Origin: Streptosporangiaceae bacterium NEAU-GS5
Lineage (GTDB): Bacteria > Actinomycetota > Actinomycetes > Streptosporangiales > Streptosporangiaceae
Length of the DNA stretch: 64,000 bases
Direction of reading: 5' to 3'
Assembly: GCA_017592665.1 (NCBI GenBank)
Contig: JAGFNW010000023.1
Span: 1 to 64,000 of the forward strand
Below the pieces are notes generated by a model that saw nothing but the letters and a program-made list of their open reading frames with translations, was not told the origin of the DNA and made no database searches. Shown here in pieces: positions 1-64,000 of this stretch (positions within the stretch are counted from its first letter, which is position 1; each line of letters begins with the position of its first letter). The position numbers and the translations under genes are program-made.

Positions 1-48
1 CCAGCGGGCATCGGACAGGTCCGAGGGGTACGGGCGACGGGGGGTCAT
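1..48 (-). mobile_element. IS5-type transposase, N-terminal fragment cut by window edge
   Basis: Reading leftward from an ATG at 48, the 16 visible codons encode MTPRRPYPSDLSDARW. This matches the start of the actinobacterial IS5-type (DUF4096) transposases, whose N-terminus typically reads RRPYPSDLSDARW followed by ELIEP. The rest of the gene lies outside the window. The IS end should fall between about 49 and 100, just upstream of the start. No terminal inverted repeat can be confirmed because the other end is missing. It is not possible to say whether the element is intact. Confidence 0.65.
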
Positions 49-269
49 GGCTCTCTGCTAACCCAACGCGCACGTGAGGCCGCGCATCTCAGGAAGTGGG
101 CGGTTCCCGGCCAGTTCGAGATCAGACTGACTGTGGGGCCGTTCGTCGGACCAAACGACAACGCGACGCCTGCAGCAGCCGTGTCTCAAGACATGCATTC
201 CCCGCTATTGGCGCACATCGGACCGGTCACGAATGCCGCGAACCACACCGAATCATTGTCAGACGCCTG
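49..269. other. Intergenic between IS and pgi 3' end, no gene seen
   Basis: No open frame with good codon usage or a ribosome binding site was found on either strand. The left part should contain the terminus of the insertion sequence, and the right part is the region downstream of pgi. No clear terminator hairpin was seen after the pgi stop. Confidence 0.5.
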
Positions 270-1925
<1,656 letters not shown>

Positions 1926-2003
1926 CGATCCTGCCAGAATCGGGACCGATTACGCGGCGGGCGCGCCAGGAATGTCCCGGCGCGCCCGTCACGGAGGTAG
2001 GTG

Positions 2004-2750
2004 TCAGGCTCGCGAGCGGCGCATGCCGGCGATGCCGACCCCGGCGCCCACAACGCCCACGACGATGCCGATGGCGCCGAGGAGCCGGGCCGTGCCGTCC
2101 GAGGAGGACGACGAGGTGGCGGCGGGCTGGGCGGCCACGATCGTGCTCGACGGGGCGGCGGCCGGGGTCGCGGCCGCGCTGGCGGCGGGGCTTGCCGCGT
2201 GACCCGTCTCATCACCGGTCGCCGGCACGAGCTTCAGCGTGGGGGTGGGGTGCTCGGCCTCCGAGCCGTCCGACTTGGCCGGGTCGGCCCACTTGACGAC
2301 CTCGCCGTTGGAGTACGTCTGGTCGGTCGGGAAGGCCAGCGAGTCGACCTTGGGCAGGGGGCCGACCGACACCTCGAACTCCTGGAACTGGCCCGGCTGG
2401 ATCGCGCCGCCGGACCAGGTGATCTTCAGGACGGAATCGGTCACCTTGTCGCCGTCGTCCATGACGACGGGCTGGGGCAGCTTGCCGTTGAGGATCTTGA
2501 CCTTCCAGCCGGGGACGGGCCGCACGGACACGAAGGGCAGCGGGTTGTCCGTGGGGAAGGTCACCTCGACCTTGGTGGTGTCGGCGTTGTCGCGCTCGTT
2601 GGGCACCCGGAACGCGATCTTGGTGAAGCCGCCCTGCTCGGCGACGCTCGGGTTGATGGTGACGTGGGCGAGGGCCGGGATGGCCAGGCCGATGACGAGC
2701 GCGAGCGCGCCCGCTGCGACCGCGCTGACACGGCCGGTGATCGTGGTCAT
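2004..2750 (-). CDS. YcnI-like copper-binding membrane protein (DUF1775)
   Basis: 248 residues. A signal peptide (about 1-29) ends in LAIPALA, so the mature protein would begin with HVTINPS. The N-terminal His after processing is the copper ligand in the YcnI family. The DUF1775 beta-sandwich follows (about 30-165, with the PGWKVKI segment), then a Thr/Ala-rich linker and a C-terminal transmembrane helix (about 218-240) ending in RRSRA. The start is supported by an AGGAG 8 bases upstream. The membrane protein gene at 2786 lies just upstream on the same strand. The likely role is extracytoplasmic copper handling; this is family knowledge, not shown here. Confidence 0.88.
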   Translation of the reverse strand: MTTITGRVSAVAAGALALVIGLAIPALAHVTINPSVAEQGGFTKIAFRVPNERDNADTTKVEVTFPTDNPLPFVSVRPVPGWKVKILNGKLPQPVVMDDGDKVTDSVLKITWSGGAIQPGQFQEFEVSVGPLPKVDSLAFPTDQTYSNGEVVKWADPAKSDGSEAEHPTPTLKLVPATGDETGHAASPAASAAATPAAAPSSTIVAAQPAATSSSSSDGTARLLGAIGIVVGVVGAGVGIAGMRRSRA

Positions 2751-2785
2751 TCGAAAGAACTCCTGTCGTCTGCTTTAAGGGGGAA

Positions 2786-3337
2786 TCAGAAGGCAGACAG
2801 AACGGGAGGACCTCGACGGGGAATGGCGTGCCGCAGAATCAGCCGGCGCGGGCGCGGCGCCTCGGCCCACACGGGCGCGGACGCCGCACCGACCGGCTCG
2901 AAGACGGTGGAGACGGGAAGGAGCAGGCGCAGAGCCCGGCCGTAGGCGCGGCGGAGCACGGCCCACAGGGCCGCCTCGCCCTGGGCCACCCACCAGCCGG
3001 TGAGCAGGGACGCCGTGCCGTGCGCGGCGATCATGCCGACGGCGGCGCCGAGACCGCCCTTCACGTCGTGCACGTGGAAGGCCGGCGCGAGGCTCGATCC
3101 GAGCAGGAAGTGGAGCAGGACCTGGGCCGAGACGAGCAACCCGACCACGGTCGCGGGTGACCGCTCACGCCCGGCGAGCGCCGCCGCGGCCGCCATGACC
3201 GCGAGCCCGCCCACGAGCATCGCGTTGGCCGTCGGCCCGGCGCCTCCGGCGAACCGGTGCGCCACCACGGCCAGCAGCACGCAGACGACCGCGAAGGCGG
3301 CCGCCCTGATGACCCTCAAGGGTAGGTTCGCGCGCAT
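2786..3337 (-). CDS. Hypothetical polytopic membrane protein next to ycnI
   Basis: 183 residues with about four hydrophobic helices (roughly 8-28, 36-55, 60-80 and 88-112), then an Arg/Pro-rich hydrophilic tail of about 70 residues. The segment FHVHDVKGG carries two His that could bind metal. It ends 35 bases before the ycnI-like start on the same strand, so the two probably share a transcript and a copper-related role (inferred from context only). The start is uncertain: an ATG at 3358 adds seven residues, but MRANLPLRV at 3337 looks more natural. Confidence 0.65.
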   Translation of the reverse strand: MRANLPLRVIRAAAFAVVCVLLAVVAHRFAGGAGPTANAMLVGGLAVMAAAAALAGRERSPATVVGLLVSAQVLLHFLLGSSLAPAFHVHDVKGGLGAAVGMIAAHGTASLLTGWWVAQGEAALWAVLRRAYGRALRLLLPVSTVFEPVGAASAPVWAEAPRPRRLILRHAIPRRGPPVLSAF

Positions 3338-3361
3338 GCCGCGCGTATTCTCGCACAAACG

Positions 3362-3967
3362 TCAGCCCAGGAGTGTCCTGATCGCGGCGCCCGGATCGGC
3401 GATCTCGGCGCCGTGCGAGAAGACGACGCGGCCGGTGGCATATTGGGCGATCCGGTGCAGCGACTTCTCGGCCGTCACGGGGTCGGCCGTGAAGACGGCC
3501 GGCGCGCGGTAGAGCTCGCCGTGCATGGTGCCGAGGGCGTCGCCGACCAGCAGGATGTCCTCGTCATCGAAGATCAGGCAGAGGTGGCCCGGCGTGTGCC
3601 CAGGCGTCTCGAGCACGCTCAGCCCGCGGATGCCCTGGCCTTCCTCGACGGGCCGGATCTCGCCCTCGTAGCGGTCGTGGGCGCTGGCCCAGACCGTCGC
3701 CCGCGACGCCAGCGAGCGGACGTCGGCCAGCCCGCCCACGTGGTCGGGATGCTCGTGGGTGAGGACGACGTCGGTGACATCGGACCAGGTCGCGCCGATG
3801 GCCGCGAGCTTCGCGGTGATCAGGGGCGGGGTCTCGGCCAGTCCCGTGTCGACCAGGAGCAGGCCGTCGCGATGGTCGATCAGGAAGCAGCGGACCTCGT
3901 AGTCCATGGGATCGGGGCCGACCATCCCGGCAGGAATGTGGACCTGGGTCGCCACGGGGTGGATCAT
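3362..3967 (-). CDS. Metallo-beta-lactamase-fold hydrolase
   Basis: 201-residue cytosolic MBL-fold protein. It has D40-T-G, the dizinc motif HEHPDH at 71-76, a GDALGT Asp ligand near 139 and a late His in FSHGAEI. The closest style is the N-acyl homoserine lactonase (AttM/AiiA-like) group, but lactonase substrate specificity cannot be read from the motifs. The ATG has a GAAGGGAA ribosome site. It is divergent from the PIG-L gene at 4058, and an inverted repeat (4008-4046) lies between the two. Confidence 0.85.
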   Translation of the reverse strand: MIHPVATQVHIPAGMVGPDPMDYEVRCFLIDHRDGLLLVDTGLAETPPLITAKLAAIGATWSDVTDVVLTHEHPDHVGGLADVRSLASRATVWASAHDRYEGEIRPVEEGQGIRGLSVLETPGHTPGHLCLIFDDEDILLVGDALGTMHGELYRAPAVFTADPVTAEKSLHRIAQYATGRVVFSHGAEIADPGAAIRTLLG

Positions 3968-4007
3968 GCGCGTTCCCTTCCGCGAGCCGGGCGTGAACGA
4001 TCAGACT

Positions 4008-4046
4008 ACGTCCGGCCGTAGGAATGTTTCATTGAATGACGGACGT
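4008..4046. promoter_or_regulatory. Inverted repeat in divergent MBL / PIG-L promoter region
   Basis: ACGTCCG (4008-4014) and CGGACGT (4040-4046) form a perfect 7-base inverted repeat 25 bases apart. It spans the space between the two divergent genes. A -10-like TTTAAT at 4046-4051 ends six bases before the ATG of the plus-strand gene. AGACTA at 4003-4008 reads TAGACT... as TAGTCT on the minus strand and could be the -10 for the hydrolase. An operator role is inferred. Confidence 0.3.
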
Positions 4047-4057
4047 TTAATGGCGTT

Positions 4058-4870
4058 ATGGACTTGACCGTGATGGCCGTGCACGCCCATCCCGACGACG
4101 AGGTGATCGGGACCGGCGGAATGCTGGCCCGATATTCCGATGAGGGTATCCGTACCGTGCTGGTGACCTGCACCAACGGCGAGCAGGGCGACGGCCCGGA
4201 CGGCGTGAAGCCGGGCGAGCCCGGGCACGACGAGGCCGCGGTCTCCCAGGTGCGCCTGGCGGAGCTCCGCGAGTCGGCCGGGCACCTCGGGATCTCCGAC
4301 GTGGAGCTGCTCGGCTACCGCGACAGCGGCATGGAAGGCTGGAACGCCAACAAGCATCCGGAGGCGTTCGCGAACACCCCGGTCGACGTCGCCGCGGCGA
4401 AGCTGGCCGTGCTGATCGAGCGCTACCGGCCGCAGGTCGTCGTGACGTACGACGAGAAGGGCGGCTACGGGCATCCCGACCACGTGCAGGCCCACCGGGT
4501 CGCGGTCGCGGCCGTCGAGCTCTCCGGCATCCCCGACAAGCTCTACTACACCGCCATCCCGCGCAGCTGGATGCGGACCATGTCCGACTACATGCGCGAG
4601 GCCGGCGTCCAGGACGCCGAAGACTGGGAGATCCCCGACGAGTACGGCACGCCGGACGAGCTGGTCACCACGATCCTCGACGTGTCCCTGTACTCGGAGC
4701 GCAAGCTGAAGGCCATCGAGGCGCACGGCAGCCAGGGCGACAGCGCGTTCATCCTCGGCATGCCCGACGAGGTGCAGCGCCTGTTCTTCTCGGGCGAGGC
4801 GTACACCCGGCAGCTGTGCAAGGTCCAGGCGCCCGACCACGAGGACGACCTTTTCGCCGGGCTCCGATAG
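4058..4870 (+). CDS. PIG-L family N-acetylglucosaminyl deacetylase-like protein
   Basis: 270 residues of the LmbE/PIG-L zinc deacetylase fold. The metal and catalytic motif HAHPDDE is at residues 9-15 and the second zinc His is in YGHPDHV (about 142-148). Family members include MshB and Mca of mycothiol metabolism. The spacing and the ending FFSGEAYTRQL resemble Mca (mycothiol S-conjugate amidase), so a role in clearing mycothiol conjugates is plausible. I cannot separate Mca from a generic deacetylase without alignment. The ATG follows a -10-like hexamer by six bases, with no Shine-Dalgarno, so the message may be leaderless. Confidence 0.85.
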   Translation: MDLTVMAVHAHPDDEVIGTGGMLARYSDEGIRTVLVTCTNGEQGDGPDGVKPGEPGHDEAAVSQVRLAELRESAGHLGISDVELLGYRDSGMEGWNANKHPEAFANTPVDVAAAKLAVLIERYRPQVVVTYDEKGGYGHPDHVQAHRVAVAAVELSGIPDKLYYTAIPRSWMRTMSDYMREAGVQDAEDWEIPDEYGTPDELVTTILDVSLYSERKLKAIEAHGSQGDSAFILGMPDEVQRLFFSGEAYTRQLCKVQAPDHEDDLFAGLR

Positions 4871-4948
4871 CCCTCGACATCAGCGGCATAAAAGGACCTT
4901 TACCGGACAACCCACTTCCCACCCCCCAAATCGGGGCATTTGCCGATC

Positions 4949-6205
4949 ATGGTGGAGGGGTTGTCCGACGATGAGCGATCCGAGCTCGTACGGCTGCGAG
5001 CGGAGGTCGCCCGCCTGCGCCGGCCGAACCGGCGCTGGCGGAATGTGACCGGCGTCATCCTGGTGGTGCTCGGCTGCCTGGTCCTGCCGTTCGCGCTGAC
5101 CGGCGTCTGGGCGGCCGCGCAGGTCTCCGACACGAGCCGCTACGTCGAGAACGTCGCGCCGCTGGCGAGCGACCCGCAGATCCAGGCCGCGGTGACCGAC
5201 CGCGTCACCAACGAGATCATGAAGTATCTGAACGTGCCGGCGATCCTGAACGACGTCGTCACGGCGCTGGAGGGCAAGGGCCTGCCCCCGAAGGTCGGCG
5301 ACCGGCTCGAGGGCCTGGCCGGGCCGCTGGCCGGAGGGGTACGGGGCTTCCTCCACGACAAGATCGGCGACGTGGTCCGCAGCGACGCGTTCCGGCGGGT
5401 GTGGATCGAGGTCAACAAGGTCGCCCACACCCAGCTGCAGGCCGTGCTCTCGGGACACGGCAGCCAGGCGATCAAGCTGTCGGGCAACACGGTCAACCTG
5501 GATCTCGGACCGATCATCAACCGGGTGAAGCAGCGGCTGGTCGCCGCCGGGCTCGGCGTGGCCGCCAACATCCCGGACATCCACCCCACGATCAAGCTGT
5601 TCAGCTCGCCCGACCTGGTCAAGTGGCAGACCGCCTACCAGTGGCTGACCACGCTCCGGTGGGTGCTGCCGATCGTGGCGCTGGTGCTGATCGTGCTGGG
5701 CGTCTACGTGGCGCCCAGCCATCGCCGCGTCCTGGTCGGCGCGGGCCTCGGCGTGGGCGTCGCCATGTTCGCCGTGGCCGTCGGGCTCACCCTCGGCCGC
5801 AGCGCCTATCTGACGTCGATCGGCGAGCACGGCCTGAAGACGGTGGCCGGGGCCGACGTGTTCGACACGCTCGTCAGGTTCCTGCGGTCGGGCCTCCGGA
5901 CGATCCTGGTCCTCGGGCTGGTGGTGGCGGCGGCGGCCTTCATGGCGGGTCCTTCCGTCACGGCGGTGAACACGCGGGCCGCGGTGACCAGCGGCATCGT
6001 CCGCCTGCGACGGCTCAGTCACCTGGAGACCGGCCGCGTCGGCGCCTGGTTGCACCTCAACATCGTGCTGGCCCGGATCGCCGTGGTCGCCGTCGCGGTG
6101 CTCGTCTTCGTCTTCTGGGACCGCCCCACGGGGCTGGTCGTCCTCGTGATCGCCCTGCTCACCCTGGTCGCTCTCGGCCTGCTCGAACTGGTCGCCTGCG
6201 CCTAG
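4949..6205 (+). CDS. Hypothetical multi-pass membrane protein
   Basis: 418 residues of unknown function, in a style common in Streptosporangiales. A short cytosolic coiled-coil-like start (DDERSELVRLRAEVARL) is followed by a first helix (about 30-52). An extracytoplasmic domain of about 180 residues follows. Four to five helices then lie in the C-terminal half (about 230-250, 258-282, 315-340 and 372-415). The start is unsure: ATGs at 4940 and 4949 are in frame and neither has a good ribosome site. Its 3' end overlaps the convergent RDD gene by 47 bases. Confidence 0.75.
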   Translation: MVEGLSDDERSELVRLRAEVARLRRPNRRWRNVTGVILVVLGCLVLPFALTGVWAAAQVSDTSRYVENVAPLASDPQIQAAVTDRVTNEIMKYLNVPAILNDVVTALEGKGLPPKVGDRLEGLAGPLAGGVRGFLHDKIGDVVRSDAFRRVWIEVNKVAHTQLQAVLSGHGSQAIKLSGNTVNLDLGPIINRVKQRLVAAGLGVAANIPDIHPTIKLFSSPDLVKWQTAYQWLTTLRWVLPIVALVLIVLGVYVAPSHRRVLVGAGLGVGVAMFAVAVGLTLGRSAYLTSIGEHGLKTVAGADVFDTLVRFLRSGLRTILVLGLVVAAAAFMAGPSVTAVNTRAAVTSGIVRLRRLSHLETGRVGAWLHLNIVLARIAVVAVAVLVFVFWDRPTGLVVLVIALLTLVALGLLELVACA

Positions 6206-6749
6206 CCGGCGCGTACACGACGACCGTGCCGAAGACCATGTCGAGCAGGGACCGGCGGCGGGCGTCGAGCAGCACGGACACGAGGCCCACCAGCCAGACG
6301 GGCGCGAGCGCGAGGCCCACCACCGCCCGCAGGAGTGCCCGGACGAAGCCGAGGCGGCGCAGGGCTCTGTCGCGGACCGCGACCCCCATGACGGCGTCGC
6401 CGACGGTCTGTCCGGTCAGCCACCAGGCGACCGTGAAATAGACCGTGGGCAGCGCCGACACGACGGCCTGGGTGACGGAGTGGATCCACGACGGGATCCC
6501 GTCGAAGGTCAGGCTCGCGCCGCCGACGAGCACGGCGTAGACCGCGGCCGAGGCGACGACCAGGACCAGAACGTCGATCAGCAACGCCGCCACCCGCGAC
6601 ACCAGCCCGGCGAAGGCGCCGTGCGCCGGCGGCCCGCCGTCCTGCGTCGGCGCGCGCGGCACCCGCGCGGCCGACGGCATGCCGGGCGGCTCCTGGGCTG
6701 CCGGCTCTTGCGGCCGCGGCCTTTCGGGCGGGGGTGTTCCGGCGCTCAA
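6159..6749 (-). CDS. RDD family membrane protein
   Basis: 196 residues. A Pro-rich cytosolic N-terminus (1-45) is followed by an RDD domain with the opening FAGLVSRVAALLIDVLVLV (Arg then Asp in the first helix) and two further membrane segments. The start is TTG at 6749, overlapping the stop of the upstream gene (TTGA), which implies translational coupling. RDD proteins are poorly characterised; some act in ion transport. The 3' end overlaps the convergent membrane protein gene. Confidence 0.85.
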   Translation of the reverse strand: MSAGTPPPERPRPQEPAAQEPPGMPSAARVPRAPTQDGGPPAHGAFAGLVSRVAALLIDVLVLVVASAAVYAVLVGGASLTFDGIPSWIHSVTQAVVSALPTVYFTVAWWLTGQTVGDAVMGVAVRDRALRRLGFVRALLRAVVGLALAPVWLVGLVSVLLDARRRSLLDMVFGTVVVYAPARRRRPVRAGRERPG

Positions 6750-7354
6750 GCGCCGCTGGAGGCCGGGGGCTCGCCGCGACGCAGCAGGCGCTGGAATCCG
6801 GCCTCCACGCGGGAGTCGGCCTCACGCGCGACGCCTTCGGCCGCCCGGCCCGCGTCCGACACAGCCCCGTAGACCTGGTCGAACACCAGGTCGCGGATGG
6901 CGTCGTCGTGCGCAAGATCCTCGATGAGCGGCGGGACCACGTTGACCCGGGCCCAGGCGATGGCCCGATCCGACTCGGCCTTCAGCAGCGCCGCCGCGTC
7001 CTCACTGACCGAGTCGGCCACCGCGCGGCCGTGCGCGACCAGGTCTTCGACGCCGTCGCCGGCCCGCGTCACCATCCGCCGCATCGGGCCGGTGACCCAG
7101 GCCACGGGCGCGGAGCCGGCCACGGCCCGGCCGGTCGCGACCGGATCGCTGATGGTCTTCACCCCGTCGCCGACGGCCTTCTTACCCATGGCCATGGCAT
7201 GACGCGCCGCGGCAGCAGTACGGTCGGCCAGGCCGATCGCGAGCGCGGTCACCTCGCCCACACGCTCAGGCTCCGCGCCGAGCGTCCGGCGCACCTGGCG
7301 CTCCATGAGCACGGCGACGCCGAGGCACATCTTCGGAAACGATGACTCCCGCAT
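6746..7354 (-). CDS. Hypothetical helical protein, upstream partner of RDD gene
   Basis: 202 residues, no recognised domain. It is almost entirely predicted helix with alternating Ala/Val and charged residues (for example VRRTLGAEPERVGEVTALAI and DDAIRDLVFDQVYGAVSDAG), which suggests an amphipathic bundle or coiled coil. ATG 7354 is preceded by GGGGGAG at good spacing. A longer upstream frame exists but would overlap the divergent lyase gene and lacks a ribosome site. It ends in a 4-base overlap with the RDD start, so both are probably one operon. Confidence 0.7.
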   Translation of the reverse strand: MRESSFPKMCLGVAVLMERQVRRTLGAEPERVGEVTALAIGLADRTAAAARHAMAMGKKAVGDGVKTISDPVATGRAVAGSAPVAWVTGPMRRMVTRAGDGVEDLVAHGRAVADSVSEDAAALLKAESDRAIAWARVNVVPPLIEDLAHDDAIRDLVFDQVYGAVSDAGRAAEGVAREADSRVEAGFQRLLRRGEPPASSGA

Positions 7355-7425
7355 GCGTGCTCCCCCCAGCCGTCGGGGGGATCGCGGTCGTGCTCGATCC
7401 TTCCCGCATAGGCGACAATTCATGC

Positions 7426-9597
7426 GTGATCCGGCCGTCCAGGCGAGTGTTCGTGCAGCTCGGCGTAGCCGGGCTGCTGTCGGCGTGCGCGGCCGGCCCG
7501 GCGCGCCGGGACGCCGGGATCCTCCCGCTCCTGGCGCGGCGCTGGCGGGAGGTGACGCTGGGATCGGGATACGACCCGGCCGCCGAGCCCTACCGGGGAT
7601 GGCTGGCCCGGCTGGGCGCCACCGCCGCCCGGCACCGGGACGCGATGGCTCCATCCGAGCGGTCCCTCTGGCCCGGCCTGCCCTTCCCCTCGCTCGCCGC
7701 CACGCCGCGGAGGCTGCTCACGCTCGCCCAGGCGTACGCGCTGCCGGGCACGGGGCTCACCGGCGATCACGCGACGGCGGCGGCCGTCGCGGCCGGGATC
7801 GGGCATTTCATCCAGCAGGTGTACGCGCCCGGCGCCGACCCCGACGGCAACTGGTGGAACTGGCAGATCGGCGCCCCGCGAGCGCTGCTCGAAGCCACCC
7901 TGCTCACCGGGCTGACCGGGCTGACCGGGCTGACCGGGCCCAATGGGTCGCCCGGCTCGGAGCTGTGCGCGGCCGTCGATCACTTCGTGCCGGAATCGGT
8001 CTTCTACGGCTACGACGGGACCAGCACCGGCGCCAACCGGGTCGACCTGTGCACGGTCATGCTGCTGCGCGGCATCGTCGGGGCCAACCCGGCCAAGGCC
8101 GCGCTGGCCGTGTCGGCGCTGTCGCCCGTCTTCCCGTACGTCACCGAAGGCGACGGCCTCTATGAGGACGGATCGTTCATCCAGCACACGACCGTCCCCT
8201 ATCAGGGCACCTATGGGCAGTCGCTGCTGTCGGGCCTCGCGACCCTGTTCGCGGTCCTGCGTGGCACGCCGTGGGAGGTCGGCGGCCTCGCGAGCCGGCA
8301 CGTGCGGGACGCGGTGGAGCGGTCGTTCGCGCCCTTCGTCCACGACGGGTCCTGCATGGATCTGGTCAGCGGGCGGGCCGTCGGCCGGGAGCCGTACGGG
8401 GATCATCTGCGAGGACGGGCCATCGCGGCCACGATCCTGCTGCTCGGCGAAGGGGCGTCCGGCGACGAGCGGCGGCGCTGGCAGAGCATGGTCAAGGGAT
8501 GGGTGCGGCGGGACGACTACCAGAACCATCCGTTCGACCCGGCCTCCCACGCCCGCCTCGCGTCCGTCCTCGACGACCCGGCGATCCCGGCCGCACCCGA
8601 ACCGATGGGGCATCGGCTGCTGCCGATGAGCGCACGCGCCGTCCACCGGCGGCCCGGCTGGTGCGCCGCCCTCAGCATGGCCTCCCACCGGGTCGGACAC
8701 TACGAGCACGGCAACGGCGAGAACCTGCGCGGCTGGCACACCGGCTCAGGAATGCTCTACTGGTGGGCCGCGGGCCACGCCGATCACTACTCCGAGGGCT
8801 TCTGGCCGGCCGTCGACCCCTACCGGCTACCCGGCACGACCGTCTCGGCCAAGCGGCTGCCCGACGGCGCGGGCGGAGCCTGGGGTGACACCTGCCCGCC
8901 GGGGCGCTGGGTCGGCGGCGCCACCGACGGGACGTACGCGACCGTGGGCCAGCACCTGAACGGCCTGGAAAGCACGATGGAGGCCTTCAAGTCGTGGTTC
9001 TTCCTCGACGAGGCCGTGGTGTGCCTCGGAGCCGGGATCACGTCGGCTGACGGCGTGCCCGTGGAGACCATCGTCGACAACCGGCGCACCGGGGGTCTTC
9101 TTACGAAGGGCGACGGCTGGACGCATGTCGAGGGCCACGGGGGCTATGTCCACCCAGGCTCGGTCCAGACACTCCAAGCAGGCGACTTCACGACGATCTG
9201 GTTCGACCATGGGGTGGACCCGGGCGGGGCGTCATATGCGTACGCACTGCTGCCAGGGGCGAGCCGGGCGGACACGGAGGCGCGGGCCGACCTGGGGTGG
9301 GTCGAAGTGCTCGGCAACACGGCCCGGCAGCAGGGGGTGCACGTCCCTTCGCTGCGGATGACCATGGTCAACTTCTGGAACGCGGGAGCGGTGGCCGGTC
9401 TCTCCGCGTCCGCGCCGTGCGCCGTCCTCGTACGGGAGAACGGCGACGGCACCGCCACGATCACGGTCTCCGACCCGCGCGATGACCTGGACGAGCTGAC
9501 GCTGAGCTGGGATCGGCCGCTGGCGGCCCGGCCGGGACGGCACGTGTTCGGGCGGCCCGGGCCGGGCTCATCCCAGATCACCGTACGTTTTGCCTGA
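7426..9597 (+). CDS. Polysaccharide lyase family 8 (hyaluronate/chondroitin/xanthan lyase-like), Tat lipoprotein
   Basis: 723 residues. The N-terminus RPSRRVFVQLGVAG followed by LLSAC combines a twin-arginine motif with a lipobox (Cys about 21), so it is probably exported folded and anchored to the membrane. PL8 landmarks in order: NWWNWQIG (catalytic Asn region, about 145-152), SFIQHTTVPYQGTYG (catalytic His and Tyr, about 250-265), RGRAIAATI (Arg, about 328) and HYEHGNGENLRGWHTGSG (about 425-443). These enzymes cleave uronic-acid-containing glycans by beta-elimination. The substrate cannot be told from sequence alone. The start is the GTG giving the Tat motif. A 9-base repeat (ctgaccggg) encodes LTGLTGLTG near 7905-7938. 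It overlaps the GH95 gene tail by 20 bases. Confidence 0.87.
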   Translation: MIRPSRRVFVQLGVAGLLSACAAGPARRDAGILPLLARRWREVTLGSGYDPAAEPYRGWLARLGATAARHRDAMAPSERSLWPGLPFPSLAATPRRLLTLAQAYALPGTGLTGDHATAAAVAAGIGHFIQQVYAPGADPDGNWWNWQIGAPRALLEATLLTGLTGLTGLTGPNGSPGSELCAAVDHFVPESVFYGYDGTSTGANRVDLCTVMLLRGIVGANPAKAALAVSALSPVFPYVTEGDGLYEDGSFIQHTTVPYQGTYGQSLLSGLATLFAVLRGTPWEVGGLASRHVRDAVERSFAPFVHDGSCMDLVSGRAVGREPYGDHLRGRAIAATILLLGEGASGDERRRWQSMVKGWVRRDDYQNHPFDPASHARLASVLDDPAIPAAPEPMGHRLLPMSARAVHRRPGWCAALSMASHRVGHYEHGNGENLRGWHTGSGMLYWWAAGHADHYSEGFWPAVDPYRLPGTTVSAKRLPDGAGGAWGDTCPPGRWVGGATDGTYATVGQHLNGLESTMEAFKSWFFLDEAVVCLGAGITSADGVPVETIVDNRRTGGLLTKGDGWTHVEGHGGYVHPGSVQTLQAGDFTTIWFDHGVDPGGASYAYALLPGASRADTEARADLGWVEVLGNTARQQGVHVPSLRMTMVNFWNAGAVAGLSASAPCAVLVRENGDGTATITVSDPRDDLDELTLSWDRPLAARPGRHVFGRPGPGSSQITVRFA

Positions 9598-11842
9598 TCT
9601 CCACCCCCGCGCGGAGGTCGAGGTGGACCACGACGTCGCCGGCGCGTACGGTCGCCCGGCCGTCGCGGTCGGCCCGGATCCGCACCTCGGTGGCGCGGCC
9701 GCCGGACCACGTCGCGCCGACCGTGTGGCCGCCGCGCGCGCGAAGGCCGTCGAAGGAGCCGTCGGCCCAGGCGGCGGGCAGCGCCGGCAGCACGTGGATC
9801 TCCCCGGCGTGACTTTGCAGCAGCATCTCCGCGATGCCTGCGGCCGCGCCGAAGTTGCCGTCGATCTGGAACGGCGGATGCGTGTCCAGCAGGTTGGGCA
9901 GCGTGCTCTCCTGGAGCTGGTTCGACAGGAGCTTGTGCGCGCGGTCGCCGTCGAGCAGCCGCGCCCAGAAGTTGATCTTCCAGGCCTGGCTCCAGCCGGT
10001 GCCGCGGTCGCCGCGGTGATCGAGCGTCGTGCGCGCCGCGTCGGCCGGCACGGGCCCGTCGCCCGGATAGAGGGCGTACAGCTGGGAGACGTGCCGGTGG
10101 GTGTCGTCCGGGTCGTCCAGGTCGTCCTTCCACTCCTGGAGCTGCCCCCACGAGCCCACCCGCAGCCCCCGGTCGAGCCGGCCGAGGGCGCGGGCCAGCG
10201 AGCTCTGCCAGACGATGTCGGCCCTCAACTGCTGCGCCACGGCGAGCGTGCAGCTCAGCAACTCCGCGACGATCTGCTGCGACATGGCGGCCCCGGCCGT
10301 GAACAGCCCGTGCTCCGGCGAATAGCTCGGGCTCACCACGAGCGCGCCGTCGCGCGCGTCGGCGACCAGGTTGGCCAGCCAGAACTCGGCCGTCTCCTTG
10401 AGCAGCGGATAGACGTGCTCGCGCAGGTAGGCCTCGTCGCCGGAGAACCGGTAGCGCTCGTAGGCGTGCCGGGCCAGCCACGCCCCCGCCTCGGGAAACC
10501 AGAATGACGTGGGCCAGTCGTGGACGCCGGTGAATCCGAACGCGTTGGTGTTCGGGCCGACCACCCAGCCGGGCGCGCCGAACATCTCGCGCGCCGTGAT
10601 CCGCCCGGGAGCGCGCAGGGACTCGATGAACCGCAGCAGCGGCGCCACCGACTCGGCAAGGTTGGTCACCTCGGCCGGCCAGTAGTTCATCTGCACATTG
10701 ATGTTGGCATGCCAGTCGCAATCCCAGGGCGGGGAGGAGCTGTCATTCCAGATCCCCTGCAGGTTGGCGGGCAGCGGGGAGTTCTCCCGTGACGAGGAGA
10801 TCAGCAGATAACGCCCATATTGAAAGTAGAGGGCCTCCAGCCCCCGATCTTCCGGCCTCTCACCTGTGTAGGTCGCCAGCGCCTGGCTGGTGGGGGCCTC
10901 GGGGAGCGGGCCGAGATCAAGCCGCACCCGGTCGAAGCGGTCGGCGAAGTCGGCCACGTGCTCGGCGCGCAGGTCGGCGTGCTCGTGCGCGGCGGCGATC
11001 CGCTTCGCGACCTCCTCGTGCGGGTCGGGGCCGCGGTAGGTCGGAAAGGCGAGCGCGTAGTCGGTGCCCGCCGCGACGATCACGGTCACCGCGTCGGCAT
11101 CCGACACGCTGATCCGGTCGGTCTCCTCGGACAGGATCCCGCCCGCCGCCGACACGTGCGCCACCGCCTCGACTCGCAGCCCGTTGTCCGGCAGCACGCC
11201 CCGCACGACGATCTTCCCGTCGTTTATGGAGATATCTCCATACGGGCAGGCCAGCCGGATGGTCGCCGAAATACGACCGGGCCGGTCGGCGGCCAGCCGG
11301 AGGACCAGGACGCCGGCCGGGTTGCTGGCGAAGCACTCGCGGGTGAAGGTGACGCCGTCGGCGACATAGCTGACCCCGGCGATCCCCTGACGCAGGTCGA
11401 GCGTGCGCCGATAGCCGCTCACGGGGCCCGCGTCCGGGATGACCAGCAGCAGGTCGCCGAGGGGCTGATAGGCGCCGAAGCCGGGGATGGAGCCGGTCGT
11501 CGCGTAGGCGGGGTTGCCGAGCAGCCGGGCCACGGCGCCCGGCTCCATCGAGCCCTCGGCCGCGATGGTCCGGCGCACCTGGTCGAGCACGCCCGGCCGT
11601 GGCTCGCGCCAGTTGCCGGCGTAGCCTCCCGTGCTGCCCGCGACGCCGCCTCCGGCGCTGCCCGGGCCGCCCGTCCACAGCGTGCTGTGGTTGAGGGCGA
11701 CCCGTTCGTCGCGGATCCGGCCGAAGACCATGCCGCCCAGCGTCCCGTTGCCGATGGGAAGCGCGTGCCGCTCCCAGTCGTCGGCCGGCTCGTCGTACCA
11801 GATCACTGACACACGATGGCAGGCGCCGCGTGCGCCGTTCAA
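9578..11842 (-). CDS. Glycoside hydrolase family 95 (alpha-L-fucosidase/galactosidase)
   Basis: 754 residues covering the whole GH95 fold. The N-terminal LPIGNGTLGGMVFG and LNHSTLWTGGPG are typical. The (alpha/alpha)6 core contains SRENSPLPANLQGIWND and DWHANINVQMNYWPAE. The C-terminal domain has the NFGAAAGIAEMLLQSH motif. It inverts alpha-1,2-L-fucosides or related alpha-L-galactosides. No signal peptide is evident, so it is probably cytosolic. The TTG at 11842, four bases past the stop of the upstream MFS gene, is the longest start; GTG at 11812 is an alternative. Cotranscription with the MFS gene is likely. Confidence 0.88.
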   Translation of the reverse strand: MNGARGACHRVSVIWYDEPADDWERHALPIGNGTLGGMVFGRIRDERVALNHSTLWTGGPGSAGGGVAGSTGGYAGNWREPRPGVLDQVRRTIAAEGSMEPGAVARLLGNPAYATTGSIPGFGAYQPLGDLLLVIPDAGPVSGYRRTLDLRQGIAGVSYVADGVTFTRECFASNPAGVLVLRLAADRPGRISATIRLACPYGDISINDGKIVVRGVLPDNGLRVEAVAHVSAAGGILSEETDRISVSDADAVTVIVAAGTDYALAFPTYRGPDPHEEVAKRIAAAHEHADLRAEHVADFADRFDRVRLDLGPLPEAPTSQALATYTGERPEDRGLEALYFQYGRYLLISSSRENSPLPANLQGIWNDSSSPPWDCDWHANINVQMNYWPAEVTNLAESVAPLLRFIESLRAPGRITAREMFGAPGWVVGPNTNAFGFTGVHDWPTSFWFPEAGAWLARHAYERYRFSGDEAYLREHVYPLLKETAEFWLANLVADARDGALVVSPSYSPEHGLFTAGAAMSQQIVAELLSCTLAVAQQLRADIVWQSSLARALGRLDRGLRVGSWGQLQEWKDDLDDPDDTHRHVSQLYALYPGDGPVPADAARTTLDHRGDRGTGWSQAWKINFWARLLDGDRAHKLLSNQLQESTLPNLLDTHPPFQIDGNFGAAAGIAEMLLQSHAGEIHVLPALPAAWADGSFDGLRARGGHTVGATWSGGRATEVRIRADRDGRATVRAGDVVVHLDLRAGVEIRQNVR

Positions 11843-11846
11843 GCCT

Positions 11847-13385
11847 CTACGCGGTCGGGCGGATGTGGCGGAGCATGGTCAGCACCGTCACCGCGACCCC
11901 CACGAGCAGCACGGCGGCCACCGCCGACACCGTGTGGAAGCCCGCCGTATAGGCCGCGCGAGCCGATCCCAGCAGCGCCGCGCCGAGGTCGTGCGGCAGG
12001 TGCCCGGCCGCCGCCGTGGCCCCCGCGATCGTGTCCCGCCCGGCCGCCGCCGCCCCGTCGGGCACGCCCGCCGGCACCGAGATCCGCGTACGGTAAACGG
12101 CCGTGCCGATACTGCCGAGGATGGCGATGCCGAGCGCGAAACCGAACTCGCCGCTGGTCTGGTTCAGCGCCGCCGCCGATCCGGCCTTCTCCACCGGCAC
12201 CGAGCCGACGATGATGTCGGTCCCCAGGGTCACGAACGGCCCGGCGCCCAGGTTGACGATGGACCATCCGGTCACCAGCAGAGCCGGGCCGTACTCGTCG
12301 CCGACCTGCGTGAACAGCACCAGCCCCACGATCGAGACGAGGATGCCGCCACCGATCAGATAGGCCGGCCGGAACCGCCGGGCCAGCAGCGGCGACGCGA
12401 GGAACGTGACGCCGGAAGCGGCCATCACCGGCAGCATCCAGAGCCCCGTGGCCAGCGGCGACAGCCCCTGCACCAGCTGCAGGTGCTGCGTGGAGAACAT
12501 CATCAGCGCGCCCATCAGCATCGTGTTGAGCATCATGCTGCCGAGCGCCGTGCTGAACGTGCGGCCACGGAACAGGCGCAGATCGAGCAGCGGGTCGGCC
12601 AGCCGGGCCTGCCGCCGTACGAAGACCACCCCGCCGGCGGCGCCGGCCGCGATCGCCACCAGCGGCAGCGTGTCCCAGCCGTTCCTGGCCAGCTCCTTGA
12701 TCCCGTAGATGATCGGCAGAATGGTGACCAGCGACAGCCCCACGCTGACCAGGTCGAGACGCCCGGCCGACGCGTCGCGGTATTCGGGCAGCAGCACCGG
12801 GCCGAGCACCAGCAGCAGCGCCATCGCCGGCACGCCGACCAGGAAGACCGAACCCCACCAGAAGTGCTCCAGCAGCGCCCCGCCCACGATCGGGCCCAGC
12901 GCCGCGCCGCCCATGAAGCAGACGAGCCAGACGCCGATGGCCAGGCCGCGCTGCTTCGGGTCGCGGAACATGTTGGTGATCAGAGCCAGCGCCGACGGCG
13001 CCAGCGTGGCCCCGGCGATCCCCAGCAGCGCGCGGGCCGCGATGAGCATGCCGGCGCTGGTCGAGTACGCCGCGAGGATCGAGGCCAGCCCGAACGCCGC
13101 GCCCCCGATCAGCAGCAGCTTCCGGCGTCCGATCCGATCCCCGAGCGTGCCCATCGTGATCATGAACCCGGACAGCATGAAGCCGTACATGTCCATGATC
13201 CACAGCTGCTGCGTGCTGCCCGCCCCGAGCGCCTGCGCCAGGTGCGGCAGCGCCAGCAGCATGACGAACACGTCGATGGAGACCAGCAGCGTGGGCAGCG
13301 CCAGCACGGCGAGCCCGATCCACTCCCGGCGCCCCGCGACCGGCCTGACACCCGGATCAGAGGCGACAACGACCTTGGCGTCCAT
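11847..13385 (-). CDS. MFS transporter, DHA2 (14-helix) drug-efflux type
   Basis: 512 residues with about 14 hydrophobic helices. The MFS signature loop TLGDRIGRRKLLLIGG follows helix 2, and the helix-5 motif includes ARALLGIAGATLAPSAL, typical of QacA/SmvA-like proton antiporters. ATG 13385 is preceded by GGGGAGC; an upstream ATG at 13415 has no ribosome site. It is directly followed by the GH95 gene. The pairing hints that it may carry a sugar or glycoside, although the family normally exports lipophilic cations. Confidence 0.88.
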   Translation of the reverse strand: MDAKVVVASDPGVRPVAGRREWIGLAVLALPTLLVSIDVFVMLLALPHLAQALGAGSTQQLWIMDMYGFMLSGFMITMGTLGDRIGRRKLLLIGGAAFGLASILAAYSTSAGMLIAARALLGIAGATLAPSALALITNMFRDPKQRGLAIGVWLVCFMGGAALGPIVGGALLEHFWWGSVFLVGVPAMALLLVLGPVLLPEYRDASAGRLDLVSVGLSLVTILPIIYGIKELARNGWDTLPLVAIAAGAAGGVVFVRRQARLADPLLDLRLFRGRTFSTALGSMMLNTMLMGALMMFSTQHLQLVQGLSPLATGLWMLPVMAASGVTFLASPLLARRFRPAYLIGGGILVSIVGLVLFTQVGDEYGPALLVTGWSIVNLGAGPFVTLGTDIIVGSVPVEKAGSAAALNQTSGEFGFALGIAILGSIGTAVYRTRISVPAGVPDGAAAAGRDTIAGATAAAGHLPHDLGAALLGSARAAYTAGFHTVSAVAAVLLVGVAVTVLTMLRHIRPTA

Positions 13386-13498
13386 GAAAGCTCCCCTTCT
13401 CGAGACCTCATACACGCCCAGGTCGTAACCACGCCCCGATTCTCTACATCAGAACCAGGACGGCCCCGTATTGACGTACGGCTCCTCCAAAGCGCGGT

Positions 13499-14269
13499 TC
13501 AGTAGAGGCGGCCGGCGGTGGGGTGGTCTTGCGCGGCGTCGACGCAGATGTTGGCGCCGTTGATGCCGCTGGCGCGGTCGGAGAGCAGGAAGCAGGCCAC
13601 GTCGGCGACTTCGCGCAGCTCGACCAGGCGGCCACGGGGGAAGTCCTCGCGGGCGAAGGTGGCGTAGCGGTCGGGGTCGTTCTTGGCCATGTTGGCCCAG
13701 CCGCCGCCTTCGAAGAGGACGGACCCGGGGCTGAGGGCGTTGACGCGGATCCCGCGCGGCCCGAGTTCGCGGCCGAGGACGGCGGCGAGGTGGATCTCGG
13801 CGGCCTTGGCCGAGGCGTACGAAGGGGAGGGACCGGGCTTCCACCCGGTGATGGAGGACACGATCACCGCGCTGCCGCCGCCGTCGGACAGGTGCGGCAC
13901 GGCGGAGCGGATGGCGTTGGCCGCGTGCAGGACGTTGACCTCGAACGTGCGGGTCCAGTCTTCGGGCGTGGAGTCCAGCAGGCTGCGGCCGAAGCCGCCG
14001 CCGACGTTGGCGACGAGCAGGTCGAGGCCGTCCAGCCGGGTGGCCGCCTCGTCGATGGCGGCGCCCAGCGCGGCCGGGTCGGTCACATCCACTTTCACGC
14101 CGTACGCCTGCGGGCCGAGAGAGGCGACGGCCGCGTCGAGCCGTTCGGAGTCTCTTCCGCAGACGGCCACCGCCACGCCTTCATCCGCGAGTTGAGTCGC
14201 GACGGCCAGCCCGATCCCGTGCGTTCCTCCTGTGACGAACGCCTTCTTCCCCCGCAATCCGAGATCCAT
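13499..14269 (-). CDS. Short-chain dehydrogenase/reductase
   Basis: 256 residues, classical SDR. The nucleotide-binding TGGTHGIG is at 14-21, NVGG is near 87, and catalytic Ser (VSSITG) precedes YASAK (Tyr and Lys, about 151-155). The ending SGINGANICVDAAQDHP is typical of family members described as 3-oxoacyl-ACP reductase-like. The substrate is unknown. It stands alone, upstream of the MFS/GH95 pair on the same strand and divergent from the ankyrin gene. Confidence 0.9.
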   Translation of the reverse strand: MDLGLRGKKAFVTGGTHGIGLAVATQLADEGVAVAVCGRDSERLDAAVASLGPQAYGVKVDVTDPAALGAAIDEAATRLDGLDLLVANVGGGFGRSLLDSTPEDWTRTFEVNVLHAANAIRSAVPHLSDGGGSAVIVSSITGWKPGPSPSYASAKAAEIHLAAVLGRELGPRGIRVNALSPGSVLFEGGGWANMAKNDPDRYATFAREDFPRGRLVELREVADVACFLLSDRASGINGANICVDAAQDHPTAGRLY

Positions 14270-14418
14270 GATCAGAGGGTAGTGTGAAGACGGCGTACAG
14301 GACGCATCCGGTTCGCGGGAAGGGTTGAACCCACCTGGCAGAGTGACCGCACCACCATCGCAACCTCCTTTTCGGCCCGATCATGCGAACGCCGGGCGCT
14401 CACGAGAGGGAGGCCACT

Positions 14419-15843
14419 GTGCCTGTCGACGACCTGCCCGACAACGCCAGCCTCGAGCACCTTCGCAAGCAGGCCCGCACCCTGCAGCGCGACGTCCACG
14501 CCGAGGCGCCGGAGGCCCTGGTGACGGCCGCCGAGTTCCACCCGCGCTTCGCTGGGCCCGAGTCGTTCACGCTGTCCGACGCGCAACTCGTCACGGCCCG
14601 CCGCTATGGCTTCGCCAGCTGGCCCAGGCTCCGCGTGTACGTCGAGACGCTCACCGCCTACGCCCGCAGACCGCACGAGGTCGGCCCGGCCTCAGGCCCG
14701 CAGGAGTTCCTGCGGCTGGCCTGTCTCACGTACGGCGCCGACACCCCCAACCGCATTCCGGACGCTCGCCGGATGCTGGCGGACGAGCCCGAGCTGGCGA
14801 CCGCGAACGTCTTCACCATGGCCGCCACCGGCCGCGCGGACGCCCTGCGCGATCTGCTCGACCGCGAGCCAGAGCTGGTCGACCGGCAGGGCGGGCCGTA
14901 CGCCTGGGAGCCGCTGCTCTATCTCGCCTACTCGCGGGTGGGCGAAGGGCACGTGGAGGCGGCGCGCGTGCTGCTCGATCGGGGCGCCGACCCGAACGCC
15001 GGCTACCTGTGGGAGGGCCTGGTCCCGCCGTTCACGGCCCTGACCGGGGCGTTCGGCGGCGGAGAAGGCGACCAGCCGGCCCACCCGGACGGCCTGGCCC
15101 TCGCGCGGCTGCTGCTCGACCGCGGCGCCGACCCGAACGACTGCCAGACGCTCTACAACCGCGGCCTCGGCGGATCCTGGAACGACGACACCACGCATCT
15201 GGAGCTGCTCCTCGCGTACGGCCTCGGCCAAGGCGACGGCGGCCCGTGGAAGGCACGCCTCGGCCACGCGCAGCAAAGCCCCGCCGAGATGGTCAGCGAA
15301 GAGGTCATGACCGCCGCCCTCCGCGGCGGGCCGCGCCGCATGCGGCTCCTGCTGGACCATGGAGCGCCCGCGGACGCCCGGGGCCTGCATCCCGCCTATC
15401 GGGGCCGATCGGCGTACGAGTTCGCGCTCGTGCACGGGCACACCGACGTGGCCGAGATGCTGGCCGCGGCCGGCGCGACGGCCACACTGAACGAAACCGA
15501 CGCCTTCGTGGCCGCGTGCATGCGTGGCGAACGCCCCGACCTCGGGCTCCTGGAGCGAATGCGGGGCGCTCGGCCGAATCTCATCAACGTGGCAGCCGAA
15601 GATCGCAAGCCGGCCGCCGTGCGGCTGCTGGCCGAGCTCGGATTCGACGTCAACCACCTCTACCGGTCCACGCCTCTGCACGAGGCCGCGTGGAACGACG
15701 ACGTGCCCATGGCCCGGCTCCTGATCGAACTCGGCGCCGACCCGTCGCTTACGGACCGGTTCCACCAGGCGACCCCGCTCGGCTGGGCCGAATACGGGGG
15801 CAAGAACGCGGTCGCCGAGTATCTGCGAAACTTGGGCGCATGA
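14419..15843 (+). CDS. Ankyrin-repeat protein
   Basis: 474 residues. A helical N-terminal region (LEHLRKQARTLQRDV, about 10-70) is followed by many ankyrin-like units with the signature ARVLLDRGADPNAG, LARLLLDRGADPNDC, AEMLAAAGA and MARLLIELGADPSLT. It is probably a cytosolic protein-protein interaction scaffold. GTG 14419 has GGGAGG five bases upstream; the in-frame ATG at 14383 has none. Its stop overlaps the start of the first crcB (ATGA), so it is translationally coupled to the fluoride channel genes. Confidence 0.85.
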   Translation: MPVDDLPDNASLEHLRKQARTLQRDVHAEAPEALVTAAEFHPRFAGPESFTLSDAQLVTARRYGFASWPRLRVYVETLTAYARRPHEVGPASGPQEFLRLACLTYGADTPNRIPDARRMLADEPELATANVFTMAATGRADALRDLLDREPELVDRQGGPYAWEPLLYLAYSRVGEGHVEAARVLLDRGADPNAGYLWEGLVPPFTALTGAFGGGEGDQPAHPDGLALARLLLDRGADPNDCQTLYNRGLGGSWNDDTTHLELLLAYGLGQGDGGPWKARLGHAQQSPAEMVSEEVMTAALRGGPRRMRLLLDHGAPADARGLHPAYRGRSAYEFALVHGHTDVAEMLAAAGATATLNETDAFVAACMRGERPDLGLLERMRGARPNLINVAAEDRKPAAVRLLAELGFDVNHLYRSTPLHEAAWNDDVPMARLLIELGADPSLTDRFHQATPLGWAEYGGKNAVAEYLRNLGA

Positions 15844-16250
15844 TCTCGCGCGACCACCGATGGCATCGGGTCGTCGTGCTGGCGGCGGTGGGGGTGGGCG
15901 GGGGGCTCGGGAGTGTGGCGCGCGCTCTGGTGTCCCAGGCCGTCCCGACCCCGCCCGCGGGGTTTCCGTGGGCCACCTTCCTGATCAATGTCACCGGGTG
16001 TTTCGCGCTCGGGGTCGTCATGATCCTCGTCCTGCGGGTGTGGCCGCCCACGCGGTACGTCCGGCCGTTCCTCGGCGTCGGGTTCCTGGGTGGTTACACG
16101 ACGTTCTCCACGTTCACCCTCGAGATCGTCGCGCTGGCGCGGAGCGGCGAGTGGACGGTGGCCAACGCGTACGCGCTCGACAGCCTGCTGGCCGGGCTGG
16201 TGGCGGTCTCGTGCGGGATATTCCTCGCCAGGAGGCTCGCCCGCGGATGA
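15840..16250 (+). CDS. crcB: Fluoride channel subunit CrcB/Fluc (first of pair)
   Basis: 136 residues with four transmembrane helices. INVTGCFALG (the conserved Asn in helix 2) and GGYTTFSTFTLE (the helix-3 break with the Phe box) mark the Fluc family, which forms dual-topology fluoride channels for passive efflux. ATG 15840 overlaps the ankyrin stop, and the stop overlaps the second crcB start (ATGA). Two adjacent divergent copies usually form a heterodimeric channel in Gram-positive bacteria. Confidence 0.93.
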   Translation: MISRDHRWHRVVVLAAVGVGGGLGSVARALVSQAVPTPPAGFPWATFLINVTGCFALGVVMILVLRVWPPTRYVRPFLGVGFLGGYTTFSTFTLEIVALARSGEWTVANAYALDSLLAGLVAVSCGIFLARRLARG

Positions 16251-16597
16251 ACCTGCTGCTCGTGTTCGCCGGAGGCGCGGTCGGAGCGCCCACGCGGTAC
16301 GTCGTCGACCGGCTCATCCACCGCTGGTACGACAGCGTGTTCCCGTGGGGCACCCTGGTGATCAACGTCTCGGGGTCGTTCGTCCTGGGGTCGCTGGCCG
16401 CGCTCCACCTGTCCGAGCAGGCGCTGACCCTGCTCGGCACGGGCTTCTGCGGCGCCCTGACCACGTTCAGCACGTTCGGCTGGGAGACCGTGCAACTGCT
16501 GGAGCAGGGCGCGCTGAAGCAGGCCGCCCTCAACGTGGCCGGCAGCGTGACCCTCGGCATCCTCGCCGCCCTCGCCGGCTACCTGACCTTCAGCTGA
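16247..16597 (+). CDS. crcB: Fluoride channel subunit CrcB/Fluc (second of pair)
   Basis: 116 residues, four helices, with INVSGSFVLG and CGALTTFSTFGWE. It differs clearly from the first copy, as expected for opposite-topology partners. ATG 16247 overlaps the upstream stop by four bases. Its 3' end overlaps the convergent MFS remnant by 19 bases. No fluoride riboswitch consensus was seen upstream of the operon. Confidence 0.93.
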   Translation: MNLLLVFAGGAVGAPTRYVVDRLIHRWYDSVFPWGTLVINVSGSFVLGSLAALHLSEQALTLLGTGFCGALTTFSTFGWETVQLLEQGALKQAALNVAGSVTLGILAALAGYLTFS

Positions 16598-17460
16598 CCC
16601 GCGGACACCGGGCCAGGGACGGCCCGTGCGATCAGCGCGGTGCTCAGCGCGCAAACGGCGACGGCGGTCATGAAGACGGCCGGTAACCCGGCGAGATCCC
16701 CCAGGGCGCCGCCCAATGCCGCCCCGATCGGCATGCCGCCCATGCCGATGAGCCGGTAGGCGGAGTTGACGCGGCCGAGCAGGTGCTCGGGGATGAGGCG
16801 CTGGCGCAGCGAGATGATGATGACGTTGGCGGCCGCCCCGACCACGCCTATGAGTGCGGCGGCGACGTAAGTGGGCCAGGTGAGTGGCACCAGCACTGGC
16901 ACGGCCAGCAGCAGGCTGTCGATCAGCCACGCGCTGACCAGAGTGTGTTTCTCTCCGAACAGATCCATGACGCGTCCGGCCATCAGCGAGCCCAGCAGCC
17001 CACCCGTGGCGATGGCGGTCATCAGCAAGCCGTAGGCGCCTGGCGTCAGGCCGATGCGGGATTGCTCGCCGACGGCCCACAGGACGAAGACGGCCCAGTA
17101 GGCGGCGTTGGCGGCGTTGAACAGGCCCGCGGAGATGGCGACCACGCGCAGCACGCGGTGGTCGCGTAAGTAGCGCAAGCCCTCGCCGATGTCGGCGCCG
17201 AGGGTGCGGACGGAGGCGTTGTCGGGGCGGAAGCGCCCGTGCATGCCCAGCAGCAGCATCCCGGCCGCCGCGTACAGCAGGGCGGACACGCCGAAGAGGG
17301 CCGCGGTGCAGATGCCGGCCAGGACCCCGGCCGCCGGACCGCCCAGGAAATCGTTGCCGATCGTCTGGGCGCCCACGATCCTGCCGTTGGCGGCGGCCAG
17401 CCGCTCGCGTGGCACCACCATGGGCAGCAGCGACTGCGCGGAGGTGTCGGCGAACACCTC
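16579..17460 (-). pseudogene. MFS transporter, 3' remnant lacking the first four helices
   Basis: The frame encodes about 293 residues. It begins abruptly at EVFADTSAQSLLPMVVPRERLAAANG, which in MFS_3 (EntS-like) exporters lies just after helix 4, about 115-120 residues into a protein of about 410. Everything downstream is intact and stop-free, ending VSAGQLKVR. Immediately upstream (17462 onward) is plus-strand sequence of a different gene. A GTG at 17457 could start translation, but the product would lack half of the N-terminal bundle. Read together with the regulator remnant, this is a deletion scar. Confidence 0.8.
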
Positions 17461-17461
17461 G

Positions 17462-17650
17462 CTGCGGCTGACGGTGGAAGAGCTGGCGTCGCTGTCCGAG
17501 CAGGTGCATGAGGTGCTGGCGACCTACCGAGAGCTGTCGGACAGCCGCGAGCGCGACTCACCCGGCGACCCCGATCCAGCGACGGCCAGGGTCGTCATCC
17601 ACTTCGACACCTTCCCCGTGGGCCTTGCCCAAGCGCCCGAGGCCGGTTAG
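17462..17650 (+). pseudogene. HTH (ArsR-like) regulator, C-terminal remnant
   Basis: The 62 codons read LRLTVEELASLSEQVHEVLA, then a short Arg/Asp-rich linker and VVIHFDTFP. This is the tail of actinobacterial HTH_20/ArsR-like regulators (L.LTPEELAEL...LL..YR...). These genes commonly sit divergently from an MFS exporter. The DNA-binding N-terminus is missing. Open frame continues leftward into the antisense of the MFS remnant but is not homologous there. The boundary at 17458-17462 is the deletion junction. Confidence 0.7.
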
Positions 17651-17663
17651 GCGCCGGCACAAC

Positions 17664-18743
17664 CTAGATCTGGGGCTCGGCGACGAACAGGGTGCCGCCG
17701 GTGGAGATCTCGGTGGGGCCGTCGGAGGCGGGCAGGTAGACCGACTCGCCGGCGAGCAGCTTCAGCTCGTGGCCGACCGTGACCGAACCCTCCGTGCACA
17801 CGGCGACCCGCGGGGCCGCGGACGCGAGCGTGCCGCCATTGGTCAGGCGGCGCAGCAGGAATTCCGGTGTCGGCGGCGCGTAGACCCCATCGACGGGGAC
17901 GACCGGCAGCGGCTGGGCCGCACCATCGGTGACGCGGAGCAGCTCGGGCACGTCGATGGGCTTGGACGTGAGCCCGGCCCGCAGCACGTTGTCCGAGCTG
18001 CCCATGATCTCCACGCCGAAGCCGCTCACATAGCAGTGCAGCACTCCGGCGCCGAGGAAGAGCGCCTCACCGCGGCGCAGCTCGTGGCGGCGGAGCAGGA
18101 GTGGCGCCAGGACGGCCGGATCCTCGGGGAACAGCCGCGCCAGCCGTACGACCAGCTCATAGTCGGGGTGATGGACCGACGAGGCGGCCCAGGCGATCTT
18201 CTCGACCGGGATGGGGGTGGCCAGCAGCGCCTCGAGCGCGCCCAGGATGTCGCCGTCGGTCAGCCGCTCCACGATCGGCGCGAGGGGCTCGACGCAGAGC
18301 CGCCCGATGAGCATGGCCGCCTGCGCCGGCTCACGGAATCCAGCCAGCGCCGTGAACGGCGTCAGCGCGCAGATCATCTCGGGCTTCGGCCACGGATCGG
18401 AGTAGTTGGCGTCGCCCCGCCCGTGCCCGTCGGCCGCCTGCTCGGCGGTCGGGTGCACCTGCAGCGAGAGCGGCCGGTCAACCGCGATCAACTTCAGGAG
18501 GTACGGCAGACGCGGCCCGAACCGGCCGACCACGGCCTCCCCCAGCTCACCCCGCGGATCGGCGGCGACCACGTCGTGCAGTGGCTGCGCGAGGCCATCC
18601 CTGACCAGGATGGACGGGCCCGACGGGTGGGCGCCCAGCCACATCTCGGCTTCCGGACCGGCCGCGGCCCGGCCGGTCAGCCCGGCGATGTGCGTGCGCG
18701 ACCCCCAGTCGTAGTCCTTGATCGGGTTGGTCAGCAGATCCAT
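17664..18743 (-). CDS. manA: Mannose-6-phosphate isomerase, class I
   Basis: 359 residues of the cupin-type phosphomannose isomerase. The N-terminal IKDYDWGSRTHIA is typical. Zinc-site motifs are LSLQVHP (about 105), PKPEMICAL (about 128) and GAGVLHCYVSG (about 240). It converts mannose-6-phosphate to fructose-6-phosphate in the cytosol. It lies 12 bases after the ROK kinase on the same strand and is the last gene of the mannoside operon, completing the pathway. Confidence 0.95.
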   Translation of the reverse strand: MDLLTNPIKDYDWGSRTHIAGLTGRAAAGPEAEMWLGAHPSGPSILVRDGLAQPLHDVVAADPRGELGEAVVGRFGPRLPYLLKLIAVDRPLSLQVHPTAEQAADGHGRGDANYSDPWPKPEMICALTPFTALAGFREPAQAAMLIGRLCVEPLAPIVERLTDGDILGALEALLATPIPVEKIAWAASSVHHPDYELVVRLARLFPEDPAVLAPLLLRRHELRRGEALFLGAGVLHCYVSGFGVEIMGSSDNVLRAGLTSKPIDVPELLRVTDGAAQPLPVVPVDGVYAPPTPEFLLRRLTNGGTLASAAPRVAVCTEGSVTVGHELKLLAGESVYLPASDGPTEISTGGTLFVAEPQI

Positions 18744-18755
18744 GGGGTCATCCTG

Positions 18756-19757
18756 TCAACGTCGGGTGATCCGCGTGTAACCGGCCTGCCGGCTCGCCGC
18801 GGGCAGGACGAGCGCGGCCGCGCCGTAGAGGCCGGCGTCCCGGCCGAGCGCGGTCGGGTCGACGCGGAGTCGTTGAAGATACCCCATCCCGGCCTGTCGT
18901 TTGACGGCCTGCCGTACGGGACCGAGCAGCGTCTCCCCGGAAGCCGCTACGCCACCACCGATGACAACGTTGTCAAGATCAAAAAGGGCGGCCGTTGTCA
19001 AGATCGCCGTGGCCAGCGCATCGGCCGCGCGCCGGAACGCCGCCTGCGCCACGACGACTCCCCGCCGCGCGTCCGCCGCCAGCTCCTTCGCATCGGCGAG
19101 AGGCGGCGCCACCGCACCGGCGTCGGCGTGGGCCGGCTGCCAGCCGTTGGAGAGGGCCCAGCGGACCATGTTGGGGCCGCTGGCCATGGTCTCGACGCAG
19201 CCGATTCCGCCGCAGGGGCAGCGCTCGCCATCGCGGTCGACCGTGATGTGGCCGATGTGCCCGGCGTTGCCCGTAGGCCCCAAATAGGGCACGCCGTCCA
19301 CGACGATCCCCCCGCCCACCCCCGTCGAGACCACCATCCCGAGCATGCACGCCGTGCCGTACTGCCCGCGCCACCACTCGCCGAGAGCCATGCACTGGGC
19401 GTCCCCCGCCAGCCGCACGGGCCGGTCGGCCGCTCCCGGCAACAGGTCGGCGACCGCGGCCACCAGCGGGAACCCTCGCCAGGCCGCGATGTTGACGGGG
19501 CTGACCGTGCCGGCCAGCGCGTCGAGCGGCCCGGCCGACCCGATCCCGACGCCCGCCACCGGCACGTCGCCGGCCTCGGTCACCTCGCCCACCAGCCTGG
19601 CCAGGGTCGCGTCTGGATCAGAGCCGACCGGGAGCTCCTGACGACGCGTCATCCTCCCGTCGGCGTCGACCAGCGCGGCCGCGAACTTGGTCGCGCCGAT
19701 GTCGATCGCGAGCACCGGCTCGGCACTGGTAGGAGACGCGCCGTTCGGAAATGTCAT
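18756..19757 (-). CDS. ROK family sugar kinase
   Basis: 333 residues. The phosphate-binding motif DIGATKFAAALVD is near residue 20. The ROK zinc motif CPCGGIGCVE follows GNAGHIGHITVD (about 170-190). There is no N-terminal HTH, so it is a kinase rather than a NagC/XylR repressor. ATG 19757 shares one base with the upstream mannosidase stop (TGATG). Within this operon the expected substrate is mannose, giving mannose-6-phosphate for ManA. Glucose is possible, since ROK kinases are often broad. Confidence 0.88.
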   Translation of the reverse strand: MTFPNGASPTSAEPVLAIDIGATKFAAALVDADGRMTRRQELPVGSDPDATLARLVGEVTEAGDVPVAGVGIGSAGPLDALAGTVSPVNIAAWRGFPLVAAVADLLPGAADRPVRLAGDAQCMALGEWWRGQYGTACMLGMVVSTGVGGGIVVDGVPYLGPTGNAGHIGHITVDRDGERCPCGGIGCVETMASGPNMVRWALSNGWQPAHADAGAVAPPLADAKELAADARRGVVVAQAAFRRAADALATAILTTAALFDLDNVVIGGGVAASGETLLGPVRQAVKRQAGMGYLQRLRVDPTALGRDAGLYGAAALVLPAASRQAGYTRITRR

Positions 19758-22156
19758 CAGCAGCCTGCCTGGACCTCGTTGACGCAGCGGAGGACCGGAT
19801 AGGCGGTGAGCGCCCGCGGATTGAGCCGCCGCGTCGTGCGGACGTGGAAGGTCGCGCTCTCCCCCGGCAGCAGCGTGACCAGCTGGTCGTCCACGATGGC
19901 GGCCGGGTCGAGCCGGTCGGGGTGGAGTGCGAGCTCGCGCACCAGCGTACGGGCCGTGATCGTGACGCGGTATCCGCCGTCCTTTCCGTCGTCGTCCTCG
20001 CCGGCGACTTCGGCCTCGAACTCGGCCGGCGGATACTCCATGGCCAGGTCCTCCTCGCACATGCGAAGCGCCTGGACCGGGCCGAGCGCGGCGCGCAGCA
20101 GCTCGCGCCGCGCGTCCCCGGGGGTGGCCAGGTCCGCGCCGAGGTGAAGGCGATGGGTGCCGCGCGGCGGCACCCGCACCGCCATGGTCTCCTCGGCCAG
20201 CACCGCCCCGTCTACCCCCAGCCGCCGTACGGCCAGCGTTCCGGTCCACGGTTCGTCCGTGTCGTTCACCGCGACCACGTCGGATTCTTGAAATGTCAGG
20301 ATCCGGTCGGCGTACGCGCGCCGCATGGCGTACCAGAGGGGCTTTCGACGCCCCTCGCCGTCGACGGCGGCCCACGAGGTCACCGGCCAGCAGTCGTTGA
20401 GCTGCCAGACGATCGAGCCCATGCAGTAGGGCATCAGCGCACGAAAGCGCTCGACCGCGAACGTCACCGCACGAGCCTGGTTGAGCTGCGTCAAATAGTG
20501 CCAGTCGTCGAAGTTCGAGGGCTGCCGCAGATGGTTACCCAGGCCCCGCAGCAGCTTGCCCTGGCCGTCGGCCGCCTTCTGGTGCGACGAATCCGGGGTC
20601 AGGCCGCCGGCCGTCACCGACCCCCGCAGGGTCGCGTACGTCGGAGGCCCCTGGAAGCCGAACTCGGCCGCGAACCGCGGCTCGTAGGTCCCGTAGAACG
20701 CGTAGTCCTGCGCGTTCCACACGGTCCAGATGTGCGTCGTCCCGAAGGCGGGGTCGTTCGGCGGCAGCTCGGGCGAGCCCGAGTAGGGGCTGCCGGGCCA
20801 ATACGGCCGGGTCGGGTCGAGCTCGGCGACGATCTTCGGCAGCAGATCGAAGTAGAACGCCGCCCCCCAGCTGCGCCCGCCCAGCTCGGCCTGCCAGCCC
20901 CAGTCGGCGTGCCCTTCGATGTTCTCGTTGTTGCCGCACCAGATGACCAGGCTCGGATGCGAGCTGAGCCGCGCCACCTGCTGCCTCGCCTCGGCCTCCA
21001 CCTCGGCCGCGAACGGCCCCTCCTCCGGGTAGGCCGCGCACGCGAACGGGAAGTCCTGCCACACCATCAGCCCGTACGCGTCGGCGAGCGCGTAGAAGTC
21101 ATCGCTCTCGTAGATCCCGCCGCCCCACACGCGCAGCAGGTTGGCCCCGGCACCGAGTGCCTGCTCGAAGCGCTCGGCCAGCCGCTCCGGGGTCACCCGG
21201 GTCGGAAAGGCGTCGTCGGGGATCCAGTTGAAGCCTTTCACGAACACCGGCACATCGTTCACGACCAGCGAGAACGGGTCGGCCAGCTCGATCGACCGGA
21301 AGCCGACCTCGCGCGTCCACACGTCGTCGTCCACAGTCACGGTCAGCGGATACAGGGGCTGCGCGCCGTAGCCCACCGGCCACCACAGCTCCGGATCCGG
21401 CACGGTCACGGTGACCACGGCCGTCCGCTGGCCGGGCGCGAGCCGTACGGACTCGGTGATCCCCGCGATGGACGCGGTCACGGTGAGCGGGACCTGGGCG
21501 GCGCGGTCGACGGTCACGTGCGCGTCGACCCGGCCCGTCCCGTCGGCCACGGTGACCAGCGGGCGGACCTCGCAAATCCGCGCGGTCGACCAGGCGTGCA
21601 GGCCGATGGGCCGCCAGATGCCGGATGTGACGACCGTGGGCCCCCAATCCCAGCCGAAGTTGCAGGCCATCTTCCGGATGAACTGATACGGCTCGTCGTA
21701 GGCCCCGGGCCGGTCGCCGAGGGCGGTCCGCTGCTCCTCGGCGTAGCCGTACGGGCTGGAGAACAGCACGCGCAGGGTGTTGCGGCCGTCGCGGAGCAGG
21801 TGGCGTACGGCGAACCGATATGAGCGGTGCATGTTGGCCGTGCCGCCGACCTGGACACCGTTGAGGATGACCGTGGCCACCGTGTCGAGGCCGTCGCAGA
21901 CCAGGTCGGTGCGGTCGTGGCCGGTGTCCGACCAGTAGAAGTCGGTCTCGTACGCCCAGTCGGTGCGCCCGATCCAGGTGAGCCTTTTCTCGTTGTCGTC
22001 GAGGAAGGGATCGTCGATGATCCCGGCCTCGAGCAGGTCCGTGTGCACGCACCCGGGAATCCTGGCCGGCAACTCCGCGACGACCGGCCTCAACTGGCGG
22101 GTCGCGGACATGGCGGTCACGGTCCAGCCGTCATGCAGCGGACGAAAGACACTCAC
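19757..22156 (-). CDS. Beta-mannosidase, glycoside hydrolase family 2
   Basis: 799 residues. Hallmarks of the GH2 beta-mannosidase branch: DTVATVILNGVQVGG with ANMHRSY, the segment CNFGWDWGPTVVTSGIWRP, and LLRVWGGGIYESDDFY. The acid/base Glu is in CGNNEN (about E411) and the nucleophile Glu in AAEFGFQGPP (about E498). No signal peptide, so it acts in the cytosol on imported beta-mannosides. The GTG at 22156 has AAGGAG five bases upstream and overlaps the preceding ABC gene stop (GTGA). Confidence 0.92.
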   Translation of the reverse strand: MSVFRPLHDGWTVTAMSATRQLRPVVAELPARIPGCVHTDLLEAGIIDDPFLDDNEKRLTWIGRTDWAYETDFYWSDTGHDRTDLVCDGLDTVATVILNGVQVGGTANMHRSYRFAVRHLLRDGRNTLRVLFSSPYGYAEEQRTALGDRPGAYDEPYQFIRKMACNFGWDWGPTVVTSGIWRPIGLHAWSTARICEVRPLVTVADGTGRVDAHVTVDRAAQVPLTVTASIAGITESVRLAPGQRTAVVTVTVPDPELWWPVGYGAQPLYPLTVTVDDDVWTREVGFRSIELADPFSLVVNDVPVFVKGFNWIPDDAFPTRVTPERLAERFEQALGAGANLLRVWGGGIYESDDFYALADAYGLMVWQDFPFACAAYPEEGPFAAEVEAEARQQVARLSSHPSLVIWCGNNENIEGHADWGWQAELGGRSWGAAFYFDLLPKIVAELDPTRPYWPGSPYSGSPELPPNDPAFGTTHIWTVWNAQDYAFYGTYEPRFAAEFGFQGPPTYATLRGSVTAGGLTPDSSHQKAADGQGKLLRGLGNHLRQPSNFDDWHYLTQLNQARAVTFAVERFRALMPYCMGSIVWQLNDCWPVTSWAAVDGEGRRKPLWYAMRRAYADRILTFQESDVVAVNDTDEPWTGTLAVRRLGVDGAVLAEETMAVRVPPRGTHRLHLGADLATPGDARRELLRAALGPVQALRMCEEDLAMEYPPAEFEAEVAGEDDDGKDGGYRVTITARTLVRELALHPDRLDPAAIVDDQLVTLLPGESATFHVRTTRRLNPRALTAYPVLRCVNEVQAGC

Positions 22157-22992
22157 TCCGGCTCCTTTTCGCACGAACAGGCCACATAGTGGTCAGGGTC
22201 AGGCTGAACATCGCTGTGGACTCCGCAGCCCGCAGGCCGAGCGTCCTCCCAGGGCGCGTGCAGGCGCGGCACCGCGGCGAGCAACTGCCGCGTATACGGA
22301 TGAAGCGGATCCTCGAACACCTTCTCCGTCGGCCCCATCTCGACGACGACGCCGCGCCGCAGCACCACGGTCCGCTCGGCCAGGTAGTTGCCGAGCGAAA
22401 GGTCGTGCGTGATGTACAGCACGCCGAGACCGCGCGCCTTCAGGTCGACCAGCAGGTTGAGCACGTCGATCCGGGTCGACGCGTCGAGCATGCTGGTGAT
22501 CTCGTCGGCCACCAGCAGCCGGATGTCCAGCAGCAGCGCCCGCGCGATCAGGAGCCGCTGCAGCTGGCCACCGCTGAGCTGGTGCGGATATTTGCCGAGC
22601 ACCTGGCCCGGCTCCAGCCGCACCGACGAGATCGACTCCTCCAGCTTCTCCTGCGTGTACGGCCGGATCTGGCGGATCAGCTGGAACATGTGGTCGATCT
22701 TGAAGACCGGGTTGTAGCAGCTGAACGGGTCCTGGAAGACGCCCTGGACCTTGCGGTAGTAATCGGCGCCCGGCCGGACCGGCGCGCCGTCGAACGTGAT
22801 CGACCCCTTGGTGATCGCGGTCAGACCCAGGATCATCCGGCCGATCGTGCTCTTGCCGCTGCCGCTCTCCCCGATCAGCGACACGACCTGCCCCTGATCC
22901 ACGTCGAAGGTGACCCCGTCGACCGCCGTCATGGTCTTCCCGCCGAAGGCGCCCACGCGATAGACCTTCGACACGTCAGCAAGCGAGAGCAT
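22153..22992 (-). CDS. Oligopeptide/oligosaccharide ABC transporter ATP-binding protein (DppF/OppF type)
   Basis: 279 residues. Walker A GESGSGKST is near 43-51, the Q-loop is in GVFQDPFSCYNPVF, the signature is LSGGQLQR (about 140), and Walker B ends VADEITSMLD. A C-terminal oligopeptide-type extension (HPYTRQLLAAVP) follows, and the tail contains Cys residues, as in the family. It is the second ATPase of the importer and is translationally coupled to the mannosidase. Confidence 0.92.
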   Translation of the reverse strand: MLSLADVSKVYRVGAFGGKTMTAVDGVTFDVDQGQVVSLIGESGSGKSTIGRMILGLTAITKGSITFDGAPVRPGADYYRKVQGVFQDPFSCYNPVFKIDHMFQLIRQIRPYTQEKLEESISSVRLEPGQVLGKYPHQLSGGQLQRLLIARALLLDIRLLVADEITSMLDASTRIDVLNLLVDLKARGLGVLYITHDLSLGNYLAERTVVLRRGVVVEMGPTEKVFEDPLHPYTRQLLAAVPRLHAPWEDARPAGCGVHSDVQPDPDHYVACSCEKEPE

Positions 22993-22993
22993 G

Positions 22994-23932
22994 TCAGGCC
23001 TTCCAGCAGGCGACGAAATGACCGGGTTCGACCTCGACCGGGGGCGGCTCCTCGGCGCACTTGCCGTACGCCAGGGGGCACCGATCCCGGAAGCGGCAGC
23101 CGTCGGGCGGGTTGAGCAGGGACGGCGGGCTGCCGGGGATGCCGGCGAGCCGCCGCTGGCCGTAGCGGACGCCCACCTCGGGAAGCGAGTTGAGCAGCAG
23201 CTGTGTATAAGGATGCCTGGGCGCGGTGACCATGGTCTTGGCGGGGGCCTTCTCGGCGAGCTTGCCCGCGTACATGACCATGATCGTGTCGGCGATCTGG
23301 TAGGTCAGCGAGATGTCGTGGGTGATGAAGATCATGCTCTTCAAGAACCCGGCGTCCCGGAAACCGGCCAGCGCGGTCGCCACGGCCTTCTGCGTGGACA
23401 CGTCGAGCGCCGAGGTGATCTCGTCGGCGATCAGCAGCGACGGGTTCAACAGGGTCGAGATCACCATGACCATGCGCTGCTTCATGCCGCCCGACAGCTC
23501 GATCGGATAGCGCTCGAGCGTCTCCACGCCCAGCCCGACAAGCTCCAGCCGCTTGTGCAGCTCCTGCTCGTCGTACGGCGCCTGGCGCGCCTTGAGCAGC
23601 TCGCGGATCATCCGGCCGATCTTGCGCGTCGGGTTGAGCGCGCTCATCGAGTACTGCGGAATGAGCGAGACCTCATGGAACCGGAACGGCACCATGGCCG
23701 CGTCGTCGGCGATCGGCAGCGACCGGCCGTCCAGCGTGACCGTGCCGGCCACGTGCTTCATCCGGCCGTCCATCCGGATCAGGCTCTTGCCGAGGGTCGT
23801 CTTGCCGCACCCCGATTCGCCGGCCAGGCCGAGGATCTCCCCGTCGCGCACGTCGAAGGTCACCCCGTCGAGCGCCCGGACGTCGCCCTTCAGCGTCCGG
23901 TAGTAGACCCGGAGCCCGTCGACTGTGATCAC
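22994..23932 (-). CDS. Oligopeptide/oligosaccharide ABC transporter ATP-binding protein (DppD/OppD type)
   Basis: 312 residues. Walker A GESGCGKTT, the signature LSGGMKQR and Walker B LLIADEITSALD are present. The C-terminal extension RHPYTQLLLNSLPEVG and the Cys-bearing segment FRDRCPLAYGKC are those of Opp/Dpp ATPases that can bind an iron-sulfur cluster. It overlaps the upstream permease gene by four bases and is separated from the second ATPase by one base. Confidence 0.93.
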   Translation of the reverse strand: MITVDGLRVYYRTLKGDVRALDGVTFDVRDGEILGLAGESGCGKTTLGKSLIRMDGRMKHVAGTVTLDGRSLPIADDAAMVPFRFHEVSLIPQYSMSALNPTRKIGRMIRELLKARQAPYDEQELHKRLELVGLGVETLERYPIELSGGMKQRMVMVISTLLNPSLLIADEITSALDVSTQKAVATALAGFRDAGFLKSMIFITHDISLTYQIADTIMVMYAGKLAEKAPAKTMVTAPRHPYTQLLLNSLPEVGVRYGQRRLAGIPGSPPSLLNPPDGCRFRDRCPLAYGKCAEEPPPVEVEPGHFVACWKA

Positions 23933-24816
23933 GTTTCCCTCAGCTTCGGGTTGAAGACCTCGTCAAGGCCGACGTTCGCGACGTACAGCGCGCCCACGAT
24001 CAGGGTGATGCCGGCGCCGGGCGGGATGAACCACCACCACATGCCGAGCGTCAGCGCGCTCCACTGATGCGCGTTCTGCAGCATCAGCCCGAGCGAGACG
24101 CCCTGGGTCGGGCCGAGCCCGATGAAGTCCAGCGACGACGCGATCAGGATCGAGCCGCCGAAGCACAGGATGAACGTCATGAAGAGGTAGGAGCTCATGT
24201 TCGGCGCGATCTCCCGCAGGATGATCTTCCGAGTGGGCACCGCGCTTAACCGGGCAAGGTCCACGAAGTCGCGGGTGCGCAGCGAGAACGTCTGCGCCCG
24301 TACGGCCCGCGCCACCCACGGCCACGACGTCAGCCCGATGAACAGCGCCTGCATGCCCACGCTGCGCACACCGAGATAGGCGTTGACGATCAGTAGCACG
24401 GCCAGCGCCGGGAGCACGAGGACGATGTTGGTCAGCATGTTGAGGATCTCGTCGATCATCCCGCCCCGGTAACCAGCCACGAAGCCGATGACCATCCCGA
24501 TGATCGCGGTCAGCCCGCCGCCCAGCGCGCCCACCTCGAAGGTCGTCCGCAACCCGGCCACGAACTGGGTGAATACGTCCTGGCCGAAGGTCGTGGTGCC
24601 GAACCAGTGCTTTCCCGACGGCGACTGGATCGCGTCGGTGAAGGAGTACGCGAACGGATCGCCGCTGTCCAGGATCGGCCCGAAGATCCCCACCGCGAGC
24701 AGGATCAGCACGACGGCCAGCCCGCCCAGCAGCTTGGGGTTGCGGAAGGCGAAGTAGAGCGCCTCCCGCCGGACCACCGTCTCGGCCTTCTCCGGCGCCG
24801 TCTGCAAGGTCGTCAT
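23929..24816 (-). CDS. Oligopeptide-type ABC transporter permease (DppC type)
   Basis: 295 residues. A cytosolic N-terminus of about 30 residues is followed by six helices. The EAA loop is near LARLSAVPTRKIILREIAPN. The N-terminal GIFGPILDSGDPFAYS resembles the OppC_N region. It forms the inner-membrane channel with the DppB-type permease and overlaps the first ATPase gene by four bases. Confidence 0.92.
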   Translation of the reverse strand: MTTLQTAPEKAETVVRREALYFAFRNPKLLGGLAVVLILLAVGIFGPILDSGDPFAYSFTDAIQSPSGKHWFGTTTFGQDVFTQFVAGLRTTFEVGALGGGLTAIIGMVIGFVAGYRGGMIDEILNMLTNIVLVLPALAVLLIVNAYLGVRSVGMQALFIGLTSWPWVARAVRAQTFSLRTRDFVDLARLSAVPTRKIILREIAPNMSSYLFMTFILCFGGSILIASSLDFIGLGPTQGVSLGLMLQNAHQWSALTLGMWWWFIPPGAGITLIVGALYVANVGLDEVFNPKLRET

Positions 24817-24883
24817 GCGTCCTCCTTCGTCGGCCGCATAACGACAGTCGTGCTGTGTTTACTGATGCCCTCGCGTTGCTCGG

Positions 24884-25876
24884 TCATGTGCCCGCCACCA
24901 TTCCGGCCCTCGTACGCGGGTCGACCACCACGTACACGATGTCGATGATGAAGTTGGCGATCAGCACGCCGAGGACGATGAACAGGAACGCCCCCTGGAT
25001 CAGGAAGAAGTCCTTGTTCTTGATCGCATTGAGGATGAGGCTGCCGAGCCCCGGATACGAGAACACGATCTCGGTCACCAGCGCCCCCGCGACGATCACG
25101 CCGAGTTGCAGCGCCAGGCCGGTGATCTGCGGCAGGACCGCGTTCCTGAAGGCGTACCTGCGGATCAGCCGCTGCGGCGCGCCGAGCGCCGACAGGTAGT
25201 TGGAGTAGTCCGACTCCAGCTCATAAATGATCATGTTGCGCATGCCGATCGCCCATCCGCCGAGCGCGATGAGGAAGAGCGACAGGAACGGCAGGAACCA
25301 GTGCACGACGAGATCCCAGGCGAACGCCCACGTCAGGCTGGGCCGCATCGAGAAGCTGTAGCCACCGGCGATCGGCAGCCAGCCGAGGATCACTCCGAAC
25401 CCCCAGGCCATCAGCACCCCGAGCCACATGTGCGGCATGGCCGTCAGCACGTAGCCGATCGGCAGTGCCGTGTTGTCCAGCACCTTCCGGCGCGCCGCGA
25501 TGGCCCCGGCCCAGTTGCCGACGACCCAGCTGAGCAGCACCGACGGCATCACCAGCCCGATCGAGTACGGCACGGCGCCCTTGATGACCGTGCTCACCGG
25601 AGTGGGGAACAGGTAGATGCTGGTGCCGAAGTCGCCGCGCAGCAGACGTCCCCAGAAGTTGAGATACTGCTGCCAGATCGGCTGATCGAGCCCGAAGAGC
25701 CCGGTGTAGTAGGACCGCATGGCCTCATACGCCGCGGGCTGGGTCACGTTGGCCCGGGCCAGCATGCTGGCCACCGGATCGCCCGGCATGAACCGCGGGA
25801 TCATCCAGTTGATGGTCACCGCGACGAAGAACGTCAGGCCGTAGATGAGCAGTTTCCTGCCGAAATATCGACGCAC
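24884..25876 (-). CDS. Oligopeptide-type ABC transporter permease (DppB type)
   Basis: 330 residues, about six helices, starting MRRYFGRKLLIYGLTFFVAV. The family segment IPRFMPGDPVASML follows, and the EAA loop is YLSALGAPQRLIRRYAFRNAVLP-like (about 225-245). The ending DIVYVVVDPRTR is usual. A 70-base gap holding a strong GC hairpin separates it from the binding-protein gene, and a 67-base gap lies before the DppC-type gene. Confidence 0.92.
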   Translation of the reverse strand: MRRYFGRKLLIYGLTFFVAVTINWMIPRFMPGDPVASMLARANVTQPAAYEAMRSYYTGLFGLDQPIWQQYLNFWGRLLRGDFGTSIYLFPTPVSTVIKGAVPYSIGLVMPSVLLSWVVGNWAGAIAARRKVLDNTALPIGYVLTAMPHMWLGVLMAWGFGVILGWLPIAGGYSFSMRPSLTWAFAWDLVVHWFLPFLSLFLIALGGWAIGMRNMIIYELESDYSNYLSALGAPQRLIRRYAFRNAVLPQITGLALQLGVIVAGALVTEIVFSYPGLGSLILNAIKNKDFFLIQGAFLFIVLGVLIANFIIDIVYVVVDPRTRAGMVAGT

Positions 25877-25895
25877 GGAGATTCTCCCAAGGAAG

Positions 25896-25934
25896 GCCCC
25901 CCTCCCCTGTGACTGTCAAGGTGGGGAGGGGGGC
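25896..25934 (-). terminator. GC-rich hairpin between binding-protein and permease genes (partial terminator / mRNA stabiliser)
   Basis: GCCCCCCTCCCC (25896-25907) pairs perfectly with GGGGAGGGGGGC (25923-25934), with a 15-base loop. It lies within the operon, just after the binding-protein stop. Such hairpins usually lower expression downstream or protect the 3' end of the binding-protein message. The effect is inferred. Confidence 0.7.
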
Positions 25935-25946
25935 TCGCTCATCCGG

Positions 25947-27701
25947 TCAGGTGCCGGCCGGCTGCAGCGTCGTGAGCGTCTCGAAGCCGCCCAACTCCAT
26001 CCAGTTGCGCCACATCACGGCGGGCGTCTTGGGAGTGTCGCCGACCCCGGTCGGCCAGTTCTTCCACACCCCGCTGGACACCTGGGCCCACAGGCCGTTG
26101 TACCAGAGCGGGATCACCGGCAGATCCTCCAGGAAGATCTCCTCGATCTGCGACAGCTTGGACTTCATGCCCGCCACGTCGTCGGTCTTGGTGTTGTCCA
26201 GTTCCTGGACCAGCTTCCACCCCTTCTCGTTCTCGTAGCGGGCGAAGTTGACCGTGTTCTGGATCTTGTTGACCGGCATGTTGAAGACGTAGTCGTAGTA
26301 CGTCCACGGGCTGTTCGACAGCTGGCGCTCGTTGTTGATGACCAGGTCGAAGTCCCCCTTGCCGCGCTTTTCGACAAGGGCGTTGTAGTCGGGGAAGTCG
26401 GGCGTGATCTGGATGCCGGACTTCTTGGCGCTGGCCGAGATCGAGCGGATGGCCTCCATCCAGTCGGTCCAGCCGGACGGCACGATCAGGCTCAGGTTGA
26501 GCTTGGAGCCGTCCTTGTTCTCGACCATGCCGTCGCCGTCGGTGTCCTTGTATCCGGCGTCCGACAGCATCTTCTTGGCCTTCTCGGTGTCGAAGGCGAA
26601 GCCGTACTTGGAGATCACGCTCTGGTCCACGAACTGGTCCCACTGCGGCAGCAGGCCGGTCGGGCTGGCCGCCTTGACCAGGTTGCCGTAGACGCCCTCG
26701 ACGATCTGCTTGGTGTCGATCGACGTGGCGAGCGCGCGCCTGAAGGCCGGGTCGCTGAGCGGCTTCTTGGTGTTGTTCGGCACCAGCCACGCCGTGTTCG
26801 CCGACAGCATGTACGGCGGCTCCGGGTAGTAGGTCGAGATGCCGAAGTTGCCCTTGACCAGGTTGGCGGCGCCCGGCAGGAAGTTGTTGCTGAGGTCCAT
26901 GCCCTTCTGCAGCAGCAGGCCCATCGCCACCTCGTTGGAGGAGTTGACGATGTCCACGATGTACTTGGGCTTGGGGTCCATGTTCAGCACGGTCTTGCCC
27001 CACCAGTCGTCACGCCGCTGGTAGGCCACGCGGTCCTGGTCCTTGCTGACGAACTTGTACGCCCCCGTGCCGACCGGGTTGTCGTTGACGCCGTTGAGCA
27101 CCTGGTCTTCGGTCATGCTGCCCCACAGGTGCTCGGGCACGATGGCCCGGCTGTAGAGCTGGAAGTCCCACTCCTGGTAGTTCGGGGTGGAGAAGGTGAA
27201 GGTCACGGTCGTGTCGTCGACGGCCTTGATGTCGGTCAGCCAGTCCCAGATGTTGTGATACGGGATGGTCTTCATCTTGCCGAGGTCGAAGGTGAGCTTC
27301 ACGTCCTTGGCGGTGAAGGGCTGACCGTCGGACCACTTGATGCCCTGGCGGATCTTCAGCGTGTACGTCTTGTCGTCCGTCCAGCTGCCGCTCTCCGCCA
27401 GCCACGGCACGAGCTTCAGGTTGACGGTGTCGTAGTGGAACAGCGTCTCGTAGACCAGGCCCTTGATGCCCGTGGCCGAGTCCCACTCACGGATGGGGTT
27501 CATGTTGGCCGGCGGACCCCACTGGGTGCCGCTGGTGTAGAGGGTCTCGTTCCGTGGGAACTCGCCGTTGGCGGCGGCTGGCGGCTGGGCCGTGTTCGGC
27601 TGCGCGGGCTGCGACGAGGCAGGGGTGCCGCCGCTCGAACACGCAGTTACAACAAGCCCTACCGCGACGACCGGAATCAGAACTCTGAGCCGGTTTCGCA
27701 T
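25947..27701 (-). CDS. ABC transporter substrate-binding lipoprotein, family 5 (DppA/OppA type), probable manno-oligosaccharide binder
   Basis: 584 residues. Lipoprotein signal peptide MRNRLRVLIPVVAVGLVV with lipobox TACSS (Cys about 20), then an Ala/Pro/Gln-rich linker. The SBP_bac_5 domain carries KIRQGIKWSDGQPFTAKDV and GTGAYKF motifs. ATG 27701 has GGAAGGAG upstream; an in-frame ATG at 27743 lacks one. SBP family 5 includes sugar binders in Thermotoga and archaea. The downstream mannosidase, kinase and manA argue that this one takes beta-mannosides rather than peptides. It is the first gene of the operon. Confidence 0.88.
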   Translation of the reverse strand: MRNRLRVLIPVVAVGLVVTACSSGGTPASSQPAQPNTAQPPAAANGEFPRNETLYTSGTQWGPPANMNPIREWDSATGIKGLVYETLFHYDTVNLKLVPWLAESGSWTDDKTYTLKIRQGIKWSDGQPFTAKDVKLTFDLGKMKTIPYHNIWDWLTDIKAVDDTTVTFTFSTPNYQEWDFQLYSRAIVPEHLWGSMTEDQVLNGVNDNPVGTGAYKFVSKDQDRVAYQRRDDWWGKTVLNMDPKPKYIVDIVNSSNEVAMGLLLQKGMDLSNNFLPGAANLVKGNFGISTYYPEPPYMLSANTAWLVPNNTKKPLSDPAFRRALATSIDTKQIVEGVYGNLVKAASPTGLLPQWDQFVDQSVISKYGFAFDTEKAKKMLSDAGYKDTDGDGMVENKDGSKLNLSLIVPSGWTDWMEAIRSISASAKKSGIQITPDFPDYNALVEKRGKGDFDLVINNERQLSNSPWTYYDYVFNMPVNKIQNTVNFARYENEKGWKLVQELDNTKTDDVAGMKSKLSQIEEIFLEDLPVIPLWYNGLWAQVSSGVWKNWPTGVGDTPKTPAVMWRNWMELGGFETLTTLQPAGT

Positions 27702-27804
27702 GGTGTGTCTCCTTCCCCCGCGGCGACGCGGAGGTCCGAACAACTGTCAGGCCCCGGATTTGGGGGGTGGGTGGTGGCCCGGAGAGCGGCCGCCCTCCGG
27801 GCCC

Positions 27805-27818
27805 TGGGAGCGCTCCCA
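27805..27818. promoter_or_regulatory. CebR/CelR-type LacI operator, perfect 14-bp palindrome
   Basis: TGGGAGCGCTCCCA is a perfect palindrome and identical to the operator known for CebR of Streptomyces and CelR of Thermobifida. It lies in the predicted 5' leader of the importer operon, about 70 bases after the predicted start point and 104 bases before the binding-protein ATG. The divergent LacI regulator at 28000 is the obvious ligand. Binding itself is inferred. Confidence 0.8.
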
Positions 27819-27897
27819 ACGCCTGCCACGCAGACTCGCTCCCCGCTTGAACGATGTAGCGTCTCCGACCCTGTAGCTGAACCGGATAAGTACGGTG

Positions 27898-27926
27898 AAC
27901 GTAAATTCCGGCGACTTCGCTGTCAA
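27898..27926 (-). promoter_or_regulatory. Sigma-70 (HrdB-type) promoter of the mannoside operon
   Basis: On the minus strand a perfect -35 TTGACA (27921-27926) is followed after 17 bases by TACGTT (27898-27903). Transcription would start near 27890. CTGAACCGG (27877-27885), just past the start, is matched by an inverted copy CCGGTTCAG at 27978-27986 in front of the LacI gene, possibly a second pair of half-sites. Confidence 0.7.
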
Positions 27927-27999
27927 TAGGTGTGATCCGTCCGAAACATAATGCGTAGTAGAGTGCGGCTGACTAGACCGGTTCAGTGGGGGCACGCAG

Positions 28000-29019
28000 G
28001 TGAAACGACCGACGATCGCGGACATCGCGCGTGAGGCGGGGGTGTCGAAGGGGGCCGTGTCGTACGCGCTGAACGGCCAGCCCGGGGTGTCCGAGTCCAC
28101 CCGGCGCCGGATCCTCGCCATCGCCGAGCAGATCGGCTGGCAGCCCAACAGCGCCGCCCGCGCCCTCAACGGCGCCCGCGCCGACGCCGTCGGCCTGGCC
28201 CTGTGCCGCCCGGCCCGGATCCTCGGCATGGAACCGTTCTTCATGGAGCTGATCAGCGGCATCGAGGCCGAGCTCGCCGCCCGCGGCTGCGCCCTCATGC
28301 TGCAGGTCGTCCGCGACCACGACGCCGAGATCGCCGTGCACCGCAGATGGTGGGGTGAGGGCCGCATCGACGGCGCCTTCCTCGTCGACCTGCACATCGA
28401 CGACCCGCGCGTGCCCGTGCTCGAATCGCTCGCCATGCCGGTCGTCGTGGTCGGCGACCCCTCCTCAGCGGGCCGGCTCGCCCCCGTCTGGTCCGACGAG
28501 GTGGTCGCCGTCCGGGAAACCGTCGCCTACCTGGCCGCCCTCGGCCACCGCCGGATCGCCCGCGTGGCCGGGCTGCCCCGGCTCGTCCACACGGCCATCA
28601 GAGACCGCGCCTTCACCGAGGCCGGCGGTGGGCTGGGCGAGTGCCCGATCGTGCACACCGACTACACGGGCGAGGAAGGCGCGCGGGCCACCCGCCGCCT
28701 GCTCAGCTCGGAGGCCCGGCCCACCGCGATCATCTACGACAACGACATCATGGCCGTCGCCGGCCTCTCCGTGGCCCAGGAAATGCGGCTGAACGTCCCC
28801 GCCGACCTGTCCATCGTCGCCTGGGACGACTCCCCGCTCGCCCAGGTCGTCCGCCCGCCGCTCACCGCGCTCACCAGAGACATCCCCGCGTACGGCGCCC
28901 ACGCGGCGCAGACCCTCCTCGCCCTCATCGACGGCGCCGAGACCCCCGCCAAAGACGGCCACGAAGACCAGCCCCCGCGTCTGACCCCCCGCGGCAGCAC
29001 CGCGCCCCCACCCTTCTGA
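28000..29019 (+). CDS. LacI family transcriptional regulator of the mannoside operon
   Basis: 339 residues. The N-terminal LacI HTH reads TIADIAREAGVSKGAVSYAL (about 5-24) and the hinge-helix region has NSAARALNG. The periplasmic-binding-protein-like effector domain continues to about 320, including DNDIMAVAGLSVAQEM. The tail is Pro-rich. The start is GTG 28000 after GGGGG. It is divergent from the importer operon, with the 14-bp operator and promoter in between. The expected effector is a beta-mannoside or mannose derivative. Confidence 0.93.
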   Translation: MKRPTIADIAREAGVSKGAVSYALNGQPGVSESTRRRILAIAEQIGWQPNSAARALNGARADAVGLALCRPARILGMEPFFMELISGIEAELAARGCALMLQVVRDHDAEIAVHRRWWGEGRIDGAFLVDLHIDDPRVPVLESLAMPVVVVGDPSSAGRLAPVWSDEVVAVRETVAYLAALGHRRIARVAGLPRLVHTAIRDRAFTEAGGGLGECPIVHTDYTGEEGARATRRLLSSEARPTAIIYDNDIMAVAGLSVAQEMRLNVPADLSIVAWDDSPLAQVVRPPLTALTRDIPAYGAHAAQTLLALIDGAETPAKDGHEDQPPRLTPRGSTAPPPF

Positions 29020-29061
29020 GCTTCTGACCTTCTGACCGGGAGGCCGGGAGGCCGGGAGGCC
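29013..29061. repeat. Two short tandem repeats after the LacI gene
   Basis: TTCTGA with a two- to three-base spacer occurs three times (29013-29036) and GGGAGGCC three times (29038-29061), at the end of and just past the LacI coding region. They look like simple slippage repeats. A terminator-like fold is not obvious. Confidence 0.6.
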
Positions 29062-29230
29062 GGATCACCGCCGAGGCAGACTGGACGAAAGACCCTTTTA
29101 CCCTGCCGTTAACGCGGCCTCGATAAACTTGCCGACGGTTTGCCTTCCGGCAGCGCTGGCGGCGCCGGCGGGCCACCACCCATTCACCACCCGCACAGGT
29201 TCATCGCGTTCATTTCCAGGAGTCCCGACA

Positions 29231-30643
29231 GTGGGCCATGTCGACGTGCGCATATCGCCTCCCGCGCCGCCCGTGCCTCCCGACGAGGCTCCTCCCGCGC
29301 GCCGTGACCCGCCCAAATGGCGCGCCTGGCTCTGGGTGACGCTCGCCGCGGTCACCGGCGTCGTCGTCGGGGCCGTCACCTTCCTCGTCGCCGGGGTCTT
29401 CAAGCTGTCGCACAACGTGCGCCACGAGGCGGTGTCCAGCCAAGACCTGGGTGTGCGCCCCGCCAAAATCGCGACCCGGGCCATGAACGTGCTCATCGTC
29501 GGCTCCGACCAGCGCGACGGCGCCAACGCCAAATACGGCCACCTGATCGCCGGCGAGCGGACCGACACGATCATCCTGGCCCACATCTCCCCCAAGCGGG
29601 ACGGGGCCCTGCTCATCAGCTTTCCGCGCGACTCACTGGTCCATCTGCCCAACTGCCGCAACCAGCGGGCCCACGTCGGCATGATCAATGAATCGTTCAA
29701 CTCGGGCGGCATCGCCTGCACCTGGAAGACGATCGAGTCGCTGACCGGCATCCACATCGATCACTTCGTCAAAGTCGACTTCACCGGCTTCAAGCAGATG
29801 GTCGACTCGCTCGGCGGCGTGCCCGTCTGCGTCCCCGAGCCGGGGATCGACGACCGCAAGGCGCTGCTCCACCTGCCGCCCGGCCGCCAGATCCTGCGCG
29901 GCGAGCAGGCCCTCGGCTACGTCCGGGCTCGCTACAGCCTCGGCGACGGCTCCGACATCGGGCGCATCCAGCGGCAGCAGATGTTCCTCGCGTCCATGGC
30001 CAAGAAGGCCATGAGCGGCGAAACCCTGACCGACCCGGCCCGGCTGTTCGGTTTCCTCGACGCGGTGACCAAGTCCATCACCACCGACCCCGACCTCACC
30101 GTGGGCGTGCTCAAAGACCTCGCGACGAGCGCGAAGGGCCTGAGCGCCGGCCGGATCCGCTTCGTCACCACCCCGTGGCGCTACTCGCTGGCCCAGCCCG
30201 GCCGGGTCGAATGGGTCGAGCCCCAGGCCGGCCGCCTGTTCCACATGGTCGCCGCCGACGAGGTCGACAAGCAGGTCAACAGCGGCCAGCAGAAGGTGCC
30301 GAAGTCGCAGATCCACATCGTCATCCAGAACGGCTCCGGCAACGCCCGCCTCGGCTCGAACGTCGCCGCCGACCTCGAGCAGCGCGGCTATCACATCGTC
30401 CGCGTCGAGCAGGCCCCCAAGGCCTATCCGAACACGGTCATCAAATACGCCCCCTCCGGCGCCTCGCGCGCGCCCCGCCTCTTCCACGAGCTCGTCAAGA
30501 CCACGACCTTCGAGGTGACCGCCTCCCAGACCCAAACCCTCGTCCTCGTCCTCGGCGCCGACTGGCAGGGCCTCCACCCGCCCCGCACCCTCGACGACGT
30601 CGAAGGCATCGACGCCACCCAAGACACCTGCACCGCCAACTGA
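29231..30643 (+). CDS. LCP (LytR-CpsA-Psr) family protein with LytR_C domain
   Basis: 470 residues. A Pro-rich cytosolic N-terminus (1-30) precedes one transmembrane helix (about 36-62). The LCP domain has NVLIVGSDQRDG, ERTDTIILAHI, LISFPRDSLVHLP and the Arg-rich ending YVRARYSLGDGSDIGRIQRQQ. A C-terminal LytR_C domain (about 340-470, IHIVIQNGSGNARLGSNVAADL) follows. LCP enzymes attach polymers such as arabinogalactan or teichoic acids to peptidoglycan outside the membrane. GTG 29231 has AGGAG eight bases upstream. Confidence 0.9.
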   Translation: MGHVDVRISPPAPPVPPDEAPPARRDPPKWRAWLWVTLAAVTGVVVGAVTFLVAGVFKLSHNVRHEAVSSQDLGVRPAKIATRAMNVLIVGSDQRDGANAKYGHLIAGERTDTIILAHISPKRDGALLISFPRDSLVHLPNCRNQRAHVGMINESFNSGGIACTWKTIESLTGIHIDHFVKVDFTGFKQMVDSLGGVPVCVPEPGIDDRKALLHLPPGRQILRGEQALGYVRARYSLGDGSDIGRIQRQQMFLASMAKKAMSGETLTDPARLFGFLDAVTKSITTDPDLTVGVLKDLATSAKGLSAGRIRFVTTPWRYSLAQPGRVEWVEPQAGRLFHMVAADEVDKQVNSGQQKVPKSQIHIVIQNGSGNARLGSNVAADLEQRGYHIVRVEQAPKAYPNTVIKYAPSGASRAPRLFHELVKTTTFEVTASQTQTLVLVLGADWQGLHPPRTLDDVEGIDATQDTCTAN

Positions 30644-30673
30644 CCCACCCCGCCACCATGGCTCGATTTAACC

Positions 30674-30697
30674 CTGAGTGACGATATATTTACTCAG
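30674..30697 (+). promoter_or_regulatory. Leaderless promoter with inverted repeat
   Basis: A -10 hexamer TATATT (30685-30690) ends six bases before the GTG start at 30697, with no Shine-Dalgarno, as in leaderless actinobacterial genes. CTGAGT (30674-30679) and ACTCAG (30692-30697) form a perfect 6-base inverted repeat around the -10. A repressor bound there would block the promoter. Confidence 0.45.
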
Positions 30698-31260
30698 TGC
30701 TTACCTCGTTTGCCGACGAGAGTCTCCGCCGTCGCCCGGCAGACCACAGCGTTTACGCGATGGGCGCGGTCGTGCTCGAGTCGGCCCACCACGACACCGT
30801 CCGTGTCACCCTCGAGTCCCTTCGGCTCGGCAAGAAGCCGCGCCTGCATTGGCGCGATGAGTCGTCCGCGCACCGGCTCGTCATCGCACAGCAACTGGCC
30901 GGCCTGCCGATATCGGGTGTCGTCGTGGTCCTCTTCTATGACGGCGCCACCAGGACGGAGCGGGCGCGCCGCCGCTGCTTCGAGCGGCTCCTCGTTGAAC
31001 TCGAACAGGCAGGCGTCGAGACGGTCGTCGTCGAAAGCCGATCGCCGACCATGGACCTACAGGACCGACGGCTGCTCACCGCCCTGCGCCGGTCTCGGAC
31101 GATCCACAAGGACACTCATGTGAGCTGGCAGCAGTCGTTCGACGAGCCGATTCTGTGGGCGGCAGACGCGGTGGCGAGCGCGACGACGTGGTGGCTTGAT
31201 GGAGACCGGCGCTACTTCGACCTGCTAGCCGACCAGGTCCGTGTGGAGTGCCTGCATTGA
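30697..31260 (+). CDS. DUF3800-like hypothetical protein
   Basis: 187 residues. FADESLR at the N-terminus gives the acidic Asp-Glu pair of the DUF3800 group (predicted RNase H-like fold). KPRLHWRDES near 48-57 and DEPILWAADAVASA near 150-163 are further conserved-looking acidic motifs, consistent with a metal-dependent nuclease fold. That function is family prediction only. No partner gene is evident. The start is a leaderless GTG. Confidence 0.7.
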   Translation: MLTSFADESLRRRPADHSVYAMGAVVLESAHHDTVRVTLESLRLGKKPRLHWRDESSAHRLVIAQQLAGLPISGVVVVLFYDGATRTERARRRCFERLLVELEQAGVETVVVESRSPTMDLQDRRLLTALRRSRTIHKDTHVSWQQSFDEPILWAADAVASATTWWLDGDRRYFDLLADQVRVECLH

Positions 31261-31299
31261 TGCAGCAGTGACAGAGAACACCGTGACGAGACAGCGCGA

Positions 31300-31336
31300 A
31301 GGCCGGGCACCCGATATCCCTCGGTAGTCCCGGCCT
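31300..31336. terminator. Hairpin downstream of DUF3800-like gene
   Basis: AGGCCGGG (31300-31307) pairs with CCCGGCCT (31329-31336), 21-base loop, between the convergent DUF3800-like gene and the repeat-rich membrane protein gene. No U-tract follows, which is usual for actinobacteria. Confidence 0.5.
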
Positions 31337-31430
31337 CACTTCCGTACTCCCAGGGGCACGGCCATATTCATTTTGGCTTACAGATCGTCACGACGCAAGA
31401 GCAATACGTATGAGCTGGGAAGCACGGGGA

Positions 31431-32624
31431 TTAGAAGAGCCAGTCGACGAACTTGCCGAGGGGGTTGGAGCGGGTGGGGGGCGGGGGTGACGGCTGCGGA
31501 GGGGCGGTCGTGGTCGTGGCCGCCGACGGGCGGGGGCTGGGGTTGGTGGTGGGGGCGTCGGAGATGGTCGTCGGGTTGGAGCTCGGAACGGGGTTGGTGG
31601 TGGTGCGCTGCGGCGTTGGGCGCGCGGTCGAGCGTCTGCCGGCATCGGGGGTGGCCGTAGCGGCTGGGGTCGGGGTCACCGAGGGCGCCGTGGAGTCGGG
31701 GGCTACCGCCTTGGCGGATGTGGAGGCGGAGGGGGCGGTGCTGCCGGTGGTGGGCCGTCCGTCGCCGGAGGGGATGGTGAGGCCGCTCGGGCGGGAGGCT
31801 TCGGCCGCCGTGCAGGTGCGTGCCGTACAGGACGTCTGGGAGCCGATCACGAAGGTGGCGGCGCAGGTGCCGGCGACGACGGCGCCGGCCACGAGGGCGG
31901 CGCGGCGCAGGGTGCGACGCCGGGCGGCATCGGCGGCTGCTCGCTCCGCGGCGTCCCGATCTGTGACGTCCCAATCTGCGGCGTCCCGATCTGTGGCGTC
32001 GGTGTCCGCGGTCGGGCGCGTGCCGTCCCAGGCGGCGTCGCCTATGGCTTGGCGCGTGGGGTTCCCGGAGGGGTCGTCGCGGGGGGTGTCCTGGTCGTCC
32101 CAGGCGTCTGAGGCCAGGTCCAGGAGTTGGTGCGTGTCGTCCCGGGCGTCCCCTGGGCCCGCTTCGGTGTACGGCATGGCCGGGGCGGGGTCGCTGAGGA
32201 CATCCCATGGCGCGGACGGGCCGTCGGCGAGCGTGGTCTCGTCGAGGAGGACCACGTCTTCGGCGCCTGGATTCGCGTGGGTCAGGCGGTCGGCGGGGCC
32301 GAGGGGGTCGTCGACGTAGGAGGGGTGGTCGAGAGGCTCGAAAGACTGGTGGCCGAGATGGGAGATCGCGCCGTCGGCAAACGCGGGGCCGTCGAGGGGG
32401 GAGGGGTGGGTTCGGCGGGCCGGGGGCCGGGATGGGGCGGGTTCGGGGAGGTAGTAAGGGGCCTCGCGGGGCACATACGGCCGGACCATGGGGACCGGGG
32501 TCGAGTCGCCGGGAGAGTCGGCGCCCGCATATGTGCGGTCACCGGGAGAACCGGGGCCGGCGTGCGTGCGGTCACCGGGTGAGTCAGGGGCCGCGTGCGT
32601 GCGGTCGCCGGGTGCCGCGTCCAT
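31431..32624 (-). CDS. Hypothetical single-pass membrane protein with repeats and disordered tail
   Basis: 397 residues, no recognised domain. Residues 4-47 hold four copies of an 11-residue unit like SPGDRTHAGPG. Low-complexity acidic Asp-rich sequence continues to about 210, including DATDRDAADWDVTDRDAAE. One transmembrane helix (about 225-247, ALVAGAVVAGTCAATFVIG) is followed by an extracytoplasmic Thr/Pro/Ser-rich tail ending NPLGKFVDWLF. It is divergent from the LCP gene at 32849, suggesting an envelope role. ATG 32624 follows GAAAGG by nine bases. Confidence 0.65.
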   Translation of the reverse strand: MDAAPGDRTHAAPDSPGDRTHAGPGSPGDRTYAGADSPGDSTPVPMVRPYVPREAPYYLPEPAPSRPPARRTHPSPLDGPAFADGAISHLGHQSFEPLDHPSYVDDPLGPADRLTHANPGAEDVVLLDETTLADGPSAPWDVLSDPAPAMPYTEAGPGDARDDTHQLLDLASDAWDDQDTPRDDPSGNPTRQAIGDAAWDGTRPTADTDATDRDAADWDVTDRDAAERAAADAARRRTLRRAALVAGAVVAGTCAATFVIGSQTSCTARTCTAAEASRPSGLTIPSGDGRPTTGSTAPSASTSAKAVAPDSTAPSVTPTPAATATPDAGRRSTARPTPQRTTTNPVPSSNPTTISDAPTTNPSPRPSAATTTTAPPQPSPPPPTRSNPLGKFVDWLF

Positions 32625-32848
32625 TCCGGGCAGCCTTTCCTCAGGAATTCGGACGAGGACCCATCTAACACCAGTCGACACATCTTGTCCGGAAATCTCA
32701 CTACATAAAGTTTGGGTCACCCACCGACCTCGGAACGCGTTCGGCAAAGTCGCTTGCGCCGCGCAAAGCTCGAAGCAAGACGTTACTAACCTGTTATGAC
32801 GCCTGGTGAAAGGGCATAGACAGGCATAGCTCGGACTTGGGGTGCGGG

Positions 32849-34243
32849 ATGGGCAGCGAGCAAAGCAGCGACCATAGACGCCTGCGACTGGCGCTGTACC
32901 TGACGGTCGCATCGGCATTGGTTTGGGGAATCGCCCACCTTTGGGCCGGCCGGACGAAGACCGGCGTCGTGTTGGCCGCGCTCTACGTGTTCGTCCTCGG
33001 CGTGGTCATGACAGCCATCACCGCCCTGCGGCCGCAGTTGCTCTCGCTCGTCCTCCAGCCCGTCTGGCTGGACCGGATCACCGTGGCCGTGGTCGCCATC
33101 GCGGCCCTGTGGATCGCCGTCATCGTCTCGTCCTATCGGGTCACCCGGCCTCGCGGCATGTGGGGCGCGCGGCGCCACTTCGCCTCGGCGCTCGTCGGCC
33201 TGCTCTGCCTCGTCGTGGCCACCCCCATGGCGTACGCGGCACGGCTGGCGCACGTCTCGCAGGACGTCGTCAACACGGTCTTCTCCGCGTCCGAGCCAGG
33301 CTCCGTACGGTCCGACAAAGACGCGTGGGCCGGCAAGCCGCGCCTGAACATCCTGCTGGTCGGTGCCGACGCGGCCAAGAACCGGCCGGGAGCGCGGACC
33401 GACAGCATGACGGTGGCCAGCGTCGACACGCACTCCGGCCGTACCGTGCTGTTCAGCCTGCCGCGCAACCTCGAGCACGTGCCGATGCCGCCCGGCCCGG
33501 CCAGCCTGGCCTTCCCGTACGGCTTTACGGGCAACCACGACGCGACCTCGCCCGGCCTGCTGAACGAGGTCTACGAGTGGGGCGCCGACCACCCCGACAT
33601 GGTGCCCGGCGTGGCCGACCCGCGGCAGCGCGGGATCACGCTGCTCAAGCAGACCATCGGCGGCATCCTCGGCATCGACGTCGACTACTACGCCATGGTC
33701 GACATGCGCGGCTTCGCCCAGATCATCGACGCCATCGGCGGCGTGACGGTGACCGTGCGGGAGCCGATCGTCTTCGGGCGATACCGCGAGGGGCTGCTCC
33801 CCGCGGGCACCCGCCGCCTGTCCGGCGAGGAGGCCCTCTGGTACGGCAGGTCGCGCACCGACAGCGACGACTACGTCCGGATGGGCCGCCAGAAGTGCCT
33901 GCTCAACGCGATCGCCAAGCAGGCCGAGCCGGTCAACGTGCTGCGCGGCTTCGACCGGATCGCGGACGCGGCCAAGCGCTACGTGTCGACGGACGTGCCG
34001 CAGCGCCTGCTGCCGGCCCTCGTCGAGCTGTCGGACAAGGTCAAGGCCACCTCCGTCAAGAGCGTCCAGTTCGTGCCGCCGCTGATCAGCACGGTCTATC
34101 CGGACTGGGAGCTGATCAAGCACAAGGTCTCCGACGCGATCAAGGCCGACCGGGTGGCCGCGGCCCGCGACGAGCCGGGCCGTCCGGCGCGCGCGACGCC
34201 GTCGCCGAGCGACGCCGTCTCCCTCGACGCGATCTGCGACTGA
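32849..34243 (+). CDS. LCP (LytR-CpsA-Psr) family protein, multi-helix N-terminus
   Basis: 464 residues. Four hydrophobic helices occupy the first 130 residues (unlike the single anchor of the LCP at 29231). The LCP catalytic domain follows, with LNILLVGADAAKNRPGARTD, TVLFSLPRNLEHVPMP, YYAMVDMRGFAQIIDAIGG and RSRTDSDDYVRMGRQKC. It has no LytR_C domain. This is the LCP subtype with a polytopic N-terminus seen in Streptosporangiales and Streptomyces. ATG 32849 is the likeliest start; an in-frame TTG lies at 32837. Confidence 0.88.
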   Translation: MGSEQSSDHRRLRLALYLTVASALVWGIAHLWAGRTKTGVVLAALYVFVLGVVMTAITALRPQLLSLVLQPVWLDRITVAVVAIAALWIAVIVSSYRVTRPRGMWGARRHFASALVGLLCLVVATPMAYAARLAHVSQDVVNTVFSASEPGSVRSDKDAWAGKPRLNILLVGADAAKNRPGARTDSMTVASVDTHSGRTVLFSLPRNLEHVPMPPGPASLAFPYGFTGNHDATSPGLLNEVYEWGADHPDMVPGVADPRQRGITLLKQTIGGILGIDVDYYAMVDMRGFAQIIDAIGGVTVTVREPIVFGRYREGLLPAGTRRLSGEEALWYGRSRTDSDDYVRMGRQKCLLNAIAKQAEPVNVLRGFDRIADAAKRYVSTDVPQRLLPALVELSDKVKATSVKSVQFVPPLISTVYPDWELIKHKVSDAIKADRVAAARDEPGRPARATPSPSDAVSLDAICD

Positions 34244-34316
34244 CGCCCTCCCGGCCGCCCGCCCGATCAGCGCGAGCGGGTTGACAAAACGGGTGACAAC
34301 TCTGTCTCAAAGAGTG

Positions 34317-34400
34317 ATCAAATACCTATCAAACTTGACGGGAATCCATGGATCAGTTTCAATATCGATTAAACCGACTTATTAAGTAGGAATCGAGGAG
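34317..34400 (+). promoter_or_regulatory. AT-rich control region of the sulfate operon
   Basis: ATCAAA occurs at 34317-34322 and 34328-34333 (11-base period), followed by TTGACG at 34335-34340 as a possible -35 and a weak AT-rich -10 around 34358-34365. An imperfect palindrome ACTTATTAAGT lies near 34377-34387, and GAGGAG at 34395-34400 is the ribosome site. The region is far more AT-rich than its surroundings. The Rrf2 regulator at the operon's end is a candidate binder. Confidence 0.4.
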
Positions 34401-34405
34401 AAGCG

Positions 34406-35413
34406 ATGCGCGTTCGCAGGAGTCTGGCGGTCACAGCCGCGGTGGCGGTCGCCGCCCTGGCCGCCGCCTGCGGGGGTGGGGGCTCGTCGTCTGGGGGAGA
34501 CGGGAAGGTCCAGCTCTCGCTGGTGGCCTATTCGACCCCACAGGCGGCCTACAAGGACATCATCGCCGCGTTCCAGAAGACGCCCGAAGGCAAGAACATC
34601 ACTTTCACCCAGTCGTACGGCGCCTCCGGCGACCAGAGCCGCGCCGTGGCCGCGGGGCTCAAAGCCGACATCGTGCACCTCTCCCTGGAGCCCGACGTCA
34701 CCCGCCTGGTCAAGGCGGGCCTGGTCGCCGACGACTGGAACAAGGGCGCCGACAAGGGCATCCTGACCAAGTCGATCGTGGTCATCGGCGTGCGCAAGGG
34801 CAACCCGAAGGCGATCAAGACCTGGGACGACCTGATCAAGCCGGGCACCGAGGTCATCACGCCCAACCCGTTCACCTCGGGCGGCGCGCGCTGGAACGTC
34901 CTCGCCGGCTATGGCGCCAAGTCCAGCAAGGGCGCCGACCAGGCGTCCGGCCTGAAGTATCTCGACTCCCTGTTCACCAACGTGCCCGTGCAGGATGACA
35001 GCGCGCGCAAGTCGCTGCAGACCTTCACCGGCGGCAAGGGCGACGCCATCCTCTCCTACGAGAACGAGGCGATCTTCGCCCAGCAGAACGGCCAGGCCAT
35101 CGACTACGTCGTGCCGGACGACACGATCCTGATCGAGAACCCGGCCGCCGTGACCAAGAACTCGGCGCACCCGACCGAGGCCGCCGCGTTCCTCAAGTTC
35201 CTGCACTCGTCGGCGGCGCAGGAGATCTTCGTGAAGAACGGCTACCGCCCGACCCTGGACGGCGTGGCCGGCGCGAACTTCCCCACCCCGGCCGGCCTGT
35301 TCACGATCAACGACCTCGGCGGCTGGAGCAAGGTCAACACCGAGTTCTTCGACCCCAAGGCCGGCCTGCTCGTGGCGATCGAGCAGAAGCTCGGCGTCGC
35401 CACCGAGAAGTGA
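34406..35413 (+). CDS. Sulfate ABC transporter substrate-binding lipoprotein
   Basis: 335 residues. Lipoprotein signal MRVRRSLAVTAAVAVAALAA with lipobox AAC (Cys about 22), then a Gly/Ser linker. The sulfate-binding family motifs QSYGASGDQSRAVAAGLKAD, NPFTSGGARWN and SYENEAIFA are clear. It delivers sulfate or thiosulfate to the CysTWA importer encoded just downstream. GAGGAG lies five bases before the ATG. Confidence 0.94.
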   Translation: MRVRRSLAVTAAVAVAALAAACGGGGSSSGGDGKVQLSLVAYSTPQAAYKDIIAAFQKTPEGKNITFTQSYGASGDQSRAVAAGLKADIVHLSLEPDVTRLVKAGLVADDWNKGADKGILTKSIVVIGVRKGNPKAIKTWDDLIKPGTEVITPNPFTSGGARWNVLAGYGAKSSKGADQASGLKYLDSLFTNVPVQDDSARKSLQTFTGGKGDAILSYENEAIFAQQNGQAIDYVVPDDTILIENPAAVTKNSAHPTEAAAFLKFLHSSAAQEIFVKNGYRPTLDGVAGANFPTPAGLFTINDLGGWSKVNTEFFDPKAGLLVAIEQKLGVATEK

Positions 35414-35426
35414 CGGTGACCCAGAA

Positions 35427-36245
35427 GTGACGGCAACCGCCGTAAGAGGCCGGGCCCGGACGCGCTTCCCCACGGGGACCGCGCTCGGGCTCGGCTCCGC
35501 CGTGCTGTACCTCAGCCTGATCGTGCTGATCCCGCTGGCGTTCGTGGCGTGGAAGTCGCTCGAAGAGGGCCCCGGAGGTTTCTGGGCGTCGGTGACCACC
35601 CCCGACGCGTGGGCCGCGCTCACGCTCACGATCGGCGCGTCGATCCTGGTCGCGTTGATCAACCTGGTGATGGGCACGCTGATCGCGTGGGTCCTGGTGC
35701 GCGACCGGTTCCCCGGCAAGGGCGTCGTCGACACACTCATCGACCTGCCGTTCGCGCTGCCGACGATCGTGGCCGGCCTGGTGCTGCTCGCCCTCTATGG
35801 CCCGGACAGCCCGCTCGGCGTCAACCTCGCCTACACCCGGGCTGGTGTGGTGCTGGCGCTGCTGTTCGTCACGCTGCCGTTCGTCGTCCGCACCGTCCAG
35901 CCGGTCCTGATCGAGCTCGACCAGGACATGGAGCAGGCGGCGGCCTCACTCGGGGCGAGCAACCTGCAGACCTTCCGCCGGATCATCCTGCCGAACCTGA
36001 TGCCGGCCATGCTGTCCGGCATGGCCCTGGCCTTCACCCGGTCGATCGCGGAATTCGGATCGACCGTGCTGATCTCCGGCAACCTTCCGTTCAAGACCCA
36101 GGTCGCGGCCGTCAACATCTTCTCCCAGATCGAGGGCGACAACCTGTCCGGCGCCGCGGCCATCTCGACCCTGCTGCTGATCGTCGCGCTGGTCGCGCTG
36201 ATCGCCGTCGATCTGCTCCAGCGCTGGGGGAGGCACCGTGGTTAA
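35427..36245 (+). CDS. cysT: Sulfate ABC transporter permease CysT
   Basis: 272 residues with six helices. The CysT/CysW family segment IDLPFALPTIVAGLVLLALYG and the EAA loop AAASLGASNLQTFRRIILPN are present, with GMALAFTRSIAEFGSTVLISGN near 205-226. It starts with GTG 13 bases after the binding-protein stop and overlaps cysW by eight bases. Confidence 0.94.
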   Translation: MTATAVRGRARTRFPTGTALGLGSAVLYLSLIVLIPLAFVAWKSLEEGPGGFWASVTTPDAWAALTLTIGASILVALINLVMGTLIAWVLVRDRFPGKGVVDTLIDLPFALPTIVAGLVLLALYGPDSPLGVNLAYTRAGVVLALLFVTLPFVVRTVQPVLIELDQDMEQAAASLGASNLQTFRRIILPNLMPAMLSGMALAFTRSIAEFGSTVLISGNLPFKTQVAAVNIFSQIEGDNLSGAAAISTLLLIVALVALIAVDLLQRWGRHRG

Positions 36246-37011
36246 GCGCCTCATCGTCCTGATCTATCTGCTCTTCCTGCTGGTCCTGCCGGTCGGGCTG
36301 ATCGCGTGGCGGACCTTCGGCGACGGCCTCGGGGCCTTCTTCGAAGCCCTGACCTCGTCGTCGGCGCTGCACGCCTTCCAGGTGACGCTGATCGTCGCGG
36401 TCTGGGCGGTCGTGCTCAACACCATCTTCGGCGTGGGCGCGGCCATTCTTCTGGTACGCCACGAGTTCCCCGGCAAGCGGCTGCTCAACGCGCTCATCGA
36501 CCTGCCGATGGCGGTCTCCCCGGTCGTCGTAGGGCTGGCCCTGATCCTCGTCTACGGCCGATTCGGACCGTTCGGAGGATGGCTGGAGGGCCGCGGCATC
36601 CAGATCATCTTCTCCACCCCGGGCATGGTCCTCGCCACCGTGTTCGTGGCGCTCCCGCTCGTGGTCCGCGCCGTGGTCCCCGTACTCGAAGAACTCGGAG
36701 ACGAGCAGGAACAGGCCGCCACCACGCTCGGGGCGAGCCGGTGGCAGACGTTCCTGCGGATCACGCTCCCGGGGATCCGCTGGGCCCTGGCGTACGGCGT
36801 GGTGCTCTGCCTGGCCCGCTCCCTCGGCGAGTACGGCGCGGTCGCGGTCGTGTCCGGACGCCTGGTCGACCAGACGCAGACCCTGACCCTCTTCGTCGAG
36901 GAACGCTTCCAGAACTTCGACCAGCCGGCCGCGTTCGCCGCCGCCACCGCGCTCGCGCTGATCGCCGTGCTCACCCTGCTGCTGACCAAGTTCCTCCGGC
37001 CGAAGGGCTGA
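36238..37011 (+). CDS. cysW: Sulfate ABC transporter permease CysW
   Basis: 257 residues, six helices. [21 protein letters not shown] matches CysW, the EAA loop is [20 protein letters not shown], and [24 protein letters not shown] is typical. It starts at GTG 36238 inside cysT and ends two bases before cysA. Confidence 0.94.
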
Positions 37012-37013
37012 CC

Positions 37014-37970
37014 ATGATCCAGGTACGCGACGTGAACAAGTCCTTCGGCGTCACACCCGTGCTCCGCGACATCAACGTCGACGTGGTGTCGGGGTCGCTG
37101 ACGGCGCTGCTCGGGCCGAGCGGCGGCGGCAAGTCCACGCTGCTGCGGGTGATCGCCGGACTTGAGACGCCGGACACCGGCTCGGTGGTGATCTCTGGAG
37201 TGGACGCCACCCGGATGGCCCCGCAGAAGCGCAACGTCGGCTTCGTCTTCCAGCACTACGCGGCGTTCAAGCACCTGTCGGTGTTCCGGAACGTGGCCTT
37301 CGGCCTGGAGATCCGCAAGCGCCCGAAGACCGAGATCCGCAAGCGTGTGATGGAGCTGCTCGAACTGGTCCACCTCGAGTCGTTCGCCGAGCGCTACCCG
37401 TCGCAGCTGTCCGGCGGCCAGCGGCAGCGCATGGCCCTGGCCCGCGCCCTGGCCGTGGAGCCGCAGGTGCTGCTGCTCGACGAGCCGTTCGGCGCGCTCG
37501 ACGCGCAGGTGCGCAAGGAGCTGCGGGCCTGGCTGCGCCGCCTGCACGACGAGGTGCACGTGACGACCGTGTTCGTCACCCACGACCAGGAGGAGGCGAT
37601 CGAGGTGGCCGACACGATCGTCGTGCTCGCGGGCGGCGAGGTCGTGCAGTCCGGCACGCCCGCCGAGGTTTACGACAACCCGGCCAACCCGTTCGTGATG
37701 CGCTTCCTCGGCCCGGTCACGGAACTGGACGGCCACCTGGTGCGCCCGCACGACCTGGAGCTCTTCTCCGCCGCCGAGCCGGGCACGGTCCCGGCGACGG
37801 TCGCCCGGATCACCAGGCTCGGCTTCGAGGTCCGGGTCGAGCTGGAGGTCGGCGGCGGCGAGGTGTGGGCGCAGGCGACCAGGAACACGGTCGACCGGCT
37901 GGGGCTCCGTCCAGGAGACACCGTGCACGTCCGCCCGAGCGAGGCCGCCAAGCCGCTCGCGCTGGTGTGA
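37014..37970 (+). CDS. cysA: Sulfate ABC transporter ATP-binding protein CysA
   Basis: 318 residues. Walker [10 protein letters not shown] (36-44), Q-loop [11 protein letters not shown], signature LSGGQRQR (about 137), Walker [14 protein letters not shown] and switch THDQEEA. A C-terminal TOBE-like regulatory domain with [10 protein letters not shown] follows. It powers the CysT/CysW permease. Confidence 0.94.
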
Positions 37971-37974
37971 CGCG

Positions 37975-38367
37975 GTGCGGTTGTCCGTCCGCACCCAATA
38001 CGCCCTGCGGGCCGCCGTCGAACTGGCGGCGGCCGGCGGCGGGCCGCTGTCGGCCCAGCGGATCGCCGTAGCGCAGCACATTCCACGGCGGTTTCTCGAC
38101 AACATCCTGCTGCAGCTGCGCCGGGCCGGGCTGATCCACAGCCAGCGCGGACCCGAGGGCGGCTACTGGCTGGCCCGCCCCGCAGCCGAGATCAGCCTCG
38201 CCGACGTCATCTCAGTGATCGAAGGCGTGCCACGCGGGACCGAGGACTTCCCGGGCGCCGCCAAGCCGCTCGGCGACGTCTGGACGGCCCTGCGCAAGCA
38301 GGAGCAGACCACGCTGACCGAGATCACCCTCGCGCATATCGCCACAGGCTCACTACCGCCCCTATAG
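37975..38367 (+). CDS. Rrf2 family regulator (CymR-like), last gene of sulfate operon
   Basis: 130 residues. Rrf2 winged helix: LSVRTQYALRAAVELAAAG, IPRRFLDNILLQLRRAGLI (recognition helix) and SQRGPEGGYWLARPAAEISLADV (wing). No Cys is present, so it is not an iron-sulfur sensor like IscR or NsrR. It starts with GTG four bases after cysA. Placement in a sulfate uptake operon fits a CymR-type repressor of sulfur assimilation, which in Bacillus works with cysteine synthase. That function is inferred from context. Confidence 0.87.
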   Translation: MRLSVRTQYALRAAVELAAAGGGPLSAQRIAVAQHIPRRFLDNILLQLRRAGLIHSQRGPEGGYWLARPAAEISLADVISVIEGVPRGTEDFPGAAKPLGDVWTALRKQEQTTLTEITLAHIATGSLPPL

Positions 38368-38419
38368 ATATGGGAGACTCCCGTCCCAGCGGCATTTGCC
38401 CGGGCGAAAGGGCATTTTC

Positions 38420-39913
38420 ATGGGTACGGCGAACGCTACCAAGGGGACCGAGCGCCTGATCGTCAAGCGCTACCGGCTGGTGCGCGCGCTCGGTCAGGGC
38501 AGCATGGGCATCGTCTGGGAGGGCCACGACACCCTCCTCGACCGGCCGGTCGCGCTGCGCGAAGTGCTGCTCCCCGCGGGTCTGCGCGACAGCCGCCGGC
38601 TGGAGCTCACCCAGCGCGTCTCGCGCGAGACGCGGCAGGCCGAACGGCTGCGCCACCCCGCCATCGCGGCCGTCCACGACGTGGCCGAGCAGGACGGCTC
38701 CCTCTGGATCGTGATGGCGCTGGTCCGCTCTCGCTCGCTCGACGGCATCGTCGCCAGCGACGGACCGCTTCCTGTGGAACGTGCCGCTTCGATCGCCCGG
38801 CACGTCCTTGCCGCTCTCCAGTACGCGCACGCGGCCGGCGTGACCCATGGCGACGTCCGCCCCGCCAACGTGCTGGTCGCCCACACCGGCGTGGTCACCC
38901 TCACCGACTTCGGCATCGGCGCGGTCGCCGCCAACCCCGCCTTCGCCAAGCCTGTGCGCACTCCGGCCCACGGCGAGCCGCTCGGCCGGGAAACCTCGGC
39001 GTTCCTCGCCCCCGAACGATTGGAAGGCGCGCCGCCCACCCCCGCCGCCGACCTGTGGTCCCTCGGGGCGACCCTCTACATGGCCGCGGTCGGACGTCCC
39101 CCGGCCACGCTCAAGCCCGATCTGACGGCCGTGCCGGAGAGCCTGCGGGCCGTCATCGCCGGCCTCCTCGTACGCGAGCCGAAGCGGCGGCTGCCGCCGG
39201 AGATCCTCGACCGGATGCTCGCCGACTTCGAGCCGCCACCCGCGGCGCCGGCACCACGGCGGGGCCGGACGAGGCTGCTCGCGGGGGTCGCGGTCGCCGT
39301 GGTCGCCGCCGGAGCGGTGGGCGGGTGGGCGATCTTCCGTCCTGGAACGGGGGTGACCGAGACACGTGTTCCACAGGTGGCCGCCCCGAGCACGGCACCG
39401 GTGATCTCCCCCCCGCCCACCCCCACCCCGAGCCCTGTGGTCGCGACCCGCCTCAAGCTGACCTGGTTCGCCGGCCAGGGCTGGCGCGCGGCCGTGCCGA
39501 AGGAATGGACGGCCGAACCGACCGACTACTCGCACTGGTGGCTCGACCCCGCGGGCAAGGCCTCGCTGAACGTGGAGGTCAACAGCCAGCCGGGCACCGA
39601 CCCCGTGGCGACCCTCCACGAGGCCGAGGCCATCCTCTATCCGTCCGTGAAGAACTACAGCAAGCTCCGGCTCAAGGCGGTCGCCGACTATCGCTACGGC
39701 ACGGCCGCCGACTGGGAGTTCACCTGGAAGCAGCGCAAGGCGTCCGCCGAGTCGCACCTGGCCGCCGGGGTGACCTATCACCAGTTCCGCCGGGTGATCT
39801 CGACCTCGACCGGCACCAGCGTGCTGACCTGGACCACCAACGCCGACGACTGGCCGCGGCTGCGCCCGACTTTGGTCAAGGTACTCAAGCTGTACGAGCC
39901 GCAACAGCTCTGA
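38420..39913 (+). CDS. Serine/threonine kinase-like membrane protein with altered catalytic residues
   Basis: 497 residues. The kinase domain (about 18-275) keeps the Gly loop GQGSMGIVW (25-33) and DFG (163-165). The VAxK lysine is Arg47 (VALREV), the HRD motif reads HGD (143-145), and the following catalytic-loop Lys is Arg147 (HGDVRPAN). Asp145 and Asn150 remain. A transmembrane helix (about 283-305) and an extracytoplasmic domain (about 340-497) follow. ATG 38420 has GAAAGG eight bases upstream. It may be a pseudokinase or a weak kinase; the extracellular part may sense a ligand. Confidence 0.85.
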   Translation: MGTANATKGTERLIVKRYRLVRALGQGSMGIVWEGHDTLLDRPVALREVLLPAGLRDSRRLELTQRVSRETRQAERLRHPAIAAVHDVAEQDGSLWIVMALVRSRSLDGIVASDGPLPVERAASIARHVLAALQYAHAAGVTHGDVRPANVLVAHTGVVTLTDFGIGAVAANPAFAKPVRTPAHGEPLGRETSAFLAPERLEGAPPTPAADLWSLGATLYMAAVGRPPATLKPDLTAVPESLRAVIAGLLVREPKRRLPPEILDRMLADFEPPPAAPAPRRGRTRLLAGVAVAVVAAGAVGGWAIFRPGTGVTETRVPQVAAPSTAPVISPPPTPTPSPVVATRLKLTWFAGQGWRAAVPKEWTAEPTDYSHWWLDPAGKASLNVEVNSQPGTDPVATLHEAEAILYPSVKNYSKLRLKAVADYRYGTAADWEFTWKQRKASAESHLAAGVTYHQFRRVISTSTGTSVLTWTTNADDWPRLRPTLVKVLKLYEPQQL

Positions 39914-39943
39914 CCCGCGGTCGCCGCCTAGGCTGCGACCATC

Positions 39944-40564
39944 ATGATCCAAAGTTCGGAGCCGGCCCACCCGACGCTGCGGTCGGCCGTTCCGCTGATC
40001 GTGTTCTGTGTGATCTTCGCGGTCGCCTACGCGACGCCGATCCTCGTCCCCGGCCTCCCCGAGGGCTGGGTCCTCACCTGTCACCTCACCGTCTTCGCCA
40101 GCTGGGCCGTCTTCTTCGCCGAATACGGCCTCCGGCTGCACGCCAGCACCGACCGCCGCGCGTTCTTCCGGTCGCACGTCCTCGACCTGGCGGTCCTGCT
40201 GCTGCCCCTGCTGATGCCGCTGCGCCTGTTCCGCAAGCGGATGGGCTTCCAGACCAAGGTCATGGCGTACGCGGTGACCACGGCGACCGTGCTGGGCCTG
40301 GCGGCCGGCCTCGCCGTCCTGAGCGTCGAGCGGAACGCTCCACGCGGCAACATCCACACCTTCGGCGACGCCCTGTGGTGGGCCGTCACGACCATGACGG
40401 CCGTCGGCTACGGCGACACCTACCCCACCACGCCGTACGGCCGGATCGTCGGCGCCTTCCTCATGATCGGCAGTCTCGTCCTCGCCGGCGTCGTCACCGC
40501 CACCTTCGCCTCCTGGTTCGTCGCCCGTTTCGACACCCAAGGCGACAGGAACGGACGGCCTTAA
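39944..40564 (+). CDS. Potassium channel protein (ion channel family)
   Basis: 206 residues. Hydrophobic helices at about 14-36, 44-64, 75-92 and 106-128 are followed by the pore loop with selectivity filter TMTAVGYGD (about 152-160) and a final helix (about 168-192). A short basic stretch LRLFRKRM replaces a full voltage sensor, so gating is probably not strongly voltage-dependent. The stop overlaps that of the convergent rnhB gene (TTAA). Confidence 0.9.
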
Positions 40565-41229
40565 GCCCAGAGGGAGAGTTGTCCCTCTCCCGCCTGGGGG
40601 TCGCGGTGGCGTTTGAGGTGGCGCCATTGCGGGAGGTCGTCGAGGTAGGACCAGGACATGCGGTGGTGCTCGGTGGGGCCGAGATCGGCCAGCGCCTGCT
40701 GGTGGACCGGCGAGGGGTAGCCCGCGTTGTCGGCGAAGCCGTACGCCTCGAATCCCAGCGACGCCATGAACGCGTCGCGCCTGACCTTGGCCACGACGGA
40801 CGCCGCGGCCACCGAGACGCAGGACATGTCGCCCTTGATCTCGCAGCGCACGGCCCATGGCGCGCCCAGATAATCGTGCTTCCCGTCGAGGATGACCATG
40901 TCCGGCCGGATCGGCAGCGCTTCGAGCGCTCGGCGGGCGGCTCGGCGCAGGGCTTCGGTCATGCCCAGTGTGTCGATCTCCTCGACCGACGCCTCGCCAT
41001 AGCCGATGCCGGCGGCCCACTCCCCGATCTGTCCCGCCAGCGCGACACGCTTGCGCGCGGTCAGCTGCTTGGAGTCGGTCAGCCCTTCCGGCGCCTCGGA
41101 CAGGTCGGTCACCACGGCGCAGACGGCCACGGGTCCGGCCCACGCGCCGCGTCCGACCTCGTCGATCCCGGCCACCAGCCGGCCGGAGCCACCGCCGAGC
41201 AGGCGTTCAAGCTCGTACGTGGGGGTCAT
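40561..41229 (-). CDS. rnhB: Ribonuclease HII
   Basis: 222 residues. It removes RNA, including single ribonucleotides, from DNA hybrids. Active-site acids lie in [15 protein letters not shown] (Asp and Glu, about 20-34) and [14 protein letters not shown] (Asp, about 110), with [17 protein letters not shown] further on. The ATG at 41229 gives the standard N-terminus; longer upstream frame is antisense or shadow of the LysR gene. It lies 11 bases after the LysR stop on the same strand. Confidence 0.94.
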
Positions 41230-41240
41230 GCGACCCGACG

Positions 41241-42170
41241 TTACTCGTTCGCGACGGTCAGGTGGCCGAGATCGGCGGCGAGATAGCGGGCGGCCACGTG
41301 GATGGCCCGGAGCGTGGCGGCCACCGAGGGCCGTTGCACGGACGACTCCCGGGCGACCGCGTACACCCTGCGCTCGATTTTGTCCCCCGGGAACTCGCGC
41401 ACGGCCACCCCGCGCACTCCGGCGGCCAGCGACAGCGCGGGCACGGCGGCGATGCCGATGCCTTTGGCCACGAGGCTCAGGATGGTTCCCAGCCCCTCGA
41501 ACTCCCAGGCCACCGGCGGCGCGCCGCCGACCTCCCCCAGCAGCCGGTCCATGGCGGTCCTGGACGGCTCGCCGTCCGGGGAGACCATCCAGGGCTCGTC
41601 GCGGAGCGCGCCCAGTTCGACCGGGACTTCGGGGTCGGCCATTCGATGCCGCCGCGGCACGACCAGCACCAGCGGGTCGCGCAGCAGCGGAAACACCCGC
41701 AAGGAACCGGGCCGCCGCCCCCACCAGTCGTCGACGAGCGCGATGTCGACCTCTCCGGACTCCACCTCGCGGAGCCCACGGCCGGACCGGCTCTGCCGCA
41801 GCCGCAGCGACAGCTCCCGGTGCCGCCGCAGCGTCCGGGCCAGCGCGGGCGCGAAGGCCACCGCCCCGGTCGGGAACGAGGTCATGACCACCCGACCGGC
41901 GGGGGTTTCCGCATGCGCGGAAAGGTCGGATTCGGCCGTCTCGACCATCGCGATGATGCGTTCGGCATGCTGGACGAGCCGGCGCCCGGCGTCGGTCAGC
42001 TCGGCGCTGCGCGAGGTGCGGTCGATCAGCGCCACGCCGGCCTCCCGTTCGAGCGCCGCCAGCTGCTGCGACACGGCCGACGCGCTGTAGCCGAGCGAAG
42101 CGGCGACGGAGGCGATGCTGCCGCGTCGCGCGAACTCGCATATCAAGGTCAGACGGCGCAGATCAAGCAT
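41241..42170 (-). CDS. LysR family transcriptional regulator
   Basis: 309 residues. N-terminal HTH with [20 protein letters not shown] and the wing [19 protein letters not shown]. The effector-binding domain runs from about 90 to 300. It is divergent from the aminotransferase at 42265 across 94 bases, the standard layout for a LysR regulator controlling its neighbour. The intergenic palindrome GGAACGTTCC (42237-42246) is a candidate site. Confidence 0.9.
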
Positions 42171-42236
42171 CAGTTCTCCTTATGCCTACCACCGAAAAGC
42201 TTCGCTTGTGCTGATGCCTGTACCCCTCCAGGCTTG

Positions 42237-42246
42237 GGAACGTTCC
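42237..42246. promoter_or_regulatory. 10-bp palindrome between LysR and aminotransferase genes
   Basis: GGAACGTTCC is a perfect palindrome 18 bases before the aminotransferase ATG and about 66 bases from the LysR start. It overlaps the likely leader of the aminotransferase message. A regulator site is inferred from position and symmetry. Confidence 0.35.
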
Positions 42247-42264
42247 GTGTACCGGAGGATTCAA

Positions 42265-43548
42265 ATGAATGTCACACTGTCCGCCACATTGGCGGCGAAC
42301 GAAGAGATCGACCGAAGACGGCGCGCCGGTGAGCGGGTGCTTCACCTCGCCTTCGGTGAGGCTGGGCTGCCCGTCCATCCGGCGCTGCGGGAACGGCTCG
42401 TGGAGGCGAGCGAGCGCAACGGCTACGGCCAGGTCGCCGGCTCTCCCGAGCTGCGCGCGGCGGTGGCCGGCTACTGGGAGCGGCGCGGCCTGCCGACCGA
42501 CCCCGAGCTTGTCGTGTGCGGGCCGGGGAGCAAGGCGCTGCTGTTCGGACTGTTGATCGCGCTCGGCGGCGACATCGTGCTGCCCATGCCGAGCTGGGTG
42601 AGCTACGCGGCCCAGGCCGAGATCGTCGGCGTGCGGCCCATCCTGGTGGCGGCGCCCCCCGGCGAGGGCGGGGCGCCCGACCCCGTGGCCACCGCGCAGG
42701 CCGTGCTGCACGCCCGCGCTCAGGGCCGTACGGTCAGATCGCTGCTGGTCACGCTGCCCGACAACCCCACGGGACGGCTGGCCTCCCCCGACACCGTCGC
42801 CCGGCTCTGCCAGGTGGCCCGCGATCTCGATCTGACCATCATCTCGGACGAGATCTACCGCGATCTCGTGCACGACCCGGTCGCCGCGTTCCTCAGCCCC
42901 GCCGACATCGCCCCCGAGCGCACGATCATCACCAGCGGGCTGAGCAAGTCGCTCGCGGTGGGCGGCTGGCGCATCGGCGTGGCCCGGCTGCCCGAGCCCG
43001 GTCTCCGCGCCCGGCTGCTCGCGGTGGCCAGCGAGATCTGGTCCAGCCCCGCCGCCCCGGTCCAGCACGCCGCCGCGTACGCCTTCGGAGAGCCGGACGA
43101 GCTGGTCGAGCGGGTGACGCGGTCGCGCCGGCTGCACGGGATCGTGGCGCGGGCGGTGGCCGATCGCTTCGCCCGCGCGGGCGCCATGGTCGATCCTCCG
43201 CAAGGCGGGTTCTACCTATACCCCGAAATTTCGGGATTCCCAGGGTCGGTCGAATTGGCCGCCGCATTGATGGACGAGCACGGCATCGGCGTCCTTCCCG
43301 GCGCGGCCTTCGGCGATCACCCGAGCGTGTCCCGCGTGCGCGTCGCCACCAGTCTTCTGTACGGCGAAACGAGCGACGAACGACTGGCCGCGCTCAACGC
43401 CGACGACCCGCTCGCGCTCCCCTGGATCGCCGCGTCACTGACGCATGTGGAAACCGAATTGGCCCGGCTCCGGCCCACGTCACAAAGGAGGTCGAACAGG
43501 CGCGTATCGGTGCTCAAGCCGTCTCCGGCTATGAATCCGGCACGTTAA
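42265..43548 (+). CDS. PLP-dependent aminotransferase, class I/II
   Basis: 427 residues, fold type I. Substrate-side GEAGLPVHPALRERL is near 25-40 and PDNPTGRLASPDTVARL is near 165. The PLP lysine lies in TSGLSKSLAVGGWRIG (about 222-237). The C-terminal RVRVATSLLYGE carries the carboxylate Arg. ATG 42265 has CGGAGG eight bases upstream. It is related to aspartate or aromatic aminotransferases; the substrate is unknown. Divergent LysR control is likely. Confidence 0.9.
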   Translation: MNVTLSATLAANEEIDRRRRAGERVLHLAFGEAGLPVHPALRERLVEASERNGYGQVAGSPELRAAVAGYWERRGLPTDPELVVCGPGSKALLFGLLIALGGDIVLPMPSWVSYAAQAEIVGVRPILVAAPPGEGGAPDPVATAQAVLHARAQGRTVRSLLVTLPDNPTGRLASPDTVARLCQVARDLDLTIISDEIYRDLVHDPVAAFLSPADIAPERTIITSGLSKSLAVGGWRIGVARLPEPGLRARLLAVASEIWSSPAAPVQHAAAYAFGEPDELVERVTRSRRLHGIVARAVADRFARAGAMVDPPQGGFYLYPEISGFPGSVELAAALMDEHGIGVLPGAAFGDHPSVSRVRVATSLLYGETSDERLAALNADDPLALPWIAASLTHVETELARLRPTSQRRSNRRVSVLKPSPAMNPAR

Positions 43549-43711
43549 TGATCTTTGTCGAATTTTTACCCGCGCCGAGGCGCGCCCCGGGCCGCCAATA
43601 TGGGGTCTGACCTGGGGTTTTAATGATCGGCGCGGGACTTAACCGGGGGATCGACAGAATGTCGTGTGTCATTTGGCACCGGGACTGTCCGTGAGCCCCC
43701 ATCATGTGCTC

Positions 43712-44356
43712 ATGCCCGCTTTTGTCACCCTGTCCGGGCGCTATGTGCGCCTGGAACCGCTCAGCCTCGCGGTGCTCGACGACCTCGTCGCCGCGGCGTG
43801 TGAAGACCGTTCTACGTACTCCTTCACTCGCGTTCCCGAAGGCCGGGAAGAGATGGCCTCCTACGTGGAGGCCGCTCTGGCTGAGCAGGCGGAGGGCCGC
43901 ACGCTGCCCTTCGCCGTCAGGTGGCTGCACACCGACCGAGTGGTCGGTGCCACCCGTCTGATGCACCTGGAGTACTGGGAGGGCCCCATGCCCTGGCCCC
44001 CAGGCACCAAAGGCGCGGTGGGAGAGGTCCCGTCTGTGGCGGACATCGGTTACACCTGGCTGAGCGCGTCGGCTCAGGGCACGGGTGTCAACCGTGAGAG
44101 CAAACTGCTGATGCTCTCACTCGCCTTCGAGACCTGGCAGGTCCACCGGATAACCCTCAAAGCAGACGTACGCAACACGAAATCTCGGGCGGCCATCGAG
44201 GCCCTCGGCGCACACCTCGACGGGGTGCGACGGGCGGACAGCCGGGGCGCCGACGACACCGTCCGAGATACGGCCTACTACTCGATCCTGCGTTCCGAAT
44301 GGCCTGCCATCCGAGAACGCCTGGCGGCGAAGCTCGGCTTCGTCGCGGCGGCTTGA
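43712..44356 (+). CDS. GNAT family N-acetyltransferase (RimJ/RimL-like)
   Basis: 214 residues. It starts LSGRYVRLEPLSLAVLDDL and carries the acetyl-CoA region YTWLSASAQGTGVNRESKLL, then HRITLKADVRNTKSRAAIEAL, a typical RimJ/RimL pattern. The substrate may be a protein N-terminus or a small amine. The start is uncertain: GTG 43691 and ATG 43712 are both possible and neither has a good ribosome site. Confidence 0.88.
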   Translation: MPAFVTLSGRYVRLEPLSLAVLDDLVAAACEDRSTYSFTRVPEGREEMASYVEAALAEQAEGRTLPFAVRWLHTDRVVGATRLMHLEYWEGPMPWPPGTKGAVGEVPSVADIGYTWLSASAQGTGVNRESKLLMLSLAFETWQVHRITLKADVRNTKSRAAIEALGAHLDGVRRADSRGADDTVRDTAYYSILRSEWPAIRERLAAKLGFVAAA

Positions 44357-44371
44357 TCACACCGGACGGCC

Positions 44372-44403
44372 GACGGCCCGCCCCCCGAAGGGGACGGGCC
44401 GTC
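44372..44403. terminator. Bidirectional intrinsic terminator
   Basis: GACGGCCCG (44372-44380) pairs with CGGGCCGTC (44395-44403), with an inner CCCC/GGGG extension and a short loop, followed by CTTTCGTAT. It lies between the convergent GNAT gene and the secreted protein gene and can serve both. Confidence 0.8.
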
Positions 44404-44443
44404 CTTTCGTATATGTAAAGCCGGGACTAGATGACGCTGAGGC

Positions 44444-45037
44444 TCAGGCCTCGTCGTCGTGGTCGCTGTGACCGTGCTCGTTGTCCCAGTCGTAGTCGTA
44501 GTGCTTGTTCCACACGTTGTAGATGTCGTACCAGCCGCCGCACTTGAAGGGGTGGTAGTAGCCGTCGTTGTCGTAGGCGTCCCACTTGTAGACCTGGCAG
44601 ACCTTCACCTGGACCTTGGAGACGTCGTACAGCGTCGGGGTGTTGAAGTAGTACGGGTGGTGGTTGTCGCAGTTGTAGTACGACAGGTAGTCCGTGTACC
44701 AGTGGTGGTCGTACCAGTACTGGTAGCGGATCTTGACGTACGCGCACTTGCTGTCGCGGTGGTCGTAGTCGTACAGGCGGCCGTTGATGTCGACCTCGTT
44801 CGAGTGGTAGCCGTCGTAGCTGACGTCAATGTGACCCTTGGCCTTCGCCTTGTAGTTCTGCGAGTAGTAGGGGCCCCAGTGGTTCGAGTAGTCGAAGTCG
44901 TCCCAGTCCCACGACGGGGAGCTGGCGGTGGTCGCGGTGGTGGCGCTGGCGGGCGCGGCGGCCATGAGCGGGGCGCCCAGGCCGACGATCGCGGTGGCGG
45001 CGGCCAGGCCCAACATGGTGCGAACTGAGGTGCGCAT
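44444..45037 (-). CDS. Secreted Tyr/Asp/His-rich protein of unknown function
   Basis: 197 residues. Signal peptide about 1-33 ending in AAAPASA, so it is exported. The mature chain is extraordinarily rich in Tyr, Asp, His and Trp (for example YQYWYDHHWYTDYLSYY and NKHYDYDWDNEHGHSDHDD). It holds four Cys (CAYVKI, YNCDN, VKVCQV, FKCGG), probably two disulfides. The skeleton resembles small secreted actinomycete proteins with beta-sandwich-like CA.V.. and V.VCQ motifs, but the function is unknown. ATG 45037 has AGGAG eight bases upstream. SARP-type repeats lie 83-123 bases upstream. Confidence 0.85.
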   Translation of the reverse strand: MRTSVRTMLGLAAATAIVGLGAPLMAAAPASATTATTASSPSWDWDDFDYSNHWGPYYSQNYKAKAKGHIDVSYDGYHSNEVDINGRLYDYDHRDSKCAYVKIRYQYWYDHHWYTDYLSYYNCDNHHPYYFNTPTLYDVSKVQVKVCQVYKWDAYDNDGYYHPFKCGGWYDIYNVWNKHYDYDWDNEHGHSDHDDEA

Positions 45038-45119
45038 CGGTTTTCTCCTGTGCTTCGTTTGAGGACGATCACCCCCCTCGGGGGGCGCAACACAGTTATG
45101 CCGGGAACCGCCTGCAGCC

Positions 45120-45163
45120 GCCTTGACCCCGCCTGGCCGTCGCCTTGCAAACCGCTTGAACAC
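45120..45163 (-). promoter_or_regulatory. SARP-type direct repeats upstream of the secreted protein gene
   Basis: On the minus strand the heptamers TCAAGCG (45153-45159), GCAAGGC (45142-45148), GCCAGGC (45131-45137) and TCAAGGC (45120-45126) recur with an exact 11-base period (4-base spacers). SARP regulators such as ActII-ORF4 and DnrI bind TCGAG-type heptamers with this geometry just upstream of the -10. A TAACTG/CATAAC hexamer lies about 20 bases further toward the gene. Confidence 0.6.
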
Positions 45164-45192
45164 CTATGACCACCTGGGCGAAGACACAAGAG

Positions 45193-45230
45193 AGGGAGCC
45201 ACCGCGATTCCCCCTGCGGTGGCTCCCTCG
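45193..45230. other. Perfect 14-bp hairpin in divergent region
   Basis: GAGGGAGCCACCGC (45193-45206) pairs perfectly with GCGGTGGCTCCCTC (45217-45230) around a 10-base loop. Neither flanking gene ends here, so it is not an ordinary gene terminator. It may end an unannotated small RNA or insulate the two promoters. Confidence 0.6.
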
Positions 45231-45241
45231 GATATCTGAAG

Positions 45242-45273
45242 GGGCATGGCCGCCCCCGTTGGGGCCATGCCTC
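45242..45273. other. Second GC-rich hairpin in divergent region
   Basis: GGGCATGGCC and GGCCATGCC form a 9-10-bp stem around a C/G-rich loop, 12 bases after the first hairpin. A smaller ATGCT/AGCAT stem follows at about 45275-45287. Confidence 0.55.
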
Positions 45274-45310
45274 GATGCTCAAAGCATGGGCGAAGGCGCT
45301 TGACGTGCGA

Positions 45311-45328
45311 TCAAAGCCGGATCAATGC
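45311..45328 (+). promoter_or_regulatory. SARP-type heptamer pair upstream of the SARP gene
   Basis: TCAAAGC (45311-45317) and TCAATGC (45322-45328) are separated by four bases, giving an 11-base period on the plus strand. A further TCAAAGC lies at 45279-45285. Same-sense orientation toward the SARP gene at 45432 suggests autoregulation. Confidence 0.45.
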
Positions 45329-45431
45329 GCTTGAACGTTGCATGAACCCCAGCGCTGCTCTCTATTGGACCAACGCCCTGGGTTCTATCATTGGTCGGAA
45401 AACTTCCCAATAACCCGGAGTAATTCGCGTC

Positions 45432-48392
45432 ATGGCTGGTCACGGCCAAGAAGGCGAGCCGCGGTTCGCCGTGCTCGGGCCTGTTCAGGCCTGGGCCGGT
45501 GGCGCGGAGCTCGACCTGGGCACGCCGTTGCAACGCTCCATCCTCGCGATGTTGCTGCTCCGCGAGGGCCGCGCGGTCACACCGACCGAGGTGATCGACG
45601 CCGTCTGGGGCGAGGAGGCGCCCCCTCGGGCGCTCGGCGCGCTCCGCACGTACGTCTCGCGGCTGCGCACCGTCCTCGAGCCGGACAGGTCCCCGCGCAC
45701 GCCGCCTCAGCTGCTCACCTCGGTGGGCCGCGGGTACGCCCTGCGCATCCCGCCGGGCGCCTTCGACCTGGCCGTCTTCGAACGCGCCTGCGCCGACGCC
45801 GAGACCGCACGGCGCGGCGGCCGGCTGCGCGCGGCCGCGGACGGACTGCGCGGCGCGCTCGCCCTGTGGCGGGGCGAGCCGCTGGCCGGGGCCGTCGGGC
45901 CGTACGCCGACCACCAGCGCGACCGGCTGGCCGAGCGGCGGATGGGCGTGGTCGAGACGCTCATGGACCTCGACCTCGAGCTCGGCAGGCACGGCGAGAT
46001 CGTCGCCGAGCTCCGCGCGCTCGCCGCCGACCATCCGCTGCGCGAGAAGCTGCGCGCCCAGCTCATGCTCGCCCTCTACCGCTGCGGCCGGCAGGCCGAC
46101 GCCCTCGCCGTCTTCTCCGAGACCAGGAACGCGCTGATCGAGGAGCTGGGCATCGACCCCGGCCCCGAGCTCACGGCACTGCACCAGCGGATCCTCGCCG
46201 CCGACCCGGGCCTGGCCGCGCCGGAGCCGCCGGCCGAGTCCGCCGCCGAACCCGCGCACGAGGCCGAGGAGCGGTCCGAGCCGGTCATCGAGATGCCGAA
46301 ACCGGCCCAGCTGCCGGCGGCGGTCAACGACTTCACCGGCCGGGGCGGCCTGGTGGCCCGTCTGATGACCCTGCTGAAGGACCGCGACGGCGTGCCGCTC
46401 GCGGCCGTGTCCGGCATCGGCGGCGTCGGCAAGACCACGCTCGCCGTCCACGTGGCCCACCTGGCGCAGGACCTGTACCCCGACGGCCAGCTCTACGCCG
46501 ACCTCCGCGGCTACCTGAAGGAGCCGACCCCGCCCGAGACGGCGCTCGTGGCGTTCCTCCGCGCGCTCGGCATCCCCGTCGACGTCATCCCGGACGGCCT
46601 GGCCGACCGGGCCGCCCTGTTCCGCTCGCTGCTGGCCGACCGGCGGATGCTGGTCCTGCTCGACAACGCCCGCGACGCCGACCAGGTCGAGCACCTGCTG
46701 CCCGGCTCGGCCGGCTGCGCCGCGATCATCACGAGCCGGGGCAAGCTCGCCGACCTGCCGGCCGCCCGGCTCATCGACCTCGACGTGATGGAGCCCGACG
46801 AGGCGCTGTCGCTGTTCTCGGCCGTCGCCGGGCCCGAGCGGATCGAGGCCGAGCACGCCGCCGCCATGGACGTGGTCGCCGCCTGCGGCTTCCTGCCCCT
46901 TGCGGTGCGGATCGTGGCCGCCCGGCTGGCCGCACGTCCCTCGTGGACCGTGGCGTCCCTGGTTCCGCGGCTGGCCGACGAGCGGCGCCGCCTGGACGAG
47001 ATGAAGATCGGCAACCTGGCCGTCTCGGCCACCTTCGCGCTCGGCTACGGTCAGCTCGACCCTGACCAGGCGCGCGCGTTCCGACTGCTGTCGCTGCCCA
47101 GCGGATCGGACATCTCGCTGCTGGCCGCCGCGGCCGTACTCGACCTTAGCCTGCTCGACGCCGAGGACCTGCTGGAATCGCTGGTCGACGCCAGCCTGCT
47201 CGAGGCGCCGACCCCCGGCCGCTACCGCTTCCACGACCTGCTCCGGCTTTTCGCGCGCCGGCAGGTGACCGACGCCGACGACCCGCAGGGCGCGCTCACC
47301 CGGCTGCTCGGCTACTACCTCGCCTCGGCCAAGGAGGCCCACCGCCTCGCGTACGAGGGCAGCAGGATCGCCGACAACCTCCAGGTCGTCGGCACCAAGG
47401 GGCACACGTTCGGATCGGCGGACGAGGCCGTCGCCTGGCTGGCCGCCGAGGCCGAGGATCTGTTCGCGGTCACCGGCCAGGTGATCGAGTCGGGCGAGAA
47501 CCTGCTCGCCGCGGCCGACCTGCTGCTCGCGCTGGAGCCGCTGCTGGAGTCGGGCACCAGCGGGCGCGAGTTCGACACCAGGACCCGCGCGCTGATCGCG
47601 GGCGCGCAGCGCGCCGGTGACCGGCACGCCGAACTGCGCTGCCACTACGTGCTCGGCCGCGCCCTTTTCGGCGCCAACCAGCTGGAGGAGGCCGAGCGCT
47701 GCTTCCTGCGCGCCCGGGCCATCGCCGAGGACGTCGAGGACACCATCGTGCTCGGCGAGACGCTCAACGCGCTGGCCGTCGTGGCCGGCCGGCAGCGCCG
47801 GCACACCGAGGCGCTGGAGTGGTTCGACCGGGCGACCAAGGTCTACCGCGAGGTCGGCAACCCGGCCGGCGAGGCGCTGGTGCTCAGCTACTCCGCCCGC
47901 GATCACCTCGGCCTCGGCCACCCCGACGACGCCATCGCCGCGTCCGAGCAGGGATTGGCCATGTTCAGCGAGATGGGCAGCGGGGCCGGAGTGGCCAGGG
48001 CCCGCTATCACCTCGGCATCGTGCTGTCGTTCGTGGGACGGCTCAACGAGGCCGTCGTCCACCACGCCGAGTGCCTTGACTTCTTCCGCGCCAGCAACCA
48101 GCGAGTCTGGGAGCAGCGGGTCTGCTATCGGCTGGCGTCCACGTTCATCGCGGCCGGCCGCTACGCCGACGGGGTGCGCCACGCGGAGCAGGCGCTCGCC
48201 GTCAGCCGCGAGATCACCCACCCGTACGGCGAGGCGCTGTCGCTGACCGCGCTCGGCAAGGCGTTACGAGGGCTCGGCGAGACCCGGCGTAGCCGGGACG
48301 CCCTCGAAAGGGCGCTGGACATCTTCACCCGCCTCGGTTCCCCCGAGGCCGACGACGTCCGCGCGCTCCTCCGTGACGGGGTCACCGCCTAG
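45432..48392 (+). CDS. AfsR/SARP family regulator with NB-ARC and TPR domains
   Basis: 986 residues, the size of large AfsR-type regulators. Domain order: OmpR-like winged helix (about 12-98, ending VGRGYALRIPPGAFD); bacterial transcriptional activator domain (about 105-250); linker; NB-ARC ATPase with P-loop GIGGVGKTT (about 328) and Walker B MLVLLDNARD; and C-terminal TPR repeats (about 640-980, for example ALEWFDRATKVYREVGNPAG). SARPs activate target promoters through heptameric direct repeats. Its divergent neighbour and own promoter carry such repeats. There is no biosynthetic cluster beside it, so the local target may be the secreted protein. Confidence 0.93.
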   Translation: MAGHGQEGEPRFAVLGPVQAWAGGAELDLGTPLQRSILAMLLLREGRAVTPTEVIDAVWGEEAPPRALGALRTYVSRLRTVLEPDRSPRTPPQLLTSVGRGYALRIPPGAFDLAVFERACADAETARRGGRLRAAADGLRGALALWRGEPLAGAVGPYADHQRDRLAERRMGVVETLMDLDLELGRHGEIVAELRALAADHPLREKLRAQLMLALYRCGRQADALAVFSETRNALIEELGIDPGPELTALHQRILAADPGLAAPEPPAESAAEPAHEAEERSEPVIEMPKPAQLPAAVNDFTGRGGLVARLMTLLKDRDGVPLAAVSGIGGVGKTTLAVHVAHLAQDLYPDGQLYADLRGYLKEPTPPETALVAFLRALGIPVDVIPDGLADRAALFRSLLADRRMLVLLDNARDADQVEHLLPGSAGCAAIITSRGKLADLPAARLIDLDVMEPDEALSLFSAVAGPERIEAEHAAAMDVVAACGFLPLAVRIVAARLAARPSWTVASLVPRLADERRRLDEMKIGNLAVSATFALGYGQLDPDQARAFRLLSLPSGSDISLLAAAAVLDLSLLDAEDLLESLVDASLLEAPTPGRYRFHDLLRLFARRQVTDADDPQGALTRLLGYYLASAKEAHRLAYEGSRIADNLQVVGTKGHTFGSADEAVAWLAAEAEDLFAVTGQVIESGENLLAAADLLLALEPLLESGTSGREFDTRTRALIAGAQRAGDRHAELRCHYVLGRALFGANQLEEAERCFLRARAIAEDVEDTIVLGETLNALAVVAGRQRRHTEALEWFDRATKVYREVGNPAGEALVLSYSARDHLGLGHPDDAIAASEQGLAMFSEMGSGAGVARARYHLGIVLSFVGRLNEAVVHHAECLDFFRASNQRVWEQRVCYRLASTFIAAGRYADGVRHAEQALAVSREITHPYGEALSLTALGKALRGLGETRRSRDALERALDIFTRLGSPEADDVRALLRDGVTA

Positions 48393-48443
48393 GTCGAGGA
48401 GCAGGTCGTCGTCGAGCCGGGTCATCCGGACGTGGTTGATCAC
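48264..48443 (-). CDS. Candidate small peptide gene opposite the SARP 3' end
   Basis: 59 codons starting at GTG 48443 with GGGAG seven bases upstream; the product begins VINHVRMTRLDDDLLLDLGG. The first 18 codons lie outside the SARP gene and end almost only in G or C (ATC AAC CAC GTC CGG ...), as real genes here do. The remaining codons overlap the SARP 3' end antisense. No family is recognised. It could be a genuine small protein or a chance frame. Confidence 0.3.
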   Translation of the reverse strand: MINHVRMTRLDDDLLLDLGGDPVTEERADVVGLGGTEAGEDVQRPFEGVPATPGLAEPS

Positions 48444-48581
48444 AGGGGTTCTCCCATCGAGGTTTGTGGAAATCGTGGGAGCCCGGCCGATCGCCTCGCC
48501 TCCCGGCGCATAGGGGGCCCGGTATTGACCGGAGCGCCGGTCGGCTAGCCGCCTCACTGTCGACGACCGGCCGGACGTGAT

Positions 48582-48609
48582 ACGGACCCCCGAACCCCCC
48601 GGGGTCCGT
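48582..48609. terminator. Hairpin between SARP and methyltransferase genes
   Basis: ACGGACCCC (48582-48590) pairs with GGGGTCCGT (48601-48609) around a 10-base C-rich loop. It lies between the convergent SARP and methyltransferase genes and probably terminates one or both. Confidence 0.65.
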
Positions 48610-48649
48610 ACCCACAACCGAAGAATGGCCGACACCGGTCAACGGCCGA

Positions 48650-50083
48650 TTAGCGAGTAATTGCGAAGAACCCCTGGGAGATGAGCGATCGGAGAGATCC
48701 CAGGTCAGGGGACTGGCCGGTGAGTTCGGCGATGGCGCCGATCAACGGGCGGAGCGGCAGGGTGCCGTCACAGACCCCCGCGAGGGCGGCCTCCACCGTG
48801 CCGACCGTCGCCGTTCGGCGCAGCCCGCGCGTCTGCCGGAGCACGATGATCGACGGATCCTCGGCGCCGGGCGGCCCGATCCGCTCCTCGGTGACGCCCT
48901 CGGCCGGCGCCAGCCGCGCGTCGAGCAGATCCTCCTCCGAAATCCGGTGCGCCTGGCCGATCGCCTCGAGCACGTCGTCGACGTACGCTCCGACCGGCAG
49001 TTCGACCTGATGGGTCAGCTCCTCCACCCGGACCACCGGGTCGAGCGAGCCCACGTCGGCCAGCGTCAGCCAGCCGAAGCCGATCCCGGCCACCCCGAGC
49101 GAGTCGAACCAGGCCAGCCACTCGTCGTAGCGCTCGCGGTAGACGGGGGTGCCCTGCTCGACCGCGTCCCGCAGCCACAACTCCACATATTCGGCCGGAT
49201 CCTGTACGTCGCGCTGGACGGCCCAGCCGTCGAGGCCGGTCTCGGCCATCCAGCCGCCCACCCGATCACGCCAGTCCTCGCCCTTGACGTGCAGCCAGTT
49301 GGCCAGCAGGTGACACCGGCCGCCGGGATTCAGGTGCCGGGGGGCCTGCCGTACGAGGTCGCGGCAGAAGTCGTCGGCCTGGAAGCCGGACTCCCGGTAG
49401 GTGAGCCGCCCGGAGGGCGAGATCACGAACGGCGGATTGGACACCACGAGGTCGAACCGCTCTCCGGCGACCGGCTCGAACATCGACCCGAGCCGCGTCT
49501 CCACGCCGGTGACCCCGGACAGCGCCCAGCTCAGCTCGGCCAGATCCAGCGCGCGCCGGTTGACGTCGGTGGCGACCACCGAGCCGGCCCTGCCGTGCAG
49601 GTGGAGGACCTGCACGCCGCAGCCGGTGCCGAGGTCGAGGGCGCGGCCCGTGGGACGGCGGCTGACCAGCTGCGCGAGATTGGCCGACGCGCCGCCCGCG
49701 CCCACCACGTGGTCGCGCCGGAGCGCCGGGTCGCCCGGCCGGACCTTGCGGTCGGACACCACGTAGCCGCCGGTCTCCCAGGGCTGCAGGTGGACCGTGG
49801 CCTGGACCGCGTCGCCCACCTTGACCAGCAGACCGGCCTGCAGCAGGTCGCGGACCGGCAGATCGACGGCGGGCGTGCTGACCGGAAGGCCGAGCCACCA
49901 CAGGCGGATCAGCGTGCCGAGCGCGTCGCCGTCGCGGGTGGCGCGCATCGCGGGCACCAGCTCCTCGCGGGACAGCGCGGCGGCGGCCGTCGAGCCCAGC
50001 CGCTCACGCACGCCGTCGATCGTGTAGCCCAGCTCCAGGAACCGGTCGCGTAGCCGAAGGGGCAGCTCAGCGGGGATGCGCAC
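48650..50083 (-). CDS. Class I SAM-dependent methyltransferase (NPPF type)
   Basis: 477 residues. An N-terminal helical domain (1-130, LRLRDRFLELGYTIDGVRERLG) precedes a Rossmann methyltransferase domain with ALDLGTGCGVQVLHL (about 150), VVATDVNRRALDLA, and the NPPF motif in DLVVSNPPFVISPSG (about 225), which marks N-methyltransferases of the HemK/RlmG kind. A C-terminal domain of about 190 residues follows. This three-domain protein is widespread in actinobacteria. The substrate is unknown but is probably rRNA, a protein Gln or a nucleic acid base. Confidence 0.87.
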   Translation of the reverse strand: MRIPAELPLRLRDRFLELGYTIDGVRERLGSTAAAALSREELVPAMRATRDGDALGTLIRLWWLGLPVSTPAVDLPVRDLLQAGLLVKVGDAVQATVHLQPWETGGYVVSDRKVRPGDPALRRDHVVGAGGASANLAQLVSRRPTGRALDLGTGCGVQVLHLHGRAGSVVATDVNRRALDLAELSWALSGVTGVETRLGSMFEPVAGERFDLVVSNPPFVISPSGRLTYRESGFQADDFCRDLVRQAPRHLNPGGRCHLLANWLHVKGEDWRDRVGGWMAETGLDGWAVQRDVQDPAEYVELWLRDAVEQGTPVYRERYDEWLAWFDSLGVAGIGFGWLTLADVGSLDPVVRVEELTHQVELPVGAYVDDVLEAIGQAHRISEEDLLDARLAPAEGVTEERIGPPGAEDPSIIVLRQTRGLRRTATVGTVEAALAGVCDGTLPLRPLIGAIAELTGQSPDLGSLRSLISQGFFAITR

Positions 50084-50188
50084 GAAAAGAATCTAGCGTT
50101 ACTCGGCACTGGGCAAGCAGCTTGCAAGTGACATGAAAGGGGCCTGACGTATGGGTCATTCGTACGATTGTCGCCCTTAGGACCCGAA

Positions 50189-50500
50189 ATGCTGATCCCT
50201 TGCATGGCCTGTGAGTCCCGTTTCCGCCCTGACGAGTACTTCAAGGCCTGCCATGACTACAACCGTGGCAAAGATCTTGTGGCGTGGACCTGCCCGCAGT
50301 GTGGCAACCGAGACGAAATCCGGGTGCTGCCCGGAGAGCTCGGCTTCGGCTATCCCGGACGTGGCCGCTATGACGTCCATGACCGCATTTTGGTGCCGGG
50401 GATGCGGCGCAAGCGCCACGACCTGCGCCTCGACATCTCCCTCAACCAGCAGGTTTGGCGAGTGCCCGTGCGCCTCAGAGGTTTCGCGCCGGCCCGATAG
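50189..50500 (+). CDS. Small zinc-ribbon-like hypothetical protein
   Basis: 103 residues. Two CxxC pairs (PCMACES near 5-8 and TCPQCGN near 35-38) suggest one zinc ribbon. A basic segment GMRRKRHDLRLDISLNQQVWRVPVRL follows in the C-terminal half. TAGGA precedes ATG 50189 by six to seven bases. Its 3' end overlaps the convergent dehydrogenase gene by 26 bases. Function unknown. Confidence 0.7.
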   Translation: MLIPCMACESRFRPDEYFKACHDYNRGKDLVAWTCPQCGNRDEIRVLPGELGFGYPGRGRYDVHDRILVPGMRRKRHDLRLDISLNQQVWRVPVRLRGFAPAR

Positions 50501-51497
50501 GAGCCGGTCCGATCGAGCTCAGCCCCGGTAGGCAGGCATACCGGGGCTGTTCGCCGTGAAGGAGCCGGGCCAGGTCGCCGATCAGCAGCTCGGCGTGGCC
50601 CTCCTCGGTCTCGCTGGTGGCCTCCCCCAGATGCGGAGTGAGCACCACATTGGGGAAACGCGTGATGGGGTGCCCCGGCTCCAGCCATTCCCGCTCGAAG
50701 TGGTCGAGGCCCGCCCCGCCGAGCTGGCCCCGGCGCAGCGCGTCGATCAGCGCCGACAGATCCTGCAGCGCGGCACGTGAGGTGTTCAGGTAAATGGCGC
50801 CCCGGCGCATCAGCGCGAACTCCGTGTCGCCCATGAAGCCTCTGGTCTCGGCCGTCTCCGGCACGTGCAGCGAGACCACGTCGGCGGTGCGCAGCAGCTC
50901 GTTGAGCGAGTGGGTGGCGTCCGGCACATACGGGTCGGCGGCGATCACGCGCATGCCGAGCCCTTCCACGCGCCACCGTACGGCCCGGCCCACGCGGCCG
51001 AGGCCGACCACTCCGAACGTGCGGCCGGACAAGCGCCGTCCGCGGTGCCGCAGGCCCGGCCGTACGCCGCCGCGATAGGCGCGGCCCCGGCGGACGTCGC
51101 GGTCGGCCACCACGATGTGCCGGCTGACGGCGAACAGCAGGCCGATGGTCAGCTCGGCCACCGCGTCCGCGTCGCGCTCGGGAGCGTGCAGCACGGGCAC
51201 GCCGCGCTCGGCGGCGAGCCGGAGGTCGATGCCGGCCGGATCGCCGAGGGACGCCACCGCGGTCAGCGGCAGGTCGAGCACGGGCCCGCCCACCTCGTCG
51301 CCGTCGACGACGAGCAGCGTCGCCCCGGTCTCGATGACAAGATCCGCCAGGTCCTCCTGGGAGAACCCGCGCCAGGGCCGTACGGGCAGATCCTCGCCCG
51401 CGACCACGTCGGCCAGCTCACGCAGCCGCGAGAGCGCACGCTCCGGCAGGGCGCCCGTCACCAGCGCCCGCTCGCGAAAACCCGCCTTTACCCCCAC
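50475..51497 (-). CDS. D-isomer-specific 2-hydroxyacid dehydrogenase
   Basis: 340 residues. NAD-binding GVVGLGRVGRAV is near 163-174. The catalytic Arg is in YLNTSRAALQD, the Glu in LDHFEREWLEP and the His in LTPHLGEA, so the Arg-Glu-His triad is present. The substrate could be glycerate, glyoxylate, phosphoglycerate or a similar 2-hydroxyacid. It starts with GTG 51497 and lacks a strong ribosome site. Confidence 0.9.
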   Translation of the reverse strand: MGVKAGFRERALVTGALPERALSRLRELADVVAGEDLPVRPWRGFSQEDLADLVIETGATLLVVDGDEVGGPVLDLPLTAVASLGDPAGIDLRLAAERGVPVLHAPERDADAVAELTIGLLFAVSRHIVVADRDVRRGRAYRGGVRPGLRHRGRRLSGRTFGVVGLGRVGRAVRWRVEGLGMRVIAADPYVPDATHSLNELLRTADVVSLHVPETAETRGFMGDTEFALMRRGAIYLNTSRAALQDLSALIDALRRGQLGGAGLDHFEREWLEPGHPITRFPNVVLTPHLGEATSETEEGHAELLIGDLARLLHGEQPRYACLPGLSSIGPAPIGPARNL

Positions 51498-51557
51498 AAT
51501 TGCGACAATAGCCTCTAGATCCTCATGTATCGCAGCGGGGGTGCTCGCTTCTGCGGG

Positions 51558-52142
51558 TCAGGGGAGGCGCAGAGAGTTCCAGGCGGCCTCGCCGAGCGCG
51601 CCGATCTCGTCGTCTGTGGGCTGGTGCGCCCCGGCGAACCAGAGGCGGCACATCTCCTGGGCCGGGCCCAGCCAGAGGACGTAACACATGGTCGGATGGA
51701 CCGGCCGGAGCAGGGTCGAGTGCGCCCGCCACCACTCGGAGACCTGGCGGAAGAAGGTGCGGCGCGCGTCGGACACCTCTGGCCCGCCGGGCTCCTCCCG
51801 CCGCGGCGGCCGCTCGCTGATCAGCAGCCGGGCCCGCTCGGGATGCTCACCGCACCAGGCCATGTGGAAGGCCACGATGGCCTCTATGCCGCCGCGTGCC
51901 TCGTCGTGCCGGGTCAGCTCCGCCACGAAGGCGTCCTGATACATGCACAGGGTCTCGGCGTAGAGGACGCCGAAGACGTGCTCCTTGCTGGCGAAGTGGT
52001 GGTAGAAACTGCCGACGCTGACGCCGCTCTCCTCACGCAGGCTTGCCAGGGTCGTGGCGGAAACGCCATCCTGGCTGAATCTGCGCAACGCGCCGTCGAT
52101 GATCCTGGATCGGCCGTCCCGCCCGTTCTTCGCCGTCTTCAC
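51558..52142 (-). CDS. TetR/AcrR family regulator
   Basis: 194 residues. HTH in about 10-55: IIDGALRRFSQDGVSATTL, then REESGVSVGSFYHHFASKE. The ligand-binding C-terminal half has several Trp. It lies 60 bases upstream of the 2-hydroxyacid dehydrogenase on the same strand. Its target is unknown. Confidence 0.9.
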   Translation of the reverse strand: MKTAKNGRDGRSRIIDGALRRFSQDGVSATTLASLREESGVSVGSFYHHFASKEHVFGVLYAETLCMYQDAFVAELTRHDEARGGIEAIVAFHMAWCGEHPERARLLISERPPRREEPGGPEVSDARRTFFRQVSEWWRAHSTLLRPVHPTMCYVLWLGPAQEMCRLWFAGAHQPTDDEIGALGEAAWNSLRLP

Positions 52143-52167
52143 ACGTCAATGGTGGCGCAACAGAACG

Positions 52168-52689
52168 TTATTCTGCAAATTTCGCGAACGGGTTGCGCGC
52201 TTTGATCTCCACAGATCCCGACGAAACCCGCATTGTCGCGTCCGGCCAGATGTGCCGGACCATGGACAGGACCTTCCGGTTGTCGCCGAGAACGTCCATG
52301 GAGACGGTCGCCGCACACGAGCGGCGCAGCAGCGTCCGCACGAGCCGCCCGCCGAGCCCGACGCTCTGCCACGCGTCGGCGATCACGACGGCGATCTCCA
52401 CGCAGTCGCCCGTCACGTAGCCCATGACGTGGCCGATCACCACGTCGTCGTCGACCACGGCGAGCAGCGCGTCCCGCCGGTCGTCTCTTGTGATCATGGA
52501 TTTGAGAAGGCTCGCGCTCGGCCTGGTCACGCCCGCGAAGAAGCGCTGCGACTGGGACTTCAGGGAAAGGCCGCACACGAAGTCGCGGATCCGCTCCGCG
52601 TCGTCCATCCGGGCCGGACGGATCTCGACAGCCGGCCGCGCGCGCACCGGGGATGGCGGCGCCGCGCGGCGCAGCTGAGTTCGTCTCAT
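52168..52689 (-). CDS. GNAT family N-acetyltransferase
   Basis: 173 residues. VEIRPARMDDAERIRDFV and LSLKSQSQRFFAGVTRPS at the front resemble the GNAT part of Pat-type protein acetyltransferases. The acetyl-CoA loop is AWQSVGLGGRLVRTLLRR (about 107-124). ATG 52689 is chosen; another in frame lies at 52725 inside the divergent promoter region. It is divergent from the HxlR gene. Confidence 0.82.
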   Translation of the reverse strand: MRRTQLRRAAPPSPVRARPAVEIRPARMDDAERIRDFVCGLSLKSQSQRFFAGVTRPSASLLKSMITRDDRRDALLAVVDDDVVIGHVMGYVTGDCVEIAVVIADAWQSVGLGGRLVRTLLRRSCAATVSMDVLGDNRKVLSMVRHIWPDATMRVSSGSVEIKARNPFAKFAE

Positions 52690-52738
52690 GAACCCAGCTT
52701 TGTATCGGCACCCTGGGTATGTCAAGTAGACTCAGAGC

Positions 52739-53206
52739 ATGTGGGCGCTGTCTGTGGAAAACTGCTCAATCGAACGAACGGTGGGCATCCTCGGCGAGAA
52801 ATGGACGTTGCTCATCCTGCGCGAGGCCTTCAACGGCGTCCGCAGGTTCGCCGACATCCAGGCGGGCACGGGCGCCCCACGCCAGGTCCTCAGCGCCCGG
52901 CTGGCCAAGCTCGTCGAGCAGGATCTGCTGCGCCGCGTCCCCTATCAGGAGCCGGGTCAGCGGCAGCGCTATGAATATCGGCTGACCGCCAAGGGCCTCG
53001 ACCTCTATCCGATCCTCGTGGCCCTGATGCACTGGGGCGACCGCTACATGGCCGATCCCGAAGGCGCGCCCGTCGTGCTCACCCACCGCGACTGCGGCGC
53101 CCCCATCCACCTCGAGGCCCGCTGCGCCGACGACCACAAGATCCCCTCGCCCCGCGAGGTGACCCCCGTCCAGGGCCCCGGCTACCGCATGCCGGCGAGT
53201 GCCTGA
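52739..53206 (+). CDS. HxlR family transcriptional regulator
   Basis: 155 residues. Winged helix with CSIERTVGILGEKWTLLILRE (Cys9), RRFADIQAGTGAPRQVLSARLAKL and the wing YQEPGQRQRYEYRLTAKGLDL. The single N-terminal Cys is the redox or aldehyde-sensing position in some HxlR and YodB proteins. A TAGACT hexamer at 52727-52732 ends six bases before the ATG, with no Shine-Dalgarno, so the gene may be leaderless. It is divergent from the GNAT gene. Confidence 0.9.
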   Translation: MWALSVENCSIERTVGILGEKWTLLILREAFNGVRRFADIQAGTGAPRQVLSARLAKLVEQDLLRRVPYQEPGQRQRYEYRLTAKGLDLYPILVALMHWGDRYMADPEGAPVVLTHRDCGAPIHLEARCADDHKIPSPREVTPVQGPGYRMPASA

Positions 53207-53289
53207 GGAGTGCCTGACAAGCACTGCCCGTCGCGAGGGGCGTCGCACAGCAGGGCGGAGGTTGTCAAGGGACGACCTAGTCTTGTGGG

Positions 53290-54045
53290 GTGTACCGGTT
53301 TCTGCTGACCCGTCGCTGGCTCGCGCTTCATGCGCTGGTGCTGGCGCTGATCCCCGCCTTCCTGTTCCTGGGGCGGTGGCAGTGGGGCCGGTTCGAGGAG
53401 AGGTCCGCCGCGAGCGACCGCATCGGCGCCAACCTCACCGCCGCGCCCGTCCCGCTGTCCAAGCTCGACTCCCTCGGCGTACGCGTCCCGGAAGCGGACG
53501 AATATCGCCTGGTGACGGCGACCGGGCGGTATGACGCGGCGCACGAGCTGCTGGTGCGGCGCCGCTCGCAGAACAGCATGCTCGGCTTCTACGTGGTCAC
53601 CCCGCTGCTCACGCCCGACGGGGCCGTCCTGGTCAACCGCGGCTGGGTGCCCGCGGGAGAGACGGCCGACACCCTGCCCGTGGTCCCCGCCCCGCCGACC
53701 GGCGAGGTGAGCGTCACGGGACGGCTCCGCCCGGCCGAGACCGAGGACAACACGGGCATCCGCAACCGCTCGGGCCTGCCGCACGGGCAGATCCTGCTGA
53801 TCGACACGCCGTCCGTCGCCATGCCCTACCGGCTGTACGGGGGGTTCGTGGAGCTGACCGCGCCGGCCGCGACGTCGCCGGAGCCGGTGCCCGAGCCGGA
53901 CATCGGCGGAGGCGGCGGGCTCAACCTGGCCTACGCCATCCAGTGGTGGTTGTTCATCGGCGTGGCCGTGGGCGGTTGGATCGTTCTCCTCCGTCGCGAG
54001 GCCCGTGACCGGGAGCAACCACGCGAACCGGTCGCTGTTCGCTGA
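53290..54045 (+). CDS. SURF1 family cytochrome oxidase assembly protein
   Basis: 251 residues with one helix at each end (about 8-28 and 213-233) flanking an extracytoplasmic domain, the SURF1 layout. LGRWQWGRFEER, the VLVNRGWVPAGE motif and the Tyr-Gly-Arg-Tyr-Asp segment are diagnostic. It helps insert heme into cytochrome c oxidase. GTG 53290 follows a TAGTCT hexamer (53278-53283) by six bases, so it looks leaderless. Confidence 0.92.
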   Translation: MYRFLLTRRWLALHALVLALIPAFLFLGRWQWGRFEERSAASDRIGANLTAAPVPLSKLDSLGVRVPEADEYRLVTATGRYDAAHELLVRRRSQNSMLGFYVVTPLLTPDGAVLVNRGWVPAGETADTLPVVPAPPTGEVSVTGRLRPAETEDNTGIRNRSGLPHGQILLIDTPSVAMPYRLYGGFVELTAPAATSPEPVPEPDIGGGGGLNLAYAIQWWLFIGVAVGGWIVLLRREARDREQPREPVAVR

Positions 54046-54112
54046 ACCCGCAGGTCTAGCGGCCCGATGAGCCCTATCGTGGAACACGCGCCGCACCTGG
54101 AGGTGATCCGGC

Positions 54113-54319
54113 ATGAGCAGTGACATCCGCCTCTCGGCCCGCTGCGGATCCGCTACGAGAGCGCTGGATTCGGCGCGGATCTCGGCTGCGACCAGCACGG
54201 ACTCGTGCCCGACTACCGAGGGCTCGGAATGGTGCTCAATCAGTGAACGAACGGATACCAACCGGAGACCTCGCAGGTTGTTGAGTGTTACTCCCGAGCC
54301 CTACGGTTTAGTCTCGTGA
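54113..54319 (+). CDS. Doubtful small frame with perfect Shine-Dalgarno before amidohydrolase
   Basis: 68 codons. GGAGGTGAT, a near-perfect match to the 16S anti-Shine-Dalgarno, ends five bases before ATG 54113, and the TGA stop overlaps the GTG start of the amidohydrolase (GTGA). Against this, codons are only about 70% G/C-ending and the product (Ser/Arg/Thr-rich) resembles no family. In another frame, pieces of a broken peptide (LRIRYESAGFGADLGCDQ) are visible, so the stretch may be a decayed gene. Confidence 0.2.
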   Translation: MSSDIRLSARCGSATRALDSARISAATSTDSCPTTEGSEWCSISERTDTNRRPRRLLSVTPEPYGLVS

Positions 54320-55512
54320 CGACCCAGCTGCTTCCTGACCCAGGGCCGAGGCGGCGGGACTACGTGATCATCAGCGCCGACGACCACGTCGTCGAGCCGG
54401 CGGACCTGTTCGAGGGGCGCCTCCAGGCCAAATATCAGGATCTGGCCCCCAAAGTGGTGGAGACCGACGCCGGCCATCAGGTCTGGCGCTACAACGGGGC
54501 CACCTACCCGTGCGCCGGGCTCGACGTGGGCGCCGGGCTGCCGCGCGAGCAGTGGACGCTCGACCCGGTCCGCTTCGAGGACATGCGCCCGGGAGCCTAC
54601 GACATCGAGGCCCGCATCTCCGACATGGATCGTGCCGGGATCTGGGCGGCCGTCAACTTTCCCGGCATGCTGGCGAGCCAGGCGGGCATGCCGTTCGCCC
54701 GGACGCGCGACCAGGATCTCGGCCTCGCCCTGGTCAAGGCATGGAACGACTGGCACGTCGACGTGTGGGCCGGCACCTACCCCGAGCGGATCATCGCGCT
54801 TCAGCTGCCCTGGCTGCCCGACGCCGAGGTCGCCGCGAAGGAGATCCGCGCCAACGCGGCCCGCGGCTTCAAGGCGGTCGTCTTTCCCGAGTTCCCCACC
54901 CGGCTCCGGCTGCCGTCGATCCACACGGGTCACTGGGATCCGTTCCTCGCCGCGTGCGAGGAGACCGGCACGGTCATCTGCCTGCACACCGGGTCGTCGT
55001 CATGGGCGCCCGTGCCCTCGCCCGACACGCCCATCGAGGCGATCACCACGCTGATCCCGGCCAGCGCCATGTTCGCCTGCGCCGACTGGCTGTGGTCGGG
55101 CATCCCGCTGCGCTTCCCCAACCTCCGCATCCTGATCGTCGAAGGCGGCGTCAGCTGGCTGCCGATGCTGGCCGAGCGGGCCGACTACGCGCTCGATCAC
55201 CCGGTCGCCGGCGAGGCCGAGTGGGAGGGCGGGCTGAAGCCGAGCGAGGTGCTGCGGCGCAACTTCTTCTTCGGCACCCTCGACGACAGCGCGCTCAGCG
55301 CCGTACGGCTCGCGGTGGGCATGGAGCGGGTGCTGCTCGAAAGCGGCTACCCGCGCTCGGAGTCAAGCTGGCCGGACACCCAGCAGGCCGTGGCCCGGCG
55401 GCTCGGCTCCCTGCCTCCGGCCGACATCGCCCGGGTCGCCTACGCCAACGCGGCGCGGCTGTTCGGTCACCCTCTCCCGTCGCGCGCCTGGCTGCGCATG
55501 GAGAGGCTCTGA
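54316..55512 (+). CDS. Amidohydrolase family protein (amidohydrolase_2), altered metal site
   Basis: 398 residues. YVIISADDHVVEPADLF (about 16-32), HWDPFLAACEETGTVICLHTGSS (about 209-231) and EGGVSWLPMLAERADY match the ACMSD-like TIM-barrel family common in actinobacteria. The C-terminal motif is normally E.DYPH.DS.WP; here it reads ESGYPRSESSWP, so the metal/catalytic Asp is Gly344 and the His is Arg347. The enzyme may be inactive or use another chemistry. The 3' end overlaps the convergent DUF1232 gene by 46 bases. Confidence 0.85.
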   Translation: MTTQLLPDPGPRRRDYVIISADDHVVEPADLFEGRLQAKYQDLAPKVVETDAGHQVWRYNGATYPCAGLDVGAGLPREQWTLDPVRFEDMRPGAYDIEARISDMDRAGIWAAVNFPGMLASQAGMPFARTRDQDLGLALVKAWNDWHVDVWAGTYPERIIALQLPWLPDAEVAAKEIRANAARGFKAVVFPEFPTRLRLPSIHTGHWDPFLAACEETGTVICLHTGSSSWAPVPSPDTPIEAITTLIPASAMFACADWLWSGIPLRFPNLRILIVEGGVSWLPMLAERADYALDHPVAGEAEWEGGLKPSEVLRRNFFFGTLDDSALSAVRLAVGMERVLLESGYPRSESSWPDTQQAVARRLGSLPPADIARVAYANAARLFGHPLPSRAWLRMERL

Positions 55513-55832
55513 CGCTGCCATTCGATGTAGCGCCCGCTGTCGCCGAGCAGCGTGGAGGCCAGCCACACGAGCACACCGAAGTCGTCGACGATGCCGATGC
55601 CCAGCAGGAAATCGGGGATCACGTCGATCGGGGACAGGATGTAGACGACGGAAAGGGCCAGCATCCAGAGCTTGCCCTTGCCCATTTCGGGGTATTCGCC
55701 GCGCCGTGCGGCGCGCAGCATCCGGGGAATGGCCCGCAACCGCGCCCCGAGGCCGGGCGTGCCCGGCTTCACGATGTCGCTGTAGGCGCGGTAGGCCTGC
55801 GCTGCGCGACGCGCCTTCCCTGACTTCACCAT
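55467..55832 (-). CDS. YkvA/DUF1232 family membrane protein
   Basis: 121 residues. The DUF1232 signature YILSPIDVIPDFLLGIGIVDD-like segment lies at about 64-84 within two hydrophobic stretches (about 55-75 and 80-95). The N-terminus is basic (VKSGKARRAAQAYRAY). Function unknown; widespread small membrane protein. Confidence 0.88.
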   Translation of the reverse strand: MVKSGKARRAAQAYRAYSDIVKPGTPGLGARLRAIPRMLRAARRGEYPEMGKGKLWMLALSVVYILSPIDVIPDFLLGIGIVDDFGVLVWLASTLLGDSGRYIEWQRQSLSMRSQARDGRG

Positions 55833-55871
55833 GACCGTGCTTTTACCCTCCGCCGCGTCGTGGTAACGCCT

Positions 55872-56867
55872 TCATCGGGTGGCGGCATGCTGCCCGAACG
55901 CCTGGAAGATCAGGCCGGTCGCGTCGAGCGTGGCCGTCTTGCCCAGCGCCCCGAGCCTGACCCCGCCCGGCCAGGTGTGCCCTCCCCCGTCCACCACATA
56001 CTGCTCGACGGTGGCGCCGCCCGCGCAGCCCTGATACGTGCGTAACGTCACATCGGCGGCCGGAGCCGAGCTCGCGGGCTTGCCGGCGCAGGACATCCTG
56101 CCCGCCCAGAGCTCCACGGTCGCCTGCACCGCGGGGACCTTGAGGTTCTGCAGCCAGGCGGGCACCTGGTAGCGGCCGATCACCCGCGGCAGTCCGATCC
56201 TGCCACCTTCGTACGGCACGACCCGGTCGGCCGTGCCGTGGAAGGTGATGATCGAGGTCGGTCTCGGGGTGGCGCACGGCTTGGCCAGGTTGATCCCGCT
56301 GACCGGGGCGACCGCGGCGAGCCGTCCGTCAAGGCCGCAGATCAGCGCGGTCGCCATGCCGGCGCCGTTGGACATGCCGGCGGCGAACTCACGCTTGGTG
56401 TCCACGCAGAGGACCGACTCCACCTGGTCGAGCAGCGCGGTGGCCGCCCTGATCTCGATCTGCGGATCGTTGGAGTGGCCGAACCCCGGCAGGACCCAGC
56501 CGGGCAGGCCCGTGACGGTCTCCGGGGTGGCGATGATGTAGCCGAGGTTGGCGCCCGCGATCGGGAAACGCGTGTAGGCGTCCTGCTGCGTCGCGTTCGA
56601 CCCCAGCCCGTGGTAGTTGAGCACGACCGGGGCGGGGATCGTGTTGGGGAAGCCCGCGGGGACCGTCAGCAGGTAGTTCAGCTTGACGCCGTGGAAGGTC
56701 ACCTGCGTGCGCCCGCCGGGCGGCGTTGGTTTTCCACAGCCTGGGGATAAGTTCACCGGCGGTGGCCGCGAAACGGCTGTGGATGAGGGCGCCGCCTGCG
56801 GCTCGGCTGTGGACGAGCACCCGGTGACGATGACGATGAGACCGAGGATCACGAGCACCTGGCGCAT
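55872..56867 (-). CDS. Secreted esterase/PHB-depolymerase-like lipoprotein (LpqC type)
   Basis: 331 residues. Lipoprotein signal with VTGCSS (Cys about 16). An alpha/beta-hydrolase domain follows: YHGLGSNATQQDAY (oxyanion region), the nucleophile elbow GMSNGAG (Ser about 176), THG-like ITFHGTADRVVPYEG (Asp) and GGGHTWPGG (His). Relatives include PHB depolymerases, feruloyl esterases and mycobacterial LpqC. ATG 56867 lies just after the LLM gene stop on the same strand. Confidence 0.87.
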   Translation of the reverse strand: MRQVLVILGLIVIVTGCSSTAEPQAAPSSTAVSRPPPVNLSPGCGKPTPPGGRTQVTFHGVKLNYLLTVPAGFPNTIPAPVVLNYHGLGSNATQQDAYTRFPIAGANLGYIIATPETVTGLPGWVLPGFGHSNDPQIEIRAATALLDQVESVLCVDTKREFAAGMSNGAGMATALICGLDGRLAAVAPVSGINLAKPCATPRPTSIITFHGTADRVVPYEGGRIGLPRVIGRYQVPAWLQNLKVPAVQATVELWAGRMSCAGKPASSAPAADVTLRTYQGCAGGATVEQYVVDGGGHTWPGGVRLGALGKTATLDATGLIFQAFGQHAATR

Positions 56868-56875
56868 CTGGCCCC

Positions 56876-57826
56876 CTAGGGTGCGAGGTCGCGAACGGCC
56901 TGGTCGAGCGGGATGTCGCCGCTGGGGATCGGGGCGAGAATGGGCGTGGTGAGCCCGTTCTCCACGTACTGCCTGATCCGCGCGCGGCACGTCGCGGCGT
57001 CGCCGTGCACGACGAGGTCGTCCACAACCTCGTCGGGGATGGCCTTCAGCGCCGCCTTGCGGTCGCCGGCCGCCCACGCCTCGTGCAGCGGGCGCAGCAC
57101 CTCACGCCGCCCAAGCCAGTCGTGGAACGCCGCGTACACCGGCACGGTCAGGTAGGCCGCCAGCATCCGGCGGCCGAGGTCGCGCGCCCGGTCGGCGTCC
57201 GGGGTCACGATCACGAACAGCCGGGCCAGCAGCTCGGTCTCCGGCGCGATCTCCCCGCGCACCTTGCGCACATCGGACGGCGACAGCCAGTTGGTGATCG
57301 CCCCGTCCGCCTCGGCACTGGCCAGGCGGAGCATCCGGGGCCGCAGCGCGGCCAGCGCGATCTTCGGCGGGGTGGCCGGCGCCCGCTCCAGCCGGAACCC
57401 CCTGATGTCGAACGTCTCGTAGGTGTGCGTGACCTTCTCCCCGGCCAGCGCCGCCCGCAGGAACCGCAGCGTGTCCCTGGTCCGCTCGTACGGCTTGGCG
57501 AACACGCCGGCGTTCCACGACTCCACGATCACCGGTGACGACGCGCCGATGCCGAGCACGAACCGCCCCGGCGCGAGGTCGGCCAGCGTGGCCGCCGACA
57601 TGGCCAGCAGCCCGGGACCACGCGTCGAAACCGGCACGATGGCACTGCCCAGCCGGAGCTCGGGCGCCCACAGCGCGGCCAGCGCCAGCGGCGTGAGCCC
57701 GTCCGAGCCGCTCACCTCCGACGACCAGGCGTCGGTGTAACCCAGCCCGGCAAGCTCTCGGATCAGTCCCTCGGAATCGGCCGCCGTCCGGTCGCCGAAC
57801 GGAATCGTGATGCCCCAGCGGTCCAC
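56876..57826 (-). CDS. LLM class F420-dependent oxidoreductase
   Basis: 316 residues, luciferase-like TIM barrel. DRWGITIPFGDRT opens the barrel, and LAPGRFVLGIGASSPVIVESWNAG and KIALAALRPRMLRLA are typical of F420-dependent LLM enzymes. The substrate is unknown. GTG 57826 has TGAGG five bases upstream and lies eight bases after the TetR stop, so they form an operon; a longer ATG at 57859 overlaps the TetR gene. Confidence 0.88.
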   Translation of the reverse strand: MDRWGITIPFGDRTAADSEGLIRELAGLGYTDAWSSEVSGSDGLTPLALAALWAPELRLGSAIVPVSTRGPGLLAMSAATLADLAPGRFVLGIGASSPVIVESWNAGVFAKPYERTRDTLRFLRAALAGEKVTHTYETFDIRGFRLERAPATPPKIALAALRPRMLRLASAEADGAITNWLSPSDVRKVRGEIAPETELLARLFVIVTPDADRARDLGRRMLAAYLTVPVYAAFHDWLGRREVLRPLHEAWAAGDRKAALKAIPDEVVDDLVVHGDAATCRARIRQYVENGLTTPILAPIPSGDIPLDQAVRDLAP

Positions 57827-57833
57827 CCGCGCC

Positions 57834-58550
57834 TCACCCTCGTAGTTCGCGTACAACATCGAGGAAGTCCCGTACGACCCCTCGAAGACCAGGTAGATGA
57901 GACAGGCCGACCAGGCGGTCCACCAGGGGGACCGTACGCTCGATCAGCCGATAGGTGCGCGCGCAGCCCGGCGAGTCGTCGTGCACCCAGAACAGCACGA
58001 CCCCCATCGACATCAGCCACAGCAGCTCGGGCAGCTCCGCGCGGAGCTCGGAGTCCATCCGGTCGGAACAGCCGTCCACGACGTCGCGGTAGATCGCGAT
58101 GGCCGACTCGCGCGCCGGCGCCGACTCCGAGCTGAACGGGCTGAGCGGATTCGTCGGCTCCGCCGCATGCTTGAAGAACTTCACCGCGAACTCGTGATAC
58201 GGCTCCGACACCCGGACCCACGCCCGGAGCACGCCTTCGAGCCGGGCCGCGAACCGCCGCTCCACCGCGAGCAGTTCACCGCAGGCCGCCTCGTGCTCCT
58301 GCTGCGCCCGGTCGTAGTAGGCCTGGACCAGCTGCTCCTTCGAGGAGAAGTAGTAGTAGGCGTTGCCCACGGAAACCCCGGCCTCGGCGGCGATGGCGCG
58401 CATCGTGGTGGCCTCGAACCCGCGCTCGCGGAACATGCGCAACGCCGTTTCCACGATGCGCTCACGCGTGCGCTCCGACGCCCGGCCTCTGGTGGCGCGG
58501 CCCGGCCCCCGCTCACCCCACTCGCCGCGCACTGTCCTCGTCCCGGCCAC
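57834..58550 (-). CDS. TetR family regulator
   Basis: 238 residues. HTH about 26-72: TRERIVETALRMFRERGFEA, then AAEAGVSVGNAYYYFSSKE. The C-terminal domain is of the TetR_C type with DRAQQEHEAACGELL. The N-terminal 20 residues are basic and disordered. It is the first gene of the operon with the LLM oxidoreductase and probably the esterase. Confidence 0.9.
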   Translation of the reverse strand: MAGTRTVRGEWGERGPGRATRGRASERTRERIVETALRMFRERGFEATTMRAIAAEAGVSVGNAYYYFSSKEQLVQAYYDRAQQEHEAACGELLAVERRFAARLEGVLRAWVRVSEPYHEFAVKFFKHAAEPTNPLSPFSSESAPARESAIAIYRDVVDGCSDRMDSELRAELPELLWLMSMGVVLFWVHDDSPGCARTYRLIERTVPLVDRLVGLSHLPGLRGVVRDFLDVVRELRG

Positions 58551-58716
58551 GTGGTCACTGTACGACCCAAGCCCGCATTAGGTCATGAACCAGTCAGATG
58601 ATGCCCAGATCCCGGAAAAGCCTTCGACCGGCTAGGGATGGCACGTCGCGGAACGTGGGATTCATCCCCTGGCGCACTCCCCCGCCATCCGATGCAGTCG
58701 AGTGACGGGGTGATAA

Positions 58717-59904
58717 ATGCGTTTACTGCCCTCTGTATGGGGTGTTGCCGGCGTGGCCACTGCCATTTTGCTTGCTCTTCCGGCCGAACCGGAGACTCAA
58801 CGCGTGGCCCATACCATCCCATTGCCGAAGCCGCCGGAGGCTCCCGTGCCCGCCACGGCGCCTCATGAGGAGCCGGTGGCCGTACGCCGGGCAGAGCCGC
58901 CGCAGGCGCTGCCGGCCCCGGCCACGGTGACCGTCCACCAGACCCTGTGGGGGGAGGCGGACGCGCGACCCTACTGGGGAGACGCGGACGTGGCGACCTT
59001 GTGGGACGAGGCGGACATGGTCACGGCCGGCCTGGCCGCCGAGCCCGGGACGATCCAGACGGTGCTGCTCAGCGAGCCGTCACCGGTTCCGGAGGGCGCG
59101 CCCGAGCCGCCCGCGGCCGCTGGGACGATGGACGCGGAGTTCGTGGAGCCGTCCGTCCCCGTGGCGGAGGCCGTTCCACCGGTCTCGGCCACGCCGCTCG
59201 CGGAGGCCTTCGACGTGGAGGTCGCGACCCGGCCGGACGTCCAGCCGGGGACGGGCGCCGATCAGCCGCCCGCGCCGATCGCGGAACCCGGCGTCCAGCC
59301 GGCGGCCGCGCCGGCCACGCAGCCGCCCACCGCCCAGATGCCCGCGATCACCGCCACACCCGTCTCCGCCACCCCGGCGGTCAAGACCGCCGCGGCCCCG
59401 GGGCCCAAACCGCAGGCCGTCCGCACCATCAAGCGGGCCACGACCGGGGGCAAACGGGCCGCCGCGAAGGGCCGGACGCGGAGCGCCGTGTGGTGGCAGG
59501 CCTCGGCGACGACCAGGATCGGACAGGACGCGGCCGTCACGCGGGTCCTCGACGCGGGACTACACCTGCACTCGAGCGGCCACTGCAGCGATCCGCGGCA
59601 CCCGTGGTGCACGTCGCTGCAGTCCATCAGGCTCGGCACGATCGCGCAGGTGATCGAGCTGCGGCGGCGCAGCGGCTGCAAAATAACGATCACCGGCGGC
59701 ACAGAGACCGGGCATGCGCCCGGCCCCTACAGCCACAGCCAAGGTTACAAAGTCGATGTCGCCCACAACGCCTGCATCGACTCCTACGTCAAGCGGAACT
59801 TCACCTACACCAGGATCCGCGGCGACGGAGCCCCGCTCTACCGATCGGACAGCGACGACGTCTATGCCAGCGAGCCCGACCACTGGGACATCCTCTACCG
59901 CTAG
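58717..59904 (+). CDS. Exported Ala/Pro-rich protein with M15-like (D-Ala-D-Ala carboxypeptidase fold) C-terminal domain
   Basis: 395 residues. An N-terminal hydrophobic signal or anchor (about 5-22) is followed by about 230 residues of Pro/Ala/Val-rich linker, then a basic patch ([17 protein letters not shown]). The C-terminal domain (about 265-395) carries [23 protein letters not shown] and EPDHWDILY, which give the His, Asp and His zinc ligands of peptidase M15/VanY-like enzymes, plus four Cys. It probably acts on peptidoglycan stems or reaches across the wall. The stop overlaps that of asd (CTAG). Confidence 0.72.
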
Positions 59905-60968
59905 ACGCCCTGGAACTCCGTCCTGATCACCAGCTCGGCGATCTCGGCGGCGTTCAGGGCGGCGCCCTTGCGGAGGTTGTCCCCACAGACGAACAGGTCG
60001 AGCGTGTTGGGGAAGTCGAGCGCCTGACGGATCCGGCCCACATAGGTCGGATCGGTGCCCACGACGTCGGCCGGCATCGGGAAGACGTCGTGGGCGGGGT
60101 CGTCCATGACCACGACGGTCGGCGCGGCGTCGAGAACCCGGCGCGCGTCGGCCACCGTGATCTCACGCTCGAAGGTGGCGTGAACCGCGAGCGAGTGCGT
60201 GGTCACCACGGGGACCCGCACGCAGGTGGCCGACACCTTCAGGTCGGAGATCCCGAGGATCTTCCGGGACTCGTTGCGGAGCTTGAGCTCCTCCGAGGCC
60301 CAGCCGTCCTGCTTGAGCGAGCCGGCGAACGGGATCACGTTGAAGGCGATGGGCGCCTGGAAGGGCGACTCGCCCTCCAGCCGGTTCTGCAGCGCCTTGC
60401 GCACGTCACCCGCGGAGGACCCGATCGTGCGGTCGCCCGCCAGCGCCTCGATCTCGTCGTACAGCCGGGCCGGACCGGCCACGCCGGCGCCGGACACGGC
60501 CTGGTAGGAGGCGACCACGAGCTCTCGGAGCCCATACGTCTCGTGCAGCGCGCCAAGCGCGACGATCATCGACAGCGTGGTGCAGTTGGGCGTGGAGATG
60601 ATGCCGCGCGGGCGGTCGGCCGCGTCGCCCGGATTCACCTCGGGCACCACGAGCGGGACCTGCGGATCCATCCGGAACGTGCCGGACTTGTCGATCACGA
60701 TGGCGCCCTTCGACGCGGCGAGCGGCACCCATTCGGCCGACACCTCGTCGGGAACATCGAAGATCGCGATGTCGACGCCCTCGAACACCTCGGGCGTCAG
60801 CGCCTGGACCACGACGTCCTCGCCGCGGACCTGAAGGACCTTCCCGGCCGAGCGGGCCGACGCGACGAGACGGATCTCTCCGTAGACGTCCGCGCGGCCC
60901 GAGATGATCTCGCGCATCACGGTGCCCACCGCACCGGTCGCGCCTACCAGCGCAAGAGTGGGTCTCAT
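59901..60968 (-). CDS. asd: Aspartate-semialdehyde dehydrogenase
   Basis: 355 residues. NADP-binding [11 protein letters not shown] (8-18), active-site Cys129 in STPNCTTLS, and the substrate segment [10 protein letters not shown]. It reduces aspartyl phosphate to aspartate semialdehyde for lysine/DAP, threonine and methionine synthesis. ATG 60968 overlaps the lysC stop by four bases, so the two are coupled. Confidence 0.96.
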
Positions 60969-62239
60969 CGTCCGGTCCCTCCGTAGACAACGGCCTCAAC
61001 CTGGTCGGTGTCGAGATCGAAGGCGCTGTGCGCCGCGTTGACCGCGGAGTCCACCTCGTCCTGCCCGACGATCACCGAGATCCGGATCTCCGACGTGGAG
61101 ATCATCTCGATGTTGACCCCGGCGTCGGCCAGGGCTCCGAAGAACTTCGCGGTGACGCCCGGGTGCGACCGCATGCCCGCGCCGATCAGCGACACCTTGC
61201 CGATCTGGTCGTCATAGAGCAGCGTCTCGTACGCGACCTGATTCTGGATCTTCTTCAGCGCGGCCATCGCGGTCTGGCTGTCGCTGGACGGAAGCGTGAA
61301 GGAGATGTCGGTGCGGCCGGTGGCCGCCGCCGACACGTTCTGCACGATCATGTCGATGTTGATCTCGGCGTCGGCCAGCGTGCGGAAGATGGCGGCAGCC
61401 TCCCCGACCTTGTCGGGCACCCCGACAACGGTGATCTTCGCCTCGCTCCGGTCGTGCGCCACGCCGGAGATGATGGGCTGCTCCATCTGCTCCCCTTCAA
61501 TAGCCGGGTCGTTGGTGACCCACGTGCCTTCCTTCTGGTTGAACGAGCTGCGCACATGGATCGGCAGGTCGAACCGGCGAGCGTACTCCACGCAGCGCAG
61601 GTGCAGGATCTTCGCCCCGCAGGCGGCCATCTCCAGCGTCTCCTCATACGAAAGACGGTGGATCTTGCGCGCGCGGGGGACGATGCGCGGGTCGGCCGTG
61701 AAGATGCCGTCCACATCGGTGTAGATCTCGCACACGTCGGCGCCGAGCGCCGCGGCGAGCGCGACGGCGGTGGTGTCGGAGCCGCCGCGGCCGAGGGTCG
61801 TGATGTCCTTGGTGTCCTGGGAGACCCCCTGGAATCCGGCCACGATCGCGATGTAGCCCTTCGCGATCGCCGTCTGCAGCCGGCCGGGGGTCACGTCGAT
61901 GATGCGGGCCTTGCCGTGCGACGAGTCGGTGATCACGCCCGCCTGGGAGCCGGTGAAGCTGCGCGCCTCGTGGCCCAGGTTGGCGATCGCCATGGCGAGC
62001 AGCGCCATCGAGATCCGCTCGCCCGAGGTCAGCAGCATGTCGAGCTCGCGGCCGGGAGGCAGCGGAGACACCTGCTGAGCCAGGTCGAGCAGCTCGTCGG
62101 TCGTGTCGCCCATCGCGGAGACCACCACGACGACGTCGTTGCCGGCTTTTTTCGTCGCCACGATCCGCTGGGCGACCCGCTTGATGCAGGACGCGTCGGC
62201 GACGGACGATCCACCGTACTTTTGGACAACGAGCGCCAC
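60965..62239 (-). CDS. lysC: Aspartate kinase
   Basis: 424 residues. [11 protein letters not shown] opens the kinase domain. [25 protein letters not shown] is the nucleotide/substrate region (about 155-180). Two ACT domains follow (about 265-420) and would bind lysine/threonine for feedback control. GTG 62239 has GGAG seven bases upstream. A beta-subunit internal start may exist, as in other actinobacteria, but was not resolved. Confidence 0.96.
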
Positions 62240-62391
62240 AGGATTTCTCCGAAACGAATCTGGACGTGGAGCTCACAGTCTAATCGCGGGCCTCAGTGAC
62301 CCCACTGAATAAGCCCAGCATGTGGACGATCTTAAAGATGTTAGGGGCCCCTGATCTCGGACGACTGGGGTCGCCGCAGGTGCGGCTCAGG
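62240..62391 (-). promoter_or_regulatory. Promoter region of lysC-asd
   Basis: 152 bases between the DUF5063 gene stop and lysC. A minus-strand TAGACT (62278-62283) is a plausible -10 for lysC. A CAGTG-acc-CCACTG inverted repeat lies near 62296-62310. No riboswitch fold was recognised. Confidence 0.4.
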
Positions 62392-62943
62392 TCAGACAGC
62401 GGACTCCTCGGCGGCCTGGATCGCCGACTCGTCGACCACGTCAAGCCGGGTGTGCGCCACCAGCGCCTGCAACGCCCGCATCGCCGCGCCGGCGTGGTTG
62501 CCCCAGGTGTTGAAGTACGAATACTGCAACCACCACAGGCCCTCAAGCGTGCGCCCCGCCTGGAGATGCCGCAGCCCGTGGATCAGGTCGGCCGCGACCG
62601 CCGCCAGATCGTCGGACAGGCGATAAGGCGTGACCGTCGTGTCCTTGTAGGGGTCGAACACCTCGGCGTAGTCATCGACCGGGCCCAGCTGCTGGGCCAG
62701 CGCCGTACGCAACGGGTCGATATCGGGGTCGGCGCTCAGGGCGGGCTCGAAGTTGCCCTGCAGGATCACATCCTCGACCGCACCCAGCTGCGCACCGGCC
62801 AGACTGACCTGCGCGACCTCGACCAGCAGCAGCGGCAGAATCGCATCGCCGCCCTCGCCGCCGGCAAGCCGGGTGAGGCCGTCAAGGTAGTTCTGCGCAT
62901 GCTGGGCGATGCGCCCCGCGAGCTCGCTCCACTCGTCAGACAT
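62392..62943 (-). CDS. DUF5063 domain protein
   Basis: 183 residues, mostly helical. [36 protein letters not shown] and [20 protein letters not shown] are typical of DUF5063, which is usually found next to recR in actinobacteria. ATG 62943 has GGAGG seven bases upstream and overlaps the recR stop by eight bases. Function unknown. Confidence 0.9.
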
Positions 62944-63535
62944 CCAGCAGCCTCCGTCCTTCGAAAGCGCGGCCCAGGGTGACCTCGTCGGCATACTCGA
63001 GGTCGCCACCCACGGGAAGGCCGCTGGCCAATCGGGTCACCGTCAAATCCATGGGCTTGACGAGCCTAGCGAGATACGTCGCCGTTGCCTCCCCCTCGAG
63101 GTTGGGATCCGTGGCGAGAATCAACTCTGTCACCTGACCATCGGCAAGGCGGGTCATCAATTCGCGGATCCGCAGATCGTCCGGGCCGACCCCGTCGATC
63201 GGGCTGATCGCGCCACCCAGCACGTGGTAGCGGCCGCGGAACTCGCGGGTCCGCTCGATCGCCACGACATCCTTCGGCTCTTCGACCACGCAGATCACGT
63301 GCGGGTCGCGGCGCTGGTCACGGCAGATCCGGCACTCGTCCTCCGCGGCCACGTTGCCGCAGATCCGGCAGAAGCGGACCTTCTCCTTGACCTCGAGCAG
63401 CGCGTGCGCCAGCCGCTTGACGTCCGCCGGGTCGGCGGCAAGCAGGTGGAACGCGATCCGCTGCGCGCTCTTCGGCCCGATGCCGGGCAACATGCCCAGC
63501 TCGTCGATCAGGCTCTGGACGACCCCCTCGTACAC
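62936..63535 (-). CDS. recR: Recombination protein RecR
   Basis: 199 residues. A helix-hairpin-helix is at the N-terminus ([17 protein letters not shown]). The zinc Cys are C56, C59, C68 and C71. A TOPRIM domain has [15 protein letters not shown] and [16 protein letters not shown]. It acts with RecF and RecO in gap repair. It follows the ybaB gene on the same strand, the usual dnaX-ybaB-recR order. Confidence 0.96.
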
Positions 63536-63547
63536 CGCTACCCCTCG

Positions 63548-63889
63548 TCAGAAGCCCGGCAGCTGACCGCCGGACAGGCCTTGGGCGAGCGGGCCGAGCT
63601 TTTCCTGCTGCAACTCCGTGGCCGCGCGGACGGCGTCACGGACTGCGGCGAGCACGAGGTCGGCAATGGTCTCGGCGGTCTCCTCAGGGTCGGACGCGTC
63701 GATCGCCTTCGGACTGATCTTCAACTCGAGCAGCTCGCCACTTCCGTTGACGGTCGCGACGACGAGCCCGCCGCCCGCGCTTCCCTCGACTTCGGCGTCG
63801 CTGAGCTCCTGCTGGGCCGAGACCAACTGCTGCTGCATCAACTGCGCCTGCTCCAGCAGTTGTTGCAGGTTGACATCCCCAGGGTTCAC
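63548..63889 (-). CDS. YbaB/EbfC family nucleoid-associated protein
   Basis: 113 residues. A coiled helix [20 protein letters not shown] is followed by the DNA-binding-like core [20 protein letters not shown]. It forms a dimer that binds DNA. GTG 63889 has GGAG nine bases upstream; a longer frame from 63961 has no ribosome site. It lies 12 bases before recR. Confidence 0.92.
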
Positions 63890-63961
63890 GATCCTGCGCT
63901 CCTTGACGTCAGCGGCTTCCCGTGCTGACGAGCCTACGGTGTTTTGCCGCGGATGTGACAC

Positions 63962-64000
63962 CGGGGCTACAGCGTGTTCCCCCGACGCCAGGCAGTGTCT
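63962..64000. other. Window end, probable downstream edge of dnaX
   Basis: Only 39 bases remain. On the minus strand one frame reads [10 protein letters not shown] then stop, which could be the tail of dnaX, the usual gene upstream of ybaB. This cannot be confirmed from so little sequence. Confidence 0.2.

Follow-up and report, generated by a model that had tools for sequence, protein, structure and literature searches.

In Streptomyces, the SARP-NB-ARC-TPR regulator AfsR is paired with the afs box of afsS, which lies downstream of afsR and carries two direct repeats with a period of 11 bp and a distance of 9 nt to the -10 element. The published repeat unit is CGTT(C/T)ATCG (PMC10936776, PMC10972967). 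The sites of ActII-ORF4, DnrI and PimR are composed of heptameric direct repeats separated by 4 nt, and most of them cover the -35 region (PMC10972967). PHO boxes of PhoP are 11-bp direct repeats as well and overlap AfsR sites in Streptomyces (PMC10972967). Outside biosynthetic clusters, EmbR of Mycobacterium is a precedent for control by the SARP family (PMC9239209).

The window analysed here is a stretch of 64 kb from an actinobacterial genome of 9.96 Mb, whose named relatives are Herbidospora, Planobispora, Nonomuraea, Streptosporangium and others; Herbidospora is placed in the Streptosporangiaceae. Two arrays of 11-bp direct repeats are found in the intergenic region between a SARP gene and a divergent gene for a secreted protein. 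With the AfsR system this locus shares the type of regulator, the 11-bp repeats and the 9 nt to the -10 element. In addition, the unit of the plus-side array, G-T(C/T)A-CG, resembles the afs unit, with matches at G, T, Y, A, C and G (PMC10936776, PMC10972967). In contrast to the two repeats downstream of afsR, however, five repeats are located here upstream of the SARP's own promoter. The sites of the small SARPs ActII-ORF4 and DnrI and those of PimR are similar in their heptameric direct repeats and 4-nt spacers, but the arrays described here have up to five or six units, and their presumed targets are secreted or envelope genes rather than biosynthetic ones. EmbR possesses a DNA-binding half of the same SARP type, as seen from a match of the window SARP to 2FEZ, but has an FHA domain instead of NB-ARC-TPR and other target genes. 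PHO boxes share the 11-bp direct repeats, whereas their unit in related pstS promoters (GTTCACY) is unlike either array. Overall, this is a real, conserved regulatory region, which the preliminary description had read correctly in outline.

The AfsR-like SARP and its divergent neighbour

The SARP gene (45432–48392, plus strand) codes for a protein of 986 amino acids, in which profile and structure matches reveal a winged helix, BTAD, NB-ARC and TPR. The first two of these define a SARP, and their combination with NB-ARC and TPR defines the AfsR type. The former assignment as a SARP-NB-ARC-TPR protein is confirmed by the domain matches. The regulator is of the AfsR kind and can be aligned end to end with the AfsR structure 8K60 (E 3.5e-244). 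With the AfsR equivalog model NF053617 it reaches 1051 bits, which is below the curated cut-off of 1430 bits but far above the other SARPs of Streptomyces genomes (685–712 bits). It differs from AfsR in this respect and also in that no afsS-like gene with an afs box was seen 3' of the SARP gene. When the whole class was searched, the orthologues of the window SARP in Streptosporangiaceae ranked as a group directly behind Streptomyces AfsR. Within its own genome it is the sole close AfsR homologue among 43 SARP-like matches, the next one being 42% identical. T88 and R92, which contact DNA in AfsR (PMC10936776), are retained, but contact residues of this kind are probably common among SARPs generally.

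The next gene after the SARP gene encodes a convergent methyltransferase (48650–50083). No biosynthetic cluster was seen adjoining the SARP gene, in agreement with the preliminary description. At the 3' end of the methyltransferase gene, a pair of AfsR-type units with a distance of 11 bp (GGTCAACGGCCGATTAGCG, 48636–48660) was observed, with no obvious target.

The secreted protein (gene at 44447–45037, minus strand) comprises 197 amino acids with a signal peptide and four invariant cysteines. A beta-sandwich domain is predicted for residues 53–174 approximately, with pLDDT mostly above 90. Searches of Pfam and NCBIfam with this protein matched no family, and a fold search of the PDB yielded nothing at E<0.001. 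The secreted family has several paralogues per genome, with nine matches in the window genome.

Repeat arrays and hairpins between the two genes

Ahead of the secreted gene, an array of five direct repeats with a period of 11 bp is located on the minus strand (45110–45160). It consists of TTCAAGC (45160–45154), TGCAAGG (45149–45143), GGCCAGG (45138–45132), GTCAAGG (45127–45121) and TGCAGGC (45116–45110). The -10 element CATAAC (45095–45100, minus strand; TATCAA or TATCAC in relatives) follows 9 nt past the last repeat. When related loci were searched for the proximal repeat and the -10 element with permitted gaps of 7–11 nt, the gap was 9 nt in 30/30 matched loci. The array is kept in register at 29 other loci, and a model trained on other genomes only has its top match in the window at this locus, with a score of 15.6 compared to 0.28 for the next best position. 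For 17 non-redundant loci from relatives, the lag-11 self-identity amounts to 0.459 versus 0.271 ± 0.016 (sd) in shuffles. A search pattern of nothing more than three AAGC units was discarded, as its matches are swamped by coding sequence.

The preliminary description had reported four minus-strand heptamers every 11 bp. All of them are found in the sequence, although their register was one base off and the promoter-proximal TGCAGGC had been missed. A four-heptamer run of this type occurs once in the 64 kb, both strands considered, while the mean in 200 block-shuffles of the window is 0.0 per strand. The proposed SARP geometry holds as well, the period and position of the repeats being of the SARP/AfsR type. 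Heptameric 11-bp direct repeats replace the -35 element, and a short gap of fixed length (9 nt, 30/30 loci) separates the last repeat from the -10 element, as in SARP-type sites. Absence of the repeats from relatives keeping both genes had been named beforehand as a refuting observation; on the minus side, the repeats are retained there. That the secreted gene is under SARP-type control is hence a well-supported prediction.

On the plus strand, a second array of five units (45298–45348) is located upstream of the SARP promoter: GCTTGACG (45298), GATCAAAG (45309), GATCAATG (45320), CTTGAACG (45330) and CATGAACC (45341), with spacings of 11, 11, 10 and 11 between the unit cores. Two plus-strand heptamers 11 bp apart had been noted earlier; these repeats are present, but the units number five. 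The probable SARP promoter, as read from the sequence (45362–45391, plus strand), contains CTATTGG in the -35 region (45362) and CTATCAT as -10 element (45385), and both motifs are kept in most orthologues. The array is thus situated upstream of the probable -35 region, unlike the position of AfsR at afsS. A model built without the window scores this locus with 18.5 and the runner-up, at 34305, with 13.0. At the latter position (34305–34335), three TCAAA repeats 11 bp apart precede a gene for a solute-binding (sulfate-type) ABC transporter protein. This promoter resembled a further array of the AfsR type but was set aside, because its repeats are unconserved in relatives.

A strict three-unit version of the plus-side array is found at 36/64 orthologous SARP loci. 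In Herbidospora, where the intergenic region is short, the array is lost and the SARP kept. The array is retained at the loci of SARP orthologues with or without the secreted gene; in many relatives without it, an acetyltransferase gene lies directly before the SARP gene. Since the plus-side array persists where the secreted gene is absent, each array goes with its own gene. For comparison, 25 afs boxes were extracted from Streptomyces genomes. They contain two NGTTYATC repeats, 9 nt and a CANNCT -10 element, which agrees with the box described in the literature (PMC10936776, PMC10972967). Because these afsS boxes fit the plus-side unit (z=20) far better than the minus-side unit (z=6.9), the plus-side array resembles a site of the AfsR type that belongs to the gene of the regulator itself. 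Most probably, it is an AfsR-box-like operator by which the AfsR-like SARP controls its own gene.

A hairpin or inverted repeat (GGCATGGCC-GCCCCCGTTGG-GGCCATGCC, 45243–45271) is conserved between the two promoters. It has a near-constant GCCCCCG inside, a C-rich loop and strongly covarying arms, with 38 cells changed on both sides versus 13.3 in shuffles and changes on both sides in 9/12 outer pairs. The hairpin is retained in relatives irrespective of the presence of the secreted gene, and an Rfam search with it gave no family. Furthermore, the minus strand carries a perfect 14-bp inverted repeat with a T-rich stretch after it (45192–45229). It was not flagged by a terminator scan; a terminator or insulator is a possible assignment. 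Terminator-like hairpins are also seen at the matching place in relatives (e.g. locus L075), which suggests either an insulator or a short transcript from the minus strand.

Range of the minus-side array and candidate regulators

A model trained solely on SARP-linked loci and applied with a threshold of p<=0.02 finds the minus-side array at 27/41 upstream regions of unlinked secreted paralogues, compared to 0/18 controls. Most members of the secreted family that bear the array are unlinked to the AfsR-like SARP, while several secreted paralogues in the window genome are clearly without it. The array is also present before LGFP-repeat secreted proteins, a membrane protein and other secreted genes. 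In two genomes (G025 and G039), a secreted gene carries the array and no orthologue of the AfsR-like SARP is present. The preliminary description had regarded the secreted protein as the single or nearest target of the SARP. This part of it is not supported, in view of the array in front of unlinked paralogues, of other genes and in two SARP-less genomes. A view in which one SARP serves a single secreted target is probably too narrow, and the minus-side array appears to be a regulon element rather than the private switch of one gene pair.

The second-best match of the minus-side model in the window is a further array of this type (50113–50155, plus strand; GGCAAGC, TGCAAGT, TGAAAGG, 9 nt, TATGGG). 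It precedes a cytoplasmic-looking ORF of 103 amino acids (50189–50500), for which a Pfam search gave no family. This ORF shows cysteine pairs and is possibly a zinc ribbon.

We propose a two-site model, which we consider fairly probable, with two separate SARP-type control sites in the intergenic region: a SARP activator site on the minus side and an AfsR-like operator on the plus side. SARP winged-helix protomers would sit side by side on the minus-side 11-bp repeats, replacing the -35 element, and would recruit RNA polymerase to the -10 element nine bases away, which switches on the secreted gene. Sites of this type may drive some further envelope genes in addition to most of the secreted family. 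The plus-side array, in turn, would most probably serve the AfsR-like SARP to regulate its own gene. The arrays, their conservation, the fixed spacing, the occurrence at unlinked paralogues and the fit of afsS boxes to the plus-side unit are observations; we infer SARP binding to either array, the direction of control and the SARP acting on the secreted promoters. For the latter, the AfsR-like SARP and a second large SARP seem about equally likely.

According to a plausible, if tentative, alternative, the AfsR-like SARP binds both arrays and activates the divergent secreted gene together with its own. The divergent pair of SARP and secreted gene is indeed conserved in many genera. The AfsR-like SARP accompanies the secreted family in 17/19 genomes, and the array with its -10 pattern is found in 38/65 genomes with this SARP versus 4/86 without, but SARP co-occurrence figures follow one clade and are confounded by shared descent. 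Both units have a YAA core in common, the plus-side array comes third in the window when scored with the minus-side model, and the 9-nt gap at the minus-side loci is that of the 25 Streptomyces afsS promoters. However, the unit sequences differ (GATCAACGC on the plus side versus TGYARGCG on the minus side), and the array in G025 and G039 as well as the unlinked position of most array-bearing family members speak against this alternative.

It is also possible, though somewhat unlikely, that the minus-side arrays are read by the second, more widely conserved large SARP (C23:32726 in the window genome, an orthologue of G039 C1:3129194) and that the AfsR-like SARP is a mere neighbour. The DNA-binding half of the second SARP is mostly 77–84% identical across the group. 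This SARP occurs in 19/19 genomes that have the secreted family (G025 and G039 among them) and is absent from 40/42 genomes without it, but this co-occurrence is likewise only at clade level. Only two SARPs of G039 resemble the query at E<1e-30, and the one large protein of these is the second SARP. On the other hand, a minus-side-type array pointing to autoregulation was looked for at its own promoter and not seen, nor was any linkage to secreted genes. Immediately upstream of another large SARP (L228, G025:C4:13659), a run of TCCAAG repeats every 11 bp was observed, which suggests that large SARPs may commonly control themselves via units of their own.

OmpR-family (PhoB-type) response regulators likewise have 11-bp direct repeats that overlap or replace the -35 element. 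The 11-bp geometry is therefore no proof of a SARP, and an OmpR-type response regulator might bind the minus-side arrays instead. We regard this as unlikely, because no candidate regulator was found, and both the heptamer T--A(A/G)-- and the arrangement in several units resemble SARP sites. The PHO box in related pstS promoters, GTTCACY-N4-GTTCACC, is unlike either array; PhoP was rejected as regulator of both, given this difference from its GTTCACC unit. Finally, the unconserved TCAAA triplet before the solute-binding gene at 34305 illustrates that repeats in a single genome can mislead, but an origin of the repeats from chance matches in a GC-rich intergenic region is contradicted by the conservation, the fixed spacing and the paralogue tests and is extremely improbable.

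Implications for SARP regulation

To our knowledge, work on SARPs has dealt almost exclusively with their role in switching antibiotic clusters, and a literature search on the arrays described here found no report. A conserved SARP-type promoter before a family of uncharacterised secreted proteins would represent a direct, testable non-antibiotic regulon. Moreover, the two adjacent arrays with their different units constitute a natural test of SARP specificity determinants. As a speculative extension, which we would not call likely, SARPs in one Streptosporangiaceae clade may maintain, via multi-unit arrays, a standing regulon that comprises many secreted beta-sandwich and envelope proteins, with the AfsR homologue, divergent from one member, controlling itself via an AfsR-type array. 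If this is true, AfsR-type regulation would have a role in surface proteins that is older than, or separate from, antibiotic control.
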